Below are positions 1-31,830 of a DNA stretch of 31,830 nt, piece by piece. The notes under the pieces were generated by a model. The model saw nothing but the letters and a program-made list of their open reading frames with translations, had not been told where the DNA came from and ran no database searches. How positions within the stretch are numbered: the first letter of the stretch is position 1; the number at the start of each line of letters is the position of its first letter. The stretch is from a virus, in IMG/VR virus record IMGVR_UViG_3300050020_000451, positions 1 to 31,830 of that record, one strand, 5' to 3'. The translations under genes and the position numbers were made by a program.

Positions 1-9
1 TGAGTCCTT

Positions 10-60
10 GATTTTTGGGCTGGTCGATGCCGTTCAGCCATGCACGATCAACCAAAAATC
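10..60. repeat. Long-armed inverted repeat upstream of the late promoter
   Basis: A 9-bp arm, GATTTTTGG at 10-18, is exactly complementary to CCAAAAATC at 52-60. The intervening DNA holds a second smaller dyad, GGCTG at 18-22 with CAGCC at 35-39. The repeat sits directly upstream of the best sigma-70-like promoter in the window. It could be an operator or the end of an upstream transcription unit. There is no U-run directly after the second arm, so a classical terminator is not obvious. Confidence 0.4.
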
Positions 61-63
61 TAT

Positions 64-94
64 TTGTTGATAACAAAGTACTTAAAAAAATAAT
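64..94 (+). promoter_or_regulatory. Predicted sigma-70-type promoter with overlapping small dyad
   Basis: TTGATA at 67-72 is a good -35 hexamer and AATAAT at 89-94 a good -10, separated by 16 bases. The region is AT-rich, unlike nearly everything after it. The start of transcription would fall near 101-103. A short dyad, TTGTT-GAT-AACAA at 64-76, overlaps the -35 and could be an operator. It is the only strong promoter-like sequence I see ahead of the long run of + strand genes, so it may drive the late operon. The boxes are read by eye. Confidence 0.5.
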
Positions 95-144
95 GGCAAT
101 GTACAAACCATTTTCACCGTTTTTTTTGGGCAGGAGTGTCCTAA

Positions 145-309
145 ATGACGACCAACAATGAGGCCATTGAGGCCATCGCGGACTACGCGCGAGAACTCGG
201 CTCGCGCGTCACCGAGGACCTGGGAGCACCGCAGACGCATACCATGCTGGCCGTGCTGACGCGGCTGCGGGCGATGTACGAGGAGTTGCGGGACGGGAAC
301 CAGTTGTAA
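145..309 (+). CDS. Small helical hypothetical protein (54 aa)
   Basis: This is a 54-residue protein beginning MTTNNEAIEAIADYAREL. The ATG at 145 is preceded by AGGAG at 132-136 with good spacing, and the frame is open to TAA at 307-309. Composition is charged and alpha-helical, with heptad-like leucines in the second half (TMLAVLTRLRAMYEELRD), which suggests a helical hairpin or small oligomer. There is no transmembrane segment and no recognised family. It is the first gene after the predicted promoter and precedes the hairpin-rich leader of the antiterminator gene. A regulatory role is possible from position only. Confidence 0.6.
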   Translation: MTTNNEAIEAIADYARELGSRVTEDLGAPQTHTMLAVLTRLRAMYEELRDGNQL

Positions 310-360
310 CTACCTGATTCTTTGGATCTGATCCACCCCCCCCGATACAGATAAGTAGAT

Positions 361-447
361 GGAGCCGCAAAAGCTCCGTGAGACGAGCCCCTCCTCTCGT
401 CGAACACGAATACCAGGCGGAGACTTCCCCCGGAGTTCCCGCCTGGT
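361..447 (+). promoter_or_regulatory. Three tandem hairpins in the leader of the NusG-like gene
   Basis: The 200-base gap between the first small gene and the antiterminator gene has no coding potential I trust on the + strand. It holds three consecutive perfect stems: GGAGC 361-365 with GCTCC 372-376; GACGAG 382-387 with CTCGTC 396-401; and ACCAGGCGG 412-420 with CCGCCTGGT 439-447. None is followed by a U-run. Their serial arrangement just ahead of a transcription-elongation factor gene suggests a cis-acting RNA, such as a recruitment site (compare ops for RfaH or put RNA in HK022) or an attenuator. The function is inferred. Confidence 0.5.
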
Positions 448-507
448 TCTCTTGAAAACAGGAGGGGGTAGACCGGCATCGAAACGAGCCAACACCGGGC
501 CGAACCG

Positions 508-1059
508 ATGCAGGAAGGGGCCGGAGGCTATCGATTGAACTGCTGGTACGCACTGCACGTGGCGAGCAATCACGAGCGCAAGGTACAAGGCCAGCTTCAG
601 TTTCAGGGCATCGACGAATTGACGCCGTTCTGGATTCCCGATCCGAAGCGGCTAAACCGCTTCACGAAACAGCCCATCGAGCGCGCCCTGTTCCCCGGAT
701 ATACGTTTTGCCGCTTCGATCCGTGCTGCTCGGTAGAGTACACACCGATCCTGCGGATTCCCGGCGTGATTCAGGTCCTCTGTTTGGAACGAAACCCGGT
801 ACCAGTCCCCGAGCACGACATCGAGAATATCCGCCGGCTGATCCAGTGCCCAAGTCTGATCCGTCCAATCATGACCGCGCCAAACCTCCAGCAAGGCGAT
901 TGGGCGGAAGTGATCCACGGGCCCCTGACCGGAGCCGTCGGCCAGGTGACCTACCTCCACTCGCGGATGCGGGTGGTGATCTGGATTCAGGCCATGCATT
1001 CGGGCATTTCCGCCGAGGTGCAGGCTGGGGATCTGATGCGGATTCGAAAAGCCGCCTGA
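508..1059 (+). CDS. NusG/RfaH-family (UpxY-like) transcription antiterminator
   Basis: Proteins of this family bind the RNA polymerase clamp and suppress pausing or termination. The N-terminal NGN domain is recognisable from about residue 11: NCWYALHVASNHERKV, then ALFPGYTFCRF near residue 60 and ILRIPGVIQVL near 81. A KOW-type segment follows around residues 127-155, centred on GDWAEVIHGPLTGAVGQV. Length (183 aa) fits specialised NusG paralogues such as RfaH and UpxY. The ATG at 508 has no clear ribosome site. A TTG at 535 has GGAGG at 523-527 seven bases upstream and would give a protein starting MNCWYALHV, the usual family N-terminus, so 535 may be the true start. It heads the terminase-to-tail gene run, so a role as phage late antiterminator is likely but inferred. 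Confidence 0.85.
   Translation: MQEGAGGYRLNCWYALHVASNHERKVQGQLQFQGIDELTPFWIPDPKRLNRFTKQPIERALFPGYTFCRFDPCCSVEYTPILRIPGVIQVLCLERNPVPVPEHDIENIRRLIQCPSLIRPIMTAPNLQQGDWAEVIHGPLTGAVGQVTYLHSRMRVVIWIQAMHSGISAEVQAGDLMRIRKAA
523..527 (+). promoter_or_regulatory. Ribosome binding site favouring a TTG start at 535
   Basis: GGAGG lies seven bases upstream of an in-frame TTG at 535-537. The upstream ATG at 508 has no purine-rich element at suitable distance. The shorter product aligns better with known NusG N-termini, which begin a few residues before the WYAL/WYVV motif. Confidence 0.5.
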
Positions 1060-1493
1060 TGGCCAGCGAATTTATAGCCGTGACCCCTGAGTTAGTGGGG
1101 TATCGGTTCTACAAGTTCATGCAACGCAACCAAATCCAAAATGCTTCCCCCGGCCGCCGTGCCGCGGGAGCCTCTACAACCCGAGAAACTCTGGGTCAAA
1201 TCAATCTGAAAGAAGTCCGGGAAGCCATCGACTACCAACTGGGGAACTGCGCGGGACCCAAGTCTCCGCCACCGCCGGCACAGACGCCGCTGGAGTTCGC
1301 TAACGCGAGCCTTGTCAAGGCGAATCAGATCAACAGCGGCCTTGGGGATCTCCGCAGGCGGATCTTTGGAGACGAGTCGGAGCCTGACCCGGAGCCGAAG
1401 ATCATGCCGTGCCTCGAATCGGTACTCGCCGCCACGCACTTCGCGCTCGCTACGGCCCTCGAGCAAATCGAAGCCATCCACGGACGCCTCTAA
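1059..1493 (+). CDS. Hypothetical protein (144 aa)
   Basis: The ATG at 1059 overlaps the stop of the antiterminator gene (TGATG), so the two are probably translationally coupled. The protein begins MASEFIAVTPELVGYRFY. Its N-terminal third is basic with a Ser/Gly/Arg-rich linker, a proline stretch (KSPPPPAQTP) lies near residue 70, and the C-terminal third is mainly helical (LESVLAATHFALATALEQIE). There is no membrane segment and no catalytic motif I can name. Coupling to a NusG-like gene suggests a shared regulatory or packaging-stage role, but nothing in the sequence proves it. Family unknown. Confidence 0.65.
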   Translation: MASEFIAVTPELVGYRFYKFMQRNQIQNASPGRRAAGASTTRETLGQINLKEVREAIDYQLGNCAGPKSPPPPAQTPLEFANASLVKANQINSGLGDLRRRIFGDESEPDPEPKIMPCLESVLAATHFALATALEQIEAIHGRL

Positions 1494-1509
1494 ACACTCG
1501 CTGCACCGA

Positions 1510-1538
1510 GGGGCTGTCTATTTTAAATAGACGGCCCC
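1510..1538. repeat. 29-bp near-perfect palindrome between small genes
   Basis: GGGGC at 1510-1514 pairs with GCCCC at 1534-1538, and GTCTATTT at 1516-1523 pairs with AAATAGAC at 1525-1532. One T/G apposition (1515/1533) joins the two blocks, so the whole 29 bases folds on itself. The AT-rich centre flanked by GC clamps resembles either a protein-binding dyad or a strong RNA hairpin. No U-run follows, so it is not a typical intrinsic terminator. It lies 27 bases before the start of the small membrane protein gene. Confidence 0.6.
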
Positions 1539-1564
1539 GCCCATCTCACTCTCGAGAGACTCAC

Positions 1565-1783
1565 ATGAATCCAACAACCCTGGCCATCATCGTTACCGCC
1601 GCCGGTGCCGCAGTCAACTTCATTTGGTCCATTTTCAATTTACGCGTGCTGGCCGGAGTCGAAAAGAAGATCCGCCTGGAATTGAAGGAGTACTGTACCC
1701 GCATCGAGTGCGAAGGAAAACACAAACTCTGCGACCGAGAGTTTGCCGAGATTAACCGGCGCCTGGAACGCGCCGGGGCCTGA
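1565..1783 (+). CDS. Small membrane protein with one N-terminal TM helix (holin- or spanin-like?)
   Basis: The 72-residue protein starts MNPTTLAIIVTAAGAAVNF. A single hydrophobic helix spans roughly residues 5-28, followed by a charged helical tail rich in Lys, Arg and Glu. The tail has two cysteine pairs, within EYCTRIECEG and HKLCDREF. A GAGAG element precedes the ATG. One N-terminal TM helix with a coiled-coil-like soluble tail is compatible with a small phage lysis protein (type III-like holin or inner-membrane spanin). No endolysin is visible nearby, so this is a guess from topology and position ahead of the terminase genes. Confidence 0.6.
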   Translation: MNPTTLAIIVTAAGAAVNFIWSIFNLRVLAGVEKKIRLELKEYCTRIECEGKHKLCDREFAEINRRLERAGA

Positions 1784-1809
1784 CTGGGGAATCTCCGCCG
1801 CGCCGCCGT

Positions 1810-2460
1810 ATGTTGAGCAACGAACAGATCACCGCCAGCCTGTTGGTGGCCCAAAAGCGGTTGAGCGCGACCCGCATTGCGGAAAAACTCCAGATCACGC
1901 GCCGAACCCTGTTCAACTGGCGGAGCGACCCGGAATTTCGGGATGCGGTCTACCAGCACCGCAACGCCTGGCGCAAACACGTCCAGACCTGCGGGATCGC
2001 CGACCAGGAGTTGCGGGTATACAACCTCAACAATTTGATGGCGCGATACGTTGGGCTGATTCGGGCGCGCGCCAAGATGTACGGCGCCACCGCCGAAGGT
2101 CGCACCGGACTCTCCACGCGCAAGTACCGGACGCTGCATGTCGGGCCGGAAACGTGTCAGGTCGTGGAAGAGTGGAAGCACGACGCCGCGCTCGTGAAGA
2201 TGATCCTCAACCTGCAGAAGCAGGCCGCCATCGAGATGGGGCAATGGCAGTCGAAACGCGAGGTGAGCGTGACATTCAGCCAGACATCGATCACCCTGGC
2301 GAAGGTCTACAGCCCCGAGCAGCTCGAACAGTGGCAGGCCGACCTTCAGCAGCAGCTCGCCGCGCAGCCTAGCACGAATGCCGACCTTGCCCAGCATCGA
2401 CCTCAAGTCAGTCCAGTCCCAGGACATCGAGCAAGCTCTCCAGTACCAGAAGCGGAATAG
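1810..2460 (+). CDS. terS: Terminase small subunit with N-terminal helix-turn-helix
   Basis: This is probably the DNA-recognition component of the packaging motor. Residues about 4-45 form a helix-turn-helix of the phBC6A51 type: a helix around EQITASLLVAQKRLS, then ATRIAEKLQITRRTLFNWRSDPEF. The middle is helical with repeated Arg/Lys (residues about 50-150), compatible with an oligomerisation core, and the C-terminus is Gln- and Pro-rich. Length (216 aa) is in the usual range for small terminases. The gene ends with TAG and its 3' end overlaps the large-subunit gene by 83 bases in another frame. Assignment rests on the HTH and the position immediately before TerL. Confidence 0.75.
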   Translation: MLSNEQITASLLVAQKRLSATRIAEKLQITRRTLFNWRSDPEFRDAVYQHRNAWRKHVQTCGIADQELRVYNLNNLMARYVGLIRARAKMYGATAEGRTGLSTRKYRTLHVGPETCQVVEEWKHDAALVKMILNLQKQAAIEMGQWQSKREVSVTFSQTSITLAKVYSPEQLEQWQADLQQQLAAQPSTNADLAQHRPQVSPVPGHRASSPVPEAE

Positions 2461-3820
2461 GATGACGCGGCTGTTTCCTAATGAAGGGCCGCTGCGCCGG
2501 GAACTCTACGCCAAACACGTGGAATTCTTCGATGCCGGTGCCCGGTATAAGGAGCGCTTATTCATGGCGGCGAACCGGGTGGGGAAAACGGTCGCCGGCG
2601 CCTACGAGACCACCTGTCACCTGACGGGGATCTATCCCGGTTGGTGGAAAGGCAAACGGTTCAATCATCCGACCGATGGATGGGCGTGCGGCACCAATTC
2701 GGAAACCACGCGCGACGTGGTGCAGCGGGAGTTGTTCGGGCCACCGGAAGCCATTGGTACCGGAATGATCCCGGCGGAACTGATCATCCACACGACGCCG
2801 AGGACGCACGGGGTCGCCAACTCGATGGAGTCGGCCTGGATTCGGCACGTTTCGGGTGCGAGTTCCAAGTTGGTGCTAAAAACCTACGAGCAGGGTCGCA
2901 AGAGCTTCGAAGGAACGTCGAAGGATTTCGTCTGGCCCGACGAAGAGCCTCCCGAGGATGTCTACGTCGAGATGTTGACGCGCACCTTGACCACGAGGGG
3001 CATCGTCTACATCACCTTCACCCCGCTACAGGGGATGTCGCGGGTGGTCACCGGATTTCTGGAGCCGAGCGATGCGGCCAAGCAGTACAAGTTCTACGTC
3101 CAGGCCGGGTGGAATCATGCGCCTCACCTGGACGAGCAGGAAAAGAAGATCCTGCTGGCCACCTATCCTGCCTATCAACTGAAGGCCCGTACGCTGGGCG
3201 AGCCGACACTGGGCGCTGGCGCCATCTATCCCATCGCGGAAGAGGACATCTCGACCCCGCTGATGGCGATTCCCGACTCCTGGCCGCGGGTCTACGGCCT
3301 CGACGTGGGGCATAACCGCACCGCGGCCATTTGGGGCGCAAAGAACCCCGGCTCCGGCGTGATCGTCTTGTACGACGAGTATTATCAGGCGCAGGGCGAA
3401 GCCCCCACGCACGCCGCCGGCATCAAAGGGCGTGGCGGTTGGATACCGGGCGTGATCGATCCGGCCTCGCGCGGGCGGTCCCAGACGGATGGCCGCCAGC
3501 TTCTGGTCATGTACCGCGAACTCGGCCTGAAAGTCACGGAAGGCGATAACTCGGTCCAGACCGGCCTCACCGAAGTCTGGACCCTGATGGTCGCTGGCCT
3601 GTTGAAGGTGATGCCGAACTGCCTCAACTGGTGGAATGAATTCCGCAAATACCACCGGGACGAGAAGGGCAACATCGTCAAAGAAGCAGACCACTTGATG
3701 GACGCAACCCGTTACCTGGTCAAAAGCGGCCGGGACCGAATGATTGTGAAACCGATGCGTCCGAGTGCTTCGCCCTCCCGGACGGCATCGCCGGGCAACG
3801 ACCGCGGGTGGATGGTATGA
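2378..3820 (+). CDS. terL: Terminase large subunit (packaging ATPase-nuclease)
   Basis: TerL powers DNA translocation into the procapsid and cuts the concatemer. The ATPase domain has a Walker A, AANRVGKT, at residues 64-71, a Walker B, FVWPDEE, at 184-190 with the catalytic acidic pair, and a coupling-motif-like TFTPLQG at 213-219. The C-terminal RNase H-like nuclease shows the expected aspartates: YGLDVG (D309), VIDPA (D361) and HLMDATRY (D442). Length, 480 aa, is typical. The start at 2378 overlaps terS. An alternative ATG at 2462 would remove the first 28 residues, but the helical N-terminal extension ahead of the KHVEFF motif is usual in relatives, so I keep the longer form. Confidence 0.93.
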   Translation: MPTLPSIDLKSVQSQDIEQALQYQKRNRMTRLFPNEGPLRRELYAKHVEFFDAGARYKERLFMAANRVGKTVAGAYETTCHLTGIYPGWWKGKRFNHPTDGWACGTNSETTRDVVQRELFGPPEAIGTGMIPAELIIHTTPRTHGVANSMESAWIRHVSGASSKLVLKTYEQGRKSFEGTSKDFVWPDEEPPEDVYVEMLTRTLTTRGIVYITFTPLQGMSRVVTGFLEPSDAAKQYKFYVQAGWNHAPHLDEQEKKILLATYPAYQLKARTLGEPTLGAGAIYPIAEEDISTPLMAIPDSWPRVYGLDVGHNRTAAIWGAKNPGSGVIVLYDEYYQAQGEAPTHAAGIKGRGGWIPGVIDPASRGRSQTDGRQLLVMYRELGLKVTEGDNSVQTGLTEVWTLMVAGLLKVMPNCLNWWNEFRKYHRDEKGNIVKEADHLMDATRYLVKSGRDRMIVKPMRPSASPSRTASPGNDRGWMV

Positions 3821-3927
3821 AACTGCTCGGATTCAGCGCCGTGGTGGTCCAGGGGAAGGCGAACTACTTGAATGCCCACTGGCTCTGGGGGACCTACCGG
3901 ATCACCGTCGGGTACTGCCTGAACTGA
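3817..3927 (+). CDS. Very small ORF coupled to terL (36 aa)
   Basis: The ATG at 3817 overlaps the terL stop (ATGA) and the frame is open for 36 codons to TGA at 3925-3927. The product begins MKLLGFSAVVVQGKANYL and ends ITVGYCLN. The next gene starts two bases after its stop, so it fills the gap exactly in a chain of coupled genes, which is the main argument for it. There is no recognised family. Confidence 0.4.
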   Translation: MKLLGFSAVVVQGKANYLNAHWLWGTYRITVGYCLN

Positions 3928-3929
3928 AC

Positions 3930-4121
3930 ATGAGCCGCCGCGATGATGTCTATAATCCGCCGCCCGAGCCGGAGCCCGAGCCGCGCTTCCGTTGCTTTCG
4001 GTGTCACGCGCCGACCGAGGTCATCATGGGCAATGTGGTAACGCACGATTGCCCGGCGCTGAAAAAGGTGCGCTACATCCCGCCGAAGTACGAGCGCACG
4101 CCAAGGGATTGGATGGCATGA
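3930..4121 (+). CDS. Small Cys-containing putative zinc-ribbon protein (63 aa)
   Basis: The protein has an acidic Pro-Glu repeat (PPPEPEPEP) near residue 10, then CFRCHAP around residue 22 and a third cysteine in VVTHDCP. CxxCH plus a downstream HDC is consistent with a small zinc-binding ribbon. The C-terminus is basic (KKVRYIPPKYER). There is no good ribosome site, so translation is probably coupled through the preceding stop. The same Pro-Glu/zinc design recurs in the next gene, which suggests the pair are related or co-functional. Role unknown. Confidence 0.6.
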   Translation: MSRRDDVYNPPPEPEPEPRFRCFRCHAPTEVIMGNVVTHDCPALKKVRYIPPKYERTPRDWMA

Positions 4122-4462
4122 CCCCGACTCCCGTTCTTGTTCGCCCCGATCAGATCGCTCGCGCGCGCGAGATTCAACTGTTCTACGCCCTCGGTATTCC
4201 GGGGATGACCCTGCTCGGTAGCCCGAAGCCGCCCAAGCCGGAACCGGAGCCCAAACCGAAGGGCGCGTTGGTTTATCGCTGCGTGTGCGGTGTGCCGATC
4301 TCGCGCAACAAGAGCGCCTGCCGAATGTGCTACGAAATCCGCCTGATGGAACTGGGCGAGAAGATCGAGAGCCAGGCCACGTTGGACGGAATGTTGAACG
4401 ACCTGGATCCCCAGGAACGCGCCGAAGCGCTCGCCAGGATCAAGCCATACCTGAAGTTTTGA
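4118..4462 (+). CDS. Putative zinc-ribbon protein (114 aa)
   Basis: The ATG overlaps the previous stop (ATGA). The protein has a helical N-terminus, a Pro-Glu-Lys linker (PKPEPEPKPKG) around residue 43, then a zinc-ribbon-like cluster YRCVCGVPISRNKSACRMCY with four cysteines (residues about 52-70). A helical acidic tail follows (DGMLNDLDPQERAEALARIK). Its cysteine-to-proline layout echoes the preceding 63-residue protein. It may bind nucleic acid or another protein. Family not recognised. Confidence 0.7.
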   Translation: MTPTPVLVRPDQIARAREIQLFYALGIPGMTLLGSPKPPKPEPEPKPKGALVYRCVCGVPISRNKSACRMCYEIRLMELGEKIESQATLDGMLNDLDPQERAEALARIKPYLKF

Positions 4463-4490
4463 ATTCTACCGCCGGGAGGCGGAACCCACC

Positions 4491-4838
4491 ATGCAACGAA
4501 TCAGCAGTGCCACCGCCACCAAGAAGGGCGCTCCGAAAAAGCGCGGACCGGTCCGCTCCATGTCCATTCAGAAAGCCGAGAACGGCTTCACCTCGAACAT
4601 CGACTATGAGCCGAGTGCCGACGCCAAAGACGGAGAACGCTACGGCGCGCACCTCAGCGAGACCAACGTGCACCCGAGCGCCGAACACCTAATGGAGCAC
4701 GTTGGCAAGACCTTCGGCGCTAAGGCCAAGAAAGGCAAGGGCGCCGCCGATGGCACGCCGGCCCATGAAAATGCCGAGTCCAAGGCCGAGGAAACCGCCG
4801 AGCAGGCCGCGGGTGACGAAGACGAAGAGGAAGACTGA
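4491..4838 (+). CDS. Small charged hypothetical protein (115 aa), acidic tail
   Basis: A GGGAGGCGG stretch stands just upstream of the ATG at 4491, making the start convincing. The N-terminus is strongly basic (KKGAPKKRGP), the middle is polar, and the C-terminus is a long acidic Ala/Glu/Asp run ending GDEDEEED. Such dipolar, low-complexity proteins occur in phage head modules, but I see no named domain. It opens the second coupled block of small genes between terminase and portal. Confidence 0.65.
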   Translation: MQRISSATATKKGAPKKRGPVRSMSIQKAENGFTSNIDYEPSADAKDGERYGAHLSETNVHPSAEHLMEHVGKTFGAKAKKGKGAADGTPAHENAESKAEETAEQAAGDEDEEED

Positions 4839-4980
4839 CGTTCTCCTTCCCCGCAAGGAATACGTCAACGAGCACGTCCGCCTGGTCGCCACCTTAAAGC
4901 ACCCCACGCGGGCCAAGCTGCGGGCCGAAGTGGAAGAGCAGTCCGAGGACCTACGAAAAGCCAAAGCCGGTAAAGTCTGA
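4813..4980 (+). CDS. Small helical protein (55 aa), probable GTG start
   Basis: The frame is open well upstream, but the part that looks like protein starts near LLPRKEYVNEHVRLVATL and runs to KAGKV. No ATG lies after the previous gene's stop. The nearest usable start is GTG at 4813, overlapping the preceding gene by 26 bases. The product is an amphipathic, charged helix pair with EEQSEDLRKAK at its end. The next gene begins on its stop (TGATG). The start is uncertain. Confidence 0.5.
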   Translation: MTKTKRKTDVLLPRKEYVNEHVRLVATLKHPTRAKLRAEVEEQSEDLRKAKAGKV

Positions 4981-5273
4981 TGCACCTCCCCGCCATTCTT
5001 GGACCCACGCAACCCTCGCTCAACGTCGTGCATGCGCTGAAGAAGCCCGGCATGTTCACTGCGCCGAAAATGACCGGCATCAAAATTCAGCCGGTGCACA
5101 ACGGCCTGCGGGTCTTCCATAACTACGACGGCGCCCCGCAGAAGAAATTCGTCTTCACCAGCCCGTCCCTGATGACCACGCACATCAAGCGGGCCATCAA
5201 AAACGAGTGGCTGACGCCGGAAGGCGGAGCCACCGGAGAAGCCAAGAAGATCGAGCACGCCCTCAACCTATGA
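4980..5273 (+). CDS. Hypothetical protein (97 aa)
   Basis: The start overlaps the preceding stop and the stop overlaps the next start (ATGA), so it is embedded in a coupled chain. The protein is mixed alpha/beta: a proline-rich N-terminus (HLPAILGPTQPSLNVVHAL), a beta-like middle (IKIQPVHNGLRVFHNYDG) and a C-terminal basic helix (HIKRAIKNEWL). No family is recognised. Its place directly before the GroES-like gene suggests they are expressed in equal measure. Confidence 0.65.
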   Translation: MHLPAILGPTQPSLNVVHALKKPGMFTAPKMTGIKIQPVHNGLRVFHNYDGAPQKKFVFTSPSLMTTHIKRAIKNEWLTPEGGATGEAKKIEHALNL

Positions 5274-5794
5274 GACCCACTATCGAATCCATTGCCCCGA
5301 TGCCCAAAGCGCCAGCCCTGCGATTGCTGAACGATCAGGTGCTGGTCCAACCGCTGCGCAAGTACGAGCGCTTCGAAAGCAAGAATCCCGGGGGCCTATT
5401 GTTTCTGCCGGACAATCCGCAACGCGATCGCCAGATGGAATTCTTCTGGTGGGGACGCGTGGTCCTGATTGGTCTTGGGGACAAGTACCGCTATCGTCGG
5501 AAGCTCGGTCCCCACGATGAGCGCTTCGCCTACCAGCACGCAACTGGGCGCTTTCCGATGGACACGCAACCCGGCGACATCGTGCTCTACGAGCGACGTC
5601 CCTGGGGCGACGTGACGCTCGAAGGACACGAGTACACCATCATCCACGAGGAACAGCACATCGCCGGGGTGTTGTCGCACGCGGACGGATGGGCAGACTC
5701 CGCCAAGGCTCTCCGGCCGGGCGATCGGTGGACCGCGGATCTCGAAAATGGCGAAGTGCTCTCGGGAGTCGTGCCGATGGAGCGCGCCGCATGA
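5270..5794 (+). CDS. GroES-like (Cpn10-fold) co-chaperonin
   Basis: The 174-residue protein shows a GroES-type beta-barrel. LRLLNDQVLVQP (residues 17-28) matches the first strands of Cpn10. A flexible segment ending GGLLFLP (41-47) sits where GroES has its GroEL-binding mobile loop with GGIVL. FFWWGRVVLIGLGDKYR (58-74) matches the GEVLAVGNG strand, QPGDIVLYERR (100-110) matches VGDIVIF, and YTIIHEEQHIAGVL (122-135) matches the closing strand. It differs from host GroES by an insertion of about 25 residues (72-98) and a C-terminal extension of about 40 residues. Phage co-chaperonins (T4 gp31 is the model) adapt host GroEL to fold coat protein. That role here is inferred from fold and from the capsid genes that follow. 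Confidence 0.72.
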   Translation: MRPTIESIAPMPKAPALRLLNDQVLVQPLRKYERFESKNPGGLLFLPDNPQRDRQMEFFWWGRVVLIGLGDKYRYRRKLGPHDERFAYQHATGRFPMDTQPGDIVLYERRPWGDVTLEGHEYTIIHEEQHIAGVLSHADGWADSAKALRPGDRWTADLENGEVLSGVVPMERAA

Positions 5795-5976
5795 TTCACA
5801 GCGAACCCTACAAGCCCGATCCCAAGCAGTGCTGTGAAGCCTGCGTCTTCGGCCGCGGAAAGCACGCGGAACACTGTCAGTACTGGCTAACGCTTGCTCT
5901 TCGCGCGGCGTTTGAAACAACCGACGGCCCCACGCGCCGGGTGCATCTCCACTTCGATTCCCTCTTCCGCAAGTAA
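5791..5976 (+). CDS. Small Cys/His-rich protein (61 aa)
   Basis: The ATGA overlap with the GroES-like gene sets the start. The product has CCEACVFGRGKHAEHCQYW near residue 14, a CxxC plus HxxHC pattern that could bind zinc. The rest is a short helix and a basic tail (TRRVHLHFDSLFRK). It ends three bases before the portal gene. It is one of several tiny cysteine-cluster proteins in the window. Function unknown. Confidence 0.6.
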   Translation: MIHSEPYKPDPKQCCEACVFGRGKHAEHCQYWLTLALRAAFETTDGPTRRVHLHFDSLFRK

Positions 5977-5979
5977 CCC

Positions 5980-8316
5980 ATGTTCCCGCCCTCCGCACCC
6001 GACATCTCGCCCGCCATGGCCAACATGGTTCCTTCGCAGCAGCAGCCGCAGATTCCCCTGACGGATGCCTCGAAGAGCCTGCGTTCGCCACAGGTCAAGG
6101 CAACCGCCGGGCGCAAAAAACAGATCGAGGACGACGGGGCCATCGAGCGGGACCTGTTACGTGAGGCTCGCGAGCGATTCCGAACAATTGTCGAGTACGA
6201 GGAGAAGTTCCGGCGGAAAGCCATCGAGGAACTCAACTTCGTCGACAACATGGACCACTGGAAGCCGGAGCAGCGCGAAGAGCGCAGGGGCCTGCCCTGC
6301 CTGGCCTTCGATAAGATCGGTCCATCCTGCGATCAGGTAGTCAACAACATGCGCCAATCGCCGCCGGAAGGACGCATCTCCCCGGTGGGCGAAGGTTCCA
6401 GTAAAGAAGAAGCGGCAATTATCCAGGGGATCAACCGCAACATCGACCAGGACTGCGGCGCGGATACGGCCAGAAGCACAGCCTTCGAGCACGCCGTCAA
6501 GATCGGCATTGGCTGGTGGCGGGAAACGTTCGACTGGGAAACCAACGAAACCGAAGGGGACGCACTGCAGAACTGTTTTCTACAGAAGCTCATCTCCAAG
6601 CGGATTCCCAATCCCTTCTCGATCTACTGCGATCCGGCGGCCACCGAGTATGATCGCTCGGACATGAGGTACCTGTTTGCCACCGAAGATGTAGACCCGG
6701 TCGCTTTCAAGGAAGAGAACCCGGACGCGAGCACCGCCCTCACTACCGACTTCACGCACCTGTCGGACAAGGAAAAAGAGGACTGGTTCCCCGGCAAGAA
6801 GAGTATCCGCGTGGCCGAGTACTGGTGGATCGAGAGCGGCCCCAAGGTCCGGGTGCTGATGCTCTCCAGCCGAAAAGTGGTTCGCGAGAAGGATTTTCAG
6901 CCGGAACTGTATCCCGGCGTTTACGAAATAGGGCACCGCGACATCCGCACCCCAGTGGTCAAGACCGTGAAAATGACGGGTATCGAGGTATTGGGCGACG
7001 TCATGAAGTGGGAAGGCAAGTGGATTCCCTTTGTGCCGGTAATCGGCCGCGAAGTGCTGGTCGACGGCAGGGTAGCCTACCGCGGCATGATCCGGCCGGC
7101 AATGGAAGCCAATTTGGCCTACGACTTCATGGCCTCGAAAGAAGCGCAGGCGATCGCGCTGGCGCCGATTAGCGAATTTATCGCCGCCGCGGGCCAGGTG
7201 GAGAATCACCCCGAGTGGTACGAGGCCAATCGTAAGCCGCACGGCATCCTGACCTACGACCCGCTGGACGTCAACGGAATCCAGGTTCCGGCACCGTACC
7301 GGGTCAACACGGAGGCTAACATCGGGGCTATCACCCAAGCCCTGATGCACCGCGACCAGGACATCAAGAACTCGCTGAATATGTGGGGGCCGAACCTGGG
7401 CGAGCCCGCCAGTGAGCAGTCGGGCAGGGCGATCAACGCGATTCAGCGCCAGGGAGACAACGCCCACTTCAACTACGCGGACAACTACGCCAGAAGCATC
7501 CGCCACGCGACGCGCATCCGGCTGAACCTGATGCCGCACGTTTACAGTGACGAGCAGGTCATCACCATCATGGACCCGGACGGTAAGGTCCGCTCGGTCG
7601 CCATCAACAAAGACATCCTCGAAAAAGGCGTCCAGCGCATGTGGCGCGTGGGCGCCGATTTCAACCCGGCTCGCTACGACGTGAGCATCGGTACAGGCGT
7701 TCCCTACGCCAGCCGCCTGGATCAGCAAATTCAATCGGTATTGCAGCTCTGCGGGAATAATCCCAACGCCAGCGGCCGGGCCCTGGATCTCATCGCGAAA
7801 TTGCTGGATCTGCCGCAGGAATTCATCGACCGCTGGAGACCGCCCGACGTACAAGCGGAACAGGATGGCGCCGAAGGCCAGCAGCAAGGACCTAATCCCC
7901 AACAAATACAGGCGCAGATGATGCAGCAGCACCAGTTGATTCAGGTCCTCATGCAAAAACTGACGCAGCTTTCCGAAGATCTGAAGACGCAACGCCTGCA
8001 ATTGGAGAGTCAGGAGCGCATCCAGGCCCGTCACGACGCGGCCGGAATTTTGAAAGCGGAAATTTCCGCCAAGTCCGCCGAGGGGCAGAAACTGGCGCAA
8101 CTCGACCACGACGCCATAGCCCAGCGGATTGAAATTGTCGCCAACCAGCCGGACATCTCCGAAGAGGCCCAACAGACCCAGCCGCCGGCGCCCATCGCCG
8201 GAAGCGGCGCTCCCGGATCCGCCCTGGTGCCGCCGACAGCCCCGCCTCCGATCCCGCCGGCATCACCGGCTCCGATGGCGATGCAGCCAGGTCCACCGCC
8301 GCAACCCATGGCATAA
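5980..8316 (+). CDS. P22-like portal protein
   Basis: The portal forms the dodecameric DNA channel at one capsid vertex and docks the terminase. The 778-residue product resembles the P22 gp1 family (725 aa): a helical charged N-terminus, the segment ELNFVDNMDHWKPEQREER near residue 87, then CLAFDKIGPSCDQVVNNMR near 107 and NPFSIYCDPAATEYDRSDM near 211. The C-terminal third is Gln-rich and helical (around 625-715), resembling the P22 portal barrel, and ends in a Pro/Ala-rich tail. Two further in-frame methionines near the N-terminus (MANMV) are possible starts. Position after terminase and before scaffold/coat supports the call. Confidence 0.88.
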   Translation: MFPPSAPDISPAMANMVPSQQQPQIPLTDASKSLRSPQVKATAGRKKQIEDDGAIERDLLREARERFRTIVEYEEKFRRKAIEELNFVDNMDHWKPEQREERRGLPCLAFDKIGPSCDQVVNNMRQSPPEGRISPVGEGSSKEEAAIIQGINRNIDQDCGADTARSTAFEHAVKIGIGWWRETFDWETNETEGDALQNCFLQKLISKRIPNPFSIYCDPAATEYDRSDMRYLFATEDVDPVAFKEENPDASTALTTDFTHLSDKEKEDWFPGKKSIRVAEYWWIESGPKVRVLMLSSRKVVREKDFQPELYPGVYEIGHRDIRTPVVKTVKMTGIEVLGDVMKWEGKWIPFVPVIGREVLVDGRVAYRGMIRPAMEANLAYDFMASKEAQAIALAPISEFIAAAGQVENHPEWYEANRKPHGILTYDPLDVNGIQVPAPYRVNTEANIGAITQALMHRDQDIKNSLNMWGPNLGEPASEQSGRAINAIQRQGDNAHFNYADNYARSIRHATRIRLNLMPHVYSDEQVITIMDPDGKVRSVAINKDILEKGVQRMWRVGADFNPARYDVSIGTGVPYASRLDQQIQSVLQLCGNNPNASGRALDLIAKLLDLPQEFIDRWRPPDVQAEQDGAEGQQQGPNPQQIQAQMMQQHQLIQVLMQKLTQLSEDLKTQRLQLESQERIQARHDAAGILKAEISAKSAEGQKLAQLDHDAIAQRIEIVANQPDISEEAQQTQPPAPIAGSGAPGSALVPPTAPPPIPPASPAPMAMQPGPPPQPMA

Positions 8317-8375
8317 CCCGGCCGCTCCCGCCGCGAGGCGATGAGGGCAAGGCCGAACGAGACGAAACCTTTTAT

Positions 8376-9581
8376 ATGGCCGAACTGAGTGAGCTAACAA
8401 TCGAATCGAAATCGCAGAGCGCCGACACGATCCGCAAGATTTTGGAAGATCAGGGATTCGCGGACATCCAGACCGCCGAGCAAACCGACCGTCCTCCCGA
8501 GCCGGCCGTTGCCGACGCGCCGCCGGTGGCCGAAGCAATTCCACCCGCTGCCGAACCTGGTCTCCCCGCCGCCGATGGCGAGGACGCCGGCGAAACCGCG
8601 CAGGCCGCCGCCGCAGAACCGCCGGCGCCCGCGGAACACAAGAAGAAGGGCGGCTTCGCGCGCAAGCTTGAAGCCCAGAAAAGCGAACTCGACAGCCTAA
8701 AGGCCACGCTCGTTGCAATGGAACGGAAACTGGCGGCGCCCGCCGCTGTGCAACCGCCCAAGCCAGAATCTCCCGAGGTCGAACCCCCGAACCCCGCGGT
8801 TGCGGAAGACCCGGAGCCCAAGATCGAGCAGTTTGAAAACGAAGAGGACGCCTACAGCGCCTGGGTGAAAGCCGTCGCCCGATGGGGCGTACGGGACGAA
8901 CGCAGGGTACAGGCAAAACGCGAACAGGAACAAAAGGAGAGCGAGCAAGCTGCGCGCACCAGTGAGACGGAGCAAGCCGCCCGGTCGGCCGCCGAGGCGG
9001 AGTGGAAGTCCATCACGGAGCGCTGGAATCAATCGCTCGCCAAATCCAAGGCCGTTCATCCCGACCTGGAAGAAGTTCTGAATCGCCCCTTCGATCCGAA
9101 GAAGCCCACGGGCAACGTGGTATTGGGAACGGTCGCCAACGACTACGACGAGAGTGCGGAACTGTGCTACTGGCTGGGCACGCACCCCGACGAAGCCGCG
9201 AACATCGTCTCCCGCACCAACCTGCCCGAAAACTTCCGCAATCTCGGCCCGCGCGCGCAGCAACGCGCGATCCGCGTCGCCGAGGATGCCGCTCGAGAGG
9301 CGTTTGACGAGATTCTCGCCAAATTGCCAGCCGCTCCCGGCCCGGGGCAAGCTACCCCGGCGCCTGCCGAACGTCGTGAGACGCCCGCCGCAGCGGCCCC
9401 CGCACCGAATCCCGCGGCTGCTCCGGCAGCCGCCGCGCCGCCGCGCCCTAAAGCGGAGCCCCCGAAACCTGTGGGCCACCGTGGGGGCGCGGTGACCAAG
9501 CGTTACCCGGAAGACTACAGCACGGCGGAACTCAAGGCGCTGTCCATCGAGGATGTGCGCCGTCTCCGCGGGCTGAGTTAA
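8376..9581 (+). CDS. Probable capsid scaffolding protein
   Basis: The 401-residue protein lies between portal and coat, the P22 position of scaffold gp8 (303 aa). It has no globular core. It is a charged, Ala/Pro/Glu-rich helical protein: an acidic N-terminal linker (about 25-85), a coiled-coil-like stretch (KLEAQKSELDSLKATLVAME near 100), a long helix rich in Glu, Lys and Gln (about 165-215), then a Pro/Ala linker (about 330-370) and a short mixed-charge tail ending SIEDVRRLRGLS. This low-complexity helical design is typical of scaffolds. The ribosome site upstream is weak. The function is from position and composition, not from a motif. Confidence 0.7.
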   Translation: MAELSELTIESKSQSADTIRKILEDQGFADIQTAEQTDRPPEPAVADAPPVAEAIPPAAEPGLPAADGEDAGETAQAAAAEPPAPAEHKKKGGFARKLEAQKSELDSLKATLVAMERKLAAPAAVQPPKPESPEVEPPNPAVAEDPEPKIEQFENEEDAYSAWVKAVARWGVRDERRVQAKREQEQKESEQAARTSETEQAARSAAEAEWKSITERWNQSLAKSKAVHPDLEEVLNRPFDPKKPTGNVVLGTVANDYDESAELCYWLGTHPDEAANIVSRTNLPENFRNLGPRAQQRAIRVAEDAAREAFDEILAKLPAAPGPGQATPAPAERRETPAAAAPAPNPAAAPAAAAPPRPKAEPPKPVGHRGGAVTKRYPEDYSTAELKALSIEDVRRLRGLS

Positions 9582-9594
9582 CACTGCGATTTCC

Positions 9595-9628
9595 GGCCGC
9601 CGCCACGTCGTGAGATGTTGCGGCGGCC
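9595..9628 (+). terminator. Strong GC hairpin between scaffold and coat genes
   Basis: GGCCGCCGC at 9595-9603 and GCGGCGGCC at 9620-9628 are perfect 9-bp complements with a 16-base loop. The sequence after it is CAATCTTAA, without a real U-run, so it may act as a partial terminator, an RNA-stabilising structure or a processing site. It sits about 65 bases before the coat start, where differential expression would be useful. Confidence 0.4.
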
Positions 9629-9693
9629 CAATCTTAACCCCTAACCAGGCCTGAGATTTCAGGTCACTACCGTTGCGAAAACGGGAGGATATT

Positions 9694-10959
9694 ATGGACG
9701 AAATTTTGAATCCTGTGGTCATTGCCCAGGACAGCCTCATCCGGCTCGAGAACGACTGCACCATGACGAAGATGGTGAACAGAGAGTTCGACGAGAAGTT
9801 TGCGGTCAAGAACGAAAAAATTGGCTACACTTTCAATGCCCGCCTGCCCGTGCGTCTGCGCGGCCGACGCGGCGACGGCATCAAGCCCGAAGGCATCCAG
9901 GAACAGATGGTGCCGGTCGTGATCAACGAACTGTGGGGCCAGGACCTGCAGAACTCCGATCAAGACCTTACCATGACGATCGACCGCTTCGGCGAGCGCT
10001 ACATCGAACCCGCCTCGGCCACGATCGCCAACATGATCGACGGCGACCTGTGCGATCTGGTCTCCGGCTTCTTCAGTTTCGTCGGCGTACCCGGCGTGCT
10101 GCCGAGTTCGGTCGCCACCTATGCGGCAGCCGGCGTCGAGCTGACCAATAACGCGGTCCCCCGCTCGGTCAGTCTGAACGCCATGGTCATTTCCCCCGAC
10201 ATGACCGCAGCCGTGCTGGGCTTCAATGCAAACCTGCTCAATCCGCAGAAAGAAGTCTCCCAGCAGTACCTCACCGGAAAGATGGGGACCGCCCTGAACT
10301 TCCGGTTCAACGAGGATGTGAACATCTACCGGCACACCGTGGGCAACCTGGGAACCGCCGGCGCCCCGACCTCGAATCCGCTGGTGGATATCACCGGAGG
10401 CGGCGTGACCAACAACGGCGCCACCATCCTGACCAAGGGCTGGGACGCAACCGTCGCTATCTTGAAGCAGAACGATATCGTGTCGTTCGCGGGCTGCTAC
10501 GGCGTCAACCCGATCAGTTACCGCAACACCGGCAAGCTGCGCACCTTCGTGGTTACTGCCGACGTAACCAGCGTCGGCGCGGCCGGCACCATCAACATCT
10601 CCCCGCCGATGAACGCCGACACCACAAGCCCGTTCCAGACCGTGACGGCCCTCCCGTCCGATGGCGCGCAGGTTTTCGTGTGGGGTCTTCCCTACACGGC
10701 CTTCTCGACCATCGCGGCAATCACCACCGCCCAGGGCGCAGCGTTCCACCGCGATGCCCTGACCTTGGCCATCGTGAAACAGGAGCTTCCCGGCGGCATG
10801 GAATGGTCCGAATGGGTCTCCAACCCGAAACAGGGCCTCGGGATTCGCCTGGTCCGCGGCTACGTGATCGGAACCAACGAGAAAATCACCCGGCTCGATG
10901 TTCTGGGCGGCGTGAAACGCATCCGCGACGAGATGGGCGTCCGGGTCTGCGGCGCGTAA
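9694..10959 (+). CDS. Major capsid protein, P22 coat (gp5) family
   Basis: The product (421 aa from the ATG at 9694) is of coat size (P22 gp5 is 430 aa). I chose 9694 because GGGAGG at 9683-9688 precedes it at ideal distance; an upstream in-frame TTG at 9673 is less likely. Matches to the P22-type fold include an N-terminal helix (SLIRLENDCTMTKMV), a mid-protein inserted beta region with NDIVSFAGCYGVNPI (compare GDKISFAGVKFLG in P22) and a C-terminal segment FHRDALTLAIVKQE (compare the NVFWADDAIRIVSQPI region). It is flanked by scaffold and hairpins, as expected for the most expressed gene. Confidence 0.85.
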   Translation: MDEILNPVVIAQDSLIRLENDCTMTKMVNREFDEKFAVKNEKIGYTFNARLPVRLRGRRGDGIKPEGIQEQMVPVVINELWGQDLQNSDQDLTMTIDRFGERYIEPASATIANMIDGDLCDLVSGFFSFVGVPGVLPSSVATYAAAGVELTNNAVPRSVSLNAMVISPDMTAAVLGFNANLLNPQKEVSQQYLTGKMGTALNFRFNEDVNIYRHTVGNLGTAGAPTSNPLVDITGGGVTNNGATILTKGWDATVAILKQNDIVSFAGCYGVNPISYRNTGKLRTFVVTADVTSVGAAGTINISPPMNADTTSPFQTVTALPSDGAQVFVWGLPYTAFSTIAAITTAQGAAFHRDALTLAIVKQELPGGMEWSEWVSNPKQGLGIRLVRGYVIGTNEKITRLDVLGGVKRIRDEMGVRVCGA

Positions 10960-11044
10960 CAGAAAGCGGCTGATGCGGGCCCCCCGGCCCGCACTTCCCC
11001 ATAAACCGAAACCAACTCTCGAAACCACTGAGGAACTGAAAACC

Positions 11045-11824
11045 ATGAATACCAAAACTCGGGCTCTCGCCCTTCTGTTCGCCTGCATCGCTCTCGCCGG
11101 TTTTGCCTTCGGGCAGGCCACCATGCAGAGCACCACGCTCTCTGCCGCCATCGACAACACGCAAAAGAGTTTTGCCGTCGCGGCGGTTACCTACGTTCTT
11201 GCCCCCGGGTTGGCCAACGCTCCCGGCGGCATTGGCGCCCCTTCGACCGCCAACTACTACCTCCTGTACGTCGACCGCGAAGCCATGCGCGTCAGCGCCG
11301 TCAGCGGCACGACCGTCACCGTGCAACGCGGCGTTCTCGGGACCAAACAGACCGCCCACGCGTCCGGCGAGACGGTCTGGACCGGCCCCGCCAACTACTT
11401 CGGGATGCAGGATGTTCCCGCCGGACTCACCGAACCCGTAGCGGGCACCCCATGCACCTCGACCCTGATCAAGGTTCTGCCCTTCATCAGCGTCTCGACC
11501 GGACGCGCCTGGAACTGCGGCAACAGCCTCTGGACTGCCTTCGATCCGGCGGTACCCGAAACCCAGGGCGCGACCCTCGCGCTGGGGGCCTCCGGCCCGT
11601 CCATCGCGCCGACCAACCCGATCCATGTGGTGAGCGGCGCATCCACGGCGTTTAATACCATCACCGTCCCGGCGGCCCTGCCGCTGAACGGCTGTATTAA
11701 ACTGCTACCTTCGGCCGCCTGGCACACTACGACCGGCGGCAACATCGCAAGCACCGCGTACGTCGCCGTTGCCAATGTCAGCGTGCGCGCGTGCTACGTG
11801 GGATCGTCCTGGTATCTTCAGTAA
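11045..11824 (+). CDS. Secreted-type beta-rich virion-associated protein
   Basis: GAGGA lies upstream of the ATG at 11045. The 259-residue product opens with a textbook Sec signal peptide: MNTKTR, a hydrophobic core LALLFACIALAGFA, and a likely cut before Gln24 (AFG/Q). The mature part is Ala/Thr/Gly/Val-rich beta sequence with little charge and several cysteines, ending VRACYVGSSWYLQ. Segment YLLYVDREAMRVSAVSGTT suggests a beta-sandwich domain. It lies right after the coat gene, the place of decoration or head-fibre proteins, yet a signal peptide is not expected for a capsid component. No enzyme motif is visible. Confidence 0.75.
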   Translation: MNTKTRALALLFACIALAGFAFGQATMQSTTLSAAIDNTQKSFAVAAVTYVLAPGLANAPGGIGAPSTANYYLLYVDREAMRVSAVSGTTVTVQRGVLGTKQTAHASGETVWTGPANYFGMQDVPAGLTEPVAGTPCTSTLIKVLPFISVSTGRAWNCGNSLWTAFDPAVPETQGATLALGASGPSIAPTNPIHVVSGASTAFNTITVPAALPLNGCIKLLPSAAWHTTTGGNIASTAYVAVANVSVRACYVGSSWYLQ

Positions 11825-11843
11825 CCTACCGCCGATTGACTTC

Positions 11844-11865
11844 GGGGTTGGGAACTCCCAACCCC
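11844..11865 (+). terminator. Perfect hairpin between two signal-peptide genes
   Basis: GGGGTTGGGA at 11844-11853 and TCCCAACCCC at 11856-11865 are exact complements around AC (in RNA, a 9-bp stem with an AACU loop). It is followed by TAAATCTTT, moderately U-containing. It could be a weak intrinsic terminator reducing read-through into the next gene, or an mRNA-protecting structure. Confidence 0.5.
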
Positions 11866-11892
11866 TAAATCTTTCCATCGAGGACACCTATC

Positions 11893-12660
11893 ATGAAGCC
11901 CACCAGACTGCTCATCGCCATCGCCATCTTCGCGGCCTGCGTTTTCGCGCAAGCGCCGCTCCCCGGCATCGACTACCCGAGTCCGATTCCGGTTCCTTTC
12001 ATCGGCTACACCACGGGTTACAGCAATCCGGGGCTGTGCGTGCCGGGCCTTTCCCCGCTGTTTTTCAATCAGACCGCCGGAGCTTTCTACGGTTGCACCG
12101 CCCGCAACACCTGGACGGCGCCTTCGATCACTGGAGCCATCTCTGGAACGACCGGGACGTTCTCCAGCACGGTGACCACGACTTCTCCGCGGCCTGCATT
12201 GGTTGGCACCAGTATGATCGGCTCCGCCGCGGCTCCGTGGCTCAAACTATACCTGGGCACCGCCGCGACCAATAACTTCGTGTTCACGCCCGCGTCGACC
12301 GCCGCGGCGCGCGTGATCACGATCCCGGATCCCGGTGGGGCGGCCACTATGAACTTCGCCCGGCTGTATAACGGCGGCACCACGTCCACCTACACGCCCG
12401 CGGCGGAGCCAACGATGATTGTTCACTCCGGCTCGGCTGCTCTGGTCAGTACCGGAAGTGCCTCGCCCGTCACCATCGCGACGTTTTCCCCGGCCTTCAC
12501 CTCGGCGACCTCCTACGTGTGCGCCGCCAGCCCGCAAGGCGGCACGGCGGCGATCGCGGCCGGCGGATTGGCCGTAGTGCAGACCAACGGCGGCCAGATT
12601 GTCATCACCGGACCGTCCGGCGTTTCGACTGTCGCCAATTACATCTGCGTGGGCAACTAG
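11893..12660 (+). CDS. Secreted-type fibre-like protein (255 aa)
   Basis: A signal peptide is clear: MKPTRLLIAIAIFAACVFA with cleavage before Gln20. After a proline-rich neck come fibre-like beta repeats: GAISGTTGTFSSTVTTT (81-97) and GSAAAPWLKLYLG (110-122), a motif also found, in diverged form, three times in the fibre at 28250. The C-terminal part (about 150-255) is a Thr/Ser/Ala-rich beta domain ending VANYICVGN. GAGGA at 11880-11884 precedes the ATG. Together these suggest a short phage fibre or head decoration with an export signal. The gene ends TAG and is followed by a good terminator. Confidence 0.72.
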   Translation: MKPTRLLIAIAIFAACVFAQAPLPGIDYPSPIPVPFIGYTTGYSNPGLCVPGLSPLFFNQTAGAFYGCTARNTWTAPSITGAISGTTGTFSSTVTTTSPRPALVGTSMIGSAAAPWLKLYLGTAATNNFVFTPASTAAARVITIPDPGGAATMNFARLYNGGTTSTYTPAAEPTMIVHSGSAALVSTGSASPVTIATFSPAFTSATSYVCAASPQGGTAAIAAGGLAVVQTNGGQIVITGPSGVSTVANYICVGN

Positions 12661-12677
12661 CCCTCGCACGCCTTCCC

Positions 12678-12707
12678 GGGGGCGGTTGCAACCGTCCCCG
12701 CCTTTTT
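12678..12707 (+). terminator. Intrinsic terminator after the second secreted protein gene
   Basis: GGGGGCGGTT at 12678-12687 pairs with AACCGTCCCC at 12690-12699 (one G/U), and GCC plus a five-T run (12703-12707) follows. This is the most canonical Rho-independent terminator in the window. Because the next gene starts only 13 bases later with its own ribosome site, some read-through must occur, perhaps aided by the NusG-like factor. Confidence 0.65.
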
Positions 12708-12719
12708 CAGCGAGGAATC

Positions 12720-13058
12720 ATGACTACCTACTTCGGCAAACTCACGATCGGCGCGACTCCGGTTCAGCTTCCCACCGATTTCCCGCTGGTCAACAAAATT
12801 ATCGTGCAGCACGCACCCGGCAACACGGGGAACTTCAAGGTGGGAGGCAACGCCAGCCTGACCACTGACACCACGACGCCGGGAATCACCATCGCGCCCG
12901 CCGGTGCCGGGGCGAACCCGGACAACAGCACGCCTCCCGGAGGCGCCTGGTCCGTCGAATCCTACGCCGACAAAAACGATATCCCGGTCAAGCAGTATTT
13001 CTTCCACGGCACGCACTCGGGCGATCTTCTGATGTACCAGATCCACGTCAAGGTGTAA
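12720..13058 (+). CDS. Small beta-rich virion protein (112 aa)
   Basis: GAGGA at 12711-12715 precedes the ATG at 12720. The protein starts MTTYFGKLTIGATPVQLP and contains NKIIVQHAPGNTGNFKVGG, then a Thr/Pro/Gly loop (about 45-75) and LLMYQIHVKV at the end. This pattern of short strands with VQLP and NTGNFKVGG resembles a small module common in phage head-tail regions. It has no signal peptide, unlike its two upstream neighbours. A capsid or tail accessory role is inferred from shape and position. Confidence 0.7.
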   Translation: MTTYFGKLTIGATPVQLPTDFPLVNKIIVQHAPGNTGNFKVGGNASLTTDTTTPGITIAPAGAGANPDNSTPPGGAWSVESYADKNDIPVKQYFFHGTHSGDLLMYQIHVKV

Positions 13059-13126
13059 GGCACTCCCTGGAACTTCTTTGCCAAGCGCTGGTTCCGCGAT
13101 TGAGGAAAGCCGCGAGGAAAACCAAA

Positions 13127-13333
13127 GTGATACTGAATCCGCAAGGCAGGCCTCTTCGACGGCGCATAGGCTTTCTCGGCGGGTTTCAGGTCGAGCGCGC
13201 CGGATCAAACAAAGATCTGGTCTCGGTCTGCGGATTTACTATCGAGTCAAAAGACGACGAGCTAGCGCCCGAGGAAACCAAAACAAAAGACATCCCATGT
13301 CCTATAAGCCAGGCCCCAATCAACCGGACATAA
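13127..13333 (+). CDS. Possible small basic protein (68 aa), GTG start
   Basis: The frame reads VILNPQGRPLRRRIGFLGGF and then a polar tail (FTIESKDDELAPEE). GTG at 13127 has GAGG at 13114-13117; an upstream TTG at 13100 would add nine residues. It overlaps the following ATG gene by 37 bases in another frame, which counts against it. However, the 240-base stretch would otherwise be empty in a genome with few gaps. Low certainty. Confidence 0.35.
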   Translation: MILNPQGRPLRRRIGFLGGFQVERAGSNKDLVSVCGFTIESKDDELAPEETKTKDIPCPISQAPINRT

Positions 13334-13527
13334 AGCACGACGTCAAGCGCAAAGGTGCCCTCACGCAGCGCGCCGAGCGCAATGATCGGACGGTCGAAGA
13401 GGAGGCTCGCGCGGACGAGCACAAGCCCGGCCTCGCCGGACAACAGGCGCGGTATTACGAGAACGTGCTGAAGCCTGCTTCGAGATCCCGCAGTTCCAGC
13501 GGCAAGGGCCACTGGTCGAAACACTAA
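13297..13527 (+). CDS. Small charged hypothetical protein (76 aa)
   Basis: The product begins MSYKPGPNQPDIKHDVKRKG and is highly charged and helical in the middle (RAERNDRTVEEEARADEHK), with a Ser/Arg-rich C-terminus. GAGGAAACC lies about 20 bases upstream, a little far. It ends 12 bases before the first gp4-like gene. There is no membrane segment and no recognised family. It may be a small head-tail accessory. Confidence 0.55.
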   Translation: MSYKPGPNQPDIKHDVKRKGALTQRAERNDRTVEEEARADEHKPGLAGQQARYYENVLKPASRSRSSSGKGHWSKH

Positions 13528-13539
13528 AGTTCGTTCGCC

Positions 13540-14373
13540 ATGGGGACCTTCAACACCACCGTTTTCAATGCCGGAGCCCCAGCGGGTCCGGGAGGCGCGT
13601 CGTTTTCCGCCGGCTCGCTTTTCGACGCCATTCTCACCCCCGCATTTCGCATCGCGGGTTTGCTTCAGCGGCCCGGGCAAAAGATCAGCGCCAACGAAGC
13701 GGCCGAAGGGCTGCAAGTGGTCAACGATTGGCTGGACTGGTTGAAGCTTGACCGGCTCGCCGTCTACGCGATCCAGCGTGCCTTATTTGGACTGACTCCA
13801 GGCAAAGGCGATTACACGATCGGCCTGGACCCGTCCGGCCAGGTTATCTCGGACATTCCAGATGAGCGGCCCATCCGCATCGACCGGGCGAGTTTCATTT
13901 TTACCAACGTAACCCCCAACATCGAAGTGCCGTTGCAGGTTCTGAACGAGCAGGAATGGCAGGCGCTCTCGCCCAAAAGCCTTACCGCGTCGACGCCCAC
14001 CAAATTGTTCTACGAGTCCCTCTATCCCCAGGGCGTGCTTCATTTCTGGGCGGTTCCCACGGTGGCGTATCAGATGGCGCTTTATCTGTGGCGCAGCGTC
14101 AATCAATACCTCACGGTGGACGATCCGGTCCAGGTGGCGCCGGGATACCGCATCACGATGCAGTACAATCTGGCGCAGCAATTGGCCGAGCGCTATCCCG
14201 ACCGGCAGCGCATGGCGCCCTCAAGCACAGCCCGCGCCGTCTCCACCCTCGCCGCGCTCAAACGCGCCAACGCCCCGCGGCTACTCATGCAGTGCGAATC
14301 GGGAGCGCTCGGCCTCGATTACCGCGGCCAATACAACATCTACTCGAACTCGTACAGTTCGGGATCCAAGTAA
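13540..14373 (+). CDS. P22 gp4-like head-completion/tail accessory protein (copy 1)
   Basis: The P22 gp4 family binds under the portal to close the head and receive the tail. The product (277 aa, longer than the 166 aa of P22 gp4) has an N-terminal extension of about 30 Gly/Ala-rich residues, then a helical start (GLQVVNDWLDWLKLDRLAVY), a beta segment LTPGKGDYTIGLDPSG, a strand region ending in FWAVPTVAYQMALYLW, and a closing helical part with AQQLAERYPDRQ. The gene at 15081 shares this order. Position between coat-associated genes and tail genes agrees. Confidence 0.75.
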   Translation: MGTFNTTVFNAGAPAGPGGASFSAGSLFDAILTPAFRIAGLLQRPGQKISANEAAEGLQVVNDWLDWLKLDRLAVYAIQRALFGLTPGKGDYTIGLDPSGQVISDIPDERPIRIDRASFIFTNVTPNIEVPLQVLNEQEWQALSPKSLTASTPTKLFYESLYPQGVLHFWAVPTVAYQMALYLWRSVNQYLTVDDPVQVAPGYRITMQYNLAQQLAERYPDRQRMAPSSTARAVSTLAALKRANAPRLLMQCESGALGLDYRGQYNIYSNSYSSGSK

Positions 14374-14383
14374 GAGGCATCCC

Positions 14384-14650
14384 ATGGCAGACCAAGACCA
14401 AATCGATTACACCGCGAAAGGCATCAGCCCCGCGAGCCCCAACCCTTCGACGATTGCGGACGCAGCACAATCCGCTCCATCATCCCCTTCACAGACGGTG
14501 CGCCACGCAAGTAACGCGCCCGACCAGTGTATCGCCGTGACTCCAAAACTGCCCGCGCTGGTGAACGGTGGACAAGATATCGGCGCTACGCGCCAAGAAT
14601 TCCGCTGTCTCGCACCGGCCCAAAAAAGCGATCACTGGTCCGGACATTAG
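14384..14650 (+). CDS. Small disordered hypothetical protein (88 aa)
   Basis: AGAGG stands nine bases before the ATG at 14384. The product is Ser/Ala/Pro/Gln-rich, begins MADQDQIDYTAKGISPASPN and contains no clear core. It is probably flexible. It lies between the two gp4-like genes and is followed by a gap of about 120 bases containing GC hairpins. Family unknown. Confidence 0.55.
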   Translation: MADQDQIDYTAKGISPASPNPSTIADAAQSAPSSPSQTVRHASNAPDQCIAVTPKLPALVNGGQDIGATRQEFRCLAPAQKSDHWSGH

Positions 14651-14661
14651 AGCCGGCGCAG

Positions 14662-14679
14662 CGCCGCGTCTTCGCGGCG
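14662..14679 (+). repeat. GC-rich hairpin in a 118-base intergenic gap
   Basis: CGCCGCG at 14662-14668 and CGCGGCG at 14673-14679 pair perfectly around TCTT, a stable tetraloop-like hairpin. A second GC dyad (GGCGGC with GCCGCC, about 14693-14720) follows. No U-run is adjacent. Apart from these and the GAGGA before the next start, the gap 14651-14768 shows nothing I can name. Confidence 0.45.
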
Positions 14680-14768
14680 ACGGTTTGCGCCCGGCGGCGG
14701 AGCGCGATCCGGCCGCCCATTAGAACCGAAGCACACCCATCCTTTGACGTATTTTGAGGACTTCCCCA

Positions 14769-15044
14769 ATGTCGACCTATCCCTCCTGGCGCTATCACCG
14801 CAATGGAAAGAGCCAGTTGATTCATAATCCCGATCAGGAACCGCAAGGCGCGGACTGGGCGAATAGCCCCTTTCCCCAACCCCATTCGCAACCCAAACTC
14901 CCCGAATGCTGCCAGAAGCTCGCCGACAAGTTCGACGCGGCCTGGGCCAAGCGCACCGCCGAGGATGCCGCCGAGATCGTTCGGCTCAAACTGCTCGTAG
15001 GAAAAGCGGCGAAACCCGCCAAAGCCCCAAAAGCCAGCGCGTAG
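14769..15044 (+). CDS. Small hypothetical protein (91 aa)
   Basis: GAGGA upstream of the ATG at 14769 supports the start. The product has an aromatic, basic N-terminus (MSTYPSWRYHRNGKSQLIHN) with a motif like 'WRYH..GKS.LI.NPDQE' typical of small phage proteins of unknown function. It then has a Pro/Gln linker and a helical C-terminus (FDAAWAKRTAEDAAEIVRLK) ending in a Lys/Ala/Pro tail. It lies directly before the second gp4-like gene. Confidence 0.65.
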   Translation: MSTYPSWRYHRNGKSQLIHNPDQEPQGADWANSPFPQPHSQPKLPECCQKLADKFDAAWAKRTAEDAAEIVRLKLLVGKAAKPAKAPKASA

Positions 15045-15080
15045 TCCCGGCAGACATTCGAATTTCCCGCAGGCCAACCC

Positions 15081-15827
15081 ATGGACACAGTACTTGATCT
15101 CCTGACCGACATCGCGGTCGATCTGTTCGTTATTTCCGAAGGCCAGACCCTCAGCGACGACGACGCGACTATTCTGTTTCGCGCCCTCAACAAAGTGGTG
15201 GATAGCGCCAACGCCGAACGGTTGATGCACTTTGGGATTCTCAAGAAAAGCTACGCGCTCACCGCCAACAAGGGGCAGTACACCATTGGTCTCACGGATC
15301 CGGCCTCGGCCGACTTCAGCGAGACGCGGCCCAATTTGTTTCAGACGGCCTCCATCGTTCTCTCGGGAATCATCCGCCATCCCCTGGACATCAAGACCTC
15401 GGTACAGTGGGCCGCCATCTCCGAACCCGGCAAGATCGCCAACCTGCCGAAAAACTTCTACTGCGACTACAACTGGCCGGTTGCCACGCTCTACTTCGAT
15501 CCGGTCCCGGTTTGCTCCATGGCGACTGCGCTCGAGGCCTTCGTCTGGAATCCGCTGCCCCAGTTTGGGGCCAACACCGACCCGGTCAATCTGCCGCCCG
15601 CGTACGCCGAATGGCTGGAATACGCCACCTGCCTGCGCGCTGCGCCGAAGTTTCTGAAGCCGCCAAACGATGCGGTCATGCAACTGTTCGCCGCCGCCGA
15701 CGCACGGGTGAAGCGATTCAACGCGCAGCAGTTGGCCGGCATGATGGGCGAATCCACCACCGGGAACATCCCGCAATCCCCCGCGCCCTCGGTCAATCCC
15801 GTCGCTCCGGTGCCGCCTCAGCAGTAA
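15081..15827 (+). CDS. Second gp4-like head-tail connector protein
   Basis: The 248-residue product shares its layout with the gene at 13540: an N-terminal helix pair (ILFRALNKVVDSANAERLMH), a beta hairpin LTANKGQYTIGLTDP (compare LTPGKGDYTIGLDP), a strand pair ending in ATLYFDPVPVCSMATALEAF (compare the FWAVPTVAYQMALYLW region), and a helical region with AYAEWLEYATCL. The C-terminus is Pro-rich and likely flexible. Two diverged copies of one adaptor type suggest successive rings beneath the portal, or one acting as tail hub. The assignment is by internal similarity and location. Confidence 0.65.
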   Translation: MDTVLDLLTDIAVDLFVISEGQTLSDDDATILFRALNKVVDSANAERLMHFGILKKSYALTANKGQYTIGLTDPASADFSETRPNLFQTASIVLSGIIRHPLDIKTSVQWAAISEPGKIANLPKNFYCDYNWPVATLYFDPVPVCSMATALEAFVWNPLPQFGANTDPVNLPPAYAEWLEYATCLRAAPKFLKPPNDAVMQLFAAADARVKRFNAQQLAGMMGESTTGNIPQSPAPSVNPVAPVPPQQ

Positions 15828-15845
15828 ACGCCCGCTAAACACCCC

Positions 15846-17411
15846 ATGCGAATTTCCAAGCAGTCGGCAACCCCCTTCCTTCTCCTTGCCGTGATCTGTG
15901 CGGCCGCCGGGTTCTGCCTATGGCCCGAGCTCACCCCGACGCCCGACTTGAACGATGGTGTTCTGCACCTGACGCTGATCCAGGGAATGGCCCACGCAGT
16001 CGAGCAGGGACGGAATCCTTTCAACTTCTGGTCACCTGAGATCGGCCTCGGCCAGCCCATTGCGCGGATGTACCAGCCGATGGGACATGCCCTGGTTGTA
16101 CTCATCTACTTCTGCCTCGGCAAGAGCGTCTCGCTGGCCACGCTGTTTCTCTGGATCAAATTTCTGGCCATGGTTCTGATGCCGCTGAGTTTCTTCCTCG
16201 CGGCGGGACTTCTGGAATTGCCGCCGGGTACCCAAGTGGCTTCGGCTCTGCTCTGCCTGCTGGTTTCCGGCGATGCGTACGGCATCGATCTCAATTCCTA
16301 CGTATGGGCCGGCCACGGTCTTTTTCCCCAGTTGCTGGCCACGCACTTTCTGCTGTTAACCATCGGATTCGGGTGGCAGGCCATCCGCCATGGCAGACGC
16401 TGGATTCTTCCAGCGCTGTTCCTGGCAATGACGGGATGGACCAATCTGCTATACGGATACGCCGGCGCCCTGACGCTGTGCCTCATCGCCTCGGTACCCG
16501 GTACTCCCTGGAAACACCGCGCGCGCCAATTGGTCAAGATCGGCCTGCTCGCGTCCATTTGCGCCGTCCCGAAACTACTCGCCTGGCTGGCGTACCCAGG
16601 ATCGTTCGCCGGGGGAGAATCGGGGACGCGCGCGTGGATGTCGGACAGCTTCGGTGCCGCTCGGGTTTTGCACGATGCGTTCGCGGGCGAGCTGCTGGAC
16701 CATAACCGCTGGCAGGTGCTGACCCTCTTCGCGGCGGTTGGCATCGCTCTCGCCCTTTGGAAGCGCTCCGCGCAGACGACCTTTCTCCTGACGGCCTGCC
16801 TTACTTGGCTGTTGCTCTTCTGTGGACGCCCAGCGTGGGGTGATGCCCTGTATCTCATCGGGATTACCCCGCCCATGCCCCTGCACCGATTAATTGGCCC
16901 CGTGCAGCTCTTTGCGGTGCTCCTGGCCGCTCTGGCCCTCGGATCGGGATGGGAACACTCAAATCCCCGCTTCTGGTACGTCCTGGGCGTTCTCTTAACC
17001 CTGAGTCCGGCTATTCAGGAGCGCCGCACCTATCTCCAACAGAATTTCACCTGGGCGGCGGAAACGCGCGCGGCATTCGAGGCGGACGGTCCGGCGATCC
17101 AGGCCGCTTGCAGCCTCGCTAAGTCCCGCGGCGGCCGCGTCTTCGCCGGCTTGCCCTTTACCTGGGGCGCCGCATTCAGGATAGGCCAGGTCCCGGTGTA
17201 CGCACTTTTCCCCGTCCGGCAGATTCCCTCGGTCGGCTTCTACTACATTTCGTTCGACGGTCTGGGCATGTACTCCTTCGATGAGCGCTTTGCCTCGGAC
17301 TACCGGCGTATGGACGTACGCACCGTGATTCAGCCGGTGGAGAGACCCAGGCTCTTCAACACTTTCTTGCTCGCGCAATACGGCCGGTTCTCGGTCTATG
17401 GAGTGAATTGA
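15846..17411 (+). CDS. Polytopic membrane protein, GT-C/PTPS-related-like
   Basis: The 521-residue protein has about ten hydrophobic segments (for example residues 10-27, 82-122, 130-142, 163-178, 186-216, 230-248, 290-304, 312-326, 350-368 and 376-390). A soluble C-terminal part follows (about 395-521). The first loop after TM1 carries an acidic motif, DLNDGVLH (34-41), and then [15 protein letters not shown] and YQPMGH, a layout like GT-C glycosyltransferases and PTPS-related membrane proteins that use lipid-linked sugars. It lies 18 bases after a connector gene and one base before the tailspike gene, so it is transcribed with virion genes. It could modify host surface glycans, or be cargo. 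Enzymatic activity is inferred. Confidence 0.7.
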
Positions 17412-17412
17412 C

Positions 17413-20406
17413 GTGAAACGACTCCCGATATTTCTACTGGCCGCATGTCTCGCGCCCGCGCTATTCGCTCAGAGCTTGAGCCAACCCTCGCCCCACGAGC
17501 CGATCCCGAGTACCGTGGCGCACCTACCCGCAGCGGCTTCCGCCACCAACCGGGTCTTCCTGGTGACCGATGGCGCCAGCACGAGCGACTGCACAATTGG
17601 AATGGGGACCTCACGGTCGCTCTGCGCGAGCAACGGCACTTCCTGGATCGCGGTGGGCGGCGGTGGAGCGGGAGCGGCCAACATTCAGGCGAACGTCGCC
17701 GGGCCCGCCACCACGACCGGTGCCATAAACATCACGGCTTTGGGACTGACGTCCACGACTTTGAATTCCCTGGCGGCCATGTGCTATACGGGGACCGGAT
17801 ATGCGTCCAGCCTGGTGACGGGCGACTTGACTCCACTGGCGTGCTCGGTGACCACGCGCAGCACCAGCGCAGTCACGGTGACGTTCAGCAATTCTTCGAA
17901 CGTCCTAGTGGTTATCAACGCCACGGGAACGGGGCCTCAGGGAATTACAGGCGCCTCCGGACCGACCGGCCCAGCTGGGGCTACCGGCGCCCCGGGCGCG
18001 ACCGGGGCGGTAGGTCCCTCAGGCCCTAGTGGAAGCACCGGGATTACCGGCGCCACGGGTGCTACGGGAGCCACTGGTGCCATCGGACCATCAGGGCCAA
18101 GCGGAGCAAGCGGGGGCGGGGCTTCCTATCCTGGCTGTACGGCAGACGGCTCCAACGGGATCACCTGCACGGGCGGCCTATCTGCGGGCGTCGGGGGAAG
18201 CGCAGCGGGAGCACTCCATCTCGGGCAGGGGACCACGGCGACCGCTGGCACAACTGAAGTGGTTTTGTACGGCGCTTCGGCCATCACGTCCTACAAGATG
18301 CGCCTCCCCAGCGCCGCGGCGACGGGGTTCTTGCTCGGGACCAACACGGCAGGGGACGTGGTCCAGACATTCGTGGCGCTGAATACCGGGATTATCGACA
18401 GCAACAACTATGCCAGCTTTGCGGCGGCCTGCACGGCGGCGGTGTCAGCGACATCGAACCTGCTGGTGGGTAAAGCTTGGACCGCGCTCACCACGCAATC
18501 GTGTGCCGCGCCGATCACGTTCACGGAGTCCGGGAGCTTGCAGCCCGCCTCCGGTCAGACCATCACGCTGACGGGCACGGTCACGGCCGGCTCGTATCAG
18601 ATATTTGACATCTCCGCGAGCGGGCTATTCGCCGTTGGACCCCACACGCAGGAAGTCCTCGCCACATGGTTCGGTGCTACGGGCGGCGGGTCCGTGGATG
18701 ATACAGCGGCGATCCAGGCGGCGATCAATTCTCGCAGCACGTCTGGTGGGACCATACGCCTGCTGGCAGGAACTTACAAGACCAGCGCCGCGATCACGAT
18801 TACCACGACTGGAACGATTCTGGTAGGGCAGGAATTCCCCACAATCACAGGCAACGGCTTCACGATCATCTCCAGCACGTCAACCACGGCAGACGTAATA
18901 ACCGTTAACGGCACGGGGACGAATTGCAATACAGGGGCCATCGCGTGGCCCACGGTGCGCAACCTGGCAGTGACTCGCTCTGTGACCGCATCTGGGAGCG
19001 CGAAAGGAATCGACATCTACGACGCCTGCTGGGCGCGCGTAGAGGATGTAGAGTCGGACGATAGCGTGATCGGCATATATGTCTACAACGCGGCCGATAC
19101 ATATCTAAACAATCTCCAGATCGGTGCGATGACCGGGACTGGCACGAAATACGGAGTTGTCATCGACAGTTCATCGTCTGGCGCCAACAACAGCACGTGG
19201 CTGAACCGTGTGGCGGTTACAGGTTCAGGGGGGGCTACCACCGGGGTTTATCTGCACGGGGACTGTATTGGGGATACGTTCATCGACTCGCTTCAGAGCA
19301 GCGGCATTGCCTACGGCGCGCAAATCACATCGACCTACCACGGCAGTTCTTACTGCAATGGAGATGTTATCCTTACCCGTCCGGTTTTGGATGGGGTGTT
19401 GACGGCAGGGATCGTCGTCACCAACGTCTACGGAACGGGCATCGCGTCCGTCAAGATCTCCGGAGCGCACATTGTCTCTGCGGCCGCCAGCGTGATCGGC
19501 GTCGATGTGGAGAACAGCAGCGGAGTGCTGGTGACCAATTCGGAAATCACGAATTCCGGACAGGCAGCCAACAAAGGCATTTACGTCAACGGGGCTAACT
19601 CGCAGAACAATGTGTTCAGCGGGAATACGATCTTCGGCGAGTCCACCGGGATCGGCCTGAACTCGACAGCGAACAACGTGGTGAGCGCCAACGCGATCAG
19701 CGCCGATTCCGCCTACACGACGGGCACCGCCATCGCGGCGACCAGCGCGACGTACAACACGATCACCGGAAACTCCCTTCAAGGGACGATTACCAACGGG
19801 ATCACTCTGGACTCCGGCAGTACGAACAACATCCTGTTTCCGAACACGTGCAACATCACGGGAACGTGTCTGGCGGACAGCGGTACGGCGAACGTTTCAC
19901 TCAATGCCAATGTAGGCACATGGAATACAACCCCTTCCGGCGCGAACCTGGCGGCGGCGCTAACCAGCGCGCTGCCGAACAGCAAGGGAGGAACGGGTGG
20001 CGATTCCAGTTCCAGCACGGGCTACGCCAAAGTGGCCAGCGGAACTTGGGGATACGCTGCTATCCCGGCTGCGGATCTTCCCTCTACCCCGTCCAGCATC
20101 GGGGCGACCACGCACACGATGACGGCCCCGCGCGAGTACTTCTTCTGCACCACGGCAACCGCTTGCTCGGTGACATTGCCGGTGCCTGCCGCTGGATACG
20201 AGTTCTGCGTCCGCTCGGACAACAACGTCTCCGCGGCGATCACCTTGGCTGGTCGCACGAGCATCTACTACGAACTGCCCGCCCGAACTGGGTGGGGTAC
20301 GGTAAGCGCGGCCCTAGTATCTTCCGGGGCGGCTGTAGACAACCAGGTCTGTGTGATCGGCTACGACGCCACGCACTACGCGATCATGTCGAGCAAGGGG
20401 TTCTGA
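17413..20406 (+). CDS. Collagen-like, pectate-lyase-fold tailspike with signal peptide
   Basis: The 997-residue protein starts with GTG at 17413. Order: signal peptide (1-19, cut before Gln20), an N-terminal beta region, a Gly-X-Y collagen-like stretch (174-235, about 20 triplets), a linker, and a pectate-lyase-superfamily entry motif [20 protein letters not shown] (419-438). A right-handed beta-helix of repeating Asn/Gly/Thr/Val turns runs to about residue 815, followed by a linker and a C-terminal domain (about 895-997) ending [14 protein letters not shown]. Trimeric beta-helix tailspikes bind and often cleave surface polysaccharide, and the collagen part would act as a shaft. The secretion signal is unexpected for a tailspike. 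Substrate is unknown. Confidence 0.85.
17932..18117 (+). repeat. Collagen-like Gly-X-Y coding repeat
   Basis: About 20 consecutive Gly-X-Y triplets are encoded, with GATGAT-type units (Gly-Ala-Thr) and GPSGPS-type units. Codon variation within the repeat is large (GGC, GGA, GGT and GGG all used), so it is not a recent slippage expansion. Phage collagen-like segments typically form triple-helical fibre shafts. Confidence 0.85.
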
Positions 20407-20408
20407 CC

Positions 20409-21764
20409 ATGCGACTACTGATAATTCTGACGTTCTGCGTATCCTGCTGGGGGCAGATGATGCAGGCGATTGTGGGGCAATCGGGCGCGTCTGCGCCTCC
20501 GCTGCCCGTTACATCATCCATCGTTGGCGATTGGACACCGGATGGCTGCACGAACGGAAATCCAATCAGCACCATAACGGATACAGCGACTACGCCTCAC
20601 AACTTAACCGCCACTGGAACTGCCAGGCCAACTTGTGTTTCAGGAGTGGCAAACGGACATTCGGTAGCGAGGTTCGATGGGGTTGCAAACTCAATGGCAT
20701 CCACCTCATTTACGCCTAGCGGATCAAACACCGTGTTCCTCGTGGTGGCCAACGTGGCGTACAATGGATCGCTCGGTATGCTCTTCGATTCGGTTGCTAA
20801 CCTGCATAGCTCCATCGCAACCGGGGTAGCGCTCCCGTCCGCGATATTGCGGATGTATAGTGGCAACGCATGGTCGCCATCTAATGGAGGGGGCGGACTA
20901 TTTGCCACTGGGGGGGCAAATGCGGACCTCGTGACAGCATTTTTCAGCGGCGTGTCGAGCACTAGCACCCTACAGGTGAACAGAAACGCTACGGTGACTG
21001 GCAATCCAGGGACACAGACCATTTTCGGCGGGGTAGTAGTGGGCGGCTATGGATCAAGCTACCAAGTTGGCATGGACCTAGTAAGGTTGATTGTGTGCGA
21101 CGGCAGTTTGTCGGGGACCAACAAGACGGCAATTGAAAATTATTTGATCTATCAATACGGGGTTGGTGGAAACAAGATTCTAATGGTAGATGGGGACTCC
21201 ATCACTAATGGATACGGTCTGTCCAGTCCCTCTACCCAAAACTGGGCTTCACAGTTCGTAGCGTCCAACCCAAGCTATAAACTGATCAATATGGGTGTGA
21301 CTTCTCAAACTTGCGCAACAATTTTGACCAACTACCCAACGACCCAGGGCTTACAGTACTCGACCCTACAGTCTAAAAACATTTACTGGCTCTGGTGCGG
21401 CACTAATGACATTAATTATGGGGCAACGGATACAGCCCTAGAAACCACGGTGCAATCCATAGCAGTGGCAGCACATGCAGCGGGGGTAAAAATAGGGTTC
21501 GCCAGCATTATCGCGCGGAACGGTTTCAGCACCGGGCAGGAATCTTACAGGCAAGCATTCAACACGTGGGCCAGGGCAAACTGGGCGACCTATTTTGATG
21601 AGTTCTCCGATCTTGGCAATGATTCGACTATCGGGTGTCCGACCGGAAGCCCTTCGGTGTGCTATGGAAATACGACATACTTTCAGGGAGACGGGATTCA
21701 TTTGACCGCCACGGGAGCGACGTATGTGGCTTCGCTGAATAGCCCGTACATTCTGGCGTTCTAG
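20409..21764 (+). CDS. SGNH/GDSL-family esterase with lectin-like N-terminus and signal peptide
   Basis: The 451-residue product opens with a signal peptide (MRLLIILTFCVSCWG, then Gln16). Residues about 40-250 resemble a concanavalin/LamG-type beta-sandwich (SVARFDGVANSM, NTVFLVVANV, GGVVVGGYGSSY and LIYQYG at its end). The SGNH core follows: block I DGDSIT (Ser264 nucleophile), block II near NMGVTS, block III CGTNDINYG (Gly331, Asn333) and block V DGIH (Asp428, His431). The full set of catalytic residues is present. Such enzymes in phage tails remove acetyl groups from surface polysaccharide. The gene follows the tailspike by two bases and lies where GC content starts to fall. Confidence 0.85.
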   Translation: MRLLIILTFCVSCWGQMMQAIVGQSGASAPPLPVTSSIVGDWTPDGCTNGNPISTITDTATTPHNLTATGTARPTCVSGVANGHSVARFDGVANSMASTSFTPSGSNTVFLVVANVAYNGSLGMLFDSVANLHSSIATGVALPSAILRMYSGNAWSPSNGGGGLFATGGANADLVTAFFSGVSSTSTLQVNRNATVTGNPGTQTIFGGVVVGGYGSSYQVGMDLVRLIVCDGSLSGTNKTAIENYLIYQYGVGGNKILMVDGDSITNGYGLSSPSTQNWASQFVASNPSYKLINMGVTSQTCATILTNYPTTQGLQYSTLQSKNIYWLWCGTNDINYGATDTALETTVQSIAVAAHAAGVKIGFASIIARNGFSTGQESYRQAFNTWARANWATYFDEFSDLGNDSTIGCPTGSPSVCYGNTTYFQGDGIHLTATGATYVASLNSPYILAF

Positions 21765-21955
21765 TGGCTACAAGTAGGGCGCCTGATGGCACTGTAACGG
21801 GTGGCTCAGGTTACACTGTCGGACCCGGCGTAAATCAGAGAGTAGCAACCGAGTATAAGATAGTCTCTTCGATACAGACTGGAGTCACGGCCTCAATCTC
21901 ATGGGCGAATTCTGGTGGTGATGGCTTCGCAATGCCAGTGGTGACACTCAAATGA
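21764..21955 (+). CDS. Small ORF, possible remnant of a fibre end domain (63 aa)
   Basis: The GTG at 21764 overlaps the TAG of the esterase gene and the stop overlaps the next ATG (ATGA), so it is tightly coupled on both sides. The product, with VNQRVATEYKIVSSIQTGVT and ending FAMPVVTLK, resembles the last strands of beta-sandwich domains that close many tail proteins. No separate domain is complete. It may be a detached C-terminal piece left by recombination, or a short real subunit. Confidence 0.45.
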   Translation: MATSRAPDGTVTGGSGYTVGPGVNQRVATEYKIVSSIQTGVTASISWANSGGDGFAMPVVTLK

Positions 21956-22773
21956 AATACATTTTGACCACATTGCTATTGGCATCAAGTCTGTTGGCAC
22001 AATGGACCATCACGATGTCAAGCACCGGTCCAAGTTCGCTGATCTACAACAGCGTCGAGTACAACGGCGGGGAAATCAGTTACCCAATCCACTATGGGCT
22101 AGGCTCGGGATCAAACTGCTCAAGCCCTGTGAATAGCGGCGGTGCTCCTATTAACAGTACAACGACCGGCTCAAGCTATGTTGAGTATACGACTACCGGC
22201 AAAGTTAAACTACGGCAAACGGTCGTTGATGCTGGTGGAGGTCAACTTAAAATTACGTTCTTGTGGACTAGCCTTGATTCCGTTAACACATTGTGCTGGG
22301 TACAAACGCCTGCCCTGATTTTCACCACACCAACACCTGGGTTTAGATCATCGGACAATGGAGCGGTCATGGACTACGATCACCTTCCGGCAGAGATCGT
22401 CAACGCAACCCCAAACTCGTTTGCTATTTGGAGTGGACAGACATACAGCAATAAAGGCGTCCAGTTGAGCGTGAGTCAATTAAGCGGTGGTACTCAGACT
22501 ATCCAATTGAGTACCCAATACACCAGTGGCGTCCCCATATATAACGATCTTATAACATATTCTCAGCCGATTGCCCCATTGGGAACATTTTCCGTTGATG
22601 TCTATATATCGGCAGGTTCTCCCACCGCGACGATTGACACTCTTGCAGCGCCCGCTTTGGCTGCGCAGAACGCGGTGCTTCCGGTAACGATCCCATTAGC
22701 AAACCGTGAAGCAGTCTGTACATGGTTCATGTCGGACACTTCGTATCTTACGGCTATCAATCCAAGGGGCTAG
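21952..22773 (+). CDS. N-terminal part of an exported glycosidase-like tail protein, ending at an in-frame amber codon
   Basis: The 273-codon product starts with a clean signal peptide (MKYILTTLLLASSLLA, then Gln17) and continues as a beta-rich domain with few charges, ending SYLTAINPRG before TAG at 22771-22773. The reading frame continues without another stop for 450 codons, and the sequence over the stop reads smoothly (INPRG-stop-FTPTLNALD). One base change, TGG to TAG, would explain it. I therefore regard this and the next entry as one original gene of 723 codons (21952-24123). Whether it is a null mutation, read-through or an assembly error cannot be decided here. Confidence 0.7.
   Translation: MKYILTTLLLASSLLAQWTITMSSTGPSSLIYNSVEYNGGEISYPIHYGLGSGSNCSSPVNSGGAPINSTTTGSSYVEYTTTGKVKLRQTVVDAGGGQLKITFLWTSLDSVNTLCWVQTPALIFTTPTPGFRSSDNGAVMDYDHLPAEIVNATPNSFAIWSGQTYSNKGVQLSVSQLSGGTQTIQLSTQYTSGVPIYNDLITYSQPIAPLGTFSVDVYISAGSPTATIDTLAAPALAAQNAVLPVTIPLANREAVCTWFMSDTSYLTAINPRG
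22771..22773 (+). other. In-frame amber codon joining two halves of one gene
   Basis: TAG lies in the same frame as the upstream signal-peptide ORF and the downstream 437-codon ORF. No ribosome site precedes the first downstream ATG at 22810, so independent re-initiation is poorly supported. Several other genes in the window end in TAG (22771 aside: the terS gene at 2458, 12658, 14648, 15042, 21762 and 24285), so the amber codon is not generally reassigned here. Confidence 0.75.
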
Positions 22774-22809
22774 TTTACTCCTACGCTCAATGCCCTGGAC
22801 TCTGCGGCA

Positions 22810-24123
22810 ATGCAGGCAGAAATCAACTATCTTGTGGCTAATGTGATTTCTAATTGCCAGCAGTCGCACGGTCAAGCGGTTTATATTTGGGACGTAGAAG
22901 GGCATCAGTTCGGTGGCTGGACCTACATAGGGCATCCCAGTCTCTTGCCTCAAGTTGCACCAGAGATGAACGCGGTTATTGATTCAGCGATTGCATCGAT
23001 TCAAGCGGCAGGACTGGATGTGGCATTTACACTTCGGCCTCAAAAGCTGATGGCGGCGAGCATCCCACCATCGACGTGCATGTCAGCCAACACCACTAAT
23101 AGCACATATTCTTCTGGAACAACATACTCTAAAGGTGATGTTGTCATTGCATCCCCTTCAGTCACTTGGGGAACTGGCACGTCAACTTACATTAGCGTTA
23201 GTGATGGAAACACGGGCAATTCAGTTGGGGATACCAGTTGGTGGTGGAATGTTGACTACTGGAACGACACACTAATTGACACATCGAAGATCAACACGTA
23301 CCCTACCGATACCACGTCCAATCTGTATTGCAGCTACACGAATACATGGTCTCCGTGGGGACAAGCACAGATCATGCAAACACAGCAGAAGTCACTCTCT
23401 GCGGTACAAGCGGTTTTGCAAGCGGATATCACATACGCACACACACGATGGGGGAATCGAGTTAGATTTTATGTGGATTCGACTACGTTTCAGTTTGCTT
23501 ATGATACGTCTCTCTGGAACGCTCTAGTTTCCGCCAATCCGGGAGTTTACTTCTCACCGGAGGAAAGTATCGTGAGTTATTACAGCGTCGCGTTCCCTTA
23601 TGTTGTGGATGACTCGTTGAGCGCATCGGACCGAGCACTAAACCCAAAGTATTTTGGTCTGGTGGCGATGGGTTCTGATTCCGCTGCGGTGGTGGGCATT
23701 GCGGCAGGAGACATATCAAGAGTTAATAGCACGTGGTACACGAACTCCGATGCACTACAGCAGTTGGCAAATAGGACTGCAGCGATTGTGATCAATTCAT
23801 CGATGACTGTCACGGATACAGGAACGAGCACCCAACACACATACACGGGAACTCCCGGAACGATCCTGTCCTATCCCGTAGTGATGCGCAGGTATTTCGC
23901 CGCCAGTAGCGGTGCGCTCCCGGCCTCGACCACCTACTGCGAACAGAAGGGAGCAGCGGCTTGCTACCAGGCTGGGGTACCTACCGGAGGGGCCACGGTT
24001 GACCTGACCGGCCTGCCGGTGTCGGAGCTTCGGTACTACGACTTCGCGGGCAATCAGGTGTTGGCGGGTTCTGGGACTCGTTTCTTAAGCGGGCGAAGTT
24101 CCCTGTCAGGGAGAACGCAATGA
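22810..24123 (+). CDS. C-terminal part: CBM-like insert and putative TIM-barrel hydrolase
   Basis: The 437-residue frame holds strand-end acidic motifs typical of a TIM-barrel glycosidase: AVYIWDVEGHQFGGWTY near residue 24, VAFTLRPQKL near 71, VRFYVDST near 218 and GVYFSPEES near 246. Between them lies a segment like a CBM5/12-type sugar-binding module (TYSKGDVVIAS, then TYISVSDGNTGNS and SWWW, residues about 104-145). The last 80 residues return to high GC and form a small beta domain (LTGLPVSELRYYDFAGNQVL). The nearest ATG is at 22810, but the true start is probably the signal-peptide ORF upstream of the amber codon. Family placement is tentative; the catalytic residues are not assigned. 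Confidence 0.6.
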   Translation: MQAEINYLVANVISNCQQSHGQAVYIWDVEGHQFGGWTYIGHPSLLPQVAPEMNAVIDSAIASIQAAGLDVAFTLRPQKLMAASIPPSTCMSANTTNSTYSSGTTYSKGDVVIASPSVTWGTGTSTYISVSDGNTGNSVGDTSWWWNVDYWNDTLIDTSKINTYPTDTTSNLYCSYTNTWSPWGQAQIMQTQQKSLSAVQAVLQADITYAHTRWGNRVRFYVDSTTFQFAYDTSLWNALVSANPGVYFSPEESIVSYYSVAFPYVVDDSLSASDRALNPKYFGLVAMGSDSAAVVGIAAGDISRVNSTWYTNSDALQQLANRTAAIVINSSMTVTDTGTSTQHTYTGTPGTILSYPVVMRRYFAASSGALPASTTYCEQKGAAACYQAGVPTGGATVDLTGLPVSELRYYDFAGNQVLAGSGTRFLSGRSSLSGRTQ

Positions 24124-24287
24124 GTCACCCCGAGATCTTCTGCGTCCGCTGCGGCGGGAACTCGTGTCTGCACATCCAGCAGTCTCACGCCACCGTGCTC
24201 ACCCCGCGCGAAGTCTCGATCTTGAGAGCGATCGCGGACCCGGCGTCGGGGACAAGTCCGTGGTACGGCGGCAGCACTAAGGTTTAG
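24120..24287 (+). CDS. Small Cys-containing protein (55 aa)
   Basis: The ATG overlaps the preceding TGA (ATGA). The product begins MSHPEIFCVRCGGNSCLHIQ: CVRCGGNSC with a following histidine is a possible zinc knuckle. A short helix (TPREVSILRAIADPAS) and a Gly/Trp tail follow. It ends TAG at 24285. It resembles the tiny cysteine-cluster proteins between terminase and portal in style, though not in detailed sequence. Function unknown. Confidence 0.55.
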   Translation: MSHPEIFCVRCGGNSCLHIQQSHATVLTPREVSILRAIADPASGTSPWYGGSTKV

Positions 24288-24293
24288 GCCATC

Positions 24294-24545
24294 ATGCCGC
24301 AAGGCCTTCTCGTGTTCCTTCTCCGCTGTCTGGAGGATACCTTGCCCAGCGATCAGGTGCGCCTCTACCAGATCGAAGGCCGCTGGTTCTTCCGCTGTCG
24401 GCCACTGGGCACCGCCTTCATCGGGACCGGCGACACGCCGGAAGAGGCCATCCTGGACGCGGAGCGGAGCTTTCAAGGCTACAAGGCGGAGATCCACGAG
24501 CGACTCCGGGAACGCAGCAAGCAGGCACCCCATGGACGCGAATGA
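24294..24545 (+). CDS. HicB-like small protein (83 aa), no toxin partner
   Basis: The segment VRLYQIEGRWFFRCRPLG followed by FIGTGDTPEEAILDAERSFQGY (about residues 22-63) has the HicB-like partial RNase H layout: a strand, a Gly/Pro turn, a strand, then GDTPEEA starting a helix. HicB proteins are usually antitoxins of HicA. No HicA-sized neighbour with its His motif is visible, and the C-terminus is a basic helix rather than a DNA-binding domain. A degenerate or stand-alone HicB-fold protein is possible. Confidence in the fold is moderate, in a function low. Confidence 0.5.
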   Translation: MPQGLLVFLLRCLEDTLPSDQVRLYQIEGRWFFRCRPLGTAFIGTGDTPEEAILDAERSFQGYKAEIHERLRERSKQAPHGRE

Positions 24546-24708
24546 AAATGAGATCGACCGGGGCCGCGCCGCGGCGCGCGCCTGGCTTGCCTACCTCTGG
24601 GACGTGACCAAGCCGGACTTCCGGCAGATCCGCGAACTCGAGCAGTTGTACGATCAGTCCGCCGCCGTCCTTTTGCTCCCCGAAGGAACGCAACCGCCGG
24701 TGGCCTGA
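24532..24708 (+). CDS. Small helical protein (58 aa)
   Basis: The ATG at 24532 overlaps the end of the HicB-like gene by 14 bases, and the frame closes at TGA 24706-24708. The product is mainly two helices: EIDRGRAAARAWLAYLWD and FRQIRELEQLYDQSAAVLLL, with a Pro tail. It has no recognised family. It lies 64 bases before the sigma factor gene; that gap shows nothing beyond a possible weak ribosome site. Confidence 0.5.
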   Translation: MDANENEIDRGRAAARAWLAYLWDVTKPDFRQIRELEQLYDQSAAVLLLPEGTQPPVA

Positions 24709-24772
24709 ACCGATCCACCCTCGCTACTTTCGGCGAACGGCGCCGTCGCGACTCGCCACAATCGCAGATGCC

Positions 24773-25351
24773 ATGGAATATGACCTGACCGCCACCGTGA
24801 ATTACGTCATGCGGCATGCCCGGATCCCCGACCATCTGCGGGAGGATGCCCGGCAGGAGGCGTATGTCGGCGCCGTGCAGGCCGCGCGGAAGTTTGACGG
24901 GTCGTGCCAATTCGCCACCTACGCGCAGTATCGGGCCGCCGGCCAGGTCCGCGATTTCCTGCGCCGGGAAGATGTTTTGAGCCGGAAGCACCGCATCCAG
25001 GTGCGCAACGGAGAAACGCAAGGGTCCAAACACGTACCCTTGATCGTCGCCGATCGGGAACGCGCCACGCCGCCCGATCAGGAACGCCGGGTCTGGCACG
25101 CGGAGATCCGCTCCTGGTTAAGCGTTTTGAATACGCAGCAGCGCTGCGTCATGACGAGCCTGTTTATCGAGGAGCGAACCCTGGAAAAGACGGCCGACGT
25201 TTTGGGGCTATCTCTCCCCTACGTCTGGAAGGTGCGCAACACCTCCCTGGCAAAGCTTCGGGCCCACCTCCGCTGGTCGAACGCCCGAAAGTCCGTCGAA
25301 GGAAACGTATGCCAACCAAACTTGCGCTTTGTCTCGCCGTTAGCTGCCTGA
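24773..25351 (+). CDS. Phage-encoded sigma-70-family RNA polymerase sigma factor
   Basis: Region 2 is clear at about residues 22-66: LREDARQEAYVGAVQAARKF, then FATYAQYRAAGQVRDFLRR, which matches the polymerase-binding and -10-recognition helices of SigB/FliA-type factors. Region 4 is at about 115-166: LNTQQRCVMTSLFIEERTLE, then a helix-turn-helix with KTADVLGLSLPYVWKVRN. The 40-residue linker between lacks a full region 3, as in small alternative sigmas. The product (192 aa) would redirect host RNA polymerase, plausibly to late or post-late promoters. It lies between the fibre cassette and the gp10-like gene, an unusual place for a regulator. Confidence 0.85.
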   Translation: MEYDLTATVNYVMRHARIPDHLREDARQEAYVGAVQAARKFDGSCQFATYAQYRAAGQVRDFLRREDVLSRKHRIQVRNGETQGSKHVPLIVADRERATPPDQERRVWHAEIRSWLSVLNTQQRCVMTSLFIEERTLEKTADVLGLSLPYVWKVRNTSLAKLRAHLRWSNARKSVEGNVCQPNLRFVSPLAA

Positions 25352-25629
25352 GCGTCGCGCCACTGTTCGCGCGCTCGAATCCGCAGGTGCGCTGCCGTGT
25401 GCTCGCCCTAGCCGGCTCGAAACTGAAGACCGGTCCCTGGCAAAGCGGAGCGGAGGGATGCGCGGCGGTCAAGAAAGACGCCGAATTCGCCGCTGAGATT
25501 TTCGGCGACACGGTGATTTACAAGATCCAGATTCGCTCGGCGGGCAGAGACACCTTTGTCCGGCTGGACACCAGCGGGGAATCGGATGCCAAATCCGCCC
25601 CCGTCACGCTTCCAAGAATCACCCAATAA
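25309..25629 (+). CDS. Small exported protein (106 aa)
   Basis: AAGGAA precedes the ATG at 25309, which overlaps the end of the sigma gene by 43 bases. A signal peptide (MPTKLALCLAVSCLSVAPLFA, cut before Arg22) is followed by about 85 residues with two cysteines (RCRVLALAG and AEGCAAVKK) and beta strands (TVIYKIQIRSAGRDTFVRLD). No membrane anchor is visible after cleavage. It ends five bases before the gp10-like gene. It could be a periplasmic superinfection-exclusion or envelope protein, but nothing proves it. Family not recognised. Confidence 0.6.
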   Translation: MPTKLALCLAVSCLSVAPLFARSNPQVRCRVLALAGSKLKTGPWQSGAEGCAAVKKDAEFAAEIFGDTVIYKIQIRSAGRDTFVRLDTSGESDAKSAPVTLPRITQ

Positions 25630-25633
25630 CACG

Positions 25634-27151
25634 ATGGCTATGCAGCAGGTTTCCTACAAGGGCCTCATCGGAAGCACGTACAGCAACGCGGCCATCAGTG
25701 TGTCCGGCGACCGCAGCGTGAACCTGTTTGTCGAGGTAGTGGAATCGGGGACCGGCAAAAACAACGTCTTCCTGAGAGGCACCGCGGGCTTGAAAAAACT
25801 GGTCTCCGCCGCGCGCACGGGACAGGATACATTACCGGACCAGCCGATCCGCTGCGCCTGGGCGGGATCCGAACGTCTCTTCGTCGTAGCGGGCGCCACC
25901 GTCTTTGAGGTGTTTCCCGACTGGACGTATCGCACGCTGGGGACCGTGCTCCGGGACAATGCCCCAGCGCAAATCTTTGCCAACGGCAACCAACTGTTCA
26001 TCGTTTCCGGCGGCCAGGGGTACACCACGGCCTCCGATGTCACAGGAACCCTGAGTTTGCAAGCGGTGATTCCCGCCACGACCGGAGAGTATCTCGACAC
26101 CTACTTCATCGCGCAGACGCCGAGTTCCAGTCAGTACCAGCTCTCGAAATCGCTGGATGGCCTGACCTGGGACCCGCTCGACTTCGCCACCAAGGAATCG
26201 GACGCCTTCCACATCGTCTCGACATTGACCGACCATCAACTGCTGATTCTCTTCGGCGAGCGCTCCATCGAGTTCTGGCAGAACGTCGGCGGCGCGGATT
26301 TCCCCCTGCAGCGAGTCGATGGTGGGGTCATCGAGCAAGGCTGTGGTGCGGTTGCCTCTCCGGCCCGGATTGGCACGGGGCGCATCGCCTGGCTGGGCTA
26401 TGACAGCCGCGGTGAAGGCATCGTCTGGGCGGCGAGCAGCTATCAGCCCGAGCGGATTTCCAACCATTGCGTCGAAACGGCGCTCCAGGGCTACCGGAAA
26501 GCCGGTGCGCGTCTCGATAACTGCGTGGGGATTGCCAAGCAGCTCGGCGGCCATCACTTCTACGAGCTTCACGTCCCGGACGCGAACCAGAGAGCCGGTG
26601 CGACCTGGGTCTACGATGACACGGCCTCCGGACAATTGAAATCTCCGCAGTGGCACGAACGGCTGGCCTGGGACACCGAGTTCGGAAACTGGAAGGCGCA
26701 CTGGGGAAGGACGCACTGCTATGTTTTCGGCAAACACATCGTGGGGGATTACCGAAACGGAAATCTCTATGAGGAGTCCTTCGATTACTTCGACGATGAC
26801 GGAACCCCGTTGCGCGCCATGCGCTCGGCTCCGCACCTACACAACAACGGCAGCATGGTTTTCTATGGTGCCTTGTGGATGGATTGCGTGGTGGGAGATA
26901 CCTCGAACCTCATGGACGGGAACGGCAATCCGCGGCCGCCGCAAATGATGCGCCAGATTTCCAACGACGGTGGACGGCGTTGGGGCGAGGAACTCTGGGT
27001 CGGCATGGGCATGACCGGCGAATATAGAGCGCGCGCGCGCTGGACCCGGGGCGGACGTGCGCGAGACCGGTGCGACCGCTTCGTGATCACCGATCCGATT
27101 CAGCGCATTTTGATCAACGCCGAACTCGAATGCGAGGTGGGCCTCGGCTAA
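25634..27151 (+). CDS. P22 gp10-like packaged-DNA stabilisation / tail hub protein
   Basis: In P22, gp10 (472 aa) forms the hexameric hub below gp4 that keeps DNA inside the head. The 505-residue product is of similar size. Recognisable features: an N-terminal LIGSTYSNAAISVSGDRSVNLFVE, blades of a propeller-like beta fold with repeated hydrophobic strands (RLFVVAGATVFEVF; NQLFIVSGGQGY; HQLLILFGERSIEFWQN; IAWLGYDSRGEGIVW), and a C-terminal segment PPQMMRQISNDGGRRWGE, typical of the Phage_stabilise family. It follows the exported small protein and precedes a collar-like gene. Confidence 0.82.
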   Translation: MAMQQVSYKGLIGSTYSNAAISVSGDRSVNLFVEVVESGTGKNNVFLRGTAGLKKLVSAARTGQDTLPDQPIRCAWAGSERLFVVAGATVFEVFPDWTYRTLGTVLRDNAPAQIFANGNQLFIVSGGQGYTTASDVTGTLSLQAVIPATTGEYLDTYFIAQTPSSSQYQLSKSLDGLTWDPLDFATKESDAFHIVSTLTDHQLLILFGERSIEFWQNVGGADFPLQRVDGGVIEQGCGAVASPARIGTGRIAWLGYDSRGEGIVWAASSYQPERISNHCVETALQGYRKAGARLDNCVGIAKQLGGHHFYELHVPDANQRAGATWVYDDTASGQLKSPQWHERLAWDTEFGNWKAHWGRTHCYVFGKHIVGDYRNGNLYEESFDYFDDDGTPLRAMRSAPHLHNNGSMVFYGALWMDCVVGDTSNLMDGNGNPRPPQMMRQISNDGGRRWGEELWVGMGMTGEYRARARWTRGGRARDRCDRFVITDPIQRILINAELECEVGLG

Positions 27152-27153
27152 AC

Positions 27154-28239
27154 ATGGCTACCCGTCATATTCCGCAGATCAGCGACGCGCCGACCGTGCC
27201 GTACCATACCCCGTTCACTCTGAGCGATCAGGGCATGTTGACCAATACCGGGTGGACCCGCTGGTTCGGCAAAGTGCAGCGCGCCATGGTGCAGGCCTTC
27301 GCCGCGCCCGGGCAGGCGTTCTCGATCGAGGACACGCACGCCAACCGGATCGACCCGAGCCAGACGAAGTACGACGCGCGCAAATTGCCTCTGGACACTC
27401 TGTTCCACGAGACGGACCGCAACGTCTTTTACCGCGTAGAACTCGTCGGGGCTTCCAACGCCTGGCTGTATTTCCAGGGGACCATGGTTGATATCTACGA
27501 CCACATGCCCCTGGACCTGGGAGCCAACGATGCCGGTTTCTTGTGGACGGTGAGCGACTATTGCCACACCTTGCTGTGGACGGGTACCGCCTGGCAGGCA
27601 AAGCCCGGGGAACTCTGGGACGGGGGGAAAATCGAAGGCTTCCTGGTCAATCCCGATCCGATGGAAGGCTGGGCGCTGTGCGACGGAAGTGTAGTCCAGC
27701 AGTTGAAGAAGGACGGCTCCCGAGTCAACGTGAAGCTGCCCGACCCGGTGAGTCCGGGGAAAGCTTCGTACCTGAAGTTTGGCGCCACGGCGAGTGCCGT
27801 GGTAAATCCGGCCATCGCCCCGGATCTCACCATGGATCTGTTGGGGATTTCTATCGAGTTGGACCCGTACACCCCGCAAGGCAGGATCAGCCAGCAGACG
27901 CTGATTCTGGATTCCTACACGCCGGCGGGAACGGTTACCGCTAGTTTCGTTGGGACGCCTCAAACCTTCGTGGTCATTGGCACGACTGTCGGCCTTAACG
28001 CCGCGTTCCAGTCACCGAATCCGTACACCCCGGCCGGCACCGTTCACACAACGTTCGCCGGCACGCCCGCCATTTTGACGGGCACGGTCTCCGAGGGCGA
28101 CTTCCTCGGCACCCAAGCGGCCCTGACCGGCAGACTGGTCAACCCGCAACAGCAGCCGGGCGATCCCTTGTTCTCGGGCCAGATTTCGGCGACCGGCGAG
28201 CAGCAGAACGTAGTCCTCCGGCCTTTCTTCCGCCTTTAG
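27154..28239 (+). CDS. Tail-collar-like protein with Tyr-Thr-Pro repeats (361 aa)
   Basis: It starts two bases after the gp10-like stop. The N-terminal half is a mixed helix/strand domain (TRWFGKVQRAMVQAF; NVFYRVELVGASNAWLYFQG). Then comes GFLVNPDPMEGWALCDGS (162-179), the Gly-Trp-x-x-Cys-Asp-Gly signature of phage tail collar domains. The C-terminal half carries a repeat: YTPQG at 239, YTPAGTVTASFVGTP at 255-269 and YTPAGTVHTTFAGTP at 291-305. These strands may form a shaft. It is probably a tail or fibre-base component, with no signal peptide. Confidence 0.75.
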   Translation: MATRHIPQISDAPTVPYHTPFTLSDQGMLTNTGWTRWFGKVQRAMVQAFAAPGQAFSIEDTHANRIDPSQTKYDARKLPLDTLFHETDRNVFYRVELVGASNAWLYFQGTMVDIYDHMPLDLGANDAGFLWTVSDYCHTLLWTGTAWQAKPGELWDGGKIEGFLVNPDPMEGWALCDGSVVQQLKKDGSRVNVKLPDPVSPGKASYLKFGATASAVVNPAIAPDLTMDLLGISIELDPYTPQGRISQQTLILDSYTPAGTVTASFVGTPQTFVVIGTTVGLNAAFQSPNPYTPAGTVHTTFAGTPAILTGTVSEGDFLGTQAALTGRLVNPQQQPGDPLFSGQISATGEQQNVVLRPFFRL

Positions 28240-28249
28240 GAGCTTTCTC

Positions 28250-29518
28250 ATGCGACGATTCCTTGCGCTCTTCCTTCTGACCTCCCTGATTGCGCTGGCG
28301 CAAACCACCGCGCTCATGCCGACTCCCAAGTTCCAGGGCCTCGACAACACCGGCGCACCACTGAACGGCGGCAGGGTCTACACCTATGCGGCCGGAACGT
28401 CCTCGCCGCAAGTGACCTATTCGGACTCCGCGGGCACGTCGCCCAATACCAACCCCGTCATTCTCGACGCGGGCGGCCGCGCGGTGATTCGTCTCGGCCC
28501 CTTGAGCTACAAGATCACGCTCACGGACCGGCTGGGAAGCCAGATTTGGTCGATCGACAACGTAAGCGGCATGGTCCCATGTCCGACGTGCCTGACTACG
28601 GCTGGGAGCCAGACGATCACCGGACCGGACACCTTTAGCGGAGGCCTGACCACGACAGCCTTGACGTCGACCGGAGGGATATCTCTCACGGCGAACATCG
28701 CCTGCTCGGCCTCCGGAGCCTGCGGCAATATCGGCGGCTCGGCCAATCCGTTTGCCAGCGTCTATCTGACCAATCTGGACGCACTGGCGGAAATCAAGCC
28801 GCATTTCAACAACGGGGCGAGCCTGGGCGATACGTCCTACCGGTTCAGTAAGCTCTGGACCACCGACGTGGACATGAATGGGACCTTCACGTTTTCGGCG
28901 CTGGGGAGCACCGGACCGCAATGCTTACAGGTGGACGCAAGCGGGGTGGTCAGCGGAGTGGGGGCGAGCTGCACCGCCGGAATGGGGTCTCTGTACCTAG
29001 CCCTGGCGGGCGGAACGATGGCAGGGAATATCCTCGGCGATGGAACGGCGACCATCGTGTCGAATGCTAGCGTCAGCCTGGGGGGGGCAACGCACTATCT
29101 GCAGGATGGACTCTTCGGCGGAGTGGTACAGGCCAAACAACTCTGGGTTATCAATGGAACGCCGAATACACCCAGTGACTTTTTCTACTGGGAAAACACC
29201 GGTGTTCATCTCCTGACCTTAAAAAACTCGTCTTCGACGGCGATTGTCGCCGTTGACGATGCGCATTATCTCGGGAATCCAACGATGTTCTATTTCATGG
29301 GGAACTTGGCTCCGAACGCGACGAATAGCTACAGTATCGGCAACACCGGTTCCCGATGGCTGAAAACCTGGACGCAGGACCTAGACATCAGCGGAACCCT
29401 CACCGCGCCAAATGGTAATCCCGGCCTTTCCACCACCATCACGGTTCAGAATTCCGCCGGCTCCGGAACCTGCACGATCACGTTCTCGGCGGGCATCATG
29501 ACCGCTTCGACCTGCTAA
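28250..29518 (+). CDS. Tail fibre with signal peptide before its neck domain (422 aa)
   Basis: AGGAG at 28238-28242 precedes the ATG. The protein begins with a signal peptide (MRRFLALFLLTSLIALA, then Gln18), directly followed by a fibre neck domain (about 23-107) with PLNGGRVYTYAAGT, NTNPVILDAGGRA and IWSIDNVSG, a pattern common to virion-attached tail fibres. Three diverged repeats follow: NIGGSANPFASVYLTNLD (160-177), SLGDTSYRFSKLWTTDVD (191-208) and SIGNTGSRWLKTWTQDLD (362-379). The C-terminus is Ser/Thr-rich, ending with MTASTC. The neck domain makes a virion location likely, so the signal peptide is truly odd. Confidence 0.8.
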   Translation: MRRFLALFLLTSLIALAQTTALMPTPKFQGLDNTGAPLNGGRVYTYAAGTSSPQVTYSDSAGTSPNTNPVILDAGGRAVIRLGPLSYKITLTDRLGSQIWSIDNVSGMVPCPTCLTTAGSQTITGPDTFSGGLTTTALTSTGGISLTANIACSASGACGNIGGSANPFASVYLTNLDALAEIKPHFNNGASLGDTSYRFSKLWTTDVDMNGTFTFSALGSTGPQCLQVDASGVVSGVGASCTAGMGSLYLALAGGTMAGNILGDGTATIVSNASVSLGGATHYLQDGLFGGVVQAKQLWVINGTPNTPSDFFYWENTGVHLLTLKNSSSTAIVAVDDAHYLGNPTMFYFMGNLAPNATNSYSIGNTGSRWLKTWTQDLDISGTLTAPNGNPGLSTTITVQNSAGSGTCTITFSAGIMTASTC

Positions 29519-29546
29519 CACCTTCCCAATTAATTAGGAACTTCCC

Positions 29547-31830
29547 ATGAAACACATACTGCTCGCCCTCGCCATTTCCCTCTCCGCCTTTGCGCAGACC
29601 GCCGACTTCCCAGGCGCGGTGACCACGGACGCCCATCTCTTCGTGGCGGCGAACAACGTCTCGACCACCTTACTGGCGGCGCAGAGCGCAACCGACACCG
29701 TAGCCGTCGTGGTGAGTTCCGCGGGGATCACGGCGAACATGATGATCTCGGTGGGGAATGCGACCCCGGAAGTGGAAGTCGTCTGCGCGGTCAACGGCAA
29801 CACCCTCAGCATCGGCTACAACGGCTCCTGCGGCAATACCAACGGACGCGGATTCGACAATACGAGCGCAGCCGCGCATCTCGCCGGACAGCGGGTCGCC
29901 GTCCAGGTGGTGGCCTGGTATCCGAACAAGATGCGCAAGGAGATCGAAGCCATCGAAACGGCGTTGGGGGCCAATCTGGGAAATATCACTCGCAGTTTTT
30001 TGCCCAACGCCACACAAACCGCGACCAGTGCCAACTCGGTGACATACCAGCAGACGGCGTTACCTAGCCCTTTTCCAAGCCTCACAGACTGGCTCGCCAA
30101 TAATCTATGGATCGGCACGAAACTGGAGTACGGGTCCCCCTACAACTTTTCGATGCAGTCTTCGGCGGCAGATGCTTTCGTGGCCGACCTCAATGTCCCC
30201 TCCACCGCGGCATCGACGAACATCGCAGCAGCGGCCATCAATGGCCGCGCCGTCACGAATACGGCCGGAGTCGGAGCGGTGGGTGTCATGGGCATTGCCA
30301 TGTTCGAGGCCAATGGTGCCAGCGCGTGGGGTGAAAATTCCCTGGTCGCGCCCGATCATGTCGGCACCGTCGCTACGGTGAACGCTGGGATTCTTTTCGG
30401 CCATGAGTCGAATCCTAACGCGTACGCGGACGCCAGCGGTCTCCCGCAAGCGCAAGCACTTGCATATTGGGGAGCAGGTGGAGGGACGATGCAAACCTCC
30501 GGCGATAGCGCCGGGTTCGCCAGCGGAGGACTGAATCCGAATGCGCCAACAGGCTGGGCCCGATGCCATGGCACCTCCACGGTCACCCTGAGTCCGATTG
30601 GCACTCCCCCGCAAAATGGGCAAACGTACAAATTTGATAGCGCATGGGTAACGGAAAATCCGCGCATTGTCATCGGCACAGGCAGCGGCGCGACGACCTA
30701 CACGATCCAGACATGGAACACCCCGTTTTCCATCACGCTAACCGCCCCTTGCAGCGTGGGAACACCCTCGGTTCCGGCAGACGTTCCGTTCTACATGGGG
30801 AGCATGATCCCCTTCAAGTACTCGTTTTTGTCTTATGACGGGCGGGCAGCGGTAGGCCTTCATTTGGGCTCCGCGCATGACCCCTTAAGCGTGGACGGAC
30901 TTTCCGCAAAGGTGTGGCCCAACACCATTTCTCAAACGATCGAACTGGACTCCTACGTTTCCTCTGCCAAAAAAACAAACTACATTTACGGCACGGACGC
31001 TGGGGCGCTTCTCGTTGATACTCCCGTGGCCTTCCAAATCAGCAGCCCAGCGGGACAGGGATTTTGGTTCGACCCGGCAGGCTCGGTTGAGCAGATCGGT
31101 CATCCTGGAGCGTCTGGCACTGCGCAGGTTCAGTTTTTGACCAGCGGATTATCCGCCTACGATTCCCTGATCTCGGCGAGTGGGGGAACGTCTACGGCCG
31201 GCCAAGGGACTCTGGAGATTGACGCTCACCAGGTAAGTATTCCAGGAAGACTCCAGCTATATTCTAATCCAAGTTGTGTAAAAGCGTGGGAATCGGGCGG
31301 GGTTGATATAGGTATTAGTGGAGGTGGATTTGCTCCTCTTGGCACTTATTGTGACCCTGCGGGATCGCTTATCGGAATACGGGCGTCAGTCAATAACATA
31401 AATATGGTCAATGCTCCTTTGTGGGCGGGCGATTTTGCAATGTCGTCAAATACTACTTCTGCGGTTGGCAACTCTTATAGAGTCCTTGAAGTTGAGGCAC
31501 TAAGTGAGACACCTTATGGTAGACTGCAAACAGATTCATGGGGAGGCGGGGGTACACCTGGACAGAACCTACTTCGGACGAATGGCATTGAGCTTATTGC
31601 GATAGGGCATTATTGGGGGTATGGAAATATGGGGTCTGGTGGGGCTGCTGGTAATGGGTGGTTGACCACAGCATTGACTACATGGTCAAACAATCTAAAC
31701 CGCGAAGGTTGGTGGAATACAGGTATTGCTATAAGCCGTGCCACTGAGTTTGGATTGTTGTTTTCTCAGCAGGCTGGGGTATTGACAAGTGGGACGGATC
31801 TTACCGTAAATGGATCGGACACGCATAAGG
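29547..31830 (+). CDS. Long fibre-like protein with signal peptide, truncated by window end
   Basis: The frame is open from ATG 29547 through the last base (761 complete codons, no stop), so the protein is at least 761 aa. TAGGAA precedes the start. It begins MKHILLALAISLSAFA with cleavage before Gln17, then a beta-rich N-terminal domain, a helical joint near VAWYPNKMRKEIEAIETAL (about 128-146), and long Gly/Ser/Thr/Ala-rich beta sequence with few charges. The last 200 codons become lower in GC, as in the island at 20.6-23.9 kb, suggesting an exchanged receptor-binding end. No catalytic motif is seen. It is probably a tail fibre or spike. The 3' end lies outside the window. Confidence 0.78.
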   Translation, partial: MKHILLALAISLSAFAQTADFPGAVTTDAHLFVAANNVSTTLLAAQSATDTVAVVVSSAGITANMMISVGNATPEVEVVCAVNGNTLSIGYNGSCGNTNGRGFDNTSAAAHLAGQRVAVQVVAWYPNKMRKEIEAIETALGANLGNITRSFLPNATQTATSANSVTYQQTALPSPFPSLTDWLANNLWIGTKLEYGSPYNFSMQSSAADAFVADLNVPSTAASTNIAAAAINGRAVTNTAGVGAVGVMGIAMFEANGASAWGENSLVAPDHVGTVATVNAGILFGHESNPNAYADASGLPQAQALAYWGAGGGTMQTSGDSAGFASGGLNPNAPTGWARCHGTSTVTLSPIGTPPQNGQTYKFDSAWVTENPRIVIGTGSGATTYTIQTWNTPFSITLTAPCSVGTPSVPADVPFYMGSMIPFKYSFLSYDGRAAVGLHLGSAHDPLSVDGLSAKVWPNTISQTIELDSYVSSAKKTNYIYGTDAGALLVDTPVAFQISSPAGQGFWFDPAGSVEQIGHPGASGTAQVQFLTSGLSAYDSLISASGGTSTAGQGTLEIDAHQVSIPGRLQLYSNPSCVKAWESGGVDIGISGGGFAPLGTYCDPAGSLIGIRASVNNINMVNAPLWAGDFAMSSNTTSAVGNSYRVLEVEALSETPYGRLQTDSWGGGGTPGQNLLRTNGIELIAIGHYWGYGNMGSGGAAGNGWLTTALTTWSNNLNREGWWNTGIAISRATEFGLLFSQQAGVLTSGTDLTVNGSDTHK

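Follow-up and report, generated by a model that had tools for sequence, protein, structure and literature searches.

Most of what is known of antitermination in phages concerns proteins, such as N and Q, that have no relationship to NusG; the loading of Q involves a paused polymerase and a DNA element. Among the NusG paralogues, the antiterminators UpxY, LoaP and RfaH are often encoded beside their target operon (PMC7819879, PMC7593976). UpxY is encoded near the start of the operon that it serves and counters termination in the leader (PMC7819879). The RfaH target, ops, is a short hairpin with a G...A loop and a pause-like sequence located upstream of a long operon (PMC5995543), and LoaP of Bacillus, which lets the polymerase pass intrinsic terminators, depends on a small leader hairpin made of RNA (PMC12691694). 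Databases already contain NusG-like genes from phages, and rfaH-like genes on prophages have been mentioned (PMC7593976). The phrog_6386 family and the NusG/RfaH-like BFVD entries from uncultured phages belong to the same family by annotation only, and no description of an operon position, element or function was found for them. In the literature searched, from which most subscription papers were missing, no prior report was found of a NusG paralogue acting as a phage late antiterminator or of the 16-nt element described below.

The window, i.e. the whole stretch of DNA analysed here, is an IMG/VR record of 31,830 bases, a virus record that is probably a fragment. An initial annotation had placed a NusG-type antiterminator at the head of the phage late operon, a reading that would have been refuted had the window been a host locus; this did not occur, the record being viral. 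On the plus strand, the UpxY-like gene is followed by two small genes, the terminase small (TerS) and large (TerL) subunits, and the portal and coat proteins, both of P22 type. It is considered probable that this gene encodes a cis-acting, operon-specific UpxY-type processive antiterminator of the phage late genes, although the activity is inferred and no functional data are available. The relevant features of the window are the following.

67..94, plus strand: promoter-like site in an AT-rich patch (TTGATA, 16 nt, AATAAT; 10/12 consensus matches)
145..309, plus strand: ORF of 54 aa, preceded by the AT-rich patch and followed by the leader, no family match
310..516, plus strand: structured leader with several hairpins, from folding compared with shuffles
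517..532, plus strand: GNA-loop hairpin element GGGGCCGGAGGCTATC, single exact copy in the window
535..1059, plus strand: UpxY-type NusG paralogue, 174 aa from TTG535 or 183 aa from ATG508
1059..1493, plus strand: 144-aa ORF of unknown function, no family, its start overlapping the UpxY-like stop
1565..1783, plus strand: small protein of 72 aa, hydrophobic stretch at the N-terminus
1810..2460, plus strand: TerS (phrog_2538, 3.6e-8)
2378..3820, plus strand: TerL (Terminase_6N, 2.4e-22; Terminase_6C, 1.9e-7)
5980..8316, plus strand: P22-type portal (PF16510, 1.7e-131)
9673..10959, plus strand: P22-type coat protein (PF11651, 1.2e-23; phrog_283, 2.3e-47)
12677..12707, plus strand: intrinsic terminator within the late operon (-19.5 kcal/mol), next gene from 12720
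24773-25351, plus strand: sigma-70 family factor in the late region (Sigma70_r2, 9e-8; Sigma70_r4, 3e-6; phrog_1740, 4.5e-12)

The protein belongs to the NusG paralogues of UpxY/RfaH type, as the initial annotation had recognized. The product of ORF 508-1059 matched PF02357 (NGN domain) at 1.3e-15, above the cut-off, and phrog_6386 ('transcription antiterminator') at 1.1e-20. Its best NCBIfam model was antiterm_UpxY (NF033644; 66.9 bits, cut-off 100), followed by LoaP (58.2 bits, cut-off 125), the RfaH equivalog (49.7 bits, cut-off 144.5) and NusG. None of these cut-offs was reached and the protein is therefore named UpxY-like rather than UpxY, its score being under the NF033644 cut-off. Profile searches of the PDB matched NusG and RfaH chains. 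The structure prediction and the comparison with UpxY and RfaH that had been suggested as a check bore out the assignment at the level of the fold, all family scores remaining under their cut-offs: the AlphaFold model (mean pLDDT 79) displays an NGN fold followed by a C-terminal set of strands, and its best PDB fold matches are NusG and RfaH, including RfaH at ops. The C-terminal strands (123-171, pLDDT about 66-82) are modelled as a putative KOW-type barrel; this part is less certain than the NGN part, and Pfam gives no separate KOW match. With regard to the length of 183 aa given originally, the ORF is real but its start, as judged from the sequence, is more likely TTG535 than ATG508, since GGAGG lies just 5' of the former and the relatives begin with sequences that align with MNCWYALHV; the protein would then comprise 174 aa. 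Used as sole query, the window protein was too diverged to return any match, and searches with alignments as queries succeeded.

Additional loci were gathered by means of these alignment-based searches and of a DNA motif scan. Twenty related viral loci extend for 3 kb or more 3' of the UpxY-like gene; in 18 of them, this gene lies 0.9-8.9 kb 5' of TerL on the same strand. The distances to TerL, in kb from the UpxY-like start, are +1.7 in the window, +5.2 in L057, +8.1 in L331, +8.9 in L333, +0.9 in L334, +4.8 in L142, +3.9 in L171, +3.2 in L173, +8.4 in L174, +5.6 in L328, +4.0 in L329, +1.0 in L335, +4.0 in L336, +5.2 in L338, +2.3 in L341, +1.9 in L342, +2.8 in L343 and +1.5 in L344. No TerL was found within about 10 kb in the two remaining loci, L330 and L340. 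L325, with only 2.3 kb of downstream DNA, and the distant outgroups L345 to L349 were left out of this count. The TerL proteins fall into about five similarity groups (the window, L173, L171 and L140 types, and L331). Lack of conservation with the late region would have refuted the proposal; the gene is instead kept there across several terminase families. In L002/L057 and L005/L060, TerL is 71% identical to that of the window and lies 5 kb downstream of the UpxY-like gene. The gene was not seen in most phages with a related TerL: PF02357 was present in only two of the 22 records of a first TerL search, and in the same two among the 31 of a second one; many of these records are short fragments.

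The gene is the first recognisable one before the terminase in the window, as stated in the initial annotation, but this does not extend to the relatives, which have a small gene and a divergent regulator further 5'. The small gene directly 5' of the UpxY-like gene recurs in eight loci. In L139 it is Mu Gam-like (PF07352, 2.4e-12; phrog_491); the others match one another and no known family, so that the term Gam-like holds for L139 only. The divergent HTH-type gene, a candidate late repressor or activator, is located ~0.4-1.2 kb upstream in L057, L142, L171, L173, L174, L325, L331 and L333 and is separated from the operon by an AT-rich gap; it is GerE-like where any match was obtained, as in L173 (3.7e-4, below the cut-off). 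Several loci display a resolvase gene between the UpxY-like gene and TerS, and L057 contains, at a place like that of the 72-aa gene of the window, a small gene with a weak XhlA match. The window is cut 534 nt 5' of TTG535 and shows only the AT-rich patch and the promoter-like site of this cassette. The 54-aa ORF stands where the relatives have the Gam-like gene, and no homology was found for it. The promoter-like site is a candidate origin, predicted from sequence, of the leader and operon transcript; the match is weak by itself, as such sites are no commoner than expected (two per 14 kb versus 3.1 expected from shuffles). Just 5' of it, an inverted repeat at 8-64 (GATTTTTGG ... CCAAAAATC) surrounds ~35 nt and is a possible operator or recombination site. 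The structured leader reported ahead of the gene was recovered, the 310-540 segment folding at -88.6 kcal/mol (z = -3.0 versus shuffles). Its hairpins (310..516) are not conserved in the relatives, and a search of the window and of six related loci against Rfam gave no match above threshold.

The 16-nt element, of which GGGGCCGAAGGCTGTC is the commonest form, adjoins the UpxY-like gene at 517-532. The motif GGGGCCGNAGGC is present as one copy, on the coding strand and beside the gene, in the window (517), L057, L140, L141 and L142. The viral collection was scanned for this motif with TGGTAYGC 5-35 nt behind it, and 14 loci were obtained. UpxY-like proteins are encoded in five of them, and four of these five, found from DNA alone, were previously unseen. 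The same scan with a gap of 36-66 nt returned only L140, already known. Without the TGGTAYGC anchor, the motif gave 77 matches in the newly fetched loci, 74 of them inside open frames of at least 100 codons, and none of the three outside long frames precedes a UpxY gene. Variants of the element were identified in loci found by protein search: GGGGGCGAAGCCTGTC (L335), CGGGGCGAAGCCTGCC (L342), GGGGCAGGATGCTGTT (L139), GGGCGCGGAGTGTGTC (L137), AGGGCCGAAGGCTGTC (L343) and GCGGCCGTAGGCCGCC (L329, 135 nt upstream of the WFA codons). All variants retain four base pairs around a G-N-A loop. The pairing is intact in 56 of 56 cells (14 distinct rows), with two-sided changes at three of the four pairs, and the covariation score amounts to 0.440 versus 0.154 +/- 0.045 in shuffles, none of 500 being as high. 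Alternative structures obtained by sliding did not come near the score of the GNA hairpin. In a structural scan, the element was found at most 160 nt from the gene in 14 of 22 loci versus 0.0216 expected per locus (P about 1.3e-18 if the loci are independent); the true significance is weaker because the loci are not fully independent and the pattern was partly defined on them. A further structural match, in outgroup L346, looks like chance. L336, L341 and L344, with TerL downstream, are devoid of the element as defined, and L328 and L338 display partial matches only. A second hairpin just 5' of the element was rejected as a general feature, being clear only in L140, L325 and L326. The near-identical phages L141 (106-561) and L142 (1865-1885) differ by a 142-aa gene, whose insertion falls exactly in the interval from the element to the UpxY-like gene.

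The strong intrinsic terminator announced near 12678 is present at 12677-12707 (CGGGGGCGGTTGCAACCGTCCCCG CCTTTTT) with a 10-bp stem and is the strongest in the window. L057 has a terminator (TGGGGCCG...CGGCCCCG TTTTTTT) between the same genes (L057 20995), and L334 has one after its coat gene (16464); the place is thus kept in three phages and the sequences differ. In the window and L057, 12-15 nt separate the T tract from the next gene, which is 61% identical in the two. As no promoter fits into this space, read-through is the simplest way for the gene to be transcribed. A strict scan of the coding strand in 16 loci detected strong terminators in these three operons only.

The locus can now be compared with the described systems. 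With UpxY of Bacteroides it shares the best NCBIfam model and the location of the gene near the start of an operon, whose status as target is inferred for the phage; it differs by the score under the cut-off, by a late operon in place of a capsule operon and by the lack of a visible UpxZ partner. To our knowledge, no hairpin element has been described for UpxY. The resemblance to RfaH/ops of E. coli lies in an NGN protein, with a less certain KOW-type part in the model, and in a G...A-loop hairpin at a pause-like sequence. The phage hairpin, however, consists of a GNA triloop with four pairs, whereas the ops loop is G4-A7 with C3:G8, and the phage protein is encoded in cis. On inspection by eye, the phage proteins do not visibly retain the residues with which RfaH reads ops, and autoinhibition is not seen in the model of the phage protein without being excluded. 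LoaP at dfn/mln is likewise a NusG paralogue with a small leader hairpin; that hairpin is a UNCG-type RNA structure serving antibiotic operons, in contrast to the GNA loop of the phages. Lambda-type N and Q also provide phage-encoded early or late antitermination with unrelated proteins, whereas a copy from the NusG family is used here. The claim that the design is distinct from N and Q stands, with the reservations that NusG/RfaH-like genes were already annotated in phages (phrog_6386, BFVD) and that a sigma gene, found in two of the loci, may share late control.

The gene, its fold class, its conserved position, the covarying element and the kept terminator are documented above; the mechanism is inferred and can be briefly outlined in five steps. 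Host RNA polymerase would initiate 5' of the element, where only the weak promoter match is available, and transcribe the leader. It would then pause at GGGGCCGNAGGCYR, which fits a G-11 G-10 ... Y-1 G/R+1 pause: with Y13 set as -1, position -11 is G, -10 is G in nearly all cases, -1 is Y and +1 is mostly G, a pause-like register that is inferred. The GNA hairpin would load the UpxY-like protein, either through non-template DNA as in RfaH/ops or through nascent RNA as in LoaP. The NGN domain would remain on the polymerase and suppress pausing and termination along the virion operon, including at the terminator that follows the coat gene. Finally, the first UpxY-like molecules would raise their own synthesis, as the element precedes upxY or lies at its very start. 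The initial proposal of a late antiterminator is supported, neither refuting outcome having been met and the covarying hairpin and the kept terminator having been added, with the activity itself still inferred. It also appears reasonably likely, with less confidence than for the window itself, that these loci represent a widespread class of phages, beside those using N or Q, in which a factor of the NusG family, recruited by a GNA hairpin of its own acting in cis, runs the late operon, and in which this factor, the divergent regulator and the small Gam-like gene have been passed on together as a single control cassette between phages whose terminases differ. If true, a device known from bacterial capsule and antibiotic operons would also drive virion genes. 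The element provides a short and easily mutated target for studying how UpxY-type paralogues, in which the RfaH contact residues are not visibly retained, select their operons.

Loading through non-template DNA is somewhat favored, in the absence of binding data, as the loop and the pause-like register match those of ops (PMC5995543). The same protein could have the same role and be recruited by a nascent RNA hairpin, as LoaP requires (PMC12691694); this remains possible, although doubtful, because of the G-U pairs at 3:13 and 5:11, which are stable in RNA and poor in DNA. As DNA, the element folds at only about -1.5 kcal/mol for most variants and not at all for L137. The stem is nevertheless very short for an RNA site, and G-Y at 3:13 is also expected from the pause consensus. 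A hairpin for translational control, or a Shine-Dalgarno site of upxY, unrelated to elongation, could be envisaged from the window, where the GGAGG of the likely ribosome site falls inside the element. This is improbable in view of the other loci: counted from its first base, the element stands 18 nt ahead of the start codon in the window and 42 nt ahead in L140, against 86 nt in L057 and about 455 nt in L141. For L335, L342 and L343, it falls within the apparent opening codons of the gene, and more than one frame is used. As both position and reading frame vary, the element is neither a coding constraint nor a ribosome site, and both candidates were rejected.

An antiterminator acting on the late genes from the adjoining element must also be weighed against readings in which the protein has another role or none. 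Late control could rest mainly on the phage sigma factor and its promoters, the NusG-like protein being accessory, as the window encodes such a factor and L137 a homologue (9447-10034) located 0.9 kb behind the UpxY-like gene. This is unlikely, since the sigma gene occurs in two loci only and terminator 12677 leaves no promoter room before the gene at 12720; the two controls are moreover not mutually exclusive, and the sigma-70 family factor may share late control. Other readings turn on the host. TerLs related to that of the window occur in Acidobacteriota contigs L028-L030, without a UpxY-like gene within the flanks examined, which suggests but does not prove that this phylum hosts the phage. 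UpxY-like genes are present in 76 of 149 Acidobacteriota genomes (at 1e-15), and by homology the phage protein binds where NusG binds, so that it might merely compete with host NusG or UpxY on RNA polymerase without promoting late genes. There is little to commend this interference, as a gene directed at the host would have no need to stand ahead of a co-oriented terminase gene in 18 of 20 loci or to keep an adjoining covarying element. That a capsule-type UpxY gene, common in Acidobacteriota, was acquired by chance and has no phage role is more improbable still: its place is fixed in many phages, the 30 best Acidobacteriota UpxYs form their own clade in a quick tree, with the phage groups outside and weak deep support, and no exact match to the phage motif near TGGTAYGC was found in 297 Acidobacteriota genomes.

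Elements of a comparable kind were also sought upstream of the host genes. The exact phage motif is absent from all 30 host UpxY upstream regions, and the structural pattern occurs in two of them versus about 0.7 expected. The sequence GGCGAAGCC is located ~70-170 nt upstream of six of 50 host UpxY genes (L311, L319, L323, L359, L361 and L367), and across 199 genomes GGCGAAGCCATGTC precedes a UpxY gene at two of seven sites, both in one genome already included. These hairpins could be the host counterpart of the phage element and point to a wider use of such elements, which is suggestive only. GGCGAAGCC is the core of a very stable DNA mini-hairpin. Further along the plus strand of the window, 17413-20406 encodes a 997-aa protein with collagen repeat, beta-helix and pectate-lyase-like matches, a probable tail spike or fibre.
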